From the NCBI RefSeq assembly GCF_001705235.1, contig NZ_MCGV01000001.1:1550001-1614000 (forward strand): a stretch of DNA of 64,000 bases, read 5' to 3'. Source of the DNA: Clostridium pasteurianum (GTDB lineage: Bacteria > Bacillota > Clostridia > Clostridiales > Clostridiaceae). Below the pieces are notes generated by a model. The model saw only the letters and a program-made list of their open reading frames with translations, was not told the origin of the DNA and ran no database searches. A program made the position numbers and the translations under genes. Below, one piece after another: positions 1 through 64,000 of the stretch; position 1 is the stretch's first letter; the number at the start of each line of letters is the position of its first letter.

Positions 1-97
1 TTTCATAATATTTTAACTTTTTTAAATATTATTCTAATATGTGAACCAATTAAAACGATATAATTAATACAATAATAAAACACAGAGGTGAGAGTGT

Positions 98-2131
98 ATG
101 AAACTTACAAAAAAAATTCCTTTAGTAATAATAAGCATTACTATAATTTCAACAATTATAACCTGCGCAATCATGTATTATGAAACAAACAATGTTATGC
201 TAAAACAAGTTAATTCAGAAATGTATTTATCTGAAAAAGGCTCTAATGACACTATAAGTAGCATGATAGAAAAGGAAAAATCAGAAATACAGAAACTTGC
301 TCAAAGTAAAAATGTTGTTGAATTAGCTTTAAAAAGACAAACTCAAAATAATAGTGAGGATTACAATAATTCAACTAATGAAATGAATAATACTTTGATT
401 CAATATGTAAAAGAACACAATTATATAGAACATACCTTTATAGTTGATACAAATTCAACAATTTATTCAGACAGTTCCCAAAAACTTATTGGCAAAAGCA
501 TAGCCGATAGAAGTTATTGCAAAGAAGCACTTAACGGAAATGATGCTATAAGTGAAACTCTTATTTCAAAAGACACAGGCGCACAAACCATAGTATTTGC
601 AAGTCCAATTAAGTATAACGGTAGTGTAATCGGTTTTGTAGGTTCTACTGTACGTGCTGAAAGTTTTTCAAAGTACATAAAAAGTACTAAACTTCAAAAT
701 TTAGCTTCAAGTTATATTTATTTAGTTGACGAAAAAGGTAATGTTATCTATCATCCTACAAAATCCAAAATAGGCAAACCAGTAGAAAATGATGCAATAA
801 AAAACGTAATTAATAGAATTAAAAAAGGTGATTATATACCTGCTTCTTCTATAGAATATACTTTTAATGGTGCTAAAAAACTATCTTATTATGGTGAAAT
901 TCCAAGTACACATTGGGTACTAGTAGTATCTGTTGACAAACATGATGTAACTTCTTTTATAGGCAACATGATTTTAAAAATAGTGCTAATATCACTATTA
1001 TTAACTATCATAGCCATTATAATAGGTACTATACTATCAAAAACCATTACTACACCTATACTCAAACTAAAAGAACTTGTAAATAAAACTGCTTCTTTAG
1101 ACTTTAAACAGGATTCAAAATATGATTATTTATTACATTTAAATAATGAAGTTGGAGATATAGCATTGTCCGTAGGCTCTATGAGATCTGCTTTAAGAGA
1201 CGTTGTTAATCTCCTCAGTGAATCTTCCTCCGACTTAAATAATAATGCTGATTTAGTGAAAAAGTTAACTAGCAAACTCAGAAGTTTTTCAGAAGAAACA
1301 AGTAGTGAAACAGAAACTCTTTCTGCCGGCATGGAAGAAACAGCTGCATCTACTGAAGAGGTATCAGCTTCCTCGAATGAAATCACAAAAGCGGTAAATT
1401 CCATGTCTTTAAAAGCTCAAAACGGTTCACATGAAGCAGATAAAGTAGCAGATAGAGCTCATAATCTAATGACTTCCTTCAGTAAATCCAGTATTGAAAC
1501 AAAAGAGGTTTACAAAAAAGTTAAAGATGAGCTTGAGGAGTCAATAAAATCTTCATCGTCTGTATATGAAATAAATAATTTAACTAAGTCAATACTTGAA
1601 ATTACTGAACAAACAAATTTACTTTCTTTAAATGCTTCTATAGAAGCGGCAAGAGCAGGTGAAGCCGGAAAGGGCTTTGCCGTTGTAGCAGATGAAGTTG
1701 GTAAACTTGCAGAACAATCTTCTGAAACCACTAAAGAAATACAGAAAATTGTAAATATAGTTATAACTTCAGTGAAAAGTTTGACCCTAAATTCAAAAAA
1801 AATATTGGATTTTATAGATAAGGATGTTCTACCTAACTATGAAAGTTTTATGGACACCGCTAAACAATATGATATTGATGCTAAAACTATGGGCGACATT
1901 ATGATGGATTTTAGTGCCATTTCGGAAGAATTAAATGCATCTATTACAGGAATTTCTACTGCAATTAATAATGTAGCAAAAACCTCAAGTGATGGTGCTT
2001 ACGGTTTATCCAATATTGCAGAAAAAAATTCTAATATGCTTGAAAGTTTTAAGGAAATTTCTCAATCTGCCGAGCAAAATGAAGTTAATGCTCAAAAATT
2101 ACAAGAAATAATTAACAAGTTTAATTTATAA
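98..2131 (+). CDS. Methyl-accepting chemotaxis protein with Cache-type sensor
   Basis: Membrane chemoreceptor of 677 residues that would pass an extracellular signal to CheA/CheW. A first membrane segment lies at about residues 8-28. It is followed by an outside double-Cache-like sensor (about 35-290, with the PAS-like strand [13 protein letters not shown]) and a second membrane segment (about 292-318). A HAMP-like linker leads into a long coiled-coil signalling domain with the conserved tip [18 protein letters not shown] near residue 503. The start is the ATG behind GAGGTGAG. It is a single-gene unit closed by the hairpin at 2138-2175. The ligand cannot be read from the sequence. Confidence 0.93.
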
Positions 2132-2137
2132 AAAACT

Positions 2138-2175
2138 AAAGGTATTTTCCCATTAAAACTTGGGAAAATACCTTT
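2138..2175. terminator. Bidirectional terminator between chemoreceptor and pdxT
   Basis: A perfect 15-bp inverted repeat (AAAGGTATTTTCCCA / TGGGAAAATACCTTT) with an 8-base loop sits between convergent genes. Runs of A and T at the stem ends suit termination in both directions. Confidence 0.8.
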
Positions 2176-2192
2176 AACTATAAAAGTTTATT

Positions 2193-2753
2193 TTACATTT
2201 CTAAAAAATATCTATGAAATTCTAAATTATCTGTAAGTTCAGGATGAAATGCCGTTACAAGAACATTTCTATACCTAGCTGCAACTATATTATTCTGTAC
2301 CCTGCACAAACACTTTACCTTATCTCCAATATAAATTATAAAAGGAGCTCTTACAAATACAAGTGGTATCTTTTGTGGTGACACTTCCGGAATTAAAGCT
2401 TCTGAGGTAAAACTATCAATTTGACTCCCATAAGCATTTCTTCTAACAGTTATATCTATGGCACCAATATAATTAACTTCGCTATTTTCTATACGTTTTG
2501 CAAGAATTATCATACCCGCACAAGTACCCCATACAGGCATTCCCTCATTAATTTTTTTTCTTAAAGGTTCAATCATATTTGTCTTTATTAGAAACTTACC
2601 TATAGTTGTGCTCTCACCGCCTGGAATTATAAGTCTATCAATCTCATCTAAATCAGAAGCTTTCTTAACCATTATTACTTCTTGCTTAAGCTTTTTTATG
2701 TGATTTACATGCTCTATTACTCCACCCTGAAAAGCAAGTACTCCAACTTTCAT
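2193..2753 (-). CDS. pdxT: Pyridoxal 5'-phosphate synthase glutaminase subunit PdxT
   Basis: Glutaminase half of the DXP-independent vitamin B6 pathway. It releases ammonia from glutamine and channels it to PdxS. The 186-residue length is usual for the family. The class I amidotransferase signature is present: GGESTT, the nucleophile cysteine in WGTCAGM, and the His-Glu pair in AFHPEL. The longer reading frame begins at 2774, but the ATG at 2753 starts the conserved [11 protein letters not shown] and has AGAGGT upstream, so I use it. Its start lies one base after the pdxS stop, implying translational coupling. Confidence 0.96.
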
Positions 2754-2754
2754 G

Positions 2755-3624
2755 CTATAAACCTCTTTCTGCATATCTGTCTTTTATCTCACTTATTTCA
2801 AGACCAAGCATCGACTCTCCAAGATCTTCTGATACCTCTGCAAGAACTTTTACATCATCATAATAAGTTGTAGCCATAACAATTGCTTTAGCTCGTTTTT
2901 CAGGATTTTGAGATTTAAATATACCAGAACCTACAAATACTCCTTCTGCTCCAAGCTGCATCATAAGAGCTGCATCAGCTGGAGTCGCAACACCACCTGC
3001 TGCAAAATTAACTACAGGTAATTTTCCATTAACCCAAACATACTTAACTAATTCATATGGAGCCTGTATTTCCTTAGCCATACTCATTAGCTCTTCTTTA
3101 GGTGAATTCTTAACCCTTCTAATTTGACCCATAACAGTTCTCATATGTCTTACAGCTTCAATAATATTTCCAGTACCTGCTTCTCCCTTTGTCCTAATCA
3201 TGGAAGCACCTTCTCCAATTCTCCTAAGTGCCTCTCCCAAATTTCTTGCTCCACACACAAAAGGAACTTTAAAATCTTTTTTATTTATATGACATGAATC
3301 ATTTGCTGGAGTTAAAACTTCACTTTCATCTATGAAATCTATTCCTATTTGCTGAAGTATCTGAGCCTCTACAAAATGTCCTATCCTAACCTTTGCCATA
3401 ACAGGTATTGATACAGCCTCTTTTATTTCCTTTATCATCTTAGGATCAGACATTCTTGCAACTCCACCTTGTTTTCTTATATCAGCTGGAACCCTTTCAA
3501 GCGCCATAACTGCACATGCTCCCGCCTTTTCAGCAATTATAGCCTGCTCCTTATTTACAACATCCATTATTACCCCGCCCTTTAACATTTGAGCAAGATT
3601 TTTATTTATATTAACCCTATCCAT
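2755..3624 (-). CDS. pdxS: Pyridoxal 5'-phosphate synthase lyase subunit PdxS
   Basis: Synthase subunit that joins ribose 5-phosphate, glyceraldehyde 3-phosphate and ammonia into pyridoxal 5'-phosphate. It is a 289-residue TIM barrel with the family's two active lysines visible in [10 protein letters not shown] and in [12 protein letters not shown]. The phosphate-binding glycine motifs ([25 protein letters not shown]) are also present. The start ATG has AAAGGAG upstream. It lies 130 bases after ribH on the same strand, so rib readthrough is possible, although the leader is long enough for its own promoter. It forms a two-gene unit with pdxT. Confidence 0.97.
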
Positions 3625-3754
3625 ACTAATTCTCCTTTTAAAAAATCTTTGTTTTAAAATATAAAATTATATCTGAGATCTCATAATATATTTTTATAAT
3701 AATCTAACTATAGCAATTTGAAAAGTGTATGGATACATTAATATATGTTTTGAC

Positions 3755-4222
3755 TTATTTTTCTATATTTTTAACTAAATTTGCCATTTCAATTGCAGTT
3801 ACTGCCGCATCAAATCCCTTATTACCAGATTTAGTCCCAGCTCTCTCAACTGCTTGCTCAATATTATCTGTTGTGAGTATTCCGAATATTACAGGGCATC
3901 CAGTTTTAAGTGAAGTCTGTGCTATTCCCTTTGATACTTCAGAAGCTACATAATCAAAATGAGGGGTTGCTCCCCTTATAACTGCACCAACACAAATTAC
4001 AGCATTATATTTACCTGAAGAAGCCATTTTTTCTGCTATTAAAGGTATTTCAAAAGCTCCAGGCGTCCATGCTACTTCTATATCTTCTTCCTGGCTTCCA
4101 TGCCTTTTAAGCGCATCTATAGCACCAGATAGTAATTTTGATACTATAAATTCATTAAACCTACTTGCTATAATCGCAAATTTTAAATTTTCACTTACTA
4201 ATTTACCTTCATATATTTTCAT
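3755..4222 (-). CDS. ribH: 6,7-dimethyl-8-ribityllumazine synthase
   Basis: Penultimate enzyme of riboflavin synthesis. It condenses 5-amino-6-ribitylaminouracil with 3,4-dihydroxy-2-butanone 4-phosphate. The 155-residue protein has the family blocks [28 protein letters not shown] (catalytic His), GILTTDN and the C-terminal GNKGFDAA. It is the last gene of the ribD-ribE-ribBA-ribH operon, about 50 bases after ribBA, and should respond to the FMN riboswitch at 7381-7490. Confidence 0.96.
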
Positions 4223-4273
4223 AATAATTTATTCTCCTTTTAATAATTATAATTTCATTACCCCAAAAATCAC

Positions 4274-5467
4274 TTAAATCAAGTGTCCCATTTTTTCCTT
4301 TTTAGTTCTTAAATAAAATTCATTTTCCCTGTAATGTTCGGTATTAATTGGAACCCTCTTCACTACGTCAATTCCATACTTTTGTAACTTCTCTATTTTA
4401 TCAGGATTATTTGTCATGAGTTTTATTCTTTTTACACCCAAATCCTTGAGTATTTCCGCAGCTCCCCAATAATCTCTTAAATCAGGTGGAAATCCAAGCT
4501 CAAGATTTGCTTCAACAGTATCCATCCCTTTCTCTTGAAGCTCATAAGCCTTTAACTTGTTTAAAAGCCCAATATCTCTACCTTCTTGATCCATATACAA
4601 AAGCACACCACTACCATGCTTCTCTATTGCCTTAAGCGCAGCAGAAAGTTGATTTCCGCAGTCACATCTAAGTGAACCAAATACATCACCCGTAAGGCAT
4701 TTAGAATGCACTCTAACAAGTACCTCTTTTTCATTTTGAATATTTCCCTTAACTATTGCTAAATTTTCTTTACCATTTATCTTATTTCTATAACCAACAA
4801 CTTTAAAGCATCCATACTTAGTTGGAAGCTTTGCCTCCGCTTCTTTTGTCAATAAAAATTCATTTTTTGTTCTATATTCGGCTAACTTTTCTATGCTTAT
4901 TATTTTTATATTTTTTTCCTTTGCAAATTCAATAAGCTCCGGTAATCTCGCCATGTGACCGTCTTCCTTCATAATTTCGCAGCACACACCAACTGGAGGA
5001 TTAAAACCAGCTAATCTCACCATATCAACAGTAGCCTCTGTATGCCCATTTCTTTCTAAAACACCATTTTCTTTGGCTCTTAACGGAAATGTATGACCTG
5101 GTCTTACAAAATCATTTACATTAGAATTTTTATCTGAAAGCTTTTTTATAGTCTCTGCTCTCTCATAAGCCGAAATTCCTGTGGTTGTACTTGCTGCATC
5201 TACAGAAACACCAAAAGCTGTCCCAAAATATTCTGTATTCTTCTCCACCATTTGATTTATTTTAAGTCTGTCCATAGTTTTGCCATCCATAGGGGTACAT
5301 ATAAGCCCACCAGCATATTTTGCCATATAATTTATTGTCTCACCAGTTATAGTTTCACCTGCTGCTATTAAATCGCCTTCATTTTCTCTGTTTTCGTCAT
5401 CAACCACAATAACCATTTTCCCATCTCTAATATCCTTAACTGCTTCTTCTATGCTATCAAATTTCAT
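4274..5467 (-). CDS. ribBA: Bifunctional DHBP synthase / GTP cyclohydrolase II
   Basis: Fusion enzyme making both riboflavin precursors. The N-terminal half (about 1-200, with DDENRENEGDL, CTPMD and RNGHTEATVD) converts ribulose 5-phosphate to dihydroxybutanone phosphate. The C-terminal half (about 205-397) opens GTP, with zinc cysteines in CLTGDVFGSLRCDCG and TVEANLELGF. The length of 397 is normal. One oddity: the usually conserved HSECLTGD reads HSKCLTGD, confirmed from the codon AAA. The zinc ligands themselves are intact, so I expect activity. Start ATG is preceded by AGGAGG. Confidence 0.96.
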   Translation of the reverse strand: MKFDSIEEAVKDIRDGKMVIVVDDENRENEGDLIAAGETITGETINYMAKYAGGLICTPMDGKTMDRLKINQMVEKNTEYFGTAFGVSVDAASTTTGISAYERAETIKKLSDKNSNVNDFVRPGHTFPLRAKENGVLERNGHTEATVDMVRLAGFNPPVGVCCEIMKEDGHMARLPELIEFAKEKNIKIISIEKLAEYRTKNEFLLTKEAEAKLPTKYGCFKVVGYRNKINGKENLAIVKGNIQNEKEVLVRVHSKCLTGDVFGSLRCDCGNQLSAALKAIEKHGSGVLLYMDQEGRDIGLLNKLKAYELQEKGMDTVEANLELGFPPDLRDYWGAAEILKDLGVKRIKLMTNNPDKIEKLQKYGIDVVKRVPINTEHYRENEFYLRTKKEKMGHLI

Positions 5468-5531
5468 ATAAATCTCCTCCTCAGATAGTTCACAATTGAG
5501 CTATTAGGTTATACCTTGTGAACTCTTTTAC

Positions 5532-6173
5532 TCACATAAAACCATTTTCTCTTAAAAATACGTCTGTAATCTGGTTACCATTATTAATAGTCTCTATATT
5601 CATAAAATTCCGAATATATTTCGCTAAAATATCACACTCTATATTTAAAATATCCCCTTCTCGTCTTTCAGTTAGCGTAGTTTTTTCTTGCGTATGTGGA
5701 ATTAGATAAAATTTAAAATAATTTTCTTTTACTTCACCCAATGTAAGGCTTACCCCATCCACGGCAACAGATCCTTTATAAACAAGATTATTTATAATTT
5801 CCTTGTCTGCTTTTACGATGTATTCAATGGCTATGCTGTCCTCTTTTATACTCTGTATAATACCTGTGCCATCTATGTGTCCACTCACTATATGTCCAGC
5901 AAATCTATCTCCTAATGCCAAAGCTCTTTCAAGATTCACCTTACTTCCAGCAGTTAAATTTCTTAAGTTAGTTACTTTAAAGGTTTCTGGCATAACATCA
6001 AACTCACCATGTTCACAAGATACAACAGTAAGACAAACACCATTTATAGCTATGCTGTCTCCCAATTTAACTTTATCTATTATTTTAGGTGCTTTTATAG
6101 ATAATCTTATTGAATCGCTGTGCTTTTTTACAGTCCTAATTTCACCGATTTCCTCTATAAGTCCCGTAAACAT
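5532..6173 (-). CDS. ribE: Riboflavin synthase alpha chain
   Basis: Dismutates two lumazine molecules to riboflavin. The 213-residue protein shows the internal duplication of the family. The first half has MFTGLIEEIG, GDSIAINGVCLTVV and SGHIDGTG; the second repeats them with VYKGSVAVDGVSLTL. It starts 4 bases after the ribD stop, with the ribosome site AAGGGATGA overlapping that stop, so it is coupled to ribD. Confidence 0.95.
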   Translation of the reverse strand: MFTGLIEEIGEIRTVKKHSDSIRLSIKAPKIIDKVKLGDSIAINGVCLTVVSCEHGEFDVMPETFKVTNLRNLTAGSKVNLERALALGDRFAGHIVSGHIDGTGIIQSIKEDSIAIEYIVKADKEIINNLVYKGSVAVDGVSLTLGEVKENYFKFYLIPHTQEKTTLTERREGDILNIECDILAKYIRNFMNIETINNGNQITDVFLRENGFM

Positions 6174-6177
6174 TAAA

Positions 6178-7275
6178 TCATCCCTTCTCTACATATCCTG
6201 TTAAAAGAATATCCTGTCCTATTTTTTCAGAATTCATATTATTTACTTTAACAGCATCACTTAAACTTTTTATTCCTTCACCTTCAATTGAAGTTTTAGC
6301 CTTTTCTCCTCCAACTAATTTAGGCGCCACAAAATACATTACTTTATCCACAATATTTTCTTTAATACATGAAAAATTAAGCTTACTTCCCCCTTCAAGC
6401 AAAATGCTATCTATGCCCATTTTCCCAATCTCATTCATAAGATACTTTAAATTTACATGTCCACATTTACTTGGAATTTCAATTACTAAAATGCCCATCT
6501 TTTTTAATTCTGCCATTTTAGCTTTATCTGAATATTCAGTAGTTGCAATTATAATTTTTCTTTCACTTAATGTGGTAAAGATCCTAGAATTTAGTGGAAC
6601 CTTAAGCTTTGAATCCAGAATTATGGCTATAGGGCTCTTTGATTTTTTGTTTTCAATTCTAGTTGTAAGTAGTGGATCATCAGAAATAACTGTACCTATG
6701 CCAACCATTATTGCCATAAAATTATTTCTTAACTTATGCACATATTGTCTTGAAACTTCCCCACTTATCCACTTAGATTCACCTAAAGTTGTTGCTATTT
6801 TACCATCTAAAGATACAGCACTTTTCATAAGTACAAAAGGTCTTTTAGTTGTTATATATTTTATAAAAACTTCATTTAATTTTTCTGCTTCATCTTTCAT
6901 AACATCTAAAACAACTTCTATGCCATTTTCCCTTAATATTTTTATTCCTCTTCCACTAACTATTGGATTTGGATCTTTCATTGCAATTATTACTTTTTTT
7001 AATCCTGCTTTAACTAAAGTCCGCGCGCATGGTGGAGTTTTGCCAAAATGAGAACATGGTTCTAAAGTAACATAAATTTCTGCCCCTCTGGCATTTTCAC
7101 CAGCTGAATTTAAAGCATTTATCTCAGCATGATTTTCCCCAAACCTTTCATGAAAGCCTTCTCCAATTATCTTGCCATTTTTAACTATAACTGCACCAAC
7201 CTTTGGATTTGGATTCACATATCCACTTCCCTTTTCTGCAAGGTATAATGCTCTTTTCATAAACTTTTCGTTCAA
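6178..7275 (-). CDS. ribD: Bifunctional pyrimidine deaminase/reductase RibD
   Basis: Second and third steps of riboflavin synthesis. The N-terminal deaminase has zinc sites HAEINAL and PCSHFGKTPPCA (about residues 1-145). The C-terminal NADPH reductase has KSAVSLDGKIA, and IDSILLEGGSKL near the end. I place the start at the TTG at 7275, giving MNEKFMKRALYLAEKG and 365 residues. It is about 8 bases from GGGGAG and matches where family members begin; the upstream in-frame ATG at 7314 lies inside the leader terminator region. First gene of the FMN-controlled operon. Confidence 0.95.
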   Translation of the reverse strand: MNEKFMKRALYLAEKGSGYVNPNPKVGAVIVKNGKIIGEGFHERFGENHAEINALNSAGENARGAEIYVTLEPCSHFGKTPPCARTLVKAGLKKVIIAMKDPNPIVSGRGIKILRENGIEVVLDVMKDEAEKLNEVFIKYITTKRPFVLMKSAVSLDGKIATTLGESKWISGEVSRQYVHKLRNNFMAIMVGIGTVISDDPLLTTRIENKKSKSPIAIILDSKLKVPLNSRIFTTLSERKIIIATTEYSDKAKMAELKKMGILVIEIPSKCGHVNLKYLMNEIGKMGIDSILLEGGSKLNFSCIKENIVDKVMYFVAPKLVGGEKAKTSIEGEGIKSLSDAVKVNNMNSEKIGQDILLTGYVEKG

Positions 7276-7318
7276 TCTGCCCACTCCCCTAAATTCACTA
7301 ATAATTGCCGGCAAAACA

Positions 7319-7349
7319 AAAAATCTCCAAAGAAATTCTTCAGAGATTT
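7319..7349 (-). terminator. Expression-platform terminator of the FMN riboswitch
   Basis: On the minus strand AAATCTC ... GAGATTT forms a hairpin followed by a T-run, between the aptamer and ribD. A perfect 16-bp palindrome (ACGTACTGCAGTACGT, 7364-7379) lies between aptamer and terminator and may be part of the antiterminator switch. Confidence 0.75.
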
Positions 7350-7380
7350 ATAAACAAAAATACACGTACTGCAGTACGTC

Positions 7381-7490
7381 ATTCCTTCTTTCATCCAGAC
7401 TTTAACTGTCGGCCCCGGAATTTAACCGGATCTGCCAAAAGGCTCGCGGGCTTTACCGCCGATTGGGAATTTCACCCATCCCTGAAGGAT
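7381..7490 (-). promoter_or_regulatory. FMN riboswitch (RFN element)
   Basis: The minus strand carries the conserved RFN blocks in order: AGGGATGGGTGAAATTCCC, CGGCGGTAAAGCCCGCGAGC, CCGGTTAAATTCCGG, GCCGACAGTTAAAGTCTGGA and GATGAAAGAAGGA, with P1 pairing ATCCTTC to GAAGGA. By family knowledge, FMN binding favours termination and shuts off the downstream riboflavin operon. Confidence 0.96.
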
Positions 7491-7511
7491 GTTCCATATT
7501 CGATTGCATTC

Positions 7512-7540
7512 AGTATACCCCATTTGATTTTTTATGTCAA
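7512..7540 (-). promoter_or_regulatory. Sigma-A promoter of the riboflavin operon
   Basis: Minus strand TTGACA, 17 bases, TATACT. The predicted start near 7505 lies just before the aptamer. Confidence 0.8.
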
Positions 7541-7585
7541 TACCAGACAAATATGCTATAATTCATAATATATAAATAATTCAAA

Positions 7586-7764
7586 TTAATAGTATTTTGA
7601 AACATTAAATAAAAATCATAAGACTAAGCTCCAAATTATAAAAAAACTAAGTAATTTTAATAACTCGCTGAAAAAAGCTCAAACAATTAAAATTTCTAAG
7701 TCCTTTTATAATTTGAAGCAAGTCTTATTGAATTTTATTTAAATTGTTTCCAAAATACTATTAA
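7586..7764. repeat. Long imperfect palindrome, 75-78 bp arms
   Basis: Arm 7586-7660 and arm 7687-7764 are reverse complements with only scattered mismatches and small indels. For example, TTAATAGTATTTTG begins arm 1 and its complement CAAAATACTATTAA ends arm 2. The loop is about 26 bases. There is no coding potential. It lies between the rib promoter and birA and abuts the repeat at 7770-7866. It could be a MITE-like or REP-like element; the family is not recognised. Confidence 0.8.
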
Positions 7765-7769
7765 TTCGC

Positions 7770-7866
7770 TTAAAATAAAAGCAAGGATAATGGGTCTTTG
7801 ACCCAAACCCCAGTTATGATAAGATTTATAGAATTTTTTTAATGTTACAAATCAATGTTAATTCGC
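7770..7866. repeat. Dispersed repeat family R, copy 1 (right half)
   Basis: Carries AAGGATAATGGGTCTTTGAC (7782-7801) followed by the block GATTTATAGAATTTTTTTAA and a TTACAA..CAATGTTAA end. All of these recur in the copies at 51734-52095 and, in part, at 11897-12132 and 53405-53477. The 9-mer TTAATTCGC occurs at both edges (7761-7769 and 7858-7866), like a target duplication. No left half is seen here. Confidence 0.7.
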
Positions 7867-7911
7867 AATATTTATAATATACGAAGTTAATTTATTAGGA
7901 GGTTTTTCACT

Positions 7912-8727
7912 TTGGAAAACGCATATTCGCCTTTAAATATAGAAAAAATCAAGCAGAACTTAAAAACAAAATATATTGGAAAAAATTTAATATTTTTAGA
8001 AAGTATAGATTCCACAAACTTAGAAGCTAAAAGACTTATTAACAAGGATATAGAAAACGGAACACTTATAATAGCCGAAGAACAGACTTTAGGAAAATGC
8101 AGATTTTCAGACAGGAAATGGCGTTCACCAAAGTATAAAGGACTGTGGATGTCTTTAATATTAAAACCACATATAGAGCCAAATTTACTCCCTTTAATAA
8201 CCCAATTGGCTGCCGCTTCAATTACATATTCTTTTAACACTCAAAACGATATAAAAGCTTTTATTAAATGGCCAAATGATATAATTTTAAATAACAAAAA
8301 ACTAGTTGGAATCTTAACTGAATTATCCTTAGATTCATTTAATGAACCGAATATAATTCTAGGTATAGGTATAAATGTAAGCCAAAATTTTGATGACTTC
8401 TCAAAAGAAATCTCAAATAAAGCAACTTCTCTTGCTATAGAATTAAATAAACCTGTATCCAGAGAAATTGTATTGACATACTTTTTAAATGATTTTGAAA
8501 GATTCTATGATAATTTTATGCATACAAAAGATTCTCAAAACTTTCTAAAAATATGCAAAAAAAATTCAATTCTTATAGGTAAGGATATTGAAATAACTAG
8601 AAAAAATAAAACTATATCAGCTAAGGCTGTAGATATTAACAATTCTGGTGAATTAGTTATTATGTTTAAAGATGGTCATACTGAAAATTTAATATCTGGA
8701 GAAGTAACTTTAAATAAATTTTACTAA
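7912..8727 (+). CDS. birA: Biotin--protein ligase without DNA-binding domain
   Basis: Attaches biotin to carboxylase carrier lysines through biotinyl-AMP. The 271-residue protein contains ESIDSTNLEAKRL, KWPNDI, KLVGILTEL and the C-terminal SH3-like domain. The N-terminal helix-turn-helix of repressor-type BirA is absent, so it should be enzyme only. It is odd in the biotinyl-AMP loop: the family's GRGRxGRxW is replaced by GKCRFSDRKW. The start is TTG at 7912, nine bases after AGGAGG. It is a single gene closed by the hairpin at 8788. Ligase fold is secure; full activity is less certain. Confidence 0.88.
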   Translation: MENAYSPLNIEKIKQNLKTKYIGKNLIFLESIDSTNLEAKRLINKDIENGTLIIAEEQTLGKCRFSDRKWRSPKYKGLWMSLILKPHIEPNLLPLITQLAAASITYSFNTQNDIKAFIKWPNDIILNNKKLVGILTELSLDSFNEPNIILGIGINVSQNFDDFSKEISNKATSLAIELNKPVSREIVLTYFLNDFERFYDNFMHTKDSQNFLKICKKNSILIGKDIEITRKNKTISAKAVDINNSGELVIMFKDGHTENLISGEVTLNKFY

Positions 8728-8787
8728 ATCAATTAAAAGCTTATAAAATTGAATTATAAATATGAATTTAGGCATTTCAAAGAAAAC

Positions 8788-8836
8788 AGCAAGCCCATAT
8801 TGCGAACATTTAACTGCGCAACGGACTTGCTATTTT
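8788..8836 (+). terminator. Terminator after birA
   Basis: AGCAAGCCC...GGACTTGCT with an inner TTGCG/CGCAA pairing, then ATTTTT on the plus strand. Confidence 0.7.
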
Positions 8837-8915
8837 TAAGATTCTTTAACTTATGTATAACTATATTAAAGATTAAGTTTATACATGTTTTAATTTTCAA
8901 ATAGATGTAATTTAA

Positions 8916-9377
8916 TTACATAACATTAAGAGAAATATTTATTTCAAAAGGCATATCGTTGACAAACATTTCAATGCATAGAACTTTACCATAACTTGCA
9001 CTAGCTGTAAAATCGCCATACATTAACGCCGGTGTAGATATATCTATATTTACATCTTCATCTGCAAAATTTGTAGCAGCATTGGCTGTAAGCATATTAG
9101 TAAGCTCTGAAACTGCACTTTGGGCCATCTCATCAAGTTCTGTAACTTCCATTCCCATCATCATTGTAGATGCAATTTTCTTTGCAGCATCAATAGTTGT
9201 TGAATACATTACATTTCCTTTAATGTCTCCTACAATTCCTATTATAATCATGACACCAGAACTATTAATTGAATTACCCTTAACTGTCACTTTACCCCTT
9301 TTAATATCAGCCAATCCAAGCTGAGGCATTACATTCATAAATGACTTTAAAAAAGGATTTATATATTTGACATCCAT
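8916..9377 (-). CDS. cheX: CheX-type CheY-phosphate phosphatase
   Basis: Small 153-residue protein of the CheC/CheX family, which dephosphorylates CheY-P in chemotaxis. The active E-x-x-N pair is visible in SAVSELTNMLTANA (about residues 87-100). The flanking beta-rich half ends in MPFEINISL. Its start overlaps the 3' end of the upstream response regulator gene by 19 bases, so the two are translated together. No CheA, CheW or receptor gene is adjacent. Confidence 0.85.
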   Translation of the reverse strand: MDVKYINPFLKSFMNVMPQLGLADIKRGKVTVKGNSINSSGVMIIIGIVGDIKGNVMYSTTIDAAKKIASTMMMGMEVTELDEMAQSAVSELTNMLTANAATNFADEDVNIDISTPALMYGDFTASASYGKVLCIEMFVNDMPFEINISLNVM

Positions 9378-10234
9378 TCTACTGCCCCCTTACTAAACCC
9401 AATACTCATATTTATTTCCATGCATTCAGTATTAACCGTCAAAAATTTTATTGTATCAAGTTTATTCTTAGATATATTAATAGATTCACCATAAATTATT
9501 GTTGGAGGTGCTACCCTCATTCCAAATACCCTATTTTCTCTATTAAGCATAGAACATGCATTACCTGCAATTATATTTGAAAATTCTCCAAGAACATTGA
9601 GGCTTTCCTGGAAATTTTTGCAATCCCTTTTCAATAATAATTTAGCAAATTTATTGGCATTTTCATATGATACATTAATAATTAATCTGCCAGTATATTT
9701 ACCTATAATTCCCATAACCACTGAAATTCCGTTTTCTAAATGTCCCATTTTACTGCCATCATTTTCTTCAAAACTTGGTACTTCTTTTATAAATTTATTA
9801 AAAGCATATGAAAATGCTTGCTTAAATATATCATAATATTCATTTTTAAGTTCTATAAATAGCTCATCCCCTGATAATACTCTCTTTACAGCAAGTATTA
9901 AATCTGCTTCTTCAACAGGCTTCTGAACATAAGCACTTATATTATTTTTTTTAGCCTTTTTCATGATTTCGTCATCCATCATAGAACTTACAGCTATAAC
10001 CTTTATATTAGGATCAACTTCATGTACCGCTTTAGTACACTCAAATCCATCACTATCCGACAAAACCATATCCATAGTTACTAAATTTGGTTTTAGCTTT
10101 TCTACAACTTCCTTAACTTCCTCAAGTGAACCTGCGCTGCCTACAACATTGAACCCATTTTTTATAAGAATGTCTGTTATAATTGAAACTGAAAATGGCG
10201 AATCGTCTACAATTACTATTCTTGTATTTTCCAT
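9359..10234 (-). CDS. Response regulator fused to a CheX-like domain
   Basis: Residues 1-120 are a CheY-like receiver with the acidic pocket VDDSP, the phospho-acceptor aspartate in VTMDMVLSD, and the conserved lysine in VQKPVEEAD. Residues about 130-291 form a CheC/CheX-type domain with the E-x-x-N pair in LGEFSNIIAGNA. This suggests a phosphorylation-controlled phosphatase, or one acting in cis on its own receiver. It overlaps the free-standing cheX by 19 bases. Start ATG has GGGGGA upstream. The exact partner kinase is unknown. Confidence 0.85.
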   Translation of the reverse strand: MENTRIVIVDDSPFSVSIITDILIKNGFNVVGSAGSLEEVKEVVEKLKPNLVTMDMVLSDSDGFECTKAVHEVDPNIKVIAVSSMMDDEIMKKAKKNNISAYVQKPVEEADLILAVKRVLSGDELFIELKNEYYDIFKQAFSYAFNKFIKEVPSFEENDGSKMGHLENGISVVMGIIGKYTGRLIINVSYENANKFAKLLLKRDCKNFQESLNVLGEFSNIIAGNACSMLNRENRVFGMRVAPPTIIYGESINISKNKLDTIKFLTVNTECMEINMSIGFSKGAVEWMSNI

Positions 10235-10271
10235 AACAAAGTCCCCCTAAAATTAATAGCCTATTCAATTA

Positions 10272-10300
10272 ATTGTATTCTATTTATAACCTTTTTTCAA
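10272..10300 (-). promoter_or_regulatory. Sigma-A promoter of the receiver-CheX / cheX unit
   Basis: Minus strand TTGAAA, 17 bases, TACAAT, about 38 bases before the start codon. Confidence 0.6.
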
Positions 10301-10618
10301 GATTTTAAGTTATATTTCTATACTGGGAAAGCCTTCTATATTAGCCATTACAACATTTTTAAAAATTTTTTTCATATAATACTTTAAAAATGTAATACCA
10401 ATAATTAACATAACTTAAGGTCTCATGACACATAAACATTGTTATCTCATCTTACAGGATCATATTTTTTATAGTATCACCTTAATATTTCGTAATAATT
10501 TAACTTTTCTTGAGTTATTTCTTTAAAATACAAGTACACTCCATAGTCTTTTTATATGTTGTCCCAAAACTTACAGATAAAAAATAGTTTTTTTCAAAGA
10601 AATCTTTTCCTAATATTA
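10301..10618. other. Intergenic region with no recognised feature
   Basis: I see no open frame with a ribosome site and no known RNA. A loose inverted repeat around 10346-10393 (ATTACA.. / ..TGTAAT, with long A/T runs) is too AT-rich to interpret. Confidence 0.5.
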
Positions 10619-11560
10619 TTATATTAAACAACTGCTTATTATAGAACAAATAATTATTAATAAAATTTCTGATGCATACATAAGCTTTATAACTTGTAAT
10701 ATATGCTCTGCTTTAAGTTCATGCTTTTTATCTCCCATTGTAGGTTTTTCAACAATTTCTCCAAAGTATACATTGGTACCACCAAGTACTGTTCCAAGCG
10801 CTGCCGCAGCTGCCGCCTCTGGGTAAGCACAATTTGGACTTTTATGATTTTTTCTATCCCTTATCATTATTTTAAAACTATAAAATATATTGCCCTGAGT
10901 AATTGGAGAAACCAGGCAAATTAAAATTCCAGTTATTCTGGCAGGTATAAAATTGAAAACATCATCAGTCTTCGCAGGAAAAAAACCAATATATCTATAT
11001 TTGCTATTCATATATCCAAGCATAGAATCCATAGTATTTACCGCTTTATACATCATAGCTAATGGAGCACCTCCTATAATTGCAAATAGAAGTGGTGCTA
11101 TAACCCCATCTGAAGTATTTTCAGCTATAGTTTCTACATCCGCCCTTATAATTTCCTTTTCCGAAAGATTTTTCGTCTCTCTTCCAACTATGTATGAAAG
11201 TTTAGTTCTCGCATCTTTAATATCATTATTATTGAGCGATACATAAACTTTTTTCCCCTCATTGTGAAGGCACCTTGCTGCAATGGTTGTCCATATTATT
11301 AAAATACTAACTACATGATACAAAATTTTCCTAGATTTTATTAATTTCAATATCTCATACGGAATGAGAAAGCTTATACCTGCTACAATTACTACAATAA
11401 GTCCTCCCCATAAAACAAGTTTTCTTTCATCCTTAAAAATTTTCCTTCCGGCTTTATCTAAACTTTTAATTAACTTACCAATGTATATTACGGGATGAGG
11501 AAACCAATATGGATCTCCAATAACCCAATCAATTATTACTGCAATTAGTATATCAATCAT
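10619..11560 (-). CDS. cbiB: Adenosylcobinamide-phosphate synthase CbiB
   Basis: Membrane enzyme of cobalamin synthesis that attaches the aminopropanol arm to cobyric acid. The 313-residue protein has several membrane segments and the family blocks DWVIGDPYWFPHPV near the N terminus, TIAENTSDGVIAPL, and SPNCAYPEAAAAAALG. It is a single gene with TTAGGAG before its ATG. Other cobalamin genes are not nearby, but a B12-dependent methionine synthase is encoded 5 kb away. Confidence 0.93.
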   Translation of the reverse strand: MIDILIAVIIDWVIGDPYWFPHPVIYIGKLIKSLDKAGRKIFKDERKLVLWGGLIVVIVAGISFLIPYEILKLIKSRKILYHVVSILIIWTTIAARCLHNEGKKVYVSLNNNDIKDARTKLSYIVGRETKNLSEKEIIRADVETIAENTSDGVIAPLLFAIIGGAPLAMMYKAVNTMDSMLGYMNSKYRYIGFFPAKTDDVFNFIPARITGILICLVSPITQGNIFYSFKIMIRDRKNHKSPNCAYPEAAAAAALGTVLGGTNVYFGEIVEKPTMGDKKHELKAEHILQVIKLMYASEILLIIICSIISSCLI

Positions 11561-11670
11561 CTGTAAACTCCTAACTTAATTAATAGTACATAACATATTA
11601 TTCTTAAAATAAGTATATAAAATTAATCATCTATTCTCAAGCACAAAATACTGCGAAGTAAGCTAAACAA

Positions 11671-11827
11671 AAGAAATTAAGAATGATGGTAACTTTTTCT
11701 CCGTTCTACTACGAAAAACTTTTAAACTTATAACTGCTTCCGTTTCCCCAGTGGAAATGTTCTTTTCTAAGTTAGTAGATTTTCCAAAGCAAAGCGTGGG
11801 AAAATCCTCCTTCATTCTTAATTCTTA
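11671..11827. repeat. Palindromic non-coding element
   Basis: Ends are AAGAAATTAAGAATGA (from 11671) and TCATTCTTAATTCTT (to 11826), inverted apart from one base. An inner hairpin GATTTTCC...GGAAAATC lies at about 11778-11806. No gene fits. It looks like a small mobile hairpin element; only one copy is in this window. Confidence 0.6.
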
Positions 11828-11896
11828 ATTTTCCTTAAGCTTGTTCCAATTATTTATTGCAGTAACTATATTTAAAGTTCAAATAAGTCTACGCCC

Positions 11897-12132
11897 AAAA
11901 TTCCGTAGGCACGGAGGAATTTTTTTCCTTGTACTACTGTAAAAGTGAAGTAACAGTGCTTTGTAACAATTTAAAAAAATTCTAATAAATCTTGGTGAAA
12001 AAATTGTAAAATACTTAGAGTTTTGAATCTGTCTGAACGCTAGTGAGTTATTCAAAATTCTTAGTATTTTATCATTTTTTCACCTTAGATTTATAGAATT
12101 TTTTTAATGTTACAAAGCACTGTTACTTCACT
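11897..12132. repeat. Dispersed repeat family R, copy 2 (full hairpin)
   Basis: Begins with the module AAAATTCCGTAGGCACGGAG. It continues as a nearly perfect long hairpin with arms of about 85 bp (11946-12031 and 12047-12132) and a loop of about 15 bases. The right arm holds GATTTATAGAATTTTTTTAA, as in copy 1. It covers the last codons and stop of spoVR. Confidence 0.85.
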
Positions 12133-13505
12133 TCACATATTTTTTTGTTTTCATCACATAAAATTCTATATTCTTTTCCATCAATGACTGTCTTAAGAGT
12201 AACCTTACCTCTCCATAAGTCAACCATATATTTCAGTGTTTCTTCTGCATACTGCATATTAAGTTCACGTCCATCATAAGTTTGCTCCAATACTAAATTA
12301 TTATCTTTTCTATCTAAATCTATTACCTTTATTTCAGGTATGCCATTCATACCACAACTGCCACATATAGCGTTTCGTATCTCTTTCCAACCATCTTCAT
12401 CTGATACATTGTCTATTATATATTCACCATGTTTTCTCGAAAACTCAAATAGGTTCAATTCTTCACAGAGTTCTCTTGTAAGATACTTTCTTATAAATGA
12501 TTCATCTCTTTCAATTTCTCTAACCTCAAAAAGCTTATCACGTCCGTATTTTTTCTCTATATCCTTTAATATTTTAAATCCAAGATAATAAGGATTTAGT
12601 GAACCAAGAAGAGGTGCTAAAACATCATTATGCCTTTTTAAAAATTCTAAGTGAAGTCCCTGTGGAAGATTTAAATCATTAAGTATTGTATAATGACAAT
12701 AACTCGCCCATCCTTCATTCATTATTTTTGTTTCAATTTGTGGAATAAAATATGCCGTTTCATATCTCACAATTTCTATTACATTCTTTTCCCACTCATC
12801 AAAATTTCCATACAGCTCCATAAAATATAAGATATCCTCTTCAGGCTCTAAAGGTATCTTATTCAAATTGGGCTGTTTTCTCTCTTCATACGGTTCAATT
12901 ACACTTTTAGGTTTATAACTTCTATTAAAATCCTCAATAACCTTTTTCCTTATTTCATTCTGTGAGAGTTTCTTTTCTCCTGGAACTCTCGAAGTTTGAT
13001 ATCTTACTGCGTGAGCTGCATCTAAAAGGCTTTCAACTCTTTTACCACCAATAGAGGGATTATCTATATAGCTTCTTATAGTATCCGCATGATTCTTAAA
13101 CATCTGAACAGTTTCTCCAGCGTCTGTACCCTCTTTAAAGAGTCTATTATTCTTAAAGAAATCATTATGACCGTACACATGAGCCATAGTAAGAATTTGA
13201 AGTAAAAGAGTATTCTCTTTCATTAAATAAGCTATACACGGATCGGAATTTATGACCATTTCATATGGAAGACCAACAAGATCATAACCATAAAGTGTTT
13301 TTTGTTTTTCATAAGCTTTTCCGAAACTCCAATGTGGATATCTTGAAGGCATTCCAGTGTATGCCTCAGCTGCCAGCATGTCATTATAACCTATAATCTC
13401 AAATTCCTGCTCATAATAATTTAAACCTAATTCTTTGACTTTCTTTTCAATTTTTTCATTCCAAGTTTCAAGTTCCTTTAATGTATAATCCCCAATATCT
13501 ATCAC
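12123..13505 (-). CDS. spoVR: SpoVR family protein
   Basis: The 460-residue protein belongs to the SpoVR family, linked to spore cortex formation in Bacillus. Family-like stretches include [26 protein letters not shown] and [10 protein letters not shown]. Its biochemical role is not established. The start is GTG in a GTGA overlap with the yhbH stop; the upstream AAAGGGG touches the start, so spacing is poor and coupling is likely. The last codons (GAA GTG AAG TAA) lie inside repeat copy 2, so the C terminus may have been changed by insertion. Confidence 0.92.
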
Positions 13506-14671
13506 CCCTTTAATTCTTTTATGAGCATTTTTTTAAGTACAGGCCATAAATCTTCTTTGTCTTTTATCGTTGAAGATATAAAATTCTTATTTTTGATATT
13601 CGAATCAAATTTGTATTTCATCGTGCCAGAATATGTGTATGGCAAAATTTCAGCATAACCAACCATATTTGAAATTTCACAAAGCTTTTCCATGGATTTT
13701 ATTGCCCTGTCATCATCTTCGGTAAAATTATCTCCATCACTCACATAAAACCCATAAATATTCCATAAAGCTGTATTAAATCTTTCTTTTATTATATCCA
13801 TCGCTTTATTTATTCCACTTGATATATATGTTCCTCCAGATTCAACTTTATGGAAGAATTCTGTTTCAGTTACTTCACGTCCAACTGTTGAATGGGATAC
13901 AAAAGCTATCTCAACATTAACATATTTCATCCTTATAAACCTAGATAGTATAAAAAAGAAAGACCTCGCAAGATATTTCTTAGTACTGTCCATAGAACCC
14001 GAGCAATCCATTATGCACAGTATTGCTGCATTGCATTCCTTTCTAGGTTTTTCTTTTATCCTATGATACCTTAAATCCTCATCCCTAAATGGAAATCTAT
14101 CTATTTTTTCACCGCTGTCAGTTTCCTTTATAGCTCTTTTCCTTCCCTGCTCTCTTTTTATTTTTTCTATAACCGTTCTCTTCTTCGCAAGTCTTGGTCT
14201 TATGCCATACTTCTGATATCCTGCCCTTTTCTTAGAACTATCCGTTACTATTTCAGAATATTTTTTCTTATCTAAGTTTGGCAAATTTAAATCTTCAAAG
14301 AGGTAACTAAAAACTTCATCAATGGTTATTTCAGTTTCATATATATCCTCACCTTCACCATTTCCAGCTCCTTTGCTGCCACCCTGTCCATTCATTCTTT
14401 CTTTTCCTATCACTTGACCCTTTTTTTCATTTCCAGTTCCGCTTCCAACATAAGAATCATTATTACCGTATAGGAACTTATATTCTTTAAGACCTCTAAT
14501 TGGTATCTTGATTTTTTTGTTCTTTGTTTGACCAATTATACTTTCTTCAGATACTATATCTGCCAGGTTATCTTTAATTGCTTTTTCAACTAACTCTCTG
14601 TGTCTTCTTCTGTCTCCTATAGTTCTGTCATGTTCCGTAGGCGTAATACTATAATCTCTAAAAATCGCCAT
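13502..14671 (-). CDS. yhbH: YhbH/YeaH family sporulation-stress protein (DUF444)
   Basis: The 389-residue product matches the YhbH (Bacillus) / YeaH (E. coli) family. It has the basic N-terminal [20 protein letters not shown] and a C-terminal von Willebrand A-like domain with metal-site sequence MDCSGSMDS near residue 222. The ATG at 14671 is chosen because it begins the conserved MAIFRDYS and follows GGAAGG. It sits 4 bases after prkA and overlaps spoVR, reproducing the widespread prkA-yhbH-spoVR cluster. Confidence 0.93.
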
Positions 14672-14675
14672 ACAA

Positions 14676-16598
14676 TCAATCCTTCCACAAATTGTTTGCG
14701 GCATATTTTAAGACTACATCACAGCAATAATCACAATATCCATTTTTCTTCATTTCTTCTACCATGGTGTTATATTTTTCATCCTGTTCCTTATCTCTTA
14801 CCCTTGATTTTGTTATTATTCTAGACAAATCTTTAACTGAAGATGTAAGTTTCTTTTCTATGGCTTCTTTAAGTGGCTCATATGCATCATATGTTATTTT
14901 TCCGCCATTTCTAACTACATAAAACATATATGATGTTACATCTGTTCTAAAGCCCTTAGCAGAGCTTTCAGATATTCCTATTTGTTCTTCAATAGATCTC
15001 ATAAATTTCTCATCTGGATTCAGCTCTTCCCCTGTAGATTTATCTTTAAGTCTCGTTTTATTTACAAAAGCCTCTGCATTATCAAGGTAATTATTAAATA
15101 AAGTCTCTGCTTGTTCCCTGTAGCTGTGGATAAAGGCTTTTGTTATCTCTTTTTCCAAAACCTTATTATATTCTTTCCTTATTATATTTTGGACAAAGCC
15201 AAGATACTTTTTCTTTTCATCTTCTGCTATATCAAGATCCTTTACCGACTTTATAATGTTCTCCATAATACTCAATGGATTTATACAGTTATACTGAGAG
15301 TTTGAAAGAGCATTATCTATGGCCTTAACTATAAATCTTGTCGATATTCCCTTCATGCCTTCCATAATGCCTGCTTCTTCCCTGAGTTCATTTATATCAA
15401 CTTTTTTAGTAGTACCATTTTCTACAATATCCTCACCATTATATATTTTAAGTTTTGTTATTAAATCAACCTTAGACGATGGTTTAAGTCTTGATAATAT
15501 GGCAAACATAGCTGCAACACTTAAACTATGCGGTGCTATATGAGCTGTAAAATTGCTTTTTCTTAATATCTTTTCATATATTTTTTTCTCTTCGCTTAAT
15601 TCCAGGCAATACGGCACTTCAATTTTTACAATTCTATCAAGTATAGCTTCATTAGTATGGTCTGATTTGAATTTATTCCACTCAGCCTCATTTGAATGTG
15701 CTATTATTAAGCCATCAAAATATATCATAGCGCCTTTCCCAGGTGATGGTATAGATTTTTCCTGTGTTGCTGTAATTATAGTATGAAGGTATTCTACATC
15801 ATTCTTGAATACTTCTATAAACTCTACAAGACCTCTGTTTCCAACATTAAATGCCCCATTAAGTGAAAAAATTCTAGGATCATCTTCAGGATACAAATCC
15901 ATCTTTGATATATCAATTGAGCCTGTTAAAATTGATGTATCCTGATTGTTAGGATCTACAGGAGGCACTACACCAATACCTTTTCTTGATCTTATAGAAA
16001 ATCCACTGGTTACCACAGGAAATTTTTCATATTCCCCATTATAATCATGCATAAGCCTATACCTACAAACAGGACATAAATCTCCCTCTATTTCCACTCC
16101 AAGCATTTTCTCAAATTCTCCTCTTAAATGTTTTGGAATAAGATGAAGTGGCTCTTCTCTCATAGGGCAACCTTTTAAGTAATACACTGGTTCTGCCTCT
16201 TCCAGTGCTTTTTTTATAGATTCTACAAGCGATGATTTACCTGCACCTACAGGTCCTACAAGATATAATACCTGCCTTGCCTCTTCCCCCTTCATCGATG
16301 CTGCATTAAAGTAATTCATGAGTTTCATGATAACTTTGTCTATACCAAAGAAATCATTTTTAAAGAAATTATATTTTTTTATCTGTTCATTACCATAAAT
16401 TTTTCTTATCCTTGGATTTTCCTCAGGTTTTAGCACTTGTGATCCTTTAGCATTTATCATATCATATATTCTTTTATGGGCTAATTTAACAATTTCAGGA
16501 TTTTTCTTAACTATATCAAGATATTCGATAAATGTACCTTCAAATTTCGCTTTTCTTGAGCTAACTCTATCATTCTTTATGATTTCTTTAAAATCCAT
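14676..16598 (-). CDS. prkA: PrkA family serine protein kinase / AAA+ protein
   Basis: The 640-residue protein has an N-terminal AAA+ module with Walker A GPVGAGKS near residue 114 and a C-terminal PrkA kinase-like region, the usual architecture and length. In Bacillus the family acts in sporulation; in E. coli (YeaG) it acts in nutrient stress. The start ATG at 16598 gives [11 protein letters not shown] and follows GGGAGGTG. The frame also extends to 16616, but that start has no ribosome site. First gene of a three-gene operon. I could not identify a sigma-factor-specific promoter upstream. Confidence 0.94.
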
Positions 16599-16709
16599 AA
16601 ATGCACCTCCCATCATTTTTATAAGTTTTATATTCTAGTAATAATTTCCAAGTATTAAATGGATTATATATAATTAAATATATGTATTTATTATTGTAAA
16701 ATTACTCTA

Positions 16710-16738
16710 TTGACATTTTTTAATATAACTAATATAAT
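16710..16738 (+). promoter_or_regulatory. Sigma-A promoter of metH
   Basis: TTGACA, 17 bases, TATAAT: a perfect consensus just before the SAM riboswitch. Confidence 0.88.
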
Positions 16739-16754
16739 AAAATCAATTTAACAT

Positions 16755-16860
16755 AGAGTCTTATCAAGAGTGGTGGAGGGACTGGCCCTTTGAAACCCGG
16801 CAACCAGTATTTAATTATACGCGGTGCTAATTCCTGCAGCGATATGCTGATAGATGAGAA
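16755..16860 (+). promoter_or_regulatory. SAM-I riboswitch (S-box)
   Basis: Diagnostic blocks CTTATCAAGAG, GGTGGAGGGACTGGCCC, TGAAACCCGGCAACC, GGTGCTAATTCC and closing GATGAG. P1 pairs CTTATC with GATGAG. By family knowledge, S-adenosylmethionine binding promotes termination and represses methionine synthesis. Confidence 0.97.
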
Positions 16861-16876
16861 TAATCACGAATATCAC

Positions 16877-16903
16877 GCCCGGGATTATTTCCAGGGCTTT
16901 TTT
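16877..16903 (+). terminator. Expression-platform terminator of the SAM riboswitch
   Basis: GCCCGGG...CCAGGGC hairpin followed by TTTTTT, directly downstream of the aptamer. Confidence 0.9.
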
Positions 16904-16933
16904 ATTTTATCCTAATTCTAAGGGGGCTAACTT

Positions 16934-19900
16934 ATGAATTCAATACTAAAGGATTTACTTAATAAAAAAATTCTAGTATTAGATGGTGCTATGGGAACCT
17001 GCATTCAATCTTTTAACCTAGAGGAAAATGATTTTGAAGGCAAATTATCCTGTGCCTGTCATTCAAATCAAAAAGGAAATAACGATATACTAAATTTAAC
17101 TAAGCCTGAAATAATAAAAGAAATACATAAAAAATATTTAGAAGCAGGCGCTGACATAATAGAAACAAACACCTTTAACGCAAATGAAATTTCTCAAAAA
17201 GATTATCATATGGAAAATAAAATATATGAAATTAATTTTAATGGTGCAAAGCTTGCCCGCGAGGCAGCAGATTATTATACAAATTTAACTCCTGATAAAC
17301 CAAGATTTGTAGCTGGCTCTATTGGACCAACAAATAGAACTGCTTCTATGTCACCTGATGTAGAAAATCCCGGCTTTAGAAACACAAGCTTTGATGATTT
17401 ATTAGCTGCCTATGAACATCAAATTGAAGGTCTAGTTGACGGCGGAGTAGATATTTTATTAATAGAAACCATATTCGATGCACTAAACGCACGAGCAGCA
17501 ATTTTTGCCGCAGAAACTATATTTGAAAAAAAGAACAAACAACTTCCAATTATAATATCTGGAACTATAGCAGACAAAAGTGGAAGAATTTTATCCGGTC
17601 AAACTCTTGATGCCTTTGCAGAAACTATGAAGGGCGACAATATAATAGCCATAGGTCTTAACTGTTCTTTTGGGGCAAAGGAACTTGTACCTTTTATAAA
17701 ACAGCTTTCTGAAACTGAGGATAGATATATATCTTTTTACCCAAATGCCGGTCTTCCAAATTCACTTGGAGAATATGAGGAGCTTCCAGAAGAAACTGCC
17801 TCTCTCGTAAAGAAATTGGCACTTGAAGGATGCATTAACATAGTTGGAGGTTGCTGCGGTACTACTCCAGAACATATAAAAGCTATAAGTAAAGCTGTTA
17901 AGGGTATCGCTCCAAGAAAAATCCCTACAATAAAACCAGAAACAATTTATGCTGGACTTGAAACCATAAAAATAAACAAAGAAAGTAATTTTGTAAATGT
18001 TGGTGAAAGAACAAATGTTGCGGGCTCACGTAAGTTTGCAAGGCTTATACGCGAAAAGAATTATGAAGAAGCTCTTACAATTGCTAAACATCAAGTTGAA
18101 AATGGTGCTCAAATCATAGATGTTAATTTTGATGATGCCCTTTTAGACGCCAAAATAGAAATGGAAACATTTTTGCGCTTAATTGCCAGCGACCCTGAAA
18201 TCTCAAAAGTTCCAGTAATGATAGATTCTTCTAACTTTGAAGTTTTAGAAACTGGTCTTAAATCCATTCAAGGAAAGGCAATTGTAAATTCTATAAGTCT
18301 TAAAGTTGGTGAAGACAAATTTTTAGAAGAGGCAAAAATAATTAAAAACTTTGGCGCTGGAGCTGTCGTAATGGCATTTGATGAGCGCGGTCAGGCTGAA
18401 ACCTTTGAAAGGAAAATTGCAATCTGCAAAAGAGCTTATGATTTGCTAACTAAAAAGATAAACTTTCCACCACAAAACATTATTTTTGATCCAAATGTCT
18501 TAGCCATTGCAACAGGTATAGAAGAACATGACAATTACGCTGTAAATTATATAAAAGCCGTAAAATGGATAAAAGAAAATTTGCCTTATGCAAAAGTAAG
18601 CGGCGGAGTTAGTAATCTTTCCTTTTCTTTTAGAGGAAACAATGTAATAAGAAGAGCAATGCATTCAGTATTTTTGTATCATGCAATAAACGCTGGAATG
18701 GATATGGGTATAGTGAATCCTGGAATGATTGATCTTTATGATGACATAGATAAAGAACTTTTAGATAAAGTAGAAGCTGTAATATTAAACAAGAGCAGCA
18801 GCGCCTCAGAAGAACTTCTTGAATTTGCAGAAACCTATAAAAACTCAGAAAAGATTGAGAATAAAGCTCAAGATACCTGGAGAACTAAAAGCTGTAGTGA
18901 GAGACTTAATTATGCTCTAGTTAAAGGAAATATAGAGTATATAGCAGAAGACATAGAAGAGGCTAGAAAAGAATATAAAAGTGCCTTAAAAATTATAGAA
19001 ATCCCATTAATGAACGGAATGAAAAAAGTTGGAGAGTTATTTGGCGAAGGAAAAATGTTTCTACCTCAAGTCGTTAAAAGTGCTAGAGTTATGAAAAAAT
19101 CTGTTGAATGCTTACTTCCATATATAAATGCCGAAAAAGGCAATAGTAAAAGTGCTGGTAAGGTTGTATTTGCAACTGTAAAAGGCGACGTACACGATAT
19201 AGGCAAAAACATAGTTTCTGTAGTACTTTCCTGCAATAATTTTGAGATTATAGATTTAGGAGTTATGGTACCATGCGAAACCATACTTGACACTGCCATA
19301 AAAGAAAAGGCAGATATAGTGGCTTTAAGTGGTTTAATAACTCCATCGCTAAATGAAATGAGTCATGTTGCAGAAGAAATGAAACGCCGTGGTTTAGATA
19401 TTCCACTTATAGTTGGCGGCGCTGCAACCTCAAAAACTCATACAGCTTTAAAGATTGCTACTAAATATGACAAAGTAATTCACAGTACAGATGCTTCCAA
19501 TGCTGTAACTGTAGCTAAAAATCTTGTAGGACCTAATAGCTCTAGCTATATAAAAAAATCAAATGAAGAATACGCTAAAATACGAGAGACCTTTTCTACT
19601 CACAAAGCTAAATTTATTTCTTTGGATAATGCACGAAAAAATAAATTTAATATTGAGTGGAATAAATCAGAAATAGCCATTCCAAATTTCACGGGTATTA
19701 AAAAACTTATTAATGTTCCTATAGCTGAACTTAGGAAATATATAGATTGGACTTTTTTCTTCACTGCCTGGGATATGGGAATGAATTATCCTAAAATATT
19801 GGATGATCCTAAATATGGCACTGAAGCAAAAAAACTTCTTAATGATGCAAACGCTATGCTGGATATTCTAGAGAAAGAGAATATAATATCATGCAGCGGA

Positions 19901-20566
19901 ATTTTTGGTATATTCCCTACTAATTCAATTGGCGATGATATTGAAGTGTATAATAATGAACAAACTATAACTTTTAACACTTTACGCCAGCAGCAAATGC
20001 TTAAAGATAAAACTTGCAAATCCCTTTCAGATTATATAGCCCCAAAGGAAAGTGGCATAAAAGATTATATAGGCGGCTTTATCGTGACTGCTGGAATTAG
20101 TGCCAGAGAGTACTCTGAAAAGCTAAAACAAAATGGCGATGAATACGGTTCTGCAATGGTTAAAATATTATGTGATAGACTTGCTGAAGCTTTCTCTGAA
20201 TTTCTTCATCTTAAGGTAAGAAAAGAATATTGGGGATATTCTAAAGATGAAAATTTATCCTTAGATAAACTATTTAAAGGAATATATCGAGGTATAAAAC
20301 CTGCTTTCGGATATCCATGTTTACCTGATCACTCCGAAAAGACAAAATTATTTGACCTATTATGTAAAGATGAATCCATAGGAGTAAATCTAACGGAAAG
20401 CTTTATGATGGAGCCTGTTTCAAGCGTATGCGGATTATATTTTGCAAATGAAAATGCTAAGTACTTCAATATAAATAAAATAGACGAGGATCAACTTAAG
20501 GACTACACTGAACGAAGTGGTAAAAACATCGAAGAAATTAAAAAATTATTGAATACATTGATATAA
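16934..20566 (+). CDS. metH: Cobalamin-dependent methionine synthase
   Basis: Transfers a methyl group from 5-methyltetrahydrofolate to homocysteine through B12. The 1210-residue protein has all four modules. The homocysteine domain has zinc cysteines in GLNCSF near 242 and GGCCGTT near 305. The pterin domain begins [11 protein letters not shown]. The cap and B12 domain has the axial-histidine motif GDVHDIGKN near 752. The C-terminal reactivation domain has [11 protein letters not shown] and [14 protein letters not shown]. The length is close to the E. coli enzyme. Start ATG follows AAGGGGG. It is controlled by the SAM-I riboswitch and closed by a terminator at 20586. Confidence 0.97.
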
Positions 20567-20585
20567 GATTTATTAATTATTTTTA

Positions 20586-20636
20586 GGCTATATAAATTAG
20601 TAAGTAACCCAACTTATTAATATATAGCCTTTTTAT
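20586..20636 (+). terminator. Terminator after metH
   Basis: GGCTATATAAATTAGTAAGT pairs with ACTTATTAATATATAGCC, then TTTTTATTTTTT. Confidence 0.85.
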
Positions 20637-20756
20637 TTTTTGCAAATAATTCTGCGACTTTATTTTAACCGTTATTTTACTATTATACATATTAGCTACA
20701 TTACGATAATTAACTGTATAAAAATTAATAAAATTACAAATTGGGAGGATGTATTA

Positions 20757-22253
20757 ATGAAAAACAAATTTAGATTTTCTTTGGTAGTATTTCTAATAGT
20801 TGTTCTAGGATGTTTTACTAGTATTTTTGCGGCAGCTAATAATGATGGTGCAGAGATAGGTACTGCTAATTTAGGTAATACTGTAGAGAATAGCGCCAAA
20901 GTTGGAAACACATTATATCACCCTGAAAAAGGATGGAAAAGATACGACGATACTGATACAAGGATGCTATCCAAAGGAGATTTTTATAATTGGGCAGATA
21001 AAGGTTATTATAATGGTTCAATCAAATATGGAAAAGGCACAGTATTAATTAAATTTTACGGTTCAAAATTTAGAATTATAATGCATTATTTTCCTGATAG
21101 AAGTAACAATAACTTTGTTTACGTTGATAATACTAAATTAGGACAATTTAATGAAATTGGAGATAGTGTTGTACAAGCTATTGGATTTGAAAAAACAGGT
21201 CTTAACGAAGGAATTCACATTTTAAGAATCGATTTAGGAAACAATTCAACACTTGATGCACTTGATATAGACGATACAGGATATTTAATCCAATTAGCAA
21301 AAGGTATAACCCTAAGTAAAACAACCGATGAATTATTAACAAATCAAAACGATACATTAACTACTACAGTTACTCCTGATAATACAGCAAACAAATCAAT
21401 AGCTTGGACTTCAAGTGATGAATCAATTGCCACAGTCGATCAAACTGGAAAAATAACAGCACTCAAGGCAGGACAAGTTAATATAACAGCAACCACTCAA
21501 GATGGAAGTGATTTAAGTGCTTCATGTGTTGTAACTGTAAAAGAGCCAACTGCAATAAACTTAAATAAAACTACAGATTCTTTAACTGTAGGTGATACTG
21601 ATACATTAACTGCAAAAGTTACTCCTGATGATATAGCAAGTAAAGGAGTAATCTGGTCTTCAAGTGATGAATCAACTGTAAAAGTAGTAAATGGAACCTT
21701 AACTGCTGTTAAAGCTGGAACTGTAACCGTAACCGCTACAACTGCTGATGGTAAAACTGCCACTTGTACGGTAACTGTAAAAGACCCAACTACAATAAGC
21801 TTAAATAAAACTACAGATTGTTTAACCGTAGGTGATACTGATACATTAACTGCAAAAGTTACTCCTGCTGATATAGCAAGTAAGGGCGTAACCTGGTCTT
21901 CAAGTGATGAATCAACTGTAAAAGTAGTAAATGGAACCTTAACTGCTGTTAAAGCTGGAACTGCAACCGTAACTGCTACAACTGCTGATGGTAAAACTGC
22001 TACTTGTACAGTGACTGTAGTAGACCAAGAATCTAGCAAAAATAAATTAACAGTATATATGAGAAATGAGGTTACCAGAGAATATTATTTAACTGAAAAT
22101 GAAATTGATGATTTTATTAATTGGTACAATGCTAGAGCAAATAATCAGACAACCAAAGCATATTATATAATTAATGTACCGTCACAAGGGACATCTTCAG
22201 CAAAAAAAGATTATCTGCTTTTCGATAAAATATTGATATTTAGTGTAGAATAG
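20757..22253 (+). CDS. Secreted protein with three bacterial Ig-like (Big_2) domains
   Basis: The 498-residue protein has a signal peptide (residues 1 to about 27, ending FAAAN). Next is an unassigned beta-rich N-terminal module (about 45-180), then three Big_2 domains at about 183-262, 266-342 and 346-421. Each has the ITxxxxT..L..G(D)T start, W(T/S)SSDES and ATCTVTV-type end. The unassigned C-terminal tail covers about 422-498. Big_2 domains usually serve as spacers or adhesion modules at the cell surface. The start is the ATG at 20757 behind GGGAGG; the frame opens further upstream without a ribosome site. No catalytic motif is visible. Confidence 0.85.
   Translation: MKNKFRFSLVVFLIVVLGCFTSIFAAANNDGAEIGTANLGNTVENSAKVGNTLYHPEKGWKRYDDTDTRMLSKGDFYNWADKGYYNGSIKYGKGTVLIKFYGSKFRIIMHYFPDRSNNNFVYVDNTKLGQFNEIGDSVVQAIGFEKTGLNEGIHILRIDLGNNSTLDALDIDDTGYLIQLAKGITLSKTTDELLTNQNDTLTTTVTPDNTANKSIAWTSSDESIATVDQTGKITALKAGQVNITATTQDGSDLSASCVVTVKEPTAINLNKTTDSLTVGDTDTLTAKVTPDDIASKGVIWSSSDESTVKVVNGTLTAVKAGTVTVTATTADGKTATCTVTVKDPTTISLNKTTDCLTVGDTDTLTAKVTPADIASKGVTWSSSDESTVKVVNGTLTAVKAGTATVTATTADGKTATCTVTVVDQESSKNKLTVYMRNEVTREYYLTENEIDDFINWYNARANNQTTKAYYIINVPSQGTSSAKKDYLLFDKILIFSVE
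21540..22019 (+). repeat. Two tandem 240-bp near-identical repeats within the Big_2 gene
   Basis: Units 21540-21779 and 21780-22019 differ at only a few positions and encode the second and third Ig-like domains (80 residues each). The first domain (from about 21307) is diverged. This is a recent in-frame duplication. Confidence 0.9.
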
Positions 22254-22280
22254 TTAGTATTAAAACACTAGGTTTTATAG

Positions 22281-22332
22281 AATGTACCCTATAGGTAGAC
22301 TTTTTTATAATGTCTACTCTATAGGGTACATT
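22281..22332. terminator. Bidirectional terminator
   Basis: AATGTACCCTATAGGTAGAC pairs with GTCTAC(TC)TATAGGGTACATT, with a small bulge, between convergent genes. Confidence 0.8.
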
Positions 22333-22351
22333 TTATTATACTTAGCGTTGT

Positions 22352-23254
22352 TTATTTTTTTAGCGCTCCATTCAAAAACTCTATTATGATTTTATTAACT
22401 TTAGGTTGAGCCCAATAAATACCACCATGTTCAGCATTTCTAACAACATATCGAGTTGAATTAGCCCCAGCTTTAATTAAAGCTTCATGCAAAATTTTAG
22501 TTTGATCTGGTGAAACTAACTTATCCTCATCTCCATGCATAAGTAAAAATGGTGGTATAGCCTTATCAATATAATTTATTGGATTTGCCTCTGAAAACTT
22601 TTTACGTCCATCATTATTATGATCACCGTTTAAAGATGGGCCATTTACCCATAAAGCTTCTGGAGACCCCTCTGATTCATGAAGTTTTTTAATTTCTTCT
22701 GGATAACCACTATCAATTTGTTTTAAATCAGATAAACCATAAATATCAATAGCAGCTTGAACACTGCTGCTTTCATTTAAGTTATCCCCTTTATCAAATT
22801 TTTTCACTTCATTTGTTACTCCTGTAAAAGCCGCCAAATATCCTCCTGCTGAATTTCCCATTACCGCAATTTTATTTTTATCAATATTATATTTTTCGCT
22901 ATTAGCTCTCAAAAATCTAATTGCCGACTTAACATCTTCTAAAGGTGCTGGAAATACACTTCTTGGTGCAACTCTATATTCAATACTTGCAACTACATAC
23001 CCACTTTCCGCAATAGCAAGTCTTTGTTGAATATACTTATCTTTATTTGAGCTAAAAAAACCTCCTCCAGGTACAAACACTACTGCTGGATATTTTTCGT
23101 CACCCTTTGGCTTTAAAATATCTAGCTTAAGAGGAAAATTACTATAACCGAATATAGATGGCTGAGAATATATAATATTTGAAATAAATTCAATTTCTAA
23201 TTTATCTATAGCTACATCAATTTCCTCGCTGGTAAATTTCAAACTTTCTTCCAC
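22352..23254 (-). CDS. Alpha/beta hydrolase, esterase/lipase family
   Basis: About 300 residues with the esterase fold of the carboxylesterase/BD-FAE type. The oxyanion-hole region is FVPGGGFFSSNK. The nucleophile serine is in GNSAGGYLAA, the acid in MHGDEDKLVSP and the histidine in RNAEHGGIYW, so the triad is complete. There is no signal peptide, so it should be cytoplasmic. The frame opens at TTG 23263, but AAGGGG touches that codon. GTG at 23254 has nine-base spacing and is preferred. The substrate cannot be inferred. Confidence 0.85.
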   Translation of the reverse strand: MEESLKFTSEEIDVAIDKLEIEFISNIIYSQPSIFGYSNFPLKLDILKPKGDEKYPAVVFVPGGGFFSSNKDKYIQQRLAIAESGYVVASIEYRVAPRSVFPAPLEDVKSAIRFLRANSEKYNIDKNKIAVMGNSAGGYLAAFTGVTNEVKKFDKGDNLNESSSVQAAIDIYGLSDLKQIDSGYPEEIKKLHESEGSPEALWVNGPSLNGDHNNDGRKKFSEANPINYIDKAIPPFLLMHGDEDKLVSPDQTKILHEALIKAGANSTRYVVRNAEHGGIYWAQPKVNKIIIEFLNGALKK

Positions 23255-23337
23255 TATTATCAACCCCTTAATTGTATTTATAGTTTATATTATAGCTTAA
23301 ATGTATTATAAAACAAATTTCATCTTGGTAACTAGCA

Positions 23338-23373
23338 AACGCCAATAATTACTTTTACATATATCATTGGCGT
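23338..23373. terminator. Hairpin after the MFS gene
   Basis: AACGCCAAT...ATTGGCGTT with an 18-base loop, just past the MFS stop. It lacks a clear T-run on the minus strand. Confidence 0.4.
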
Positions 23374-23388
23374 TCATTTTCGTACTAT

Positions 23389-24570
23389 CTATAAATTATG
23401 AATTGAAGTTTTCACTATTCCTTTCCCTATAAAGGCAACTGGAATAATTAAAAGCATAATAAACAAAAATGCATTATTAATCCCATATTTATCTCCGAAA
23501 AATCCTATAATCGGAAACACTACAATCATAAATACACTGTAACATATACTTTGAAAAGAAAGTATTGTAGCTCTATATTTAGATGATATGCATGAATTAA
23601 TATAGTTACTAAATATAGGATATGTGATTCCACAACTAAAGGAACATACAAGAAAAAATGCAATTACTATATTCCCTTTGAAAAAGAAAAGTCCAATAAT
23701 TGATACCATATACAATGCAGGTATCAATATTACAATACCCTTTTCTTTTAGCCTGTTCTCTAATTTATATGAAATTTTAGCTGCAAAAGCTTGAACAACA
23801 TTATCCGATAGCAGTATTATAGCAATTATAGTTTTAGTATATTTCATATCTCCAAAATACTTTTGACTATAATAATAAATAGTCATTGCTATAGTCGCTG
23901 TAATTTCAGAAAATAATATTAAATAAAAAACTTTTTTATCTTTAAAGAAAATATTCTTACTCTCATTAATGTGAGTTAAAAAATTAGATGTGGTAATTTC
24001 ATTTTTAGACTTACGTGCTGGCTCAACATATAGAGTTGATGTAGTAAAAGCTACAATTTGAATAATAAGCGACAAAATATACGCATACACAAATTTAATA
24101 TCCGAAAGTACCCCTCCAATAAATACGGCAAGACCATTTCCAACTTCCATCGTTACTGCTATTTTTCCTGCGGTTTTATTATATTCATCCTCTTTTTTTA
24201 ACTGCTTTAAAGTATCATAAATCAAGGATTCCTCTGCTCCTGAATTTAAATTATGACCTAAAGCAGAAAACACAAATGCTATTGAAAACACAAAAAAATT
24301 GTTTCCAAATATCATAATAATTCCAGAAATTACGGACATTATTCTTCCAAAAATTATACTTGTTCTTTTTCCAATAAAATCTGCAGCGGCTCCTGTAGGT
24401 ATTTCACCTAAAACACTTGAAACATGAAATATAGCTTCTATTACACCTATCTCAGCTAAACTTAACCCTTTATAGCTTAAATAAAGTACCCATATAGCTG
24501 ATGTCATATCAAAATTCATTAGCAAATTATATATATAACTTACCCTTATATTTCTATTTATATTTTTCAT
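23389..24570 (-). CDS. Major facilitator superfamily transporter
   Basis: A 393-residue membrane protein with about 12 predicted segments. It has the MFS loop-2 signature in GAAADFIGKRTSIIFGR after the second segment (usual form GxxxDRxGRR). The first segment contains NFDMTSAIWVLYLSYKGLS. The start ATG follows GGAGG. It lies downstream of the PadR operon and its hairpin, probably as a separate unit. Family resemblance suggests drug or metabolite efflux; the substrate is not determinable. Confidence 0.85.
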   Translation of the reverse strand: MKNINRNIRVSYIYNLLMNFDMTSAIWVLYLSYKGLSLAEIGVIEAIFHVSSVLGEIPTGAAADFIGKRTSIIFGRIMSVISGIIMIFGNNFFVFSIAFVFSALGHNLNSGAEESLIYDTLKQLKKEDEYNKTAGKIAVTMEVGNGLAVFIGGVLSDIKFVYAYILSLIIQIVAFTTSTLYVEPARKSKNEITTSNFLTHINESKNIFFKDKKVFYLILFSEITATIAMTIYYYSQKYFGDMKYTKTIIAIILLSDNVVQAFAAKISYKLENRLKEKGIVILIPALYMVSIIGLFFFKGNIVIAFFLVCSFSCGITYPIFSNYINSCISSKYRATILSFQSICYSVFMIVVFPIIGFFGDKYGINNAFLFIMLLIIPVAFIGKGIVKTSIHNL

Positions 24571-24642
24571 AATAAATCCTCCATTGTATAGCTTTTTTAT
24601 TCATAAATATCAATGGAGAGTTTATCCATATTAATAAAACCA

Positions 24643-24682
24643 AATAAAAAAATCTATGGACAGTAACATACGATCCATAGAT
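24643..24682 (-). terminator. Terminator downstream of the 46-residue ORF / PadR operon
   Basis: Minus strand AATCTATGGA...TCCATAGATT followed by TTTTTTTA. It lies 50 bases past the stop of the small gene at 24732. Confidence 0.75.
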
Positions 24683-24731
24683 TCAACTAATCATTCTTGA
24701 AAATTTTAATAAAAAAATTTCACAAAAGGCA

Positions 24732-24872
24732 CTATGATATCATACATGTATTGGCAAAACTATTAAAAATGGATAGACTTCCCCTACAGAAATCGTAAAT
24801 TCCATTTTTTGTGACTGCACAACAATAATTAATACTCTTGTCTTTTCTTATTTTGCTAAATGTATGCATCAT
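24732..24872 (-). CDS. Small cysteine-containing peptide, 46 residues
   Basis: I translated this by hand because it is shorter than usual cut-offs. The ATG at 24872 has AGGAGG with a 7-base gap, among the better ribosome sites here. The frame is open for 46 codons and ends in TAG, followed by a clear terminator. The sequence begins MMHTFSKIRKDKSINYCC, holds four cysteines (positions 17, 18, 29 and 43) and has no long hydrophobic helix. It starts 40 bases after the DUF4097 gene, so it could be the last gene of the PadR operon. Family not recognised; it may be a regulatory or secreted peptide, or a chance frame. Confidence 0.5.
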   Translation of the reverse strand: MMHTFSKIRKDKSINYCCAVTKNGIYDFCRGSLSIFNSFANTCMIS

Positions 24873-24912
24873 ATTCTACCCTCCTCTTTTAACATTTTTA
24901 TCTTACCATATT

Positions 24913-25824
24913 TTAGTTATTAATTTCAACATTACCTGCTGAATTTCTTATCTTTATAGTATTATTACTCTCGCCGACTCTTCCAATAACACTGTTTTCA
25001 TGCCTAGTTCCATTAACAGTTATTGGAAAGCTGCAATTTATATCTCCAGCACTAACAGAAGCATCAATATTAAACTTAGACTCTTTAGGCAAAGTTAAAT
25101 ATATATTTCCTGCTGAATTTTTCAAATCCACATTATTATTAAATTTATTATACTGTACACTGGTTTTTCCTGCTGAATTTCTTGACTTTATATCTCCACT
25201 AAAATTAGTAAGTCCTATATTTCCCGCTGAACTATCCACAGAGGATGTATTACAAATAATATTGTCGCCTGTAATCCTTCCTGCGCTGTTTTTACAAGTT
25301 AAAGACTTTAAATTTAAGTTGCCCATATCAAGATTACCTGCACTTAGCTTGCTATATAAATCATCTAATTTAAGATTTCTTAAGCTAACATCTCCAGCAG
25401 ATGAGTATACCTCCATGTTATTATTATAAATTTTAGGAATAGTAATATTCATTTTTACTTGTGAACTATTGTACCACCCAATCATAAAACTATGCTTTCT
25501 TTTAAATTCTATATATAGCGTATCACCTTTTTTATAGCAGTTAAGCTTAGGTCTATTATAGCTATTAGTAGTTACTATACCTTTTACATCAACCTTTGCA
25601 TTAGTTTCATCTCCTGATGCAACACTCATACTAGAATCTGACGTATCTACATATATTGTTTTAATTCCATTCACATCTAAAGTTTTAGATGTATTATAGT
25701 TGTAATTACTCTTATTTAAACGAATATTCTTATAATCATAACTAAATATAGCTGCTCCTATTCCGTAACATATTAACATGATACCTAAAAGTCCAATAAC
25801 TATTTTTTTAATATTAAATTTCAA
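24913..25824 (-). CDS. DUF4097 family beta-solenoid membrane-anchored protein
   Basis: The 303-residue product has an N-terminal membrane anchor (about residues 7-27) and a predicted extracellular right-handed beta repeat. In that repeat a Ser-Ala-Gly turn recurs eight or more times (SSAGDVSL, LSAGNLDM, NSAGRIT, SSAGNIGL, NSAGKTS, NSAGNIYL, VSAGDIN, NSAGNVEI). This is typical of DUF4097/LiaG-like proteins linked to envelope stress. The start is TTG at 25824 behind AGGAGGGG. It is third in the padR-HAAS-DUF4097 operon, so it should be controlled by the PadR repressor. Confidence 0.85.
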   Translation of the reverse strand: MKFNIKKIVIGLLGIMLICYGIGAAIFSYDYKNIRLNKSNYNYNTSKTLDVNGIKTIYVDTSDSSMSVASGDETNAKVDVKGIVTTNSYNRPKLNCYKKGDTLYIEFKRKHSFMIGWYNSSQVKMNITIPKIYNNNMEVYSSAGDVSLRNLKLDDLYSKLSAGNLDMGNLNLKSLTCKNSAGRITGDNIICNTSSVDSSAGNIGLTNFSGDIKSRNSAGKTSVQYNKFNNNVDLKNSAGNIYLTLPKESKFNIDASVSAGDINCSFPITVNGTRHENSVIGRVGESNNTIKIRNSAGNVEINN

Positions 25825-25835
25825 TTTTACCCCTC

Positions 25836-26411
25836 CTATCCTCTAATGGTCTTAATATTCCATTTTACATATTTTACAGTTACTTTGGCAAAGAATTTAA
25901 CTACATAAAACATTCCTATGCATGCAAGTAAACCTAACGCCACTGTCCCTACACCTATGAAAAATATGCCAATTCTAGCAACAGCATCTGGAAGGATGAA
26001 ATAATTACTAAAAAGTCCTCCAAATATACTAACAAACATAATAGCAGCACCACTAAAAGTAATAGCAAAGGCAGCTGCGCATAGTCCAATTACACATCCT
26101 GCCATTCCTATATATACTCCCAAGACAAATATCAAATTAAATAAAAGCAAACCAATAAGACTTACGATTGAAGCCCCTATTGATTTTTGTTTGCTATTAT
26201 CGTCTATTCTTTCCATACCACTTGCTTCTCTATATTGATTTGCTATATCCTTTGGACTTCCTAGTTCTTCAACTATTTCATATTCACTTTTTCCTTTTTC
26301 TTTTCCAACCCTAAAATGTTCTTCATAATCATAAAGAATATCTTCCATATCTGATTTATTGAAATCTTTAAGGTAATATTTTAATACATCTAAAAATTGA
26401 TTTTTATTCAT
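25836..26411 (-). CDS. HAAS-domain (DUF1700) membrane protein
   Basis: Residues 1-75 form the HAAS helical module (KNQFLDVLKYYLKDF, DILYDYEEHF, VEELGSPKDIANQY). Four or so membrane helices fill the rest of the 191 residues. HAAS proteins are almost always encoded next to a PadR regulator, as here: the PadR stop is one base upstream. Their role is thought to be in envelope-linked signalling. Start ATG has GGGGGGG upstream. Confidence 0.88.
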   Translation of the reverse strand: MNKNQFLDVLKYYLKDFNKSDMEDILYDYEEHFRVGKEKGKSEYEIVEELGSPKDIANQYREASGMERIDDNSKQKSIGASIVSLIGLLLFNLIFVLGVYIGMAGCVIGLCAAAFAITFSGAAIMFVSIFGGLFSNYFILPDAVARIGIFFIGVGTVALGLLACIGMFYVVKFFAKVTVKYVKWNIKTIRG

Positions 26412-26412
26412 G

Positions 26413-26727
26413 TTATTTTTCCCCCCCTACTATACTGTTCACACCTTCAACAAATTCCAGCCATTCATCAACTAATTTATGCTTCATCTCTCTTCCTGAT
26501 TCCGTTAATTTGTAATACTTCCTAGGTGGCCCTTCAGTAGATTCTTGAAGATATGTTGTAAAATACCCCTCCTTACTCAATCTCCTGAGCAGGGGATATA
26601 TTGTTCCTTCGGAAATTTCTATGTTTTTTGAAATTTCATCTACAAGTTCGTACCCATAACAGTCTTTTCTATCTAATATAGAAAGAACACATAATTCTAA
26701 AATTCCTTTCTTTAATTGAGTATTCAT
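26413..26727 (-). CDS. PadR family transcriptional regulator
   Basis: The 104-residue winged-helix protein has the PadR signature: [42 protein letters not shown] and [14 protein letters not shown]. It probably represses its own operon, as family members do. First gene of the operon, with a consensus-like promoter at 26770-26798. Confidence 0.92.
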
Positions 26728-26769
26728 ATCATTGCTCCTTTAAAAATACCAGTTCTATTGTGCAACTAT

Positions 26770-26798
26770 AGTATAACACTTAGTATTATATATTGCAA
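26770..26798 (-). promoter_or_regulatory. Sigma-A promoter of the PadR operon
   Basis: Minus strand TTGCAA, 17 bases, TATACT. The surrounding bases hold ATAGTA/TACTAT half-sites that could be the PadR operator; this last point is inference. Confidence 0.65.
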
Positions 26799-26904
26799 GG
26801 TACTATATTTTAAGATATTCCATTTTTTAAATAATTATTATCCACAGCATAACTATCTTTTATTAATACCTCATATTTACTTTTTTGATTTATTAATGCA
26901 AAGC

Positions 26905-26960
26905 AAAAATTTCCAATATTTAGCATTCTATTTTCAAAATAGTTCGTTAAATATTGGAAA
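26905..26960 (-). terminator. Terminator after glcG
   Basis: Minus strand TTTCCAATATTTA...TAAATATTGGAAA followed by TTTTT. Confidence 0.8.
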
Positions 26961-26994
26961 CTTTAATATTATACATCTACGTATATTTTACATA

Positions 26995-29010
26995 TTATTT
27001 TACTTTAACGTCTGCTGCTTTCTCTCCATGTTTGATTTCACCTGATTTTACATCTATCTTTTCTACAGAATCCATATTAGTTACAATTACAGGTGTTATA
27101 AGATTTTTACCTTTTCCCTTTATAAATTCAGTATCTAAAGTTAGAATCAAGTCTCCCTTTTGAACTTTATCTCCCTGCTTTACATATGCTGTATATCCTT
27201 CTCCGTTTAACTCTACAGTATCAATTCCAACATGAACTAAAAGTTCAAGTCCGCTATCTGTAGTTATCGCAAATGCATGTTTAGTTGGGAAAAGAACAGA
27301 TACTTCTCCAGTAGCAGGTGAGTATATTTCATTTCCTGAAGGTATTACTGCAAAACCATCACCTAGCATTTTTTCAGCAAATGTTGCATCTGGAACATCT
27401 TCAAGTGAAACTATTTCACCATCTGCAGGACTTAGAAGTTCATGTTTGCCTTTTGTTACTCCGCTACTTTCTTGAACTTCTTCTTCCTCAGCCCCTGCTT
27501 CACTTTCCTTTACAACACCGCCGTTTTCAATTATTGCCTTTATGTCATCCTTAATACTTTCTGCTTGAGTACCAAAAACAACCTGAACGCTGTCCCCTGA
27601 TGTCATTATTCCTGCTGCACCAAGTGCCTTTAATGTATTTTTATCTACAACTGATGGATCATTTAAGTTAAGTCTAAGTCTAGTAATACATGCATCTAAG
27701 ACTTTTATATTATCTTTTCCACCTATAGCCTCAAGAACTTTAGCTGCTTTTGCACTTCCCTTAACATTTATAGGTTTTATATCATTATCTTCTTCGTCTT
27801 CTCTTCCTGGAGTTTTTATGTTAAGTGCCCTAATTGTGAAATAAAATACTACAAAATAAAGTACAAAATAAACAATTCCAACTGGCCATATAAGCCAAGG
27901 ATGACCTGCATATTTAAAGCCTAATACATAATCAATAAAAGATGCTGAAAAAGTATAACCAAGTCTTATCTTTAATAAACTTGTAACAATACCTGCTGAA
28001 AACGCTGCAATTACATGAAATACAAATAAAATTGGCGCAACAAATATAAATGAAAATTCAATAGGTTCTGTTATACCTGTTACAAAAGCTACAAAAGCTG
28101 CTGAAACCATCATACCTGCTATTTGCTTTCTCTTTTCCTTTTTAGCAGTTGCAATCATAGCTAGCGCTGCACCTGGAAGACCAAACATTAAAATTGGATA
28201 TTCAGCTGCCATAAAGTGTCCCGCAGTAGGATCTCCATGAAAATATCTTGCTGTATCTCCTACATAAGTAACACCATTTGAAACAAAATGTCCAAATTGA
28301 TACAAAAATACTGGATAGTAAATATGATGAAGTCCAACTGGTATTAAAAGTCTTTTACCTGCTGCATACATTGCAGGTCCAAGTGCTGAGCTGCTTGCAA
28401 AAGTTGCAAAATTATTTATCCATCCCTGAACTGGAAGCCATATATTAACTCCGATTATAGCAATAATAACAGCTGATACGGATGTAATTATTGGAACAAA
28501 TCTCTTTCCTCCAAAGAAACCAAGTACTTGTGGTACCTTAATATTATGAAATTTATTATATAAAAGTGCTGCTGTTATACCTATTATTATTCCACCAAAT
28601 ACACTCATATCTACTGTGGTTTTAGTAACTATGTTACTGTATGCTTGAGTAGCCTTGAATGCTGTAAGTGTCATATGCTTAGCCGCAGCTGCTGCCTGAG
28701 CCTGATTTGCTGCTGCTGTTGTACTGGCTAATTTTTCAATAGCCTCTAAAATTAATTGTCCTACTACTGCTGCAAGAGCCGCAACAGCTTCTCCGCCTGA
28801 AAATCCTATAGCAACTCCAACTGCAAAAATCATTGGAAGATTACTAAAAATAGCATTACCTGCTTCTGCAATATAAGGAATATTTAAAAGATCTGGCTGA
28901 CCAATCCTAAGAAGTATTCCTGCTGCTGGTAAAACGGATACTGGAAGCATAAGTGACTTACCAACTCTTTGAAGTACTGCAAAAACCTTTCCGTTTCCTT
29001 TTCCCTTCAT
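26995..29010 (-). CDS. glcG: PTS glucose-type enzyme IICBA
   Basis: Phosphotransferase permease that imports and phosphorylates a hexose. The 671-residue protein has EIIC (about 1-400; SLMLPVSVLPAAGILL, then multiple helices). EIIB has phospho-cysteine in DACITRLRLNL near residue 440. EIIA (about 515-655) has phospho-histidine in LLVHVGIDTVEL near residue 591. Start ATG follows AAGGAGG. It lies downstream of a GlcT-type antiterminator gene and a terminator, the arrangement of glucose PTS operons. Glucose as substrate rests on this context and on my recollection of glcG in C. acetobutylicum; an N-acetylglucosamine or maltose-type permease is less likely. Confidence 0.92.
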   Translation of the reverse strand: MKGKGNGKVFAVLQRVGKSLMLPVSVLPAAGILLRIGQPDLLNIPYIAEAGNAIFSNLPMIFAVGVAIGFSGGEAVAALAAVVGQLILEAIEKLASTTAAANQAQAAAAAKHMTLTAFKATQAYSNIVTKTTVDMSVFGGIIIGITAALLYNKFHNIKVPQVLGFFGGKRFVPIITSVSAVIIAIIGVNIWLPVQGWINNFATFASSSALGPAMYAAGKRLLIPVGLHHIYYPVFLYQFGHFVSNGVTYVGDTARYFHGDPTAGHFMAAEYPILMFGLPGAALAMIATAKKEKRKQIAGMMVSAAFVAFVTGITEPIEFSFIFVAPILFVFHVIAAFSAGIVTSLLKIRLGYTFSASFIDYVLGFKYAGHPWLIWPVGIVYFVLYFVVFYFTIRALNIKTPGREDEEDNDIKPINVKGSAKAAKVLEAIGGKDNIKVLDACITRLRLNLNDPSVVDKNTLKALGAAGIMTSGDSVQVVFGTQAESIKDDIKAIIENGGVVKESEAGAEEEEVQESSGVTKGKHELLSPADGEIVSLEDVPDATFAEKMLGDGFAVIPSGNEIYSPATGEVSVLFPTKHAFAITTDSGLELLVHVGIDTVELNGEGYTAYVKQGDKVQKGDLILTLDTEFIKGKGKNLITPVIVTNMDSVEKIDVKSGEIKHGEKAADVKVK

Positions 29011-29110
29011 TATTATTTCCTCCTTACTTTTTGACTAATATTAATAAGTGTTAGCTTTTAGTATTTAGGATATACATAAAAATAATCTGCATATCTTTAT
29101 ACTTTCACAA

Positions 29111-29176
29111 AAAAATAAAGCACAAGCTAAATAAAAGAAAATTGTAAGAACAAATTTCTTTTAATAAAGCTTGTGC
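29111..29176 (-). terminator. Antitermination site (terminator, presumed GlcT target) between glcT and glcG
   Basis: A 57-base hairpin with a 4-base loop. Minus strand GCACAAGCT pairs with AGCTTGTGC, with inner AAAAGAAA/TTTCTTTT and TTGT/ACAA steps, followed by a T-rich run. By family knowledge, GlcT binds a RAT hairpin overlapping such a terminator and allows readthrough when glucose is present. Confidence 0.75.
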
Positions 29177-29197
29177 CTAATTTAATAGTTACACTGC

Positions 29198-30022
29198 TTA
29201 TAGTTCTTTTAATCTTTTAAGATGAATAGCTAAATAACCTACTTCATCTTCTGGAACCTTTACAGAAAATAAACTTTCAATTTTAATAGCTAACTTTAAT
29301 GCTAGACCGTATTCATTATACATTTGCTTCTTTATACTGTCAAGCAAAAGGTTTTTAATAGTTTGCTTTTTCATTATTCTATCAAGAACAAAATTTATAT
29401 GTGTAACTGTCCTTTCATAAGCTAAAGAACTTTTATCTATATCTTTTTTGAGTATAACGGAAATAAATTTCATTATATCTCCAATTTTTCTTGTATATTC
29501 AACCGTATCACTTACATTTTTTCTCACAATAGCTGCATTAATATGCATACATATAAATCCAACTTCATCTCTAGGTAGTTTTATATCAAAGCTTTCATTA
29601 ATCATATCAAGAGCCTTCTGTGCCAATTTATATTCTCTTGGGTATAACACCATTATTTCATTTAAAAATGGATTTTCTATTTTTATACCCTTTCTTATTC
29701 GAGTAAATGCAAAATTTATATGATCTGGAAGTGATGTATGAATAGCAGCATTAAGTTTAATGCCAAGCTCATTTTCACATAAAGATATTATTTCTTCAGA
29801 TATTCCAACTATTTTTCTATCTATACTTTTTAATACCACATCAAATTTACTTTTATCAGATGATTGTTTTACAAACACATTCCCTACCTTATTTTCAGTA
29901 ATAAGACTTCCTTTCTTAGCGTTAAAACCAATACCTTTTCCAACTAATATGAATTCACATTCCTCTTTCACCGCAATAACTACATTATTATTCAAAACCT
30001 TTTTAACAACATAACTTACCAT
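29198..30022 (-). CDS. glcT: BglG-family transcription antiterminator GlcT
   Basis: The 274-residue protein has an N-terminal RNA-binding CAT domain (about 1-60, MVSYVVKKVLNNNVVIA) and two PTS regulation domains. The four regulatory histidines are visible in SLPDHINFAF and CMHINAA (PRD1) and in VTHINFVLDR and LAIHLKRL (PRD2). PRDs are phosphorylated by PTS proteins, linking activity to sugar flux. Start ATG has AGAGGT. It is followed by a strong terminator and then glcG, its probable target. Confidence 0.92.
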   Translation of the reverse strand: MVSYVVKKVLNNNVVIAVKEECEFILVGKGIGFNAKKGSLITENKVGNVFVKQSSDKSKFDVVLKSIDRKIVGISEEIISLCENELGIKLNAAIHTSLPDHINFAFTRIRKGIKIENPFLNEIMVLYPREYKLAQKALDMINESFDIKLPRDEVGFICMHINAAIVRKNVSDTVEYTRKIGDIMKFISVILKKDIDKSSLAYERTVTHINFVLDRIMKKQTIKNLLLDSIKKQMYNEYGLALKLAIKIESLFSVKVPEDEVGYLAIHLKRLKEL

Positions 30023-30120
30023 ACAAGTACTACCTCTTCCAAATTTCGCAATACATTTAACATTTCATAAACAAATTTACTATTTTATATAATGTTATCA
30101 CTAAAACAGACTAAATACAA

Positions 30121-30149
30121 TTTACATTCTTACATTAAAGTTGTATAAT
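30121..30149 (+). promoter_or_regulatory. Sigma-A promoter of asd
   Basis: TTTACA, 17 bases, TATAAT, about 80 bases before the asd start. Confidence 0.6.
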
Positions 30150-30230
30150 AATTTAATAACACTGCATAAATATCATGCATTTTGCATTTTAATACATATA
30201 TGACATTTACTGTTAACGGAGGGATATTAA

Positions 30231-31310
30231 ATGAATAAAAAACTTAGGGTTGGTTTACTAGGCGGAACAGGTCTTGTTGGGCAGAGATTTGCAACTTTAC
30301 TAGATAACCATCCATACTTTGAAGTTACTTGTATAGCTGCAAGCAAACGTTCTGCCGGTCAAAAGTACTCTGATGCTGTAAAAGGCAGATGGAAACTAGA
30401 CATACCAATGCCTGAATATATAAAGGACTTTGTGGTAAAAGACATCTATGACATTGATGAAATTGCAAAACAAGTTGATTTTGTATTTTGTGCTGTAAAT
30501 ATGGATAAAAATGAGATAAAAAAAATAGAAGAAACATACGCAAAACATGAAATTCCTGTAGTATCCAATAACTCAGCAAACAGATTTACAGATGATGTTC
30601 CTGTTATAATTCCGGAAATAAATCCAGAACATCTTTCAATAATTCCAAAACAAAAAGAAAGACTTGGAACAAAAAAAGGCTTTATTGTAGCAAAACCAAA
30701 TTGTTCTATTCAAAGTTATGTCCCAGCATTAAGTGCACTTTTAGAATTCAAACCAACTAAAATATTAGTTTGTACTTACCAAGCAATATCTGGAAGTGGT
30801 AAAACATTTAAACAATTTCCAGAAATATTAGACAATACAATACCATTTATTCCTGGTGAAGAGAAAAAAAGTGAAGATGAACCTTTAAAAGTATGGGGAC
30901 ATATAGAAGGAAACAAGATAGTTTCTGCAAAATCGCCAATAATAACTTCTCAATGCATAAGGGTTGCTGTTTCAGATGGACATCTTGCTGCAACATTTGT
31001 TTCGTTTGAAAAGAAACCTACTAAAGAACAAATAATTGAGAAATTAAGAAGTTACAAAGGAAAGCCTCAAGAATTAGATCTTCCAACTGCACCCCATCAT
31101 TTCATAACTTATTTTGAAGATGAATTTAGACCTCAGCCAAAGCTTGACAGAAATCTTGAAAAAGGTATGGGAATAAGCATTGGAAGACTTAGGGAAGATT
31201 CTCTTTTCGATTATAAATTTGTAGGACTTTCTCATAATGCTCTAAGGGGAGCAGCCGGCGGTGCCGTTTTAACTGCTGAATTATTATACAAAGAAGGCTA
31301 CCTATATTAA
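30231..31310 (+). CDS. asd: Aspartate-semialdehyde dehydrogenase
   Basis: Reduces aspartyl phosphate to aspartate semialdehyde for lysine, threonine and methionine synthesis. The 359-residue protein has the NADP fold LLGGTGLVGQRF, the catalytic cysteine in KPNCSIQSY near residue 156, TYQAISGSGK and the histidine motif GHLAATFVSF. The GRWKLDIPMPE region and the length resemble the archaeal/fungal branch of the family rather than the classical bacterial one. Start ATG follows GGAGGG. Single gene with promoter and terminator; divergent from glcT. Confidence 0.95.
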   Translation: MNKKLRVGLLGGTGLVGQRFATLLDNHPYFEVTCIAASKRSAGQKYSDAVKGRWKLDIPMPEYIKDFVVKDIYDIDEIAKQVDFVFCAVNMDKNEIKKIEETYAKHEIPVVSNNSANRFTDDVPVIIPEINPEHLSIIPKQKERLGTKKGFIVAKPNCSIQSYVPALSALLEFKPTKILVCTYQAISGSGKTFKQFPEILDNTIPFIPGEEKKSEDEPLKVWGHIEGNKIVSAKSPIITSQCIRVAVSDGHLAATFVSFEKKPTKEQIIEKLRSYKGKPQELDLPTAPHHFITYFEDEFRPQPKLDRNLEKGMGISIGRLREDSLFDYKFVGLSHNALRGAAGGAVLTAELLYKEGYLY

Positions 31311-31340
31311 TTCAAACTATAAATAAATTTATGCATAAGA

Positions 31341-31398
31341 AAGAGCATAAATCTGAGCATATAAGAACTAATGCCCTAAGATTTATTGCTCTTTTTTT
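31341..31398 (+). terminator. Terminator after asd
   Basis: AAGAGCATAAATCT pairs with AGATTTATTGCTCT, followed by TTTTTTT. It may also serve the convergent membrane-protein gene. Confidence 0.75.
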
Positions 31399-31435
31399 AA
31401 TGTTCTTAAATACTATTAACTAGCATTATTTTCAA

Positions 31436-31957
31436 TCACCAATTTATAGGACTGACCTTAAGATATATTATTCCAAAAATTAATTTTATAGTTCCATCAA
31501 TTATAAAAACCAAATTCAGCGGAATAGATGTCAATATAATCCCAATTACTGCATTAACAATCAATATTAAACCAAGAATCCCTATAAGCTTTCCGTGAAC
31601 AGGTATAAATATAAGAAAGTGTACTCCTACCAATGCAAATAGCAATATCCAAATAGTCCTGTAATCACTTGTTTTAAATACTTTAAAAATTATAAATGCT
31701 CCAATTACTAAAATAAGCAAGGATAAATTCGACATCATCTTCTGCTTATTACTGGCTTTGCCCACCGAAAACTTTTTGCGTACTATAGGATTTAACATGA
31801 TTCCAAATATAGAAATAACGTAACACAATCCAAATAATGCTCCATTCGGAGTCCCATTATAAGGAAAAGCTATTGTAAGGTACATTGTAACTGCAATTGC
31901 AACTAAAAATACACCAAATATTTTTTGGCGTGGGTATAAGTACAAATTATCCTTCAT
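31436..31957 (-). CDS. Membrane protein cotranscribed with PadR, unknown function
   Basis: The 173-residue protein has about five hydrophobic segments after a basic N terminus (MKDNLYLYPRQKIFG). No catalytic motif is recognised. I use the ATG at 31957, which has GGAGG at proper spacing and lies one base past the padR stop; the frame opens at 31972. Coupling to a PadR regulator suggests the regulator controls it. Confidence 0.7.
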   Translation of the reverse strand: MKDNLYLYPRQKIFGVFLVAIAVTMYLTIAFPYNGTPNGALFGLCYVISIFGIMLNPIVRKKFSVGKASNKQKMMSNLSLLILVIGAFIIFKVFKTSDYRTIWILLFALVGVHFLIFIPVHGKLIGILGLILIVNAVIGIILTSIPLNLVFIIDGTIKLIFGIIYLKVSPINW

Positions 31958-31958
31958 T

Positions 31959-32291
31959 TTAAATACCTCCATTTATTAAACTATCAATTAAATTCTTAGC
32001 ATCTTCCCAATCTTTTTTATTTTTTTCAAGTGCTTCTAACCCAAGAGGAGTTATAGAGTAATATCTTCTCCTTGCCCCTACTGTTTCATTTCCCCAATAA
32101 GATGTTATTAGCTCCGATTTTTCAAGCCTTCTAAATGCTGAATATAGCGTAGCTTCTTTTAATTCATATTTATTATTAGTTTTTTTCTTTATTTCTTTAT
32201 TTATCTCATAACCATAACTGTCACCCTTAGCTAAATTTGCTAGAATTATAGTTTCTGTATGACCTCTTATAATATCAGAAGTTATGGACAT
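31959..32291 (-). CDS. PadR family transcriptional regulator (second)
   Basis: The 110-residue winged-helix protein has the family pattern: HTETIILANLAKGDSYGYEI, ELKEATLYSAFRRLEKSELI and GARRRYYSITPLG. It differs from the PadR at 26413 in having no HAAS gene beside it. First gene of a two-gene unit with the membrane protein. Confidence 0.9.
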   Translation of the reverse strand: MSITSDIIRGHTETIILANLAKGDSYGYEINKEIKKKTNNKYELKEATLYSAFRRLEKSELITSYWGNETVGARRRYYSITPLGLEALEKNKKDWEDAKNLIDSLINGGI

Positions 32292-32453
32292 CGTATCACT
32301 TCCTGTTTAATATTATTTAAATCTCTTATTGTAAAATTACTTTAACTACATTATATACATATATACATCGTCTGCAAAAGTATATTGTTATTTTATATAT
32401 GTTTTTTTGCAAACACTAATATTAAAAATTTATTATCTTACTGTTCTACATAA

Positions 32454-32484
32454 AAAAATGCCAGGCAATATTTATATCACCTAG
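32454..32484 (-). terminator. Terminator after the chemoreceptor
   Basis: Minus strand CTAGGTGATAT AA ATATTGCCTGG with G-T pairs allowed, followed by CATTTTTTT. Confidence 0.55.
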
Positions 32485-32577
32485 TATTTTCTATACTATT
32501 TTTTATTTAATCTTCTATCTAGTTCATTCATATATATATAATCTGATATAAAGAAATTATATAGTAACACTAAAACT

Positions 32578-34590
32578 CTATAATTTAAATTTATTTACAC
32601 TGTCATCCAGTCCCTTTGCAACTTTATTGAGTTTATCAGCAAAACTAGAAACATTCTCAGAAGATGCATATAGTTCTTCTGAAGAAGCAGATATTTCTTC
32701 TGAAGTAGCAGAAGTTTCTTCTGATACCGCTGTAAGAGAATCCACCTTATTTAGAATATCATCTTTTGACTTCATAATTATTTCAACAGAACCATATGAA
32801 TTTTTAATTAATGGTGCTATATTCCTAATTGCTGATAGCATGTCTTCATAAGATTGCTTAGTATTTTCTATAATATCAGATTGATCTGAGAAAGCCTTTT
32901 TAACATTGCTTGAAGTCATAATAACATTTTTAGTTTCCACTGTTATATTTCCTATAAGCTTGTTTATCTCTTCAGTAGACTCCTTAGATTGTTCAGCTAG
33001 TTTCCCAACTTCTTCAGCAACCACTGAAAATCCCTTTCCAGCTTCACCTGCTCTTGCTGCTTCTACTGCTGCATTTAATGCTAAAAGGTTAGTCTGTTCT
33101 GAAATTTCATCTATTGCCTGAGTTATCTCCCCTACTTTAGAAACACTAGAATCCAATGTTTGTATTTTATTTACAACTACATCAAATAAATTCTTAACTT
33201 CATTTATTGATTCTAGAAGGGCACCTATTTTCTCTTGACCTTCTTTAGTCTTAGTCTCAGTAAAACTTGAACTTTCATTAACTTTTAATAAGCTTTCATG
33301 CATATCGTCAAGTTCTTTTGCAAGTTTAGACACTGTACTAGAAATATTTATTAAGTCATTCGATTGCTCGGTAGCTCCTTCTGCTACTTCCTGTATAGCT
33401 TTTGCCACCCCGTCTGCAGCATTTTTCATATCGTCAGAATTAGAACTTAATTCTGATGACATTGAATTAACATTTTCTGTACCATTTTTTATATTTCTGA
33501 TAGTATCTTTTAAGTGTTCAGACATATTCTTAAATGCAGTTGCAAGTACACCTATTTCGTCTTCAGTGTCTATATCTATATCATTATCCAGCTCTCCATC
33601 AGCTATTTTCTTTGAAACATCGACTAATTCATTCAAAGGATCAGTTATTCCCTTTGATATTTTAAGGAGCAGTAATCCAAGTAAAATAAATAATATAATA
33701 GCCACAATTATTATGATAAACATAGTTTTATAAACAGTCTTGTACATATTTTGCATAGAGATTCCAACATCCACGGATCCCACAAAGTTACCATTACTAT
33801 ATACCGGCACCATAATATCATAAACATCTCTACCATTGTATTTATACTTTGAGCAATATGTCTTTTTATTTTTCACCGCTGTCACAGTTGAATTATCCTT
33901 TAGAGTTGTTCCTATTTCCTTTTTATCACTATCAGCTAAAACTTTTAAATCTTTATTCACATATAAAGCATATTCTATAGATTTAGCCTTAGTTAACTCA
34001 TTTATTAAAGTTTGAACTTTCATTGAATCAGTTAATTTTTGAACTTTATTTGCAACAATTCCTACTTGAACAAAACCACCAGATGGATCTTTTACAGCTC
34101 CATATTTATAATAATTGCCATTATCTGTGCTTTTTCTTATTGCTTCCATCACCTGATCTGTTTTACCTTCAAGTATAGCATATGATGCATTCTGACTTGT
34201 AAATGGACTTGCCATATTGCTGTCAATATTTGAAGCTGTCACCTTCCCTGTTGGATCTGAGACATTTATTTCATCTACTTCAAATTGTTTTGCTAGATTT
34301 CTCAAGTAATCATTATTTACCCCAGCCTTATTAGCAATTATAAAATTTGCAAGTGTCCTTATTCTATCTTCAATAGATTTATTAAGGTTATCAGTTGCTG
34401 TACTGTTGTTCTCCACATCTTTAGAAATCCTGTTTGCCAAGTTAACCCCATCGGATTCCATTTGTGACATTACGCTATTTTTTGCTATCACAATCGATAC
34501 CGAAGCTATAATAGCTATACTTATAAACATTAAAATCATGGGTATAACTAAAATTTTCATCTTTATAGATGTACTTTGGACTTTTTTCAT
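32578..34590 (-). CDS. Methyl-accepting chemotaxis protein with Cache-type sensor
   Basis: A 670-residue receptor. First membrane segment at about 12-34, Cache-like outside sensor at about 40-290, second segment near 296-318 and HAMP at about 320-372 ([20 protein letters not shown]). The signalling domain has the tip [18 protein letters not shown] near residue 500. It differs from the other two receptors mainly in the sensor and near the C terminus. Start ATG has GGGAGG. Ligand unknown. Confidence 0.93.
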
Positions 34591-34620
34591 TTGATTTCCT
34601 CCCTTAATTAAACAAAATTA

Positions 34621-34652
34621 AAACAGTAATCGCATTAGCAAATACTGTTTTT
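34621..34652. other. Hairpin in the leader of the chemoreceptor gene
   Basis: AAACAGTA...TACTGTTT with a 14-base loop and short T-runs on both strands, 30 bases before the start codon. It could be a terminator for the distant upstream gene or a leader hairpin. The rest of 34653-34842 holds nothing I recognise. Confidence 0.35.
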
Positions 34653-34842
34653 AAAATTATGATTTTCATATAATAATTCCTTGTGTATGTAAAACACACT
34701 TTACTATATCGTAATCATATTCTTTTTTCTTTAACTGGAAGTTCACTGTAATTTAGTATATTTTCAAAATGCTTTTACATTTTCTTAATTTATATTGTGT
34801 AATGTATAAGTTAAGTATAAAATTGCAACTCAATTACACAAT

Positions 34843-35934
34843 TTATTGCAAATATTTATTTAAATCAATATGCAAATGCTCACAAATTCCATCTATTTCC
34901 TTCATCGTACTATCATTTATAGGAATTCCATTCTCCATTCTATCTTTATAAGCCTCAATCTCTTTTTCCCCATGAGTGTATATCCTTAAAGCACCATAAG
35001 CTTTCTCAGAATCTCTAAGTTTCTGCAAATAATTAGACATCCTATTTTCAATTTCACTTTTATCATCAAACATGCCATAATCAATTGCCATAAAAGCATG
35101 ACACACACCATTCGTATTGTTATTACCACGTATTTTGTCACTTGTAAGACCACCTGAGATTATAGATGTAAACATCTCCACTGCAAGTGCAATCCCATAT
35201 CCTTTATGGCCGCCAAATATCTCTGAATCTCCTCCTAATGGCAAAAGTCCTCCAGTAACTCCATTACTTCCAGCTTCCAAAACCTTATATGCATCATCTG
35301 TTACTTTGCCATCACTATCCATTGCCCATCCTGAATGAAGCTTTTCCTTATTCTTATTATAAACTTCTATTTTTCCACGAGTAATAACACTTGTAGCCAT
35401 ATCAAGCAAAAATGGTATTGGTTTTGCAGGCATTGATATTGCAATTGGATTAGTTCCTAAAATTTGTTGTTTTCCGTATGTAGGTAATACAATAGCTCTC
35501 GTATTAGTCATTGAAATTCCTAAAAGACCTTCCCTCTCAGCCATTCTAGCATAATATCCTGCTATTCCAAAATGATTTGAATTTTTTACAATTGCTATGC
35601 CTATTCCAGTTTTTTTTGCTTTTTCTATCGCAATATTCATACTTTTCTCACTAATAAGTTGCCCCATTCCACCATTTCCATCAACTAAAGCCGATACAGG
35701 AGTTTCCTTTACTATTTTCATTTCACTATTTACTTTTATGTTTCCATTTGTTATACCACTATAATAAAGTACAAGTCTCTGTATCCCGTGCGATTCTATT
35801 CCAAACAAGTCTGCTAAAAGCAGAACATCCGTAATAGTATTACTTTGCTCTCTAGTATATCCAAATTTTCTAAAAACATCTCTGCAAAGATTTCTTAACT
35901 TTTCATATTGATATTTTTTGTAACTCAATTTCAT
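34843..35934 (-). CDS. Malate/L-lactate dehydrogenase family (Ldh_2) oxidoreductase
   Basis: NAD(P)-dependent 2-hydroxyacid dehydrogenase family distinct from classical LDH/MDH. The 363-residue protein contains LADLFGIESHGIQRL, VDGNGGMGQLI, the catalytic-histidine region VKNSNHFGIAGYYA, TNPIAISMPAKP, and GHKGYGIALAVEMF. These are the usual landmarks. Members act on malate, ureidoglycolate or sulfolactate, and the substrate here is not decided by context. Single gene. Confidence 0.88.
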   Translation of the reverse strand: MKLSYKKYQYEKLRNLCRDVFRKFGYTREQSNTITDVLLLADLFGIESHGIQRLVLYYSGITNGNIKVNSEMKIVKETPVSALVDGNGGMGQLISEKSMNIAIEKAKKTGIGIAIVKNSNHFGIAGYYARMAEREGLLGISMTNTRAIVLPTYGKQQILGTNPIAISMPAKPIPFLLDMATSVITRGKIEVYNKNKEKLHSGWAMDSDGKVTDDAYKVLEAGSNGVTGGLLPLGGDSEIFGGHKGYGIALAVEMFTSIISGGLTSDKIRGNNNTNGVCHAFMAIDYGMFDDKSEIENRMSNYLQKLRDSEKAYGALRIYTHGEKEIEAYKDRMENGIPINDSTMKEIDGICEHLHIDLNKYLQ

Positions 35935-36084
35935 AGCCCCCTATAATACTCATTTATATATATAACATCTTACATTATATATTTTATCATATTTATTAGA
36001 ATATATATAACAAATTGCCATTAAATGCGCCATATTATAGGAACTTTTTTATTTATGTGTTTAAACTTATGTAAATCATTAAAA

Positions 36085-37587
36085 TTACATTTTAGGCAAC
36101 TTCACAAAAAACACTATATTATCTTCATTACACTCAGCCCATATCTTACCACCATGCATTTCAACTATGTTTTTTGCTATTGCAAGCCCCAATCCACTTC
36201 CGCCTGTTGCCTCAGAACGTGATTTATCCATTCTATAAAATCTGTTAAATATTTTTGTAAGCTCATCCTTATTTACATTTTCACATTTATTTCCCACGTT
36301 AACTACTATATATCTCTCATTTTCACTGAGCCGCAGTTTTATCACTCCAGGTTTTAAACTGTATCTTACAGCATTCATAAGTAAATTTTCAAATACCCTA
36401 ACTATCTTATCCCCATCTAATTCAGCATAAATATTTTTACTGTATATATCTTTTTCAATAGTTACATTATTTTCCTTGCATATTACATACAGTTCCTCTA
36501 CAAGCTGTTCTAAAAGTTCATCAACACATATCTTTTCTTTGTTAAGTTTTATTACTCTATTACTTAATTTTGTATATTCAAAAAGATCATTTATAAGGCT
36601 TTCCAATTTCTCTGATTTATTATAAGATATATTAATAAAATCATTAAGCTCACTAGAATCTTTATACTTTTTATCTTTTAAGAGCAATAAATATCCCTTT
36701 ATAGAGGTGAGTGGAGTTCTAAGATCATGGGATACATTTGTTATTAAATCATTTTTAGTTTTTTCAGCAGCCCTTTCCCTCTCAATTCTTTTTTTTAGCT
36801 CACCAGCCATAAAATTAATATTATATGCTAATTTTGCAATCTCATCTTTTCCATGCAGCTCTATTCTGTAATCTAAGTTGTCCTTTGAAATTTCCATAAG
36901 CCCCCTGGAAACTTTCTCTATATACATCATTTTCTTATTAGTTAAAAAATAAAATAAAAAAATAAAAGTAAATATAGCAATAATACCAGAAAGAAATGGG
37001 CTATACGATGGTCGTATGTATGTTATCTTTTGCTGAGGAGTACCCATGACTACTAAATATGCTTTTTTATTTTCTAAAGTTATCCCATCTATCCTGGTAT
37101 AATCAACACCCTTCTCCAGCGATATTCTTTTCTGAACTATACCATTATCTGTATCTATTATGGTAGCTTCATCATATTCCCTTTTAAAATTTTCAGATTT
37201 AGTTATCAATTCATATATATCAAGTTTTTGAGCTTTTGCATTACTAGACTCAAACAAAACTTTTCCACCAATGTCAGTTAAATACACCTTAGTATTACTT
37301 TTAACGTTATTATCTAAAATTTCATTTATATTATCTTTTGTACTTTTACCATCCACTTGAGATTTTATATAAACCATTTCATCTGAAATTTTTTGTATAC
37401 TTGAACTATAATCAATTTCAGCTATCATATGCTTCTCTTTATAATATCCATTATACCAACTGCCTGATATAAAAGCCGCCACAAGACATATACAAAAAGT
37501 AACCACAAGTTCAAGTCTTACGCTTCTAATTATATGTTCTTTTCCAAAATGATATATTTGAGGCAATAGTTTAAAGATTTTTTTCAA
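36085..37587 (-). CDS. Sensor histidine kinase
   Basis: About 500 residues: membrane segment near residues 20-45, an extracellular region, second segment near 200-215 and HAMP. HisKA has the phospho-histidine in NVSHDLRTPLTSIKGY. The ATPase domain has N-box ENLLMNAVRYS and GGSGLGLAIAKNIV. The frame opens at TTG 37599, but GGGGAG abuts it. TTG at 37587 (MKKIFKLLPQ) has better spacing, so it is my choice at moderate confidence. It overlaps the response regulator gene, so the two form one operon. The domain style resembles VanS. Confidence 0.9.
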   Translation of the reverse strand: MKKIFKLLPQIYHFGKEHIIRSVRLELVVTFCICLVAAFISGSWYNGYYKEKHMIAEIDYSSSIQKISDEMVYIKSQVDGKSTKDNINEILDNNVKSNTKVYLTDIGGKVLFESSNAKAQKLDIYELITKSENFKREYDEATIIDTDNGIVQKRISLEKGVDYTRIDGITLENKKAYLVVMGTPQQKITYIRPSYSPFLSGIIAIFTFIFLFYFLTNKKMMYIEKVSRGLMEISKDNLDYRIELHGKDEIAKLAYNINFMAGELKKRIERERAAEKTKNDLITNVSHDLRTPLTSIKGYLLLLKDKKYKDSSELNDFINISYNKSEKLESLINDLFEYTKLSNRVIKLNKEKICVDELLEQLVEELYVICKENNVTIEKDIYSKNIYAELDGDKIVRVFENLLMNAVRYSLKPGVIKLRLSENERYIVVNVGNKCENVNKDELTKIFNRFYRMDKSRSEATGGSGLGLAIAKNIVEMHGGKIWAECNEDNIVFFVKLPKM

Positions 37588-38275
37588 TTTTATACCCAAC
37601 TCCCCAAACAGTTTTTATATACTCAGGCTTTCTTGGATTTCTCTCTATTTTCTCTCTTATTTTTCTTATGTGAACCATTACGGTATTGTGTGAATCACAA
37701 AATTGTTCCTTCCAAACACTTTCATATATCTTTTCAGTACTAAAAACCATGCCCTTATTTCTAGCAAGCAGCTCTAATATATCAAATTCTCTTTTAGTTA
37801 ACTTAATAACTTTATCCTCAACTTTAACCTCATGTGTATCAGCATTTATAGTTAATTCACCTATATCAATAACATTGCTACCATCTGCATCATACGAATT
37901 ATTTAATTTCGTATACCTTCTAATTTGAGATTTTACCCTTGCTATAAGTTCTAAAGGATTAAATGGCTTTGATATATAATCATCCGCTCCTGTTGTTAAG
38001 CCTAATATCTTGTCCATATCTTCTCCCTTTGCTGAAAGCATTATAATAGGCATATTATTATCCTTACGTATTTGCATGCAGGTTTCTATACCATCCATTT
38101 TAGGCATCATTACGTCAAGTATTACAAGTTGTACTTCTTTATCCTTTAATATATTTAAAGCTTCAATACCATTTTCAGCTTTCAAAACTTCAAACCCTTC
38201 ATTAGTCAAATATATACTTATTAAATTTCTTATTTCCTTTTCATCATCAACAACTAAAATAGTCTTCTTGTCCAT
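37571..38275 (-). CDS. OmpR/PhoB-family response regulator
   Basis: The 234-residue protein has a receiver (VDDEKEI, phospho-aspartate in LVILDVMMPKMDG, lysine in ISKPFNP). It also has a winged-helix DNA-binding domain (LTKREFDILELLARN, VMVHIRKIREKIE, VWGVGYKIE). Upstream member of the pair with the overlapping kinase. The divergent neighbour genes at 38550-39361 are plausible targets because TTAAGA repeats precede them. Confidence 0.94.
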   Translation of the reverse strand: MDKKTILVVDDEKEIRNLISIYLTNEGFEVLKAENGIEALNILKDKEVQLVILDVMMPKMDGIETCMQIRKDNNMPIIMLSAKGEDMDKILGLTTGADDYISKPFNPLELIARVKSQIRRYTKLNNSYDADGSNVIDIGELTINADTHEVKVEDKVIKLTKREFDILELLARNKGMVFSTEKIYESVWKEQFCDSHNTVMVHIRKIREKIERNPRKPEYIKTVWGVGYKIEKNL

Positions 38276-38457
38276 AAATTCATCCCTTTTAAAATAATTT
38301 AAAATACTCTATAGGATTCCTTACTCATATTTAAAAGCACTAATATTCAAAAATTATGGTACATCTATAAATAGGCTGTTTACCTTGAAACCCTATATAC
38401 TGATTATATAAAACAAACTTTAATTTTACTATATTTAATCTTTTATAAATAATAAAC

Positions 38458-38512
38458 TTAAGAAAAATTTAAGATTTTTATAGATTTTATTTTAAGAATA
38501 CATTTGTATAGT
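38458..38512 (+). promoter_or_regulatory. Possible activator-dependent promoter with phased TTAAGA repeats
   Basis: TTAAGA occurs at 38458, 38469 and 38492 (spacing 11 and 23 bases, close to helical turns). It precedes a TATAGT -10 at 38507-38512 that lacks a good -35. OmpR-type regulators bind such direct repeats; the link is inference. Confidence 0.35.
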
Positions 38513-38549
38513 ATATAGTGTACTAATAGTTATGAGGAGGATTAATAAA

Positions 38550-39056
38550 TTGAATCATTCAAGAAATAAAGCAATATTTTTTTCATTTATCCCTGGTGCT
38601 GGTCATATGTACCTTGGTCTTATGCGTCAAGGTATAGAGCTCATGTTTTTGTTTTTTCTAACACTCGCTGTTTCAAATGTTTTTAATATATCTATATTTT
38701 ATATATTAATTCCGATAATGTGGTTTTACAGCGTATTTGATGTTAAAGAAAAAGCTTCTCAGATGAATAATTTACAAGATGGAGATTTGCCAATATTTAA
38801 ATCAACAAACTTCAGTAAATCTCTACAAGACGAAAATGCAGGAAAATATATAGCATACATTTTCATTATACTTGGTGTATTTTCTTTGCTAGACAATATA
38901 GTTATACCTTTATTAAACCAATACGTGGATTATCAAATCTTAAGGATTATAAAAGATTCATTTATATCTTTATTTTTAATAGTTGTTGGTTTATTCATGA
39001 TACTAAAAAGAAAAAAAGTAGGAAAAGGTGATAAGACATGCAGCAAAGACGAGTAG
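38550..39056 (+). CDS. Small membrane protein, unknown function
   Basis: The 168-residue protein has four or so hydrophobic segments and starts with FFSFIPGAGHMYLGLMRQG, a motif seen in small TM2-like membrane proteins. The TTG at 38550 is taken as start because AGGAGG lies nine bases upstream; the earlier in-frame ATG at 38532 overlaps that ribosome site. It overlaps the next gene by 19 bases. Its position divergent from a two-component system suggests an envelope-stress module. Confidence 0.7.
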   Translation: MNHSRNKAIFFSFIPGAGHMYLGLMRQGIELMFLFFLTLAVSNVFNISIFYILIPIMWFYSVFDVKEKASQMNNLQDGDLPIFKSTNFSKSLQDENAGKYIAYIFIILGVFSLLDNIVIPLLNQYVDYQILRIIKDSFISLFLIVVGLFMILKRKKVGKGDKTCSKDE

Positions 39057-39361
39057 GAACCCTTACCTTTGGTATCTTACTAATAGTTTGGGGTGTACTT
39101 TATTTATGCATTACAATTTTTAAACTACCCTTAGAAAATATGCTTTTAAATTTATGGCCGCTTATACTCATATTTTTGGGAATAGAAATTCTTGTATTAA
39201 ATCATATTTCAATAAAAAAGAACGTGTCACTAAAGTATGATTTTATAAGTTTTATACTAATAATCTTAATGATTTTTTTCTGCTTTGGCATTTATTCTTT
39301 CAGCAGTTTCCTAAAAGAAGTTCCAAGTTCATCTTATATTCATATGGGAAATTGTTTTTAA
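39038..39361 (+). CDS. Small membrane protein with LiaI/LiaF-like transmembrane region
   Basis: The 107-residue protein has three hydrophobic stretches including FGILLIVWGVLYL and LWPLILIFLGIEIL, the pattern of LiaI-LiaF-like membrane regions (DUF5668 style). Start ATG has AAAGGTGAT. It is coupled to the upstream gene by overlap. Function inferred only as envelope-stress related. Confidence 0.65.
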   Translation: MQQRRVGTLTFGILLIVWGVLYLCITIFKLPLENMLLNLWPLILIFLGIEILVLNHISIKKNVSLKYDFISFILIILMIFFCFGIYSFSSFLKEVPSSSYIHMGNCF

Positions 39362-39381
39362 ATGAAGTCCTAACTTTAAAA

Positions 39382-39416
39382 AAGTCTCAAAATGACTTTT
39401 AATCATTTTGAGACTT
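39382..39416. terminator. Bidirectional terminator
   Basis: AAGTCTCAAAATGA...TCATTTTGAGACTT, 14-bp stem and 7-base loop, with flanking A/T runs, between convergent genes. Confidence 0.85.
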
Positions 39417-39438
39417 AAATTTTTATATATTAAATTTC

Positions 39439-42123
39439 CTATTTAAGCATCTTTTTAAGTGCTATAAGATCTAATACATTAACTGTTCCATCACCATTAA
39501 TATCTGCTACTGACAGACTTACACCGTTAGGGAATGAAGTTATTGTTCCTTTTAAATATCTCTTTAATGTAATCAAATCTAAAACATTAACTACTCCATC
39601 ACCATTTAAATCTCCTTTTTTAATTTCGGGAGTTGGATTAACATTTGGAGCAACATCATCCATGTATGATGATAACCATGCCATAGGAGCATTCCAGTTA
39701 ATTGTAATTTCGTTTGTTGACCATGCTTCTATGTTATCTATATATGACTGTTCTGCTGGCTGACTACCTGGCTGCCATCCTGTACTCTTAACATATGGAT
39801 CCTGAAGAGAAGTATTTGGTCCGCCTGATAAACATCCTGCTGGTGCAGTAGGGAATGTTGGATCAGCTTGATGTGCAAAGAAACGATGATGTGGATTTAA
39901 GAGCGGATGAGTTCCATATCCAGTTACATAACTTTGTACATTAGGGTTACGTCCAAGTAAGTAATCCATATTTTGAGCTACACCATTGATATATTTTGCA
40001 TCTTTACTAAAGTCATAAGCATATGCCATTACAATTGCATCATTAGCAACAAATGAATTTGAACCCCATGGATATCCTTTAACTATTTTTCCTTTTACAT
40101 CATGATAAGTTGTATCAATCATTGATTCTGCAAGTGAAGTACCATATCCTTGGTTAGACTGTTCAGCAAGTAACTTGTCTGCTTCTGCTTCTATGTTAGC
40201 TTTTGCTTTAGCTACATCAGTTGATGGTAAATTATTAGGTACAGTTGCAAGAGTTATTGTTCCTACAGTTGCTGTATTACCCCAATCAAAGCATCCTGCT
40301 TGTCCACCAGCTTCTCCACCATCTAGAGTATTTTGTACTGTTAAATAATATGGAGACTTCTGTATATAATCTAAATATTCTTGTTTTCCTGTTGTAGCAT
40401 AAAGTTCACAAGCTGCCCAGTAAAACTCATCATCGAAATGATCATCGTAGTATGCTCCACCGCCTATATCGCTTTTGCCTGGAACAACTTTAGGATGTTT
40501 AAGTGCTGCTTGCCAAGCACTTTCTGCTGCAGTTAAACATTTAGTTGAAAATTCTGCATCCCTCGTTTTCCATATACGTGATGATTGTGCTGCTGTTGCT
40601 GCAAGATTTAAAGTTGCTGAAGTACTAGGTGGCTGCAAATAACGTTTCTTAGTATCCTGATCTGGACGAATTCCAAGACCTGTCCATGACTCATCACATG
40701 CCTTATGATGTACCATACCAGCATAATCAGAATTTTCACTTGGAGTAACCTGAAGTTTAAGCATCATTTCCATCTGCCAACGTGCTTCATCAAGTATATC
40801 AGGTGTTCCATTACCACTTTCAGGTATGTTCATAGTTTTATCTGCAAAAGGAGCTTTTGTAGTTTCATCCTTATCTTTTCCATCGCCATTATATAATGCA
40901 CGCTCATACTGATTCATCATAGTCCATACTGATATTCCACCATTTACAACATATTTACCATGATCTCCTGCATCATACCATCCACCTGTTACGTCCTTGG
41001 TGTAATTTCCTATATTACTGTACCAAGTTCCAGATGCATTACCCATTACATCACTTGGATGTCCTGCTGGACGTGCTAAGTCATCCCTTCCACAGTAAGG
41101 CATCTGTATTGCTATACCACTTCTAGAGTGATAAAAATACTTTATAGCATCCTGCTTTAACTGTGAATATATATCATTTTCGATATTAAAAGGTACACTA
41201 GTATTTGTAGCCGCTTTAGCCTTGTCTACTTCTAAAGTGTAGCCTTTCCCTGCTACATTGTAATCACTAAAGTCAATAATATGAACCTGATCTCCTGATG
41301 CATGATCAACCTGATCATTATTAAACACTTGTGTCTTTCCTGATTTTACAACTTTTCCCGTACTATCTTTTAATCTCCATGCTATTGGAGTTGTAGAATC
41401 TGATGATACTGTTGCTTTTTTCTCAAGTCCAGCATAATAACCTACCTGATTTACTCTTATTCCATCATCATAAAAAGTTGAGAATATACTTGCATCTTTA
41501 TTTGTATACTCTGGATCCGTTAAATGTATATTATCGAAACTAAATTTTACTGGAAGTTCCTTACCTACAGTATTTGGATCACCAATATGGAATGCAAATT
41601 CTGCTATTGTAGGTTCACTGATATTAGGAGTAAAATCATCCTTTATAGTCGTAGGTACATTTGCTTTTAACTTAACATTCTCCCAATTACCATAATGCCA
41701 GTATTGTGTATATGGATCTTTTGGCATAGCTATTTGAGGATATATCTCGCAATCCTTATCTGCTGTTACTGTAAATTCAATATGATATTTATGTCCTGGT
41801 TGAAGTGTTAAATTTCTATGTCTGAATTGTACATCCCATATGTTTGGCTGAGTTCCTGTCGCTGGATCGCCACCTATTTTTGTAACAGTAATATTGAAAG
41901 TACCACCTGAAATGTCAAAGTCACCATGGGCTGGTGCAGTTTCAACTTCTGTCCATGGTAAACCAATGCCACCCTCAAAAGTACTATTGTCTAAAAGATC
42001 ATGCGTTCCGTAATTACTGTTTGGATTTGTCGGTATAGGCCTTGCATAACAAGTACTAGCGAAACCAATTCCTGCAGCAATTGAAGCAGTTACCATCAAT
42101 GATAGTAATTTTTTTCTTAACAT
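39439..42123 (-). CDS. Cellulosomal family 9 glycoside hydrolase with CBM4-like, Ig and dockerin domains
   Basis: Secreted endoglucanase-type enzyme of 894 residues. It has a signal peptide (1 to about 28), then a carbohydrate-binding module of family 4/9 type (about 40-205). A CelD-type Ig-like module follows (about 215-310, IRVNQVGYYAGLEKKATV). The GH9 catalytic domain has GGWYDAGDHGKYV near 383, HHRFFAHQ, and acid NEITINWNAP near 805. A type I dockerin has two calcium repeats (GDLNGDGVVNVLDL, ADINGDGTVNVLDL) at about 834-894. All catalytic residues are present. No scaffoldin or other cellulosome gene is in the window. It has its own promoter and a possible CcpA site. Confidence 0.95.
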   Translation of the reverse strand: MLRKKLLSLMVTASIAAGIGFASTCYARPIPTNPNSNYGTHDLLDNSTFEGGIGLPWTEVETAPAHGDFDISGGTFNITVTKIGGDPATGTQPNIWDVQFRHRNLTLQPGHKYHIEFTVTADKDCEIYPQIAMPKDPYTQYWHYGNWENVKLKANVPTTIKDDFTPNISEPTIAEFAFHIGDPNTVGKELPVKFSFDNIHLTDPEYTNKDASIFSTFYDDGIRVNQVGYYAGLEKKATVSSDSTTPIAWRLKDSTGKVVKSGKTQVFNNDQVDHASGDQVHIIDFSDYNVAGKGYTLEVDKAKAATNTSVPFNIENDIYSQLKQDAIKYFYHSRSGIAIQMPYCGRDDLARPAGHPSDVMGNASGTWYSNIGNYTKDVTGGWYDAGDHGKYVVNGGISVWTMMNQYERALYNGDGKDKDETTKAPFADKTMNIPESGNGTPDILDEARWQMEMMLKLQVTPSENSDYAGMVHHKACDESWTGLGIRPDQDTKKRYLQPPSTSATLNLAATAAQSSRIWKTRDAEFSTKCLTAAESAWQAALKHPKVVPGKSDIGGGAYYDDHFDDEFYWAACELYATTGKQEYLDYIQKSPYYLTVQNTLDGGEAGGQAGCFDWGNTATVGTITLATVPNNLPSTDVAKAKANIEAEADKLLAEQSNQGYGTSLAESMIDTTYHDVKGKIVKGYPWGSNSFVANDAIVMAYAYDFSKDAKYINGVAQNMDYLLGRNPNVQSYVTGYGTHPLLNPHHRFFAHQADPTFPTAPAGCLSGGPNTSLQDPYVKSTGWQPGSQPAEQSYIDNIEAWSTNEITINWNAPMAWLSSYMDDVAPNVNPTPEIKKGDLNGDGVVNVLDLITLKRYLKGTITSFPNGVSLSVADINGDGTVNVLDLIALKKMLK

Positions 42124-42139
42124 TACTTTTCCCCCTTCA

Positions 42140-42153
42140 ATAAATCGATTACA
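42140..42153 (+). promoter_or_regulatory. cre-like site in the cellulase leader
   Basis: ATAAATCGATTACA matches 12 of 14 positions of TGWAANCGNTNWCA, between the predicted transcription start and the GH9 start codon. A roadblock site for CcpA is plausible. Confidence 0.4.
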
Positions 42154-42224
42154 AGGGTATCTTATACAAAACCATGAATAATATAACTTTTATTACTATT
42201 TTGGATAAAATATCCTACATTGTT

Positions 42225-42253
42225 ATAATACATTATTTACTCTTATATGTCAA
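42225..42253 (-). promoter_or_regulatory. Sigma-A promoter of the GH9 gene
   Basis: Minus strand TTGACA, 17 bases, TATTAT; predicted leader of about 95 bases. Confidence 0.75.
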
Positions 42254-42458
42254 TATATAAGTAAACTTTTTTATTTACTTGATAAAAGTATTCAAATTCA
42301 TCAATAATATTTTAATATTCGTAGTATTGCTTATTTTTCTAGCTATTATAAGAACATTTTCTGCAATATTTTTGCTTAACATATGCGTAATATATTTTTT
42401 AACAAAAAACAGTTATTTTTGAATGTTAACTAAAGTTAATTGCTTACTTTACCTTTCA

Positions 42459-42540
42459 AAAAATAAGTATAGGGAAATTCAAATTTAATTTCACAATTAT
42501 CTTTGTAAAATTAAATTTGAATTTCCCTATACTTATTTTT
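42459..42540. repeat. Isolated 82-base palindrome
   Basis: Arms of about 37 bp (beginning AAAATAAGTATAGGGAAATT) with about one mismatch and a 6- to 8-base loop. No gene ends nearby on either strand. It lies between the riboswitch and the cellulase promoter. It could be a terminator-like end of a lost gene or a small palindromic element. Confidence 0.75.
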
Positions 42541-42696
42541 CATAATTCTCAATTTGTACCATTAAAGTTGAAAAACGAATTTTTCAAAAATAGAATAATT
42601 TTCATAAGTAACTAACTGCCATTTAAATTATTTTTCAAAAAAACATTTAAATGTTTAATTAATCTAATATTATTTACATCCTATGTGAAAATTTTA

Positions 42697-42780
42697 TTAA
42701 ATAATATATTCCATAATTTGCAATATTCTTGATTCTTTAATCCTAGTATCGCAAAATTGCCTTATTATAACTTCTAACAC
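42697..42780 (-). other. Short open frame just after the c-di-GMP-II terminator
   Basis: GTG-initiated frame of 27 codons (begins MLEVIIRQFCDTRIKESR). GGGAGG abuts the start, which is too close for good initiation. It may be a leader peptide, the remnant of a lost target gene, or chance. The rest of 42541-42696 holds nothing recognised. Confidence 0.15.
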
Positions 42781-42797
42781 CTCCCACAATTATCTAG

Positions 42798-42839
42798 CAA
42801 ACAAAAACCAACAATTAACTAAAACTAATTAATTGTTGG
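42798..42839 (-). terminator. Expression-platform terminator of the c-di-GMP-II riboswitch
   Basis: Minus strand CCAACAATTAA (10-base loop) TTAATTGTTGG followed by TTTTTGTTTG. Its 5' arm begins at the last bases of the aptamer (CCGACC), allowing mutually exclusive folding. Confidence 0.85.
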
Positions 42840-42922
42840 TCGGTCGCACTATTAGCTCCAAATTCCCTAAGTGCCCATACTAAAGAAATTTATCATTGCT
42901 TCCAAGCAAATGGATATTTCTT
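42838..42922 (-). promoter_or_regulatory. c-di-GMP-II riboswitch aptamer
   Basis: Minus strand blocks GGAAGCAATGATAAAT, TGGGCACTT and AGTGCGACCGACC match the class II cyclic di-GMP aptamer as I remember it from C. difficile (GGAAACAATGATGAAT, GGGCACTT, AGTGCAACCGACC). The GCACT/AGTGC stem between the last two blocks is intact. The aptamer is followed at once by a terminator. The nearest intact gene downstream on the same strand is the GH9 cellulase, 715 bases away. Confidence 0.85.
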
Positions 42923-42924
42923 AT

Positions 42925-42954
42925 ATTTTAGCTATATTTTACTACAAAAGTAAA
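42925..42954 (-). promoter_or_regulatory. Probable promoter of the c-di-GMP-II leader
   Basis: Minus strand TTTACT, 18 bases, TAAAAT, immediately before the aptamer. Confidence 0.45.
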
Positions 42955-43050
42955 TTAAAATCAAGTTTAGATTAAAATCAGTATAACTATAATTTTGTTC
43001 TTAAATTTAATTGCTAATGCAATAAATTCCAGATACAAAATTGCTCAAAT

Positions 43051-43120
43051 AAAAAATCCTACTTAAACTTTTACTTAGTATATTTCAAATAAAATTACTA
43101 AGTAAAAGTTTAAGCAGGAT
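43051..43120 (-). terminator. Terminator after the 43145 gene
   Basis: A stem of about 23 bp (CCTGCTTAAACTTTTACTTA pairs with TAAGTAAAAGTTTAAGTAGG, one mismatch) followed on the minus strand by a T-run. Confidence 0.85.
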
Positions 43121-43144
43121 AAATCTGCGAACAAAATGCACGTA

Positions 43145-43636
43145 TTATTTTCTGTCCGCTAAAGATAACATTTCGTTTACAACATCAATATATTTTTGTG
43201 AAACCTGTGGACATTTAAGTAATATATTATCCACAACATAATCAATATTATTGTCATCTATCTTCTTAAAGTTTTTATTCTCTAAAAAGATCATGCCATC
43301 ACCGTCAAGATAATTATAAATCTTTTCAACTACACCTGACTGCATTACCTGATCATTTTCAAGACAATTTTGGCCAAAATATAATACACCATCTACAACT
43401 GCAAATTCAGCATACACGTATTCTTTAAGTGATTTCATTAGCTTATTTTCATTGTATTTAATGTGCTCAACATGTTTTAAGTCTAATACATTGTATTCAT
43501 GATCTTTTCTTGATAACACACATCTTAAGTCTAAATCCGTAAGTCTCTTTTTAACCTTTTCCGAAAAATGCTCACCAAGTTCCGACATGAACATTTTTAT
43601 AGATATTGTAGTTTTTCTTCTATTATTTACTCTCAA
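43145..43636 (-). CDS. Hypothetical protein, 163 residues
   Basis: I do not recognise the family. The start is TTG at 43636 behind AAAGGAGAG. The protein is soluble and charged, with no signal peptide or membrane helix. It contains a mid-region VYAEFAVVDGVLYFGQNCLE that looks like a beta hairpin and an Asp/Asn-rich stretch near residue 125. It has its own promoter, a leader hairpin resembling an attenuator, and a strong terminator, so it is probably a real expressed gene. Confidence 0.7.
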   Translation of the reverse strand: MRVNNRRKTTISIKMFMSELGEHFSEKVKKRLTDLDLRCVLSRKDHEYNVLDLKHVEHIKYNENKLMKSLKEYVYAEFAVVDGVLYFGQNCLENDQVMQSGVVEKIYNYLDGDGMIFLENKNFKKIDDNNIDYVVDNILLKCPQVSQKYIDVVNEMLSLADRK

Positions 43637-43664
43637 TATAAACTCTCCTTTTTATATATTAGTT

Positions 43665-43688
43665 AAAAAAAACACCTCTATAAAGGTG
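43665..43688 (-). terminator. Leader hairpin / possible attenuator of the 43145 gene
   Basis: Minus strand CACCT TTATAG AGGTG followed by TTTTTTTT, between the promoter at 43757-43785 and the start codon at 43636. It would stop most transcripts unless disrupted. Confidence 0.55.
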
Positions 43689-43756
43689 AACTCTATTGAA
43701 TTAGTTTCTATCTTAAATATTGATAATGTTTTAGATAACTGCTCCTTATATTAAAT

Positions 43757-43785
43757 ATTATAGCATAAATAATGATAATGAGCAA
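43757..43785 (-). promoter_or_regulatory. Sigma-A promoter with Fur-box-like sequence
   Basis: Minus strand TTGCTC, 17 bases, TATAAT. The spacer carries AATAATGATAATGA on the plus strand, which resembles two of three hexamers of a Fur box; the Fur reading is speculative. Confidence 0.5.
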
Positions 43786-43885
43786 ATTTTATTTATATTG
43801 AGTATTGATTTTTATATAAATATATGATATATTTAAATATTTCACTTGGACTTGCATTCTAAAACTTGAGTATTATTTTTAATTT

Positions 43886-43911
43886 AGAGAAATGCAGTAG
43901 TCCATTTCTCT
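43886..43911 (-). terminator. Hairpin after the M48 peptidase gene
   Basis: AGAGAAATG...CATTTCTCT with an 8-base loop right after the stop codon; the T-run is poor. Confidence 0.45.
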
Positions 43912-43912
43912 T

Positions 43913-45181
43913 CTAATCTCTATTAATATACTTACCATACTTTAAAGTTTTATTTTCTTTCCATGGTTCATAGTCTTTTACAAAATCAATTCTTTCCTCT
44001 AAAGAAGGATGTGTACTCTTCCAAATCTCATACCACCTGTCAGGCTGCATTACAGATAAATTTTTAACAGCTAGTTTTTTAAACATATTTACACCAGCTT
44101 CATTATCATGAGTTAATTCCACTGCAAATACATCCGCATTATGCTCCAAATTTCTACTTGCTGCATTGTACAAAGGATCTGAAACAGTTGTACATAAAAC
44201 TATTATCAGTATAATTAGTGGAAATGATTTAACATCTAAAATATCATCTATTTTTAATATATTGCCATATTTTCTAATGACATAAGGTGCAATTTTATAT
44301 ATTATATAAAGTATTACAAGCAAACCACCTAAAGTTCCTATACAATTTATTGCATTGTGTCTTAAAACATAATGGCCCATCTCATGGGCAACAACAAACT
44401 CCAATTCTCTTTCAGATAAATTCTTTATTGCAGTATCCCATATAACAATCCTTTTTGTGTTTCCAAATCCTGTCATATATGCATTTACTTCTTTTGTATC
44501 TACACTTTTATTAACCTCATATATTTTACAATTATATATGCCAGCTCTATGAGCAAGATTTTGTATTCTATTTTCAATATACTTATCCTTAAGAGGCTGA
44601 AAGTTATTATATAAAGGATCTATAACCACAGGAGAAATTATATATGAAAATATCACAACTGGTATAAAAGCAATCCATGTATAAAGCCACCATCTTTTAG
44701 GTGCTCTTTTTATTAAATTATATGGAATCCACAATATAAGTGCTAGAAAAATTGCAGAAGTTAAAATACTAATAGCCCAATTCCACACCCACTTTAAAAT
44801 ACTTTGATTTGAGATAGAAAAAATATGTTCATTTATAAACCCAGAATAAAAATCTAATGGCAAATAAAACAGATAGTATACTACAACAAACAGAAATGCA
44901 TATATACATATACCTGGAAGCCATATTTTTTTAGCCCTATATGAAAAGTTCTTAAGCTTAACATGTATACCTGTAATCATAATTAAAATTGGAACCAGAA
45001 TTCCCAAAACCGTATATATTATTTCAAGTATTACATTAATCTTATAATACCTGAGTCTTATTCCTTCATCTGCTAACATCATATGAGAAAAGCCATTTTG
45101 AAATCCACATTTAGACTTTACTAAAAAGACTATAACAGACATAAATACCATAAACCAAATGTTTAATCTCTTTTTATTCAT
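43913..45181 (-). CDS. M48 family membrane zinc metalloprotease (Ste24/CAAX type)
   Basis: The 422-residue membrane protein has N-terminal helices of the CAAX-protease type, the zinc motif HEMGH (in FVVAHEMGHYVLRH, about residue 265) and a downstream zinc glutamate region EHNADVFAVELT. Family members cleave membrane proteins for quality control. Single gene, start ATG behind GGAGG (GTGGAGGAAAT). Confidence 0.9.
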   Translation of the reverse strand: MNKKRLNIWFMVFMSVIVFLVKSKCGFQNGFSHMMLADEGIRLRYYKINVILEIIYTVLGILVPILIMITGIHVKLKNFSYRAKKIWLPGICIYAFLFVVVYYLFYLPLDFYSGFINEHIFSISNQSILKWVWNWAISILTSAIFLALILWIPYNLIKRAPKRWWLYTWIAFIPVVIFSYIISPVVIDPLYNNFQPLKDKYIENRIQNLAHRAGIYNCKIYEVNKSVDTKEVNAYMTGFGNTKRIVIWDTAIKNLSERELEFVVAHEMGHYVLRHNAINCIGTLGGLLVILYIIYKIAPYVIRKYGNILKIDDILDVKSFPLIILIIVLCTTVSDPLYNAASRNLEHNADVFAVELTHDNEAGVNMFKKLAVKNLSVMQPDRWYEIWKSTHPSLEERIDFVKDYEPWKENKTLKYGKYINRD

Positions 45182-45238
45182 ATTTCCTCCACATTAAAAA
45201 CAATATATTTTACTTTACTTCATTATAATTTTTATATC

Positions 45239-45409
45239 TTAAATTTTAAAGCAGCCTCCTTCAATTGTTTCTTTAGCTTTTTTACTTATCTCCATAGCTT
45301 TCTCTGCACCTTCTCCCGCTTTTTGTGCAATAGATTGAGTAGCTTTCTCTATTTCTCCTCTATTTATCCACCCCACAATATAATCACTAACAAATATTAT
45401 ATGTAGCAA
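45239..45409 (-). other. Short amphipathic open frame, possible gene remnant
   Basis: An open frame of up to 56 codons from TTG 45409 (or from GTG 45376) encodes a helical, Lys/Glu/Ala-rich tail (IEKATQSIAQKAGEGAEKAM) ending GGCFKI. No ribosome site precedes either start, so it is more likely a remnant than a gene. Family not recognised. Confidence 0.25.
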
Positions 45410-45444
45410 TGTACTTTTTTATTAAATATTTCCAGACTATGTAT

Positions 45445-45484
45445 AAAAAAATGTCCTCTGGAATGTTCCAGAGGACATTTTTTT
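45445..45484. terminator. Terminator after the DUF4064-like gene
   Basis: AAAAAATGTCCTCTGGAA pairs with TTCCAGAGGACATTTTTT; perfect stem with a 2-base centre. Confidence 0.85.
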
Positions 45485-45830
45485 ATTTTTCAGATTTCTG
45501 GCTTTTTTTTATCAGTCCCATTAATCCTGGTATTATAAGGAGTATGCCTGGCAAAATATAAAAATATGAAATGCATATAAAGCCCCCAATTGCAGCTACC
45601 GTCATAAAAATTCCACCTAATTTTCCCTTGGTTCTAACAATTACAGAGCCTACTATACCTAGTATTGAAAGTATTATTGCAGCAATTCCAAGGCCTCCAA
45701 CAGCATTTGACCCATTAACACCAAACGCACTGCCTAGCCCTCCAATACCAATTGCACCTATACCTGAAATTATTCCAAAAATTCCTCCTATTAAGCCTAA
45801 TACAAACTCTACTGTCCTTTTATCTTCCAT
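45483..45830 (-). CDS. DUF4064-like small membrane protein
   Basis: The 115-residue protein has three or four glycine-rich hydrophobic segments (VEFVLGLIGGIFGIISG near the start, ILPGILLIIPGLMGL near the end), matching small DUF4064 membrane proteins of unknown role. The ATG at 45830 has GGGTGA seven bases upstream and begins MEDKRTVEF; the frame opens at 45851. It lies 70 bases after nagB with no obvious terminator between, so readthrough is possible. Confidence 0.7.
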   Translation of the reverse strand: MEDKRTVEFVLGLIGGIFGIISGIGAIGIGGLGSAFGVNGSNAVGGLGIAAIILSILGIVGSVIVRTKGKLGGIFMTVAAIGGFICISYFYILPGILLIIPGLMGLIKKSQKSEK

Positions 45831-45900
45831 TAATATTTCACCCATTTCCATATTACTTCATTTAAATATACGAAAATACGGTTTACTATATGCATATAAT

Positions 45901-46626
45901 TTACAATTTGCTACCTGCTGCCTTGTCAACTATCATCGTAATATCTTTATGCAATTGTAATATAGATGCTGGAACTTCCGGTGATATTTTTCCGTTGATT
46001 GCTTCAGCTACAACCTCTGCTTTTGACACTCCATTTGCTAAGAGCACTATTTTTTTTGAACTAAGTATAGTCTTTATTCCCATACTAATGGCTTTTGTAG
46101 GTACTTCATCAATTGAATTAAAAAATCTAGAGTTTGCTTTTATAGTTTTTTCATCTAAATTCACTAAATGTGTCTGTGCTTCAAATTTAGCATCTGGTTC
46201 ATTAAAACCTATATGTCCATTTATACCTATTCCTAAAATTTGAAGATCAATACCACCTGAAGCTTTTATTTTCTTCTCGTACTCTTCACACTCTTCTTTT
46301 ATATCTTTTGCCATACCATTAGGAATATTTATATTTTTCTTATCTATATTAATATGCTTAAATAAATTTTCCACCATATAGTAATGGTAACTATGTTTGT
46401 TTTCATCTGTTATCCCATAGTATTCATCTAAATTGAAAGTCTTAACCTCTGAAAAATCCACTTTTTTATTATTGTACATTTTGATTAACTTTTTATATGT
46501 ACCAATAGGTGTACTTCCAGTAGCCAATCCAAGTACGCTGTTAGACTTTAAAATTATTTGACTTGCTATCATTGCTGCTGCCTTGTCACTCATTTCATCA
46601 TAATTTTCTACTTCTATTATTCTCAT
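45901..46626 (-). CDS. nagB: Glucosamine-6-phosphate deaminase
   Basis: Converts glucosamine 6-phosphate to fructose 6-phosphate and ammonia. The 241-residue protein has GLATGSTPIGTYKKL, FNLDEYYG, the active region GIGINGHIGFNEPD and C-terminal VDKAAGSKL. Start ATG at 46626 follows GGGGGTG; the frame opens nine bases earlier at a GTG. It starts 12 bases after nagA in the PHP-nagA-nagB operon. A broken second copy of its 3' end lies at about 60.2 kb. Confidence 0.96.
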   Translation of the reverse strand: MRIIEVENYDEMSDKAAAMIASQIILKSNSVLGLATGSTPIGTYKKLIKMYNNKKVDFSEVKTFNLDEYYGITDENKHSYHYYMVENLFKHINIDKKNINIPNGMAKDIKEECEEYEKKIKASGGIDLQILGIGINGHIGFNEPDAKFEAQTHLVNLDEKTIKANSRFFNSIDEVPTKAISMGIKTILSSKKIVLLANGVSKAEVVAEAINGKISPEVPASILQLHKDITMIVDKAAGSKL

Positions 46627-46638
46627 GTAAAGCACCCC

Positions 46639-47811
46639 CTATTTTGATTTCTTATTTTCAAATACTGTTTTTCCTCCTACAATAGTGTGTTTAACTTCAA
46701 ATTTTTCATCAAAAATATTCATATCAGCATCTTTTCCTATTTCAATGCTTCCCTTCTGTTTATCAATACTAATATCTTTAGCCGGATTTAAAGAAGCCAT
46801 AGTTACTGCTTCTGGAATACTTAAATTTGTGTTCTCCACTATATTTTTTACGGCCCTGTTTAATGTTAGAACGCTTCCTGCTAAAGTACCATCCTCTAGT
46901 CTTGCAGAGTTTTTTGTAACTATAACCTTCTGTCCTCCAAGTTCAGATATTCCATCTTTAAAACATCCTGCTCTCATGCAATCTGTAATAAGTATTATAT
47001 TATCCTTACCTTTTAATTTAAGTAAAATATTAAACATTGCTGGATTAATGTGTACAGTGTCTGCTATAATTTCACAGCTTATATCAGTATTTAATGCTGC
47101 TCCCACAACTCCGAGTTCTCTATGCTTTAATGGACTCATTGCATTAAATAGATGCGTTGCTCTACTTACACCATATCGTATTGCATTTATGGCTTCTTCA
47201 TATTTTGCATCAGAATGTCCTATAGATAAAGCAATATTTGTTTCTCTCTTTACCCTTTTTATGAAATCAAAGTTGTCATCTTTCTCAGGTGCAAACGTAA
47301 TAATTTTAATTGTATCTTTATACTTTTTAATAAAATCATAATTTGGCTTTATTATGTAATCTTTTTTTTGAGCTCCTTTATATTTTTCATTTATAAATGG
47401 TCCTTCAAGGTGTGCCCCAAGAATCTTTGCTCCTGTATTTTCAATTTTCATTACATCATTTACAGCATCTAAAGCCTTATATATTTTATTTCTGCTCATA
47501 GCCATTGTTGTTGGCAAAAAACTCGTAACTCCATTTCTAGCAATAACTGAACTTATTTCCATTAAAGATTCTACAGTTCCATCCATAGTATCCTTTCCAC
47601 CTGATCCATGAATGTGTAAATCTATAAATCCAGGTGATACATAGTTTCCTTTGGCATCAATTACTTCAATATCTCCATATTTCCCACTTGCAATACTACT
47701 TTTAAACTCCTCTTCGTTAACTATATCTTTGATTTTATCATCAAATAAAACTGCATTGTTCTCTAATATACTATCCTTTATTATGATTTTTCCATTTATA
47801 ATAGCTTTCAT
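46639..47811 (-). CDS. nagA: N-acetylglucosamine-6-phosphate deacetylase
   Basis: Removes acetate from GlcNAc-6-phosphate, feeding nagB. The 390-residue amidohydrolase has metal-site motifs FIDLHIHGSGGKDTMDG, GAHLEGPFI, SIGHSDA, ATHLFNAM and the catalytic aspartate in LITDCMRAG. Start ATG overlaps the PHP-gene stop (ATGA), with AAGGAAGGA upstream. Confidence 0.96.
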   Translation of the reverse strand: MKAIINGKIIIKDSILENNAVLFDDKIKDIVNEEEFKSSIASGKYGDIEVIDAKGNYVSPGFIDLHIHGSGGKDTMDGTVESLMEISSVIARNGVTSFLPTTMAMSRNKIYKALDAVNDVMKIENTGAKILGAHLEGPFINEKYKGAQKKDYIIKPNYDFIKKYKDTIKIITFAPEKDDNFDFIKRVKRETNIALSIGHSDAKYEEAINAIRYGVSRATHLFNAMSPLKHRELGVVGAALNTDISCEIIADTVHINPAMFNILLKLKGKDNIILITDCMRAGCFKDGISELGGQKVIVTKNSARLEDGTLAGSVLTLNRAVKNIVENTNLSIPEAVTMASLNPAKDISIDKQKGSIEIGKDADMNIFDEKFEVKHTIVGGKTVFENKKSK

Positions 47812-48695
47812 AATTTATTCCTTCCTTTTATATTTACATGTCGTAAAAATTTTTCAATATGTTTTTCATTTATACCTGTATCATATATTTGTTTATTTCC
47901 ATGGTAATCACTGCCTCCAGTTACAAACAAGTCATGGTTATTAGCTATAGAAATAATTTCCTCGGATTGCTCCTTAGAAGCTGATTTGTGGTAAGCTTCT
48001 ATTCCATCAATTCCGTATTTTATAGCTAAATCTATAACTTCTTTGTTTACCTTATATGAATTATCCTTAATTGGATATTGAAACGGATGCGCTAAAACTG
48101 CTAGCCCTTCACAATCCTTAATTATTTTCAAAACTTCTTTTAAAGTTGGAATGCCTTTTGATGCATCAATAAAGAATTTGGAATCCTTATTCATACATTC
48201 ATGCCAAAAAAATTTAGTATGACTTACAAGCGATGGACAAATTTCTAAATTTAAAGGAGTATTTACTAGAGAATCATAAACTTTATTAAAAGCCTCACCC
48301 CTATTACCCGTTTCTATTTTTAAATCATTATCTACTATAAGGCCTGTCTTTTTAGAACATTTAAAAAAGTCCATTAACATTCCGTTCTCATGGTCAATTA
48401 ATTTTTCTCTTGTATATAATTTGTTAAGTTCATCTTCCATTTTTGAAATATTAAAATTATACGCAAGCATGTGCCTTATATAATTATCATGTACAAAAGT
48501 TAATTCCACTCCATTTATTATTTTCATATGATACCTTTTATCACTTTTTAACATGCTATAAGCTTTTACTGAGTCATGATCTGTAATTGAAATTAATTTA
48601 ATTCCTAACTTAGATAATTTTAAAATCAACTCCAGCGGTGTGTCATCGCCATCTGAACAAGTTGTATGTAAATGCAAATCTACAGTACTTTCCAC
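47808..48695 (-). CDS. PHP-domain phosphoesterase/hydrolase
   Basis: The 295-residue protein of the PHP superfamily has metal motifs DLHLHTTCSDG, SITDHDS, LAHPFQYP and GGSDYHG, all present. Relatives include nucleoside bisphosphate phosphatases and histidinol phosphatase-like enzymes; the substrate is undecided. It heads the operon and overlaps nagA by four bases, suggesting a role linked to amino sugar use or cell-wall turnover. The GTG at 48695 is preferred, nine bases from GGGAG; an ATG at 48704 touches that site. Confidence 0.85.
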   Translation of the reverse strand: MESTVDLHLHTTCSDGDDTPLELILKLSKLGIKLISITDHDSVKAYSMLKSDKRYHMKIINGVELTFVHDNYIRHMLAYNFNISKMEDELNKLYTREKLIDHENGMLMDFFKCSKKTGLIVDNDLKIETGNRGEAFNKVYDSLVNTPLNLEICPSLVSHTKFFWHECMNKDSKFFIDASKGIPTLKEVLKIIKDCEGLAVLAHPFQYPIKDNSYKVNKEVIDLAIKYGIDGIEAYHKSASKEQSEEIISIANNHDLFVTGGSDYHGNKQIYDTGINEKHIEKFLRHVNIKGRNKL

Positions 48696-48735
48696 CTTAA
48701 TCATCTCCCATAAAAATATTTTTCAGCTTGTGTTT

Positions 48736-48771
48736 TGATATTGTTTACATTATAATAATACTGCATATAAT
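48736..48771. promoter_or_regulatory. araC promoter overlapping a cre-like site
   Basis: Plus strand TTTACA (48744-48749), 16 bases, TATAAT (48766-48771). The minus strand of 48736-48749 reads TGTAAACAATATCA, 13 of 14 matches to TGWAANCGNTNWCA. It could let CcpA act on the araC gene and the divergent nag operon. Confidence 0.45.
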
Positions 48772-48826
48772 TTAAATAATATATCAAAATAGCTCATGTT
48801 TTTATAACAATAGTACATAAATTGGA

Positions 48827-49717
48827 GTGATACATATTTTAAAGATAAAACTGTCAAATGATAATTCAGAAATTATTCCTTACAATTTTAATGATTTTGA
48901 GGCCTACGCAAAACGGTGCATGATATCATACTATCCAGGCATGGCTTCCGCTAATCACTGGCATAATGACTTTGAATTTACCATTCTTTTAAAAGGCCAT
49001 ATGTCATACTCAATAAACGGAGAAAGTTATAAATTGAAAGAAGGACAAGGTATTTTTGTGAATTCAAATCAAATGCATTATGGTTACTCTAGTGATGGTT
49101 CGGACTGTAATTTTGTCTCAATTTTAATACATCCTTCACTTATTTCTATAGTAAAACGTATAAAAGAAAACTATGTGCTACCAATATGCAAAGATACATC
49201 CCACCCACTTTTTATTTTGTATCCTTACATTGGTTGGCAAAATGAAATAATTGAAATGCTAAAAAATATTTATACTTTATTTAGAGAAAAAAAAGATGGT
49301 TTTGAATTGCATGTCATGAGTATTTTTTATTCATTATTTTACATCTTATATCACAATATGAAAAATAATGTTACTGAAAAAAAATATGATGATAATAAAA
49401 ACTTAAAAGCTATGCATGACATGATAGGATATATGCAGAAAAATTATAAGAATAAAATCACTTTAAGTAACATCGCTTCCGCTGGAAATGTGTGCCGCAG
49501 CAGCTGCTTTCAAATTTTTCAACTTATTTTAAATAAGACTCCCATTTCCTATCTTACAGAATATAGACTAGAAAAAAGCATTGACCTACTCAAATTCACG
49601 TCACTTTCAATTACTGAAATAGCACTTAAATGTGGATTTTCTGGTTCTAGTTACTTTACAGAAATATTTCGCAAAAATATGGGATGTACACCATCTCAAT
49701 ACAGAAAAAATTGCTAA
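48827..49717 (+). CDS. AraC-family transcriptional regulator
   Basis: The 296-residue protein has an N-terminal cupin-like sensor (ANHWHNDFEFTILLKGH). Its C-terminal double helix-turn-helix includes TLSNIASAGNVCRSSCFQ and the signature SITEIALKCGFSGSSYFTEI. It is divergent from the PHP-nagA-nagB operon and is its most likely regulator (inference). The start is uncertain: GTG at 48827 touches the GGAG, so initiation could be slightly downstream. Confidence 0.88.
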   Translation: MIHILKIKLSNDNSEIIPYNFNDFEAYAKRCMISYYPGMASANHWHNDFEFTILLKGHMSYSINGESYKLKEGQGIFVNSNQMHYGYSSDGSDCNFVSILIHPSLISIVKRIKENYVLPICKDTSHPLFILYPYIGWQNEIIEMLKNIYTLFREKKDGFELHVMSIFYSLFYILYHNMKNNVTEKKYDDNKNLKAMHDMIGYMQKNYKNKITLSNIASAGNVCRSSCFQIFQLILNKTPISYLTEYRLEKSIDLLKFTSLSITEIALKCGFSGSSYFTEIFRKNMGCTPSQYRKNC

Positions 49718-49940
49718 ATATGACCTGAGTAATTATTCACCAGAATCAACGTGAAATGTTTCTATATAGCTGCAAATGTAAAAATATTAGTTCAAAAATC
49801 ATAAAAATGCAGTCATGATATAATTATTAATATCGCAAAAATCATCATTATTATCATGTATTTATTAATGTTTTTAGTTTGTTATTGTGATTTTACCATT
49901 AAACTTAGCATTTCATTAACAAACATCTAGTAAGTGTCTC
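49718..49940. other. Intergenic region with no recognised feature
   Basis: Nothing supported here: no frame with a ribosome site and no clear terminator for the araC gene. Confidence 0.4.
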
Positions 49941-49941
49941 A

Positions 49942-49970
49942 TTGTAACCCTGTTAAATATATATTAATAT
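49942..49970 (+). promoter_or_regulatory. Promoter of the glycine-riboswitch leader
   Basis: TTGTAA, 17 bases, TAATAT, about 20-30 bases before the first aptamer. Confidence 0.5.
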
Positions 49971-49997
49971 ATAAATATTAAACTTAAATAGTTCAGA

Positions 49998-50170
49998 TGA
50001 AGATAGTGGGAGAGTTATGGCTGTTGCCATGCACCGAAGAAGTAAATCTTTCAGGTATCTATTAATATAGATATGACCGTTATTGGATGAACCCTTGGAG
50101 AGACTCTTAATGAGCACCGAAGGAGCAAGCCATATGGCGAAACTCTCAGGTAAAAGGACAGGGACAGATA
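49998..50170 (+). promoter_or_regulatory. Tandem glycine riboswitch
   Basis: Two successive aptamers. The first has GGGAGAGTTATGG, GCACCGAAGAAGTAAATC and TTTCAGGTA ... GACCGTTATTGGA. The second has GGAGAGACTC, GAGCACCGAAGGAGCAAG, AACTCTCAGGTAAAAGGACA. This is the canonical glycine class with its short linker. The GTGGGAG at its 5' edge can pair with CTCCCA near 50220, and TCTCCA near 50230 can pair with the permease ribosome site TGGAGG, so control may be at translation. Confidence 0.94.
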
Positions 50171-50268
50171 ACATATCTTTCAAGAGTAATATATAAATTA
50201 CTTCACTTGAATCTTATCTACTCCCATTTGTATCTCCAATCATAAAACACTTACTATGGAGGGATAAA

Positions 50269-51669
50269 ATGGATCAACAAAAATCACAAAACGAAAATTT
50301 ATCAAGGGGGCTAAAAAATCGTCACGTCCAGCTGCTTGCAATTGGGGGTGCAATTGGTACTGGATTATTTCTTGGTTCTGGCAGGTCTATTCATCTAGCT
50401 GGTCCATCTATTTTATTTGCTTATATGATAACAGGTGGAATTTGCTTTTTAGTTATGCGTGCTCTTGGGGAACTACTACTTTCTAATCTAAAGTATCATT
50501 CTTTTGTAGACTTCGTACAAGATTATCTAGGTGATAAAGCTGCTTTTATTACTGGTTGGACTTATTGGTTCTGCTGGATTTCACTTGCCATGGCTGACGT
50601 TACTGCCGCAGGACTTTATGTACAATACTGGCTTCCAAGTGTACCAAGGTGGGTTCCAAGTCTTATAGTTCTTGTAATTTTATTAATTATGAACCTTGCT
50701 ACAGTAAAACTATTTGGTGAAATGGAATTTTGGTTTGCTTTAATTAAAGTTGTCGCAATATTATCACTAATTGTAGTGGGTACATTTATGATCATTAAAG
50801 GATTTTCTACAAACGCTGGTTCAGCTAGTTTTGCAAACCTCTGGAAACATGGAGGACTCTTCCCTAATGGATTGAAAGGTTTTATTCTTTCCTTTCAGAT
50901 GGTTGTATTTGCTTTTACTGGAATTGAATTAGTGGGACTTACAGCTGGTGAAACTGAAGATCCAGAACATGTTCTTCCAAGAGCCATTGATAATATTCCA
51001 ATTAGAATTATTATTTTCTACATAGGAGCGCTTGGCATTATTATGAGCATATATCCTTGGAATTCAATTAATGCAGATAAAAGTCCTTTTGTACAGGTAT
51101 TTTCAGCAGTTGGAATCACAGCGGCAGCAAGTATTGTAAATTTTGTTGTATTAACATCCGCAGCATCAGCTTGTAACAGCGGTATTTTCAGCACAAGCCG
51201 TATGGTTTACTCTCTTGCAAATGAAAATAATGCGCCTTCAATAATGAAAAAACTAACATCACGCAAAATACCTGCTAATGCTACTGTATTCTCCGCAGCT
51301 GTTCTTTTAATTGCAGTTATTTTGAATTACATTATGCCAGAAGGAGTATTTGTATTAATTACAAGTATATCAACATTTTGTTTTATATTTATTTGGGCAA
51401 TTATAGTTATTTGCCACTTGAAATACCGCAAAGCTAATCATAAACTTGCAGCTAAAGCTAAATTTAAAATGCCTTTTTACCCAGTTGCTAACTACATAAT
51501 CCTAATATTCTTTGCTTTTGTAATAGTTACTCTGGCACTTAATAGCGAAACCCGTGTAGCATTATTTGTAACACCTGTATGGTTTATAATGCTTGGAGTT
51601 CTTTACAAAATACTTAAGTCAAAGGCTAAAACCAAAAATGAAGAGGATGCTGAAAAAACTTTAGCATAA
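50269..51669 (+). CDS. Amino acid permease (CycA/APC family), probable glycine/alanine transporter
   Basis: The 466-residue protein has 12 predicted membrane helices and the amino-acid-permease signature near the N terminus (LLAIGGAIGTGLFLGSG). FAFTGIELVGLTAGE and SACNSGIFSTSRM follow later, as in the D-serine/D-alanine/glycine (CycA) group. Start ATG has TGGAGGG. The tandem glycine riboswitch in front argues that glycine is a substrate. Importers under this class would be expected to switch off when glycine is abundant. Confidence 0.92.
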   Translation: MDQQKSQNENLSRGLKNRHVQLLAIGGAIGTGLFLGSGRSIHLAGPSILFAYMITGGICFLVMRALGELLLSNLKYHSFVDFVQDYLGDKAAFITGWTYWFCWISLAMADVTAAGLYVQYWLPSVPRWVPSLIVLVILLIMNLATVKLFGEMEFWFALIKVVAILSLIVVGTFMIIKGFSTNAGSASFANLWKHGGLFPNGLKGFILSFQMVVFAFTGIELVGLTAGETEDPEHVLPRAIDNIPIRIIIFYIGALGIIMSIYPWNSINADKSPFVQVFSAVGITAAASIVNFVVLTSAASACNSGIFSTSRMVYSLANENNAPSIMKKLTSRKIPANATVFSAAVLLIAVILNYIMPEGVFVLITSISTFCFIFIWAIIVICHLKYRKANHKLAAKAKFKMPFYPVANYIILIFFAFVIVTLALNSETRVALFVTPVWFIMLGVLYKILKSKAKTKNEEDAEKTLA

Positions 51670-51733
51670 ACAACATAATTATAGATAAAGCTTTATTTAA
51701 ACCATCCCCAATCGCATGTATGATAGAATTTTC

Positions 51734-52095
51734 AAATTCCGTAGGTACGGAGGAATTTCCTCCTTGCCTTACCTTTTAAATGAAGTAACAATGCTGAAGG
51801 AACGATTTAAAAAAATCCTAATAAATCTTGGTTCAAAAGTAGTAAAACACTTAAATTTTTCAATATTATCATATACGAGGTTTGGGCTTGCCCATTATCC
51901 TTCTTTACTTAATATGGACACTCTCCGTATTATACAAGGTTTGGGCAATTTAGGAAATACTTATATAGCGTTGTTGGTGATAATGTAAAAAGTGCCTATT
52001 TATAGTTAAGAAGGATAATGGGTCTTTGACCCAAACCCCATGTATGATAAAATTTATAGCATTTTTTTAACGCGACGAAGCATTGTTAATTTCCA
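51734..52095. repeat. Dispersed repeat family R, copy 3 (longest)
   Basis: Starts AAATTCCGTAGGTACGGAGG. The left arm (about 51782-51910) and right arm (about 51998-52095) are inverted copies. GAAGTAACAATGCTGAAGGA faces GACGAAGCATTGTTAA, and GGTTTGGGC..CCCATTATCC faces GGATAATGGGTCTTTGACCC. The centre (51911-51997) repeats a GGTTTGGGC word. It fills the space between the permease and kinase genes, which converge on it, and ends 5 bases before the kinase stop codon. Confidence 0.85.
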
Positions 52096-52100
52096 CTATT

Positions 52101-53330
52101 TTAAATTATGATAGTAAATCGAATAGATTTTCCATCATCACTTTTTGCCGAAATCTTTCCATGATGTGTTTCTACAATAGACTTTGCAATTGAAAGTCCA
52201 ATTCCATATCCTCCAGTTTCTCTAGCTCTTGAAGAATCTGCCCTATAAAATCTATCAAATAATTCATCTAATTTTCCCTTATCTATTTTATCTACAGTAT
52301 TATATACTTCGAGCTTTATTCCCTTTTTTATAGATGATAATGAAATTTTAATTTCTCCATTCTCATTAGAATATTTCATGGCATTATCAACAAGAGTTGA
52401 AACAAGCTGATTTATACTGCCCTCATCACCACGGAATTTAACTTCAGGTTCAACCTCCATTAAAAGTTTCTTATTGTGATTCTCTGCAATAACTTTAAAT
52501 GGCATTGCTGTTTCAAAAACTACATCACTTAAATTAAAATCAGAGAACATCAATTCTATATCATCTTCATTCATTTTAGAAAGCATCAAAAGATTCTTCA
52601 CAAGTTTATCAAGGCGGCTCGTCTGATTTCGAATGCTTGTAATCCATTCATTTTTACCTGAGGTCAATTCAAGAACATCTGCATTAGCTGAAATAATTGC
52701 AAGTGGTGTTTTAATCTCATGCCCTGCATCCGTAATAAATTGCTTTTGCTTCTCCATACTTTTAATAATTGGTTTAATTAACCTTTTAGAAAGAATAGAA
52801 ACCAGGATAAATACAAGTGAGAAAGTAACTAGTGCAACAACACAAGAAATAAGGGAAAATACAGTAATTTCCTGACTCTGAATTCTGTAGTCTATAAATA
52901 TAATCATAGAACCATATGGTTCATCAACTACAGCATATTTATACATATCTTTGTGTCCACTTTTTCTACCACTTTTAAGTACTTTATTTGCATATCCTAC
53001 TGCATCTTCTGAAGTAACGGCTGCAACATGCTCAGTATCAGTTTTTTTAATGCTGCCATCTTTATTGACCTTTACTATAAAATATCGTGTTTGAAATTGA
53101 GTTTCTGGACTTATTTGAAAACCAAATTTTTGCTCACTGTGCATCTCTGTTGACTTTTGGTATTTGGGGAATTCACCTTGATTTTGTGAAAGAATTTTAA
53201 TAACTCCATTCATTTTACTATCAAATTCATAATAACTAACTATATTAATGGCCCCAATAAGAATAAACACAACTATAGCCAATGATCCCATTGTAATCAT
53301 AATAAACTTTTTCTGTAATTTTCTAATCAT
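52101..53330 (-). CDS. Sensor histidine kinase (alarmone-synthetase operon)
   Basis: A 409-residue kinase with two membrane segments (about 10-30 and 155-180) around an extracellular domain. HisKA has the phospho-histidine in ITDAGHEIKTPLAII. The ATPase domain has N-box VDNAMKYSN and TGGYGIGLSIAKSIV. Start ATG follows GGGAGGG. Last gene of the alarmone synthetase-regulator-kinase unit; repeat copy 4 separates it from the regulator. Confidence 0.92.
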   Translation of the reverse strand: MIRKLQKKFIMITMGSLAIVVFILIGAINIVSYYEFDSKMNGVIKILSQNQGEFPKYQKSTEMHSEQKFGFQISPETQFQTRYFIVKVNKDGSIKKTDTEHVAAVTSEDAVGYANKVLKSGRKSGHKDMYKYAVVDEPYGSMIIFIDYRIQSQEITVFSLISCVVALVTFSLVFILVSILSKRLIKPIIKSMEKQKQFITDAGHEIKTPLAIISANADVLELTSGKNEWITSIRNQTSRLDKLVKNLLMLSKMNEDDIELMFSDFNLSDVVFETAMPFKVIAENHNKKLLMEVEPEVKFRGDEGSINQLVSTLVDNAMKYSNENGEIKISLSSIKKGIKLEVYNTVDKIDKGKLDELFDRFYRADSSRARETGGYGIGLSIAKSIVETHHGKISAKSDDGKSIRFTIII

Positions 53331-53404
53331 TGTTTTACCCTCCCTTCTATGTGTAGATAAATGAAAATTAATACTTGCAAAAATGCACTATAAAGATTCA
53401 CACT

Positions 53405-53477
53405 AAAATTTCGTAGGTACGGAGGAATTTTTTCCTTAGATTTATAGGATTCTTTTAACGCGACGAAGCATTATTAC
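53405..53477. repeat. Dispersed repeat family R, copy 4 (short, internally deleted)
   Basis: The left module AAAATTTCGTAGGTACGGAG (53405-53424) is joined directly to the right module AGATTTATAGGATTCTTTTA ... GACGAAGCATTATTAC, with the arms of copies 2 and 3 missing. It ends 3 bases before the response-regulator stop codon, inside the operon. Confidence 0.8.
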
Positions 53478-53480
53478 TTA

Positions 53481-54152
53481 TTACTCTACTTCTAATGTAT
53501 ACCCAACACCTCTAACTGCCTTTATTTTTACATTAGCGCCTAAAGATTCAAGCTTTTTACGCAAATAAGATATGTATACCCACACCACATTCATTTCAGT
53601 TTCAGAATCATATCCCCAAATTCGTTCCATAAACTGCTCAGCAGAAATCATACGTTTAGGGTTGTTCATTAACATCTCAAGCATCTGAAATTCCTTATTT
53701 CCAAGCCTCAGTGAAGATTTTTCATTTGATAATTCATAACTTTCTTTGTTAAGGCTGATATTACCCACTTCAATTAAATTTGGTGTAAACTCAGACTTTC
53801 TTCTAGTCATAGCACGAACTCTAGCAAGCAGCTCACCCATAGCAAATGGTTTACTTAAATAATCATCTGCTCCCTTATCTAGTCCAATAATTCTGTCTTC
53901 AATTTCAGCCTTTGCAGTAAGCATCAAAACTGGTGTATAAATTCCCTTTTTTCTTAGTTTCTCTAATACCTCAAGTCCACTCATCTTAGGCATCATAATG
54001 TCCAAAATTAACACATCATAATTTTCGGAAAGTGCAAAGTTTAATGCCTCTGCTCCATCATACACAGCATCAACTGAATAATTATTATGCTTTAAAATAA
54101 CAACAAGAGCGTTTGACAGTTCTTTTTCATCTTCAGCTAATAAAATTCTCAT
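53481..54152 (-). CDS. OmpR-family response regulator
   Basis: The 223-residue protein has a receiver with LAEDEKELS, the phospho-acceptor in VLILDIMMPKMSG and lysine in LSKPFAM. It also has a winged-helix output (GNKEFQMLEMLMNN, VWVYISYLRKKLE, VRGVGYTLE). The start is taken at ATG 54152 (MRILLAEDE); the frame opens at 54173. Both overlap the alarmone synthetase gene, so expression is coupled. Its partner kinase follows after repeat copy 4. Confidence 0.92.
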   Translation of the reverse strand: MRILLAEDEKELSNALVVILKHNNYSVDAVYDGAEALNFALSENYDVLILDIMMPKMSGLEVLEKLRKKGIYTPVLMLTAKAEIEDRIIGLDKGADDYLSKPFAMGELLARVRAMTRRKSEFTPNLIEVGNISLNKESYELSNEKSSLRLGNKEFQMLEMLMNNPKRMISAEQFMERIWGYDSETEMNVVWVYISYLRKKLESLGANVKIKAVRGVGYTLEVE

Positions 54153-54819
54153 CTCTATTCTTTCTACCTCCATCTTGCATTTCTACTATCATATCACGAA
54201 TAGTCTGCAAATTTAAGTCCGTGGAGGCAATTTCATCCGAACATCTTTTTAATTCTTCAATAATCATATTTGCACTAGGAATATCTCTCTTATACTTTAA
54301 CTGATGCTCTAAACTTGCCCAACAATCCATCGCAATGGTACGTATTTGAATCTCACAATATACCATTTGAACTCCATTTTCTAAATGAATTGGAACCTGT
54401 AAAATCATATGATAACTGCGATAACCATTAGGTTTGGGATTTTTAATATAATCCTTTTCTTTAATAATTTTAATATCCTTCTGATTTTTAAGCATATTTA
54501 CAATCCAATAAATATCATCTAAAAATGTACAAATAACGCGTATTCCTGCTGCATCATGTATTTCAGTTAAAGCACTCTTTGCAGTAATAGGAAGCTTTTT
54601 TCTCTTTAATTTTTCTTTCATACTTTCAGCTGACTTAATTCTTGCTTTACAGTGTTCTATAGGGTCATCATTGTGTTCAATTGCTCTATATTTCCGAATA
54701 ATCTCTAATCTTGAAATCACTTCGGTAATTGCTCCTTCTAGTAGTACATAAGATTCTTTATAAAATTCTCGCTCCGGCGATAAAGTTTTACATTTAATAT
54801 CATATTTAACCTGCTGCAT
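54133..54819 (-). CDS. Small alarmone (p)ppGpp synthetase, RelA/SpoT domain
   Basis: The 228-residue single-domain enzyme transfers pyrophosphate from ATP to GDP/GTP. The synthetase motifs are IHDAAGIRVICTFLDDIY, KDYIKNPKPNGYRSYH, and EIQIRTIAMDCWASLEHQ. No hydrolase, TGS or ACT domain is present, as in YjbM/RelQ-type enzymes. The ATG at 54819 follows GGAGG; the frame opens at 54834. It is the first gene of an operon with a two-component pair, an unusual wiring between stringent signalling and an external sensor. A structured leader precedes it. Confidence 0.9.
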   Translation of the reverse strand: MQQVKYDIKCKTLSPEREFYKESYVLLEGAITEVISRLEIIRKYRAIEHNDDPIEHCKARIKSAESMKEKLKRKKLPITAKSALTEIHDAAGIRVICTFLDDIYWIVNMLKNQKDIKIIKEKDYIKNPKPNGYRSYHMILQVPIHLENGVQMVYCEIQIRTIAMDCWASLEHQLKYKRDIPSANMIIEELKRCSDEIASTDLNLQTIRDMIVEMQDGGRKNRDENFIS

Positions 54820-54845
54820 AATAATTTCCTCCATAATTTAAGTAA

Positions 54846-54967
54846 GCGGCCTTAAAAATTCAAATCATTAGTTATGACTTCATGCCTTAAGTCATAATTT
54901 TTAATATTAGACTAAAATTTTAAGGCTGCAAGCTATCTATTGATATGAATTATATACTTGCAACCTT
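54846..54967 (-). promoter_or_regulatory. Leader with mutually exclusive hairpins
   Basis: The segment at 54918-54932 can pair either with 54957-54967 (AAGGTTGCAAG / CTTGCAGCCTT, terminator-like, for the upstream MATE gene) or with 54846-54857 (GCAGCCTTAAAA / TTTTAAGGCCGC). The second option encloses an inner TTATGACTT/AAGTCATAA hairpin at 54872-54898. An attenuator role is inference. Confidence 0.45.
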
Positions 54968-55020
54968 AAATGAACCTTAATTTATAATATTAAGCAAAAC
55001 TTTTATCTGATTTTTTGTAT

Positions 55021-56382
55021 TTATACTCCTAAATTAAAAGCTTGTGAGCTTATATCCTTGTTAAGTTTAACTGCTAAAACAATCATGCCCGTTATAGTAA
55101 TAAAATCAGCAATTGCTTGAGAAAAAATAACTCCATTTAAACCAATAAAATGAGGCAAAATTAAAATGCAGGGAATAAAGAAAACACCTTGTCTACCTAT
55201 ACTAAGAAGCCAGCCCCCAGCAATTTTCCCAAGTGCTAATGAAAGCATACCATATATTGTTTCTACTCCCATTCCAATAAACATAACAACATTAACTCTA
55301 AGTGCAAATTCTCCAATTTTTATAACCTTAAGATCATTAGATGTAAATAGTGAAACTACAGGAGTTGCAAATGCAAATAAAAGCACTGATACTATGATAC
55401 AAAAAGAACTAGTCCAGATAAGTCCAACCTTTGTTGCTTCCTTAACCCTATCATATTGTTTTGCTCCATAGTTATATCCAGCGATAGGCTGAAATCCCTT
55501 TCCAAAACCTGCTACAGCATAAGCAATCATAGAAGTAACACGCGTCACAATTCCCATTGCAGCAATTGCAGCATCCCCATATTCGCTTGCAGCAGCATTA
55601 GTAAGTCCCATAGCTACGCTTGTTGTGAGCTGAAACACTAACATAGGAATACCAATTTTAAATATTTCCTTATAAATACTTCCATCTATACGAATATCCT
55701 TTGGTGAAAAACTAAATACACTTTTCTTTTTTAATATGTAAATTAAATACATGAATGAAGTGATACCTTGTGCAATTGCAGTAGCAATTGCAGCTCCAGC
55801 AATTCCAGTTTTTAAAACGTAAATAAATATAGGTGCAAAAATCGCATTGAGGACAGCCCCCATAAGCATAGCAAACATTGAAATTTTTGAAGCTCCCTCA
55901 CTAGTTGCAATATTATTCATTGTCACATTAAAAATATTAAAAATTGAACTTATAACATAAATTACAGCATATATACGAGCATAAGGATAAATAGTATCTG
56001 TTGCACCAAGTGCATATAAAATTGGATGCAGTAATAATATTATAACAGCAATAGCTACAGCTGCAATTACTAAACTAGAATATAATGCTGTTGAAGCTAC
56101 ATGATTGGCCTCTTTCCTATCATTAGCACCTAAAAGCCTTGAAAGATACGATGAAGCACCGCTACCAAATAATACAGCTAAACCTACAATAGCCTGTCCT
56201 AATGGAAATGTAATGGATACTGCCCCCATTTGACTTGTGCCAAGCCCACCAACAAAATAAGCATCAATTAAACTATATACTCCTGTAATAAGCATTCCAA
56301 GCATAGTCGGAAATCCCATCGTCAATAATAGCCTTGGAATTGGAGCTTCTCTAAGCATTTTAATACGTTTTTCATCCTTCAT
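55021..56382 (-). CDS. MATE family multidrug/Na+ efflux transporter
   Basis: A 453-residue protein with 12 membrane helices in two similar halves, typical of MATE pumps (MLITGVYSLIDAYFVGGLGTSQMGAVS near the N terminus; GFQPIAGYNYGAKQYDRV in the second half). Start ATG follows AGGAGG. Downstream of a TetR gene, with two TetR-type operators around its promoter, so it is almost certainly repressed by it and induced by its substrate. Confidence 0.93.
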   Translation of the reverse strand: MKDEKRIKMLREAPIPRLLLTMGFPTMLGMLITGVYSLIDAYFVGGLGTSQMGAVSITFPLGQAIVGLAVLFGSGASSYLSRLLGANDRKEANHVASTALYSSLVIAAVAIAVIILLLHPILYALGATDTIYPYARIYAVIYVISSIFNIFNVTMNNIATSEGASKISMFAMLMGAVLNAIFAPIFIYVLKTGIAGAAIATAIAQGITSFMYLIYILKKKSVFSFSPKDIRIDGSIYKEIFKIGIPMLVFQLTTSVAMGLTNAAASEYGDAAIAAMGIVTRVTSMIAYAVAGFGKGFQPIAGYNYGAKQYDRVKEATKVGLIWTSSFCIIVSVLLFAFATPVVSLFTSNDLKVIKIGEFALRVNVVMFIGMGVETIYGMLSLALGKIAGGWLLSIGRQGVFFIPCILILPHFIGLNGVIFSQAIADFITITGMIVLAVKLNKDISSQAFNLGV

Positions 56383-56410
56383 AATGAACCTCCTAAATTT
56401 GTATCTTTTG

Positions 56411-56430
56411 AATGAGTAAATTTATTCATT
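56411..56430. promoter_or_regulatory. TetR-type operator O1
   Basis: AATGAGTAAATTTATTCATT, an almost perfect 20-bp palindrome that recurs at 56461-56480. It lies at the predicted transcription start of the MATE gene. Confidence 0.75.
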
Positions 56431-56433
56431 GAT

Positions 56434-56462
56434 ATAATATAATATAACGTCAAAAATGTCAA
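56434..56462 (-). promoter_or_regulatory. Sigma-A promoter of the MATE gene
   Basis: Minus strand TTGACA, 17 bases, TATTAT, lying between the two operators. Its -35 box is formed by the 3' arm of the tetR terminator. Confidence 0.8.
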
Positions 56463-56488
56463 TGAGTAAATTTATTCACTCATTGACA
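56452..56488 (-). terminator. tetR terminator that also contains operator O2 and the MATE -35 box
   Basis: Minus strand TGTCAATGAGT (10-base loop) ACTCATTGACA followed by TTTTT. The same bases contain the O2 palindrome (56461-56480) and TTGACA. Confidence 0.75.
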
Positions 56489-56508
56489 TTTTTAATAAAG
56501 ATTTCTGA

Positions 56509-57132
56509 TTATATCTTCATACCTAAGACACGCGGCTGTACCTCATGTATAAAATTAATAAACTCCTTCATATATTCTTTAATATTTTCTTCTGGCATTT
56601 CCTCATGAAAAGTATGAGTTAATCCAGAAATTAAAAATCTAGCTGTTCTAGCTGCATTACTGCAATGAAAAATATTTTCTTTAATACCCTGCTCTATTAT
56701 TGGTACCATAATAGCTATAAATTCGGCTGCTACATCATCAAGTATTATTGCTCTAATGCTTGACACCTCGTTAAATCTAGCTTCAAATTCATAATTATTA
56801 CTTGAAAAATTAAATATGCGATTCATTACAATGTTTAGTTTTTCATCAGCAGACATGTTTTTAGGTATTGGGATTTTCATTTCCTCTACTGCTTTCATTG
56901 CATAATATTTTGAAGCCGCTGCAAAAATTTCTGTTTTAGATTTAAAATATCTGTAACATAAACCTGGCGATACCTTCATTTCATTAGCTATGTCTTGAAT
57001 AGCAGTATTTTCATAACCTTTTTGAGAAAAAAGCTTTAAAGCTGTTTCTATAATCTCTTGACGACGTTCATCCGGTTCTTTTGATATACGTATTTTGTGA
57101 GAACGTTCCTTCTCATTTTCTGATAATGTCAT
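56509..57132 (-). CDS. TetR family transcriptional regulator
   Basis: The 207-residue protein has the N-terminal TetR helix-turn-helix (ETALKLFSQKGYENTAIQDI, VSPGLCYRYFKSKTEIF) and a ligand-binding helical C-terminal domain. Start ATG follows GAGGTG. The adjacent MATE gene and the paired palindromes between them make that pump the likely target. Confidence 0.94.
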   Translation of the reverse strand: MTLSENEKERSHKIRISKEPDERRQEIIETALKLFSQKGYENTAIQDIANEMKVSPGLCYRYFKSKTEIFAAASKYYAMKAVEEMKIPIPKNMSADEKLNIVMNRIFNFSSNNYEFEARFNEVSSIRAIILDDVAAEFIAIMVPIIEQGIKENIFHCSNAARTARFLISGLTHTFHEEMPEENIKEYMKEFINFIHEVQPRVLGMKI

Positions 57133-57366
57133 AATTTTTCACCTCAATACAAAACTTTGTCTATTATAATTTATACAAAATATAATATAATACTATTGCT
57201 ATCTTGCCTTTTTGTAAAGTGTAATATAATAAATATTAATCGTACTTAAAATAAACTCTATAAAATCAAAATATTGATTTAAAATTTTGAAAATTGAATT
57301 AATAATGATAATATGTTATTATATAGGATTTTAAATTTATATGCTAATTCGGTGGGGTGATACTGT

Positions 57367-59349
57367 ATGAAAAGAAATAATTCTTTGCAAATCAAGGCAA
57401 TTATATTAATTTCAATTATTTTTGCTGCAGTAATGAGTCTTGTAACAATAATTAGTTATGCAAATTCTAAAAAATTAATTCTATCATCGCTTGAAAACTC
57501 AGGAAAACAAACAATTGCTGTTCATTCGCAAAATTTATCTTCATGGATAAAATCTAGATTATCACAAGTAGAAGTAATGGCAAATACAGAAACAGTAAAC
57601 AGCATGGATACAAATAAAATAGTACCTTATTTTAAACATGAAAAAAATAATTATAATGGAGTTTTTAACAGTATAGGAATAAGCGATGCATCTGGAAAAT
57701 TAACACTTCAAGATAATACGACAATAAATATAAGTTCTGAAAATACTTTTCCAGAAGTCATGCAAAGAAAAGAAATTATATCAAATCCATTTCAAGCAAA
57801 AGAAAATCCATCAGAGTGGATTATATCAATGGAATGTCCTGTAAAAGACATTAATACAAATAAAGTAAAAGGACTCGTAAGTGGCGCATGTCTTGTTTCA
57901 ACAGTCTTTAAAGAAAATACAAATTTTCATTTAGGAAAAACTGATAATGTTTATATTTTAAATAAAGATGGTACTGTGCTTTTTCATAAAAATAATTCAT
58001 TAATAAACAAAAGTAATTTTTTAAAAAATTCAAATAAAGATTATGTAACTTTACTTAAACAGGGCATATCCAAAGAAAATTCATATGGCGAATTTAAAGA
58101 TACTTCTGGAACAAAAAAGCTTTTCTCTTCACATATTGACGGAACCAACTGGTATATGTTTCTCGAGGTACCCACTAAAGAATATGTTAGCAGCGTAAAT
58201 TCACTTTTATATTTTTCTACTTTCATTACAGCTTTTGCAATAATAATACTGATAATAGTATTAGTTATAATACTTAAATATTTCTTTAATAAATTATTAC
58301 AAGTATCTTTAGCAGCAGAAAAAGTTGCTAAAGGTGATTTGACTAATTATTTACCAGAATCCAAAGATGAACTTGGAAGCCTTAATGCCACCTTTAATAA
58401 AATGACAAAGGAACTAAAAGAAATCATTCTGAAGTTAAAAGGTGTATCAAATGTAGTTAATAAATCTTCTAAAAATTGTACAGACATAAGCTTAACAATA
58501 GCTCAAGGTGGTGAAAATATTCAAGAGAGTATTAAAAACTTATCTTTAGGAACTCGAGTAACAGCCAAAGAAATATCAAACATAACCACATATGTAAGTG
58601 ACATGGAGAATCAATCAAAAGAATTGGTTAGCATAAGTACAAATATAGATAATATGATAAAAGATACTAAAGATAGCACTAAAATTGGTTCAAAAAATTT
58701 AAAAGAAACAATTGATATACTTAATGACATGAAAAAAAGTATACTGGTTTCTAGTGACGTCATAACTAAGCTTTCAGAAAGGTCTAAAAATATCGCAAAC
58801 ATAACAACTACTATATCTGATATATCTGGACAAACTAATTTATTAGCATTAAATGCAAGTATTGAGGCGGCTAGAGCTGGAGAAAGCGGAAAAGGATTTT
58901 CTGTAGTTGCAGATGAAGTTAAAAAATTAGCAGAACAGTCTTCAAATTCAAGTGAAGAAATTTCCACAGAAATATGTGAGGTACAAGCTCAAATATCTGA
59001 AGCATTTAAGACTATGAAAGAAAGTATAAATTTTATGGAACAAGGAACATCCTCTATGGCTTCAATTTCTACAATATTCCACAAAATATCAGAACAAGTT
59101 GAAAAAGTAAAGAACGTTAGTTCAAATGTTTCTGAAATAGCACAAACACTTTTAAATCAAAATGAAAATATCTATCAAGCTATTTCAAATACGTCAGCGG
59201 CAAGTGAAGAGATGGCAGCAAATACAGAATCAGCAGAGGAATCTGTTAACAATCAGGAAAAGGTATTTTTAAAACTTAAAACTGCATCAAAGGAACTTGA
59301 AAATATCTCAATAAGCCTTAATGAAGAATTTTCGAAATTTAAATGTTAA
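57367..59349 (+). CDS. Methyl-accepting chemotaxis protein with Cache-type sensor
   Basis: A 660-residue receptor. Membrane segment at about 12-32, outside Cache-like sensor to about 275 ([18 protein letters not shown]), second segment near 280-303, HAMP ([17 protein letters not shown]) and signalling tip [18 protein letters not shown] near residue 487. Start ATG follows GGTGGGGTGA. Divergent from tetR. Closed by the hairpin at 59380. Confidence 0.93.
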
Positions 59350-59379
59350 GACTTTGTATGGAATTGTTGCAATATGAAA

Positions 59380-59411
59380 ATATAACTGGAAAGCTAAATT
59401 TCCAGTTATAT
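59380..59411. terminator. Bidirectional terminator
   Basis: ATATAACTGGAAA (6-base loop) TTTCCAGTTATAT between convergent genes. Confidence 0.75.
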
Positions 59412-59426
59412 TAATACTCAAATATT

Positions 59427-60143
59427 TTACTTTTTTTGTTCATCAATAAAATTCAAAATTGCCTCAACTGTTTGATTTTGTTGACTTTCTCTAGTTATAG
59501 TCGCTTTTCCATCACCTTTTTGATCACCATAATTTCCAAAATCAGCATGATTACCGCCATTTATCTCTAATATCTTCGAAGTTTTATCCAATTTAGTTTT
59601 GTTAAGAATCTTATCATTGCTGCCATAAACAATTAAAGTTCTAAGCGTTGTTTTCTTAATCCTGTATGCTCCTAATAAAATAATTCCTTTAAGCCTACTT
59701 TCATTCTCAGCTGAATATTTACTTGCCATAGCCCCACCTAGTGAATGTCCAGAAATGTACCAATTCTTTATATTAGGCAGCTTTTTATATACTTTATCTG
59801 CCGCATTTGTATCAAAAATTGCTAAATTAAAAGGCATTTTTAAAAGTACTGTAGTAATTCCTCTATCTGCAAGCTTCTTTAAAATGGGCGCATATGCAAT
59901 ATATTCAACCTTTGCTCCCGGGTAAAATATAATTGCTGTTTTATCTTTGTCTCGAAACTTTGGATAAAATATGATCATGCTACCATCTTTCACTGCATAA
60001 TGATTACTTTGAGCCACAGTTTCTTTTGCTGTATTTTGTGCTTTGTAATAATTCAATGTATATACATAAAACCCGCATATTAATAAAATTAGTATAGCTA
60101 TAGGACCTATAAGCAATCTTTTAATCACATTTTTTTTACACAT
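59427..60143 (-). CDS. Membrane-anchored alpha/beta hydrolase
   Basis: The 238-residue protein has an N-terminal membrane anchor or signal (about residues 10-30). The hydrolase core has nucleophile serine in SGHSLGGAM, an acid in VYGSNDKIL and histidine in NGGNHADFGNYG, a complete triad. The ATG at 60143 follows GGAGG and begins MCKKNVIKRL; the frame opens earlier at 60215 without a ribosome site. It probably acts at or outside the membrane. Substrate unknown. Confidence 0.85.
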   Translation of the reverse strand: MCKKNVIKRLLIGPIAILILLICGFYVYTLNYYKAQNTAKETVAQSNHYAVKDGSMIIFYPKFRDKDKTAIIFYPGAKVEYIAYAPILKKLADRGITTVLLKMPFNLAIFDTNAADKVYKKLPNIKNWYISGHSLGGAMASKYSAENESRLKGIILLGAYRIKKTTLRTLIVYGSNDKILNKTKLDKTSKILEINGGNHADFGNYGDQKGDGKATITRESQQNQTVEAILNFIDEQKK

Positions 60144-60204
60144 TTTTATTCCTCCAATTATAGAATAAGTCGGTGACAAAGTGACACAATAAAAATATTT
60201 AGTT

Positions 60205-60399
60205 CTATAATTCACTTCCTGCTGCCTTATTAACTATTATTGTAGCATCTTTATGCATATGTTTCTTATCTATATTAATATACTTAATTTTTAATTTACC
60301 ATATGCAGTTATTTTCATCAGAATAAATAACACTACTACTGGAACTGAAGGAATAATTGTTGTTTCTTCTTTATAATACTCACAGAGTGCTTTTACTAT
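60205..60399 (-). pseudogene. nagB remnant (3' end of a second glucosamine-6-phosphate deaminase)
   Basis: The minus strand encodes YINIDKKH fused to HKDATIIVNKAAGSEL and a stop. The intact nagB has HINIDKKN in its middle and HKDITMIVDKAAGSKL at its end, so about 100 residues between them are missing. The bases also match closely (CTTATCTATATTAATAT in both, plus strand). Sequence further upstream (about 60310-60399) keeps an open frame but no longer resembles NagB beyond a short DEN trace. It lies directly after nanE. Confidence 0.7.
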
Positions 60400-60401
60400 A
60401 G

Positions 60402-61097
60402 TTACACTCCTATATCATTTATTTTATCTACAAACTTCTTGGTGATGATTTGTGGTCTTGTAATAATCGAACCTACTACAACACTGCAGCAGCCTAATTC
60501 TAAAACGCGGCGTGCTTTCTTAGGTGTATCTATGTTCCCCTCTGCTATTACTGGTTTATTAACTTTTCCTAATATTTTTCTTATTAATTCAAAATCATTT
60601 TCTTCTATTTTTATTCCTCTACTCTGTTTAGTGTATCCTACTAATGTAGTTCCAATAAAATCAAAACCTAATTCATCAGCATGTATTGCTTCTTCATAAG
60701 TTGAACAATCAGCCATTAATAATTGTTTTGGATATCTTCTCTTAATTTCTAAAAAAAATTCATCTAAAGATATGTTATTGGGTCTTAAAGAACTTGTAGC
60801 ATCAAGAGCTATAATATCAACCTTAGCTTCTACTAGTTCTTCAATTTCATCCATAGTTGGAGTAATATATATTTCACTATCAGCATAATCTCTTTTTACT
60901 ATACCTATAATAGGTAAATCTACATTACGTTTAATTTCTAATATATCTTCCTTCGTATTAGCCCTAATTCCTGAGGCACCACCTTGTTTTGCTGCTAATG
61001 CCATTTTCCCCATTATTAAGGAAGAGTGTAATGGCTCATCTGGCAAAGCTTGACAAGATACTATTAGTTTGTTTTTTAAATAATTAACTATATTCAA
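60402..61097 (-). CDS. nanE: N-acetylmannosamine-6-phosphate 2-epimerase
   Basis: Converts ManNAc-6-phosphate to GlcNAc-6-phosphate in sialic acid use, feeding NagA and NagB. The 231-residue TIM barrel contains [58 protein letters not shown] and VIAEGNI. TTG at 61097 is preferred, about eight bases from AGAGGATG; the frame opens at ATG 61115. No sialate lyase or transporter is seen nearby. Confidence 0.94.
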
Positions 61098-61150
61098 CTT
61101 ATTACATCCTCTCATATCTTCTATAAAGATTTACTAATCATATGCTTAAT

Positions 61151-61179
61151 ATAATGGTGTGATTTTGATAATAAGTCAA
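61151..61179 (-). promoter_or_regulatory. Probable promoter of nanE
   Basis: Minus strand TTGACT, 17 bases, CATTAT. Confidence 0.4.
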
Positions 61180-61337
61180 GTTCCATTTCGTAATATTTCA
61201 CTCAAAAATTATTATTGTAGAAATATTTATTTAATGTTATTATACTAACATGTATAATTCAAAATTCATGTATAAACTTTATTACGGCCTATGTATTTAC
61301 AGTTTAATTAATAATTCTAAGGACATGAAGTTTTAAA

Positions 61338-61648
61338 ATGAAATGTTTAAAGATATTTTTACCTATATTTGTTTTAGCCTTTTGTATTTTTGTATTAGTA
61401 AAAACATCATCCCTTTTTCTTTCATCTAACTCTACTTCAAATTATATTGCTACCAATGAAGTTGAAAAGAGGAGTACTCCCGTTCACAGTTGGATGATTG
61501 GGCTGACCATTTACCTCATATGAAAGTTTTCTTCTGGGTTCCTAAGAACTCTACAGCTTTTATACCCTATGCTAATAGATGTGTTAAAACTAACGTAATT
61601 GGACACGAACCAAATTTTTATAAATCAACTCACATATACTATAGATAA
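61338..61648 (+). pseudogene. Frameshifted small exported protein, unknown family
   Basis: The first frame (61338-61523) encodes a membrane or signal helix (IFLPIFVLAFCIFVLV) and a polar stretch. After about position 61487 the coding character moves to another frame, reading DDWADHLPHMKVFFWVPKNS on to a stop at 61648. Together they would make about 103 residues. The break is a single-base frameshift near VHS/QLDD. The ribosome site is weak. A sequencing error or a decayed gene are both possible. Confidence 0.4.
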
Positions 61649-61696
61649 TATAAAATTAAACATAATCAAGTAGATGCTGAATAATTGTTTTATTCA

Positions 61697-61862
61697 GCGA
61701 CCCCTCACACCACCGTGCGTACCCTTCAGTACACGGCGGTTCAATATAAATTAATGCTTCAATGAATATATTTCAGACGTACTTCGATAGTATTCTTATC
61801 AGCTTATCATGATTTATTGCGTCAAAGTATTTTGCGAAACCAAAATCACCGTCTGCTTTGAA
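61697..61862 (-). mobile_element. Group II intron remnant (reverse transcriptase fragment and domain V)
   Basis: On the minus strand 61773-61862 encodes DGDFGFAKYFDAINHDKLIR, the reverse-transcriptase block (YFDxINHxKL) of group II intron proteins, soon followed by a stop. Downstream, 61697-61742 reads GAACCGCCGTGTACTGAAGG then GTACGCACGGTGGTGTGAGG, the domain V hairpin and the boundary typical of these introns. The rest of the intron and most of the protein gene are gone, so it is inactive. Confidence 0.75.
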
Positions 61863-61878
61863 TAGTTTATGACTTTTT

Positions 61879-64000
61879 CTAAACAGCACAATTAATGTCC
61901 TCTTCTTCAATTTTCTGCTTATTCTTACTTATAGAAATAAGCGCTGGTATTACTGACGGAAGTAATATAAAACTAAGTATAAACAATCCAATCACAACAC
62001 AAATAGACAATTCCATTAATACAATTATATTTGATGGATATAAAGTAGCAAAAGTTCCTGCAAGTATTATAGCAGCAGACATCACCACTCCTCCAATATT
62101 TTTTGCAGATAGAATAATTGCTTCCTTTTTTGAAAGCTCTGGATACTCCTTGAAACGCATCATAAGAAATATACTATAGTCAACGCCAAGTGAAACTATC
62201 ATTATAAAGGCAAAGAAAGGAACATTCCAAGCTAACCCATCCTTAGCACTACTAAATAATATTTTAGATATAAACATAGTTGATGCCAATGAGGTAAAGT
62301 ATGCTATCATTAATGAAGCAATTATATATATTGGTATCCAAAAAGATCTTATTACTAAAACAAGTAATAAAAAGATAGCCGCTAGCACAATTATCTGTGT
62401 AAAGTTTATATCATGGGTCGCTATATTTTTCAAATCATTAGTTTCCGCAGTATCTCCTGCTATTCCAATATCCACATTTTGAATTTTTGTACCTTTTAAT
62501 TGGCTTTTGACAAAACTATTAATATTATTTATAAGACTAACAGATCTTTCTGAATCAGGTTCTGAAGCAAGTGTCAAAGTTAACCTTATCATTTTTCTAT
62601 CTTTAGACATATACATATCAAGCATTTTAGTTATATCTTTTGTTTTGAAAACTTCCTTAGGAATATAAAAACTTTTGGTCGTTGTTAGCTGTGTTAAAAA
62701 ATCATTACTTTTATTTATTCCATCAGATATAGTTGTTAGGCCATCGCTGCTCTTTCCTAATGCATTCTTTAATTCACCAATTCCATTACCAAGACCACTA
62801 ATTCCATTATTTAGTGCCTGTTGTCCGTTCTTGATTTTTTCTGCCCCATCATTCAATTGCGACATGCTTTGGATAACCTGCGTCTGTCCCGCACTTCCTT
62901 GCCTAAGTCCACTTGAAAGTGCTTTTTCACCATTTTCAAGTTCATTTATTCCTTCAACTAATTTTGATTGATCACTTGTATTATCAACAATTAGCTTAAG
63001 TCCAGCATTAACTTTAGATAAATTTGATGTTAATAAATCATAATTATCATTGGCCCCATTTACAGATGTTGTAACCTCATCTAAAGCTCCTGATAAATTA
63101 TTAAGCATAGTCTTCATTTGTCCAACATCCGGGTCGTTAGGCAACTTTGCATTAATATTAGAAATATTTATTTGCATAGCAAGCACCATTTGTTTCAATT
63201 GCCCAATAGATGCAGGTATAGCCTTGTATCCCGCTCCAAGAGCATCATATCCTTTATTTATATCATCGATACTTTGTGAAATATTATTAGCTGCATCATT
63301 TATACTTTTCACTCCTGACCTAAGTTGTCCTATGCCCGAAACAAGGTCATCCGCTCCATTTGCCCCACTTTCAATACCATTATTTATTTTTTGAAGTACA
63401 CCTGTTACAGTATTTATACCACTTTGAAGCTGACCTGTTCCATTTGATAATTCTGCAACTGCTGAAAAATCCTCATTTGGCAAGCTATTATTCATGGTAA
63501 GTATACCATTTTTAATTTCCTTTACACCACTATTTGCATCATCCAAACCATTAATAACAGTTTTTGTTTGGTTATTTGTATACAAATCATCTATCATAGC
63601 TCCTTTAGGTTGAGTAGGCCCATAAACTTCTTTTATGCCTTTTACTCCTTTTAGTTTTTGTGTTAAATTATCTATGACAGCAAGATCCTCATTATTGTCC
63701 ATAGGCTTATCATTTTTCAAAACAATATCTGTCTGCATAACTTTACCTGCGCCAAACTTATTCACTACGAGATTAAAACCTTGTATAGAAGGGTCTTTAG
63801 GATTTAAATCTTTAACACTATTGAAAGATAATTTTGTTGTATTAAATATAATAACTGGAGCAATTAAAGCTGATACAATTATTAATGAAACTATTGGATG
63901 TTTAACAGATGCTATCGCAATTTTACCCCAGAAAACACTTTTTTTGTGTCCACTCCTATTTTTTGAAGGCCAAAATAGTTTTTTCCCAAGTGTTCTCATT
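61879..64000 (-). CDS. MMPL/RND superfamily membrane transporter, C-terminal part (cut by window edge)
   Basis: At least 706 residues; the gene continues past the right edge, so its start is not seen. The visible part begins in the cytoplasmic link after the first membrane block (MRTLGKKLFWPSKNRSG). It continues through one transmembrane helix and a large outside domain with many Gly-spaced heptad repeats (about residues 150-410, GTGQLQSGINTV, SGIGQLRSGVKSI). It ends in a second five-helix MMPL block (IVSLGVDYSIFLMMRFKEY). This matches YdfJ/YhgE-like exporters. Substrate unknown. The stop is 17 bases from the intron remnant. Confidence 0.88.
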   Translation of the reverse strand, partial: MRTLGKKLFWPSKNRSGHKKSVFWGKIAIASVKHPIVSLIIVSALIAPVIIFNTTKLSFNSVKDLNPKDPSIQGFNLVVNKFGAGKVMQTDIVLKNDKPMDNNEDLAVIDNLTQKLKGVKGIKEVYGPTQPKGAMIDDLYTNNQTKTVINGLDDANSGVKEIKNGILTMNNSLPNEDFSAVAELSNGTGQLQSGINTVTGVLQKINNGIESGANGADDLVSGIGQLRSGVKSINDAANNISQSIDDINKGYDALGAGYKAIPASIGQLKQMVLAMQINISNINAKLPNDPDVGQMKTMLNNLSGALDEVTTSVNGANDNYDLLTSNLSKVNAGLKLIVDNTSDQSKLVEGINELENGEKALSSGLRQGSAGQTQVIQSMSQLNDGAEKIKNGQQALNNGISGLGNGIGELKNALGKSSDGLTTISDGINKSNDFLTQLTTTKSFYIPKEVFKTKDITKMLDMYMSKDRKMIRLTLTLASEPDSERSVSLINNINSFVKSQLKGTKIQNVDIGIAGDTAETNDLKNIATHDINFTQIIVLAAIFLLLVLVIRSFWIPIYIIASLMIAYFTSLASTMFISKILFSSAKDGLAWNVPFFAFIMIVSLGVDYSIFLMMRFKEYPELSKKEAIILSAKNIGGVVMSAAIILAGTFATLYPSNIIVLMELSICVVIGLFILSFILLPSVIPALISISKNKQKIEEEDINCAV

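Follow-up and report, generated by a model that had tools for sequence, protein, structure and literature searches.

The regulatory target of a riboswitch is usually sought in the gene that follows it, and the locus studied here raises the question of what a switch controls when no such gene is present. In Clostridium pasteurianum, a c-di-GMP-II riboswitch with a complete terminator lies on the minus strand upstream of a cellulosomal GH9 cellulase gene. An earlier note had left three readings of it, namely a very long leader into the cellulase, an orphaned switch, or a short RNA as the output. We analyzed the locus within its window, the whole stretch of 64,000 nucleotides (contig NZ_MCGV01000001.1, positions 1,550,001 to 1,614,000), and compared it with three other genomes of the genus (G001, G002, and G003, the last being the nearest relative among the genomes compared) and with a survey of 83 class II switches.

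An intact class II aptamer with a substituted ligand contact

The covariance-model search of the window, a check that the earlier note had proposed, matched the Rfam family RF01786 at positions 42912–42830 of the minus strand, with 66.9 bits against a gathering score of 53.5 and an E-value of 8.7e-13 over the window. The match covers the full model (positions 1–84), in agreement with the claim that the c-di-GMP-II aptamer is intact.

Thirteen ligand-contact nucleotides are listed in PMC7288161 for 3Q3Z, the C. acetobutylicum aptamer. Compared with this contact table, the window aptamer keeps 12 of the 13, A69 being replaced by G. Position 69 is an A in 82 of the 83 surveyed aptamers, the window holding the sole G69, and position 70 is an A in 80 of them; all 13 contacts are kept in just 20 of the 83. 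The A69-to-G change is absent from the earlier note and was found during the follow-up. A class II reporter of C. difficile has an A70G mutant as its dead control, in a numbering of its own that may differ from that of 3Q3Z (PMC11706538). Because contact A69 is a G, the response to c-di-GMP is uncertain in the window strain: the substitution could make the switch weaker or shift it to a different ligand, and this copy of the aptamer may be dead, weaker, or retuned. It is also a natural mutant useful for binding tests.

The variant family RF03169 (c-di-GMP-II-GAG) scores the window aptamer at 45.7 bits, above the cut-off of 40 bits but below the 66.9 bits of the parent family, which argues against a GAG variant; the same cut-off is passed by three genus aptamers that have A69. 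The gap between parent and variant scores is 21 bits in the window versus 32–38 bits in four other genus aptamers with A69, the letters GAG presumably standing for nucleotides 69, 70, and 73.

The aptamer of the locus in G003 matches all 13 contacts of 3Q3Z at a constant offset of one, and the other G003 copy matches 10. Because of this complete match, 3Q3Z may well be the sensor at the G003 version of the locus, and a crystal structure of the locus sensor may thus already exist.

A terminator switch with predicted ON polarity

The aptamer is followed by an intrinsic terminator, T1 (42798–42841, minus strand), made of a 16-pair hairpin (42841–42806) and a T-rich tail. T1 begins within the 3′ strand of aptamer P1 (GACCAACAATT...), which serves as its 5′ arm, and the two structures should therefore be mutually exclusive. 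The classic terminator switch described from the letters was thus recovered intact. The consensus scan listed two terminator-like sites in 42000–43800, including T1, where 0.3 were expected from shuffles. The terminator scan called T1-like terminators at 61 of the 83 surveyed switches but not the T1 of G001, which has one mismatch. In C. difficile, c-di-GMP induces class II switches (PMC3649979); this, together with the overlap geometry of T1 and P1, suggests that the window riboswitch should be an ON switch.

The promoter assigned to the switch found mixed support. A sigma-70-like site (TTGATT-17-TAAAAT) is present at 42936–42964 on the minus strand, and its TAAAAT box is kept in G003; however, the match is weak (9 of 12), and promoter-like sites in the region number 21 versus 14.8 (sd 3.3) in shuffles.

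A second terminator-like hairpin behind the switch

The palindrome reported downstream of the switch has a terminator-like nature that the earlier note did not mention. This element, T2 (42459–42540, minus strand), consists of a 38-nt inverted repeat with 97% complementarity, followed by TTTTTT, and has a fold of −42.4 kcal/mol in our own hairpin scan, and it is the likely end of a c-di-GMP-gated RNA. T2 was not listed by the consensus terminator scan, possibly because its count stops at 20 pairs. When 15 pairs of T2 were aligned by hand between the window and G003, from the foot of the stem, 4 were found changed on both sides, 0 on one side, and 11 unchanged.

The scan with a fixed hairpin length listed no T2 for G003 and G002 and was repeated over all hairpin lengths. 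As this second scan showed the G003 T2 only inside a larger fold (209–309), that hairpin was folded alone. A later hairpin followed by Ts is present before the next gene in all four genomes, at 293–367 nt after the aptamer end in the window, 232–279 in G003 (folded alone), 274–321 in G002, and 155–189 in G001. The all-length scan also gave a weaker window fold at 146–239 (−16.2), which we took as chance.

The order of aptamer, T1, T2, promoter, and GH9 gene is the same in the window and G003. In one global alignment, their identity is 0.82 over the aptamer, 0.84 over T1, 0.56 over the next 215 nt, 0.88 over the 41 nt before T2, 0.46 over the T2 hairpin, whose arms differ in length, 0.67 from T2 to the promoter, and 0.80 over the promoter region (42257–42173). 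The full alignment has an identity of 0.67; 50 shuffles of G003 averaged 0.59 and reached at most 0.615. The 215 nt after T1 are thus no more similar than expected by chance.

The neighbors of the switch change across the genus

Directly upstream of the window switch lies a gene for a 163-aa protein without a Pfam match (43145–43636, minus strand). It is matched once per genome in all four and lies near the switch in each. The gene is at 1659849 and the switch at 1660451 in G001; the order is reversed in G002, with the switch at 68616 and the gene at 69276; and in G003 the gene (646068) is followed by MarR-like and transporter-like genes and then by the switch (648479). A kinase-like gene is nearby in G001 and G002, these gene names being read from the sequence. 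Relatives of the 163-aa gene were found in 59 of the 206 genomes searched, and no c-di-GMP-II aptamer was found around the 14 that were scanned. In a tree of the 83 aptamers with their following bases, the four loci are not grouped (their common node has a support of 0.0 and 10 tips), and the window, G003, and the window genome's own paralogue L057 come together at 0.83. The orthology of the four loci hence rests on the neighboring gene.

The leader of the 163-aa gene contains a short CACC...GGTG hairpin (window 43688–43673), a T-rich run, and then a ribosome-binding site. By eye, a similar hairpin precedes the gene in all four genomes (the equivalents being L219, L218, and L217), and it looks like an attenuator.

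Downstream of the switch, the GH9 cellulase gene (39439–42123, minus strand; CBM_4_9, CelD_N, and dockerin) has a near-consensus promoter of its own, as had been claimed: TTGACA-17-TATTAT at 42253–42225, with 11 of 12 matches and conservation in G003. Both T2 and this promoter stand between the switch and the cellulase, contrary to what a 5′ leader of the GH9 gene would require. Comparison of the downstream genes in relatives, which had been suggested as a check, likewise spoke against the long leader. GH9 follows the switch in the window and G003 only; in G002 the gene behind it is the 163-aa gene, and in G001 an oppositely oriented MarR-like gene is followed by a glutathione-peroxidase-like gene (names again read from the sequence). 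The protein search with GH9 gave no match in G002 and only distant matches in G001, none at the locus, and no c-di-GMP-II aptamer was found around six GH9 relatives outside the genus (flanks of 1.5–3 kb, one without flank). Since the gene next to the switch changes across the four genomes, the cellulase is probably just a neighbor of the switch and not its target.

Between the GH9 promoter and the start codon (42224–42130), the stretch holds GTAGGATATTTTAT and TTTTGTATAAGAT, both of which are also present in G003; it could serve the cellulase as an operator or as part of its leader.

No evident common reading frame between T1 and T2

No intact gene lies directly behind the switch, and the 27-codon frame (42697–42780, minus strand) and palindrome that had been reported there were both recovered. 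The GTG start of this frame overlaps the Shine-Dalgarno-like GGGAGGTG; the frame sits inside a 30-aa TTG frame and has no recognizable counterpart in the relatives, and we judged it not to be a gene. A Shine-Dalgarno-like GGAGGTG or GGGGAGGAG occurs 3′ of T1 in all four genomes, three of which have no start codon at normal spacing from it; the exception is G002, with a 14-aa frame starting at a TTG. Frames of at least 10 aa on both strands were compared by eye in the four genomes, and none between T1 and T2 is evidently shared, leaving no conserved frame between the switch and the final terminator in any of the four. A small peptide encoded between T1 and T2 was rejected, as no listed frame of at least 10 aa looks common to the four genomes, and so was a type I toxin–antitoxin layout, since frames on the strand opposite this RNA do not exceed 32 aa.

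The 41-nt block directly before T2 (42542–42582, minus strand; 88% identity to G003) is common to the window and G003 only. No RNA motif common to all four was found between T1 and T2, a stretch that is hardly conserved. The RNA was scored for base-pairing with the starts of 34 minus-strand genes in the window. GH9 was not among the eight strongest pairings, but this ranking says little because it was run without a shuffled control.

The locus departs from the usual class II layout

The RF01786 search covered 206 genomes, of which 112 had a match, and the survey was drawn from among the matches listed, which favors strong ones. It comprises 79 fetched stretches plus the window, L054, L056, and L057, with L103 placed by DNA match and L102 left out at its contig end. 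Sense frames of at least 60 aa, called mechanically and thus including shadows of opposite-strand genes, as in L098, begin within 150 nt in 69 of the 83 switches, at 151–300 nt in 9, and further away in 5. A protein-sized frame within 300 nt, as seen in 78 of the 83, is hence the class II norm. Three of the five with a distant frame (the window, L054, and L100) are the studied locus in three species; in the other two, L097 and L142, an oppositely oriented gene follows. For the G001 copy, L098, the distance is recorded as 237 nt owing to a frame antisense to the MarR-like gene. A hairpin followed by Ts, more than 60 nt away and before the first frame, was found in 7 of the 83: the four copies of the locus, L145, L097, and L142. 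The folds of L097 and L142 are long and loose and fall within the antisense gene or immediately behind it.

A candidate c-di-GMP-gated RNA and its alternatives

Taken together, T2, the changing neighbors, and the lack of an evident shared frame fit best, among the earlier readings, with a predicted short RNA as the output. We consider it probable that the locus is a c-di-GMP-gated stand-alone RNA unit of about 300–470 nt, in which the conserved part is the switch with a predicted terminated short RNA while the neighbors change. The locus would be an independent transcription unit with its own promoter, the aptamer, T1, ~260 untranslated-looking bases, and T2 as the final terminator. Without ligand, T1 would form and leave a stub of ~130 nt. 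With ligand, P1 and the pseudoknot would hold the CCAA strand, T1 would not form, and transcription would proceed to T2, yielding an RNA of ~470 nt in the window strain and roughly 300–430 nt in the relatives. We infer that this RNA, and not the cellulase, would be the output, probably acting in trans, either through base pairing or by sequestering a protein.

The switch might instead be a relic that served a lost gene; it would then be left without any target and in decay, with A69-to-G as a sign of this. The Shine-Dalgarno-like motif after T1 in all four genomes, three of them without a normally spaced start codon, fits such an orphaned switch, as do the low conservation 3′ of T1 and the window being alone with G69 among the 83 aptamers. 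G002 and G053 have similar switches ahead of a CheY-CheC-GGDEF-like operon, and the CheC-like protein is only distantly matched (25–28% identity, among the best rows) in G000, G001, and G003. However, G002 holds the operon switch as well as the studied locus, which is thus not simply an operon remnant; a decayed CheY-CheC-GGDEF operon was rejected on this ground and because, of the four genomes, only G002, the source of the query, has a close CheC-like match. Plain loss and decay are further weakened by the 82% and 84% identity of the aptamer and T1 to G003, compared to 56% over the next 215 nt. A lost target accounts for G69 and the Shine-Dalgarno-like motif but leaves unexplained that the aptamer and T1 are recognizable in four species, with a later terminator retained and T2 kept with compensatory changes, and we find the relic unlikely.

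A long leader is still less probable. In that case, the ON-state polymerase would pass T2, adding c-di-GMP control to the cellulase in the window species and G003. GH9 is on the same strand and in the same order in both species, their GH9 proteins are 67–70% identical, and another c-di-GMP-II switch of the genome precedes a PilZ-GT2 gene, so a link between c-di-GMP and cellulose may exist elsewhere. Intrinsic terminators leak, and some readthrough into GH9 is therefore possible. Yet T2 intervenes in both GH9-bearing genomes, the GH9 promoter is its own and conserved, the locus lacks GH9 in G001 and G002, and no switch was found around the six other GH9 relatives scanned; cellulase control needs T2 readthrough and would apply to just two species. 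It is very improbable that the unit encodes a peptide of ~25 residues from the GTG inside the Shine-Dalgarno-like motif. From this GTG, a frame of 27 codons can be read in the window and a hydrophobic one of 24 codons in G003. However, the start overlaps the ribosome-binding motif, the window and G003 sequences are unlike, the G001 frame ends within a few codons, and the G002 frame is different.

If the stand-alone RNA is real, it would add an RNA arm to c-di-GMP signaling in cellulose-degrading clostridia, and such switches should not be annotated by the next gene on the strand. A far-reaching version, which we regard as speculative, is that the RNA is a genus-wide, c-di-GMP-induced, trans-acting class II sRNA, that the window pocket has been shifted by A69-to-G to another ligand or sensitivity, and that 3Q3Z is the sensor of this RNA and not that of a protein gene. 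A literature search, supplementary tables aside, found no description of a class II switch of the stand-alone-RNA kind. The main text of PMC3879012, on C. acetobutylicum sRNAs, has no relevant riboswitch or c-di-GMP passage, and its supplementary files may list the RNA.

Comparison with known riboswitch-controlled RNAs

The merRNA of Bdellovibrio bacteriovorus, whose aptamer is reportedly of class I, resembles the predicted window RNA in having a c-di-GMP aptamer and no conserved frame downstream. It is a 445-nt RNA, massively expressed and proposed to be a c-di-GMP reservoir, and was not found outside its own lineage by its authors (PMC3627812). The predicted window RNA differs by its class II aptamer and by a terminator switch that would make its length ligand-dependent. 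EutX and Rli55 are trans-acting sRNAs controlled by a B12 riboswitch (PMC7602753); there, as would be the case here, a riboswitch terminator decides if a stand-alone regulatory RNA is made, but B12 turns the RNA off, whereas c-di-GMP should turn the window RNA on.

In C. difficile, c-di-GMP-I switches are present on the RCd11 and RCd12 antitoxin RNAs, and an orphan switch lies between CD2517 and CD2517.1 (PMC11477304). Like the window locus, these are c-di-GMP switches with an RNA product or without a known target; unlike it, they are listed apart from class II and are in two cases antisense to toxin genes, while no frame opposite the window RNA exceeds 32 aa. The same species has a c-di-GMP-II switch with a group I ribozyme (PMC9481103). 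Its aptamer class is that of the window, where the Rfam gathering-score scan listed no group I intron and the expression platform is a plain terminator.

Other switches observed

At L097 (G001:C4:152792-152874) and L142 (G011:C1:1689952-1690035), an ON-type terminator is followed by an opposite thioredoxin/DsbA-like gene (name read from the sequence), and readthrough would make an antisense RNA to this gene. Of all families, c-di-GMP switches are reported to have the strongest tendency towards an antisense arrangement (PMC9943018). L057 (G000:C1:222730-222810) is a c-di-GMP-II switch located 82 nt before a gene for a cellulose-synthase-like GT2 protein with a PilZ domain, on which c-di-GMP could act through both RNA and protein. 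L056 (G000:C1:2474984) precedes a 99-aa protein without a Pfam match and L101 (G003:C2:3752879) a 135-aa protein, the two sharing LGG..L.TQNFDV; no terminator was called at this third switch by the fixed-hairpin-length scan. Within the window, FMN (7493–7379, minus strand), SAM (16758–16860, plus strand), and glycine (50085–50171, plus strand) riboswitches also scored above their gathering scores.
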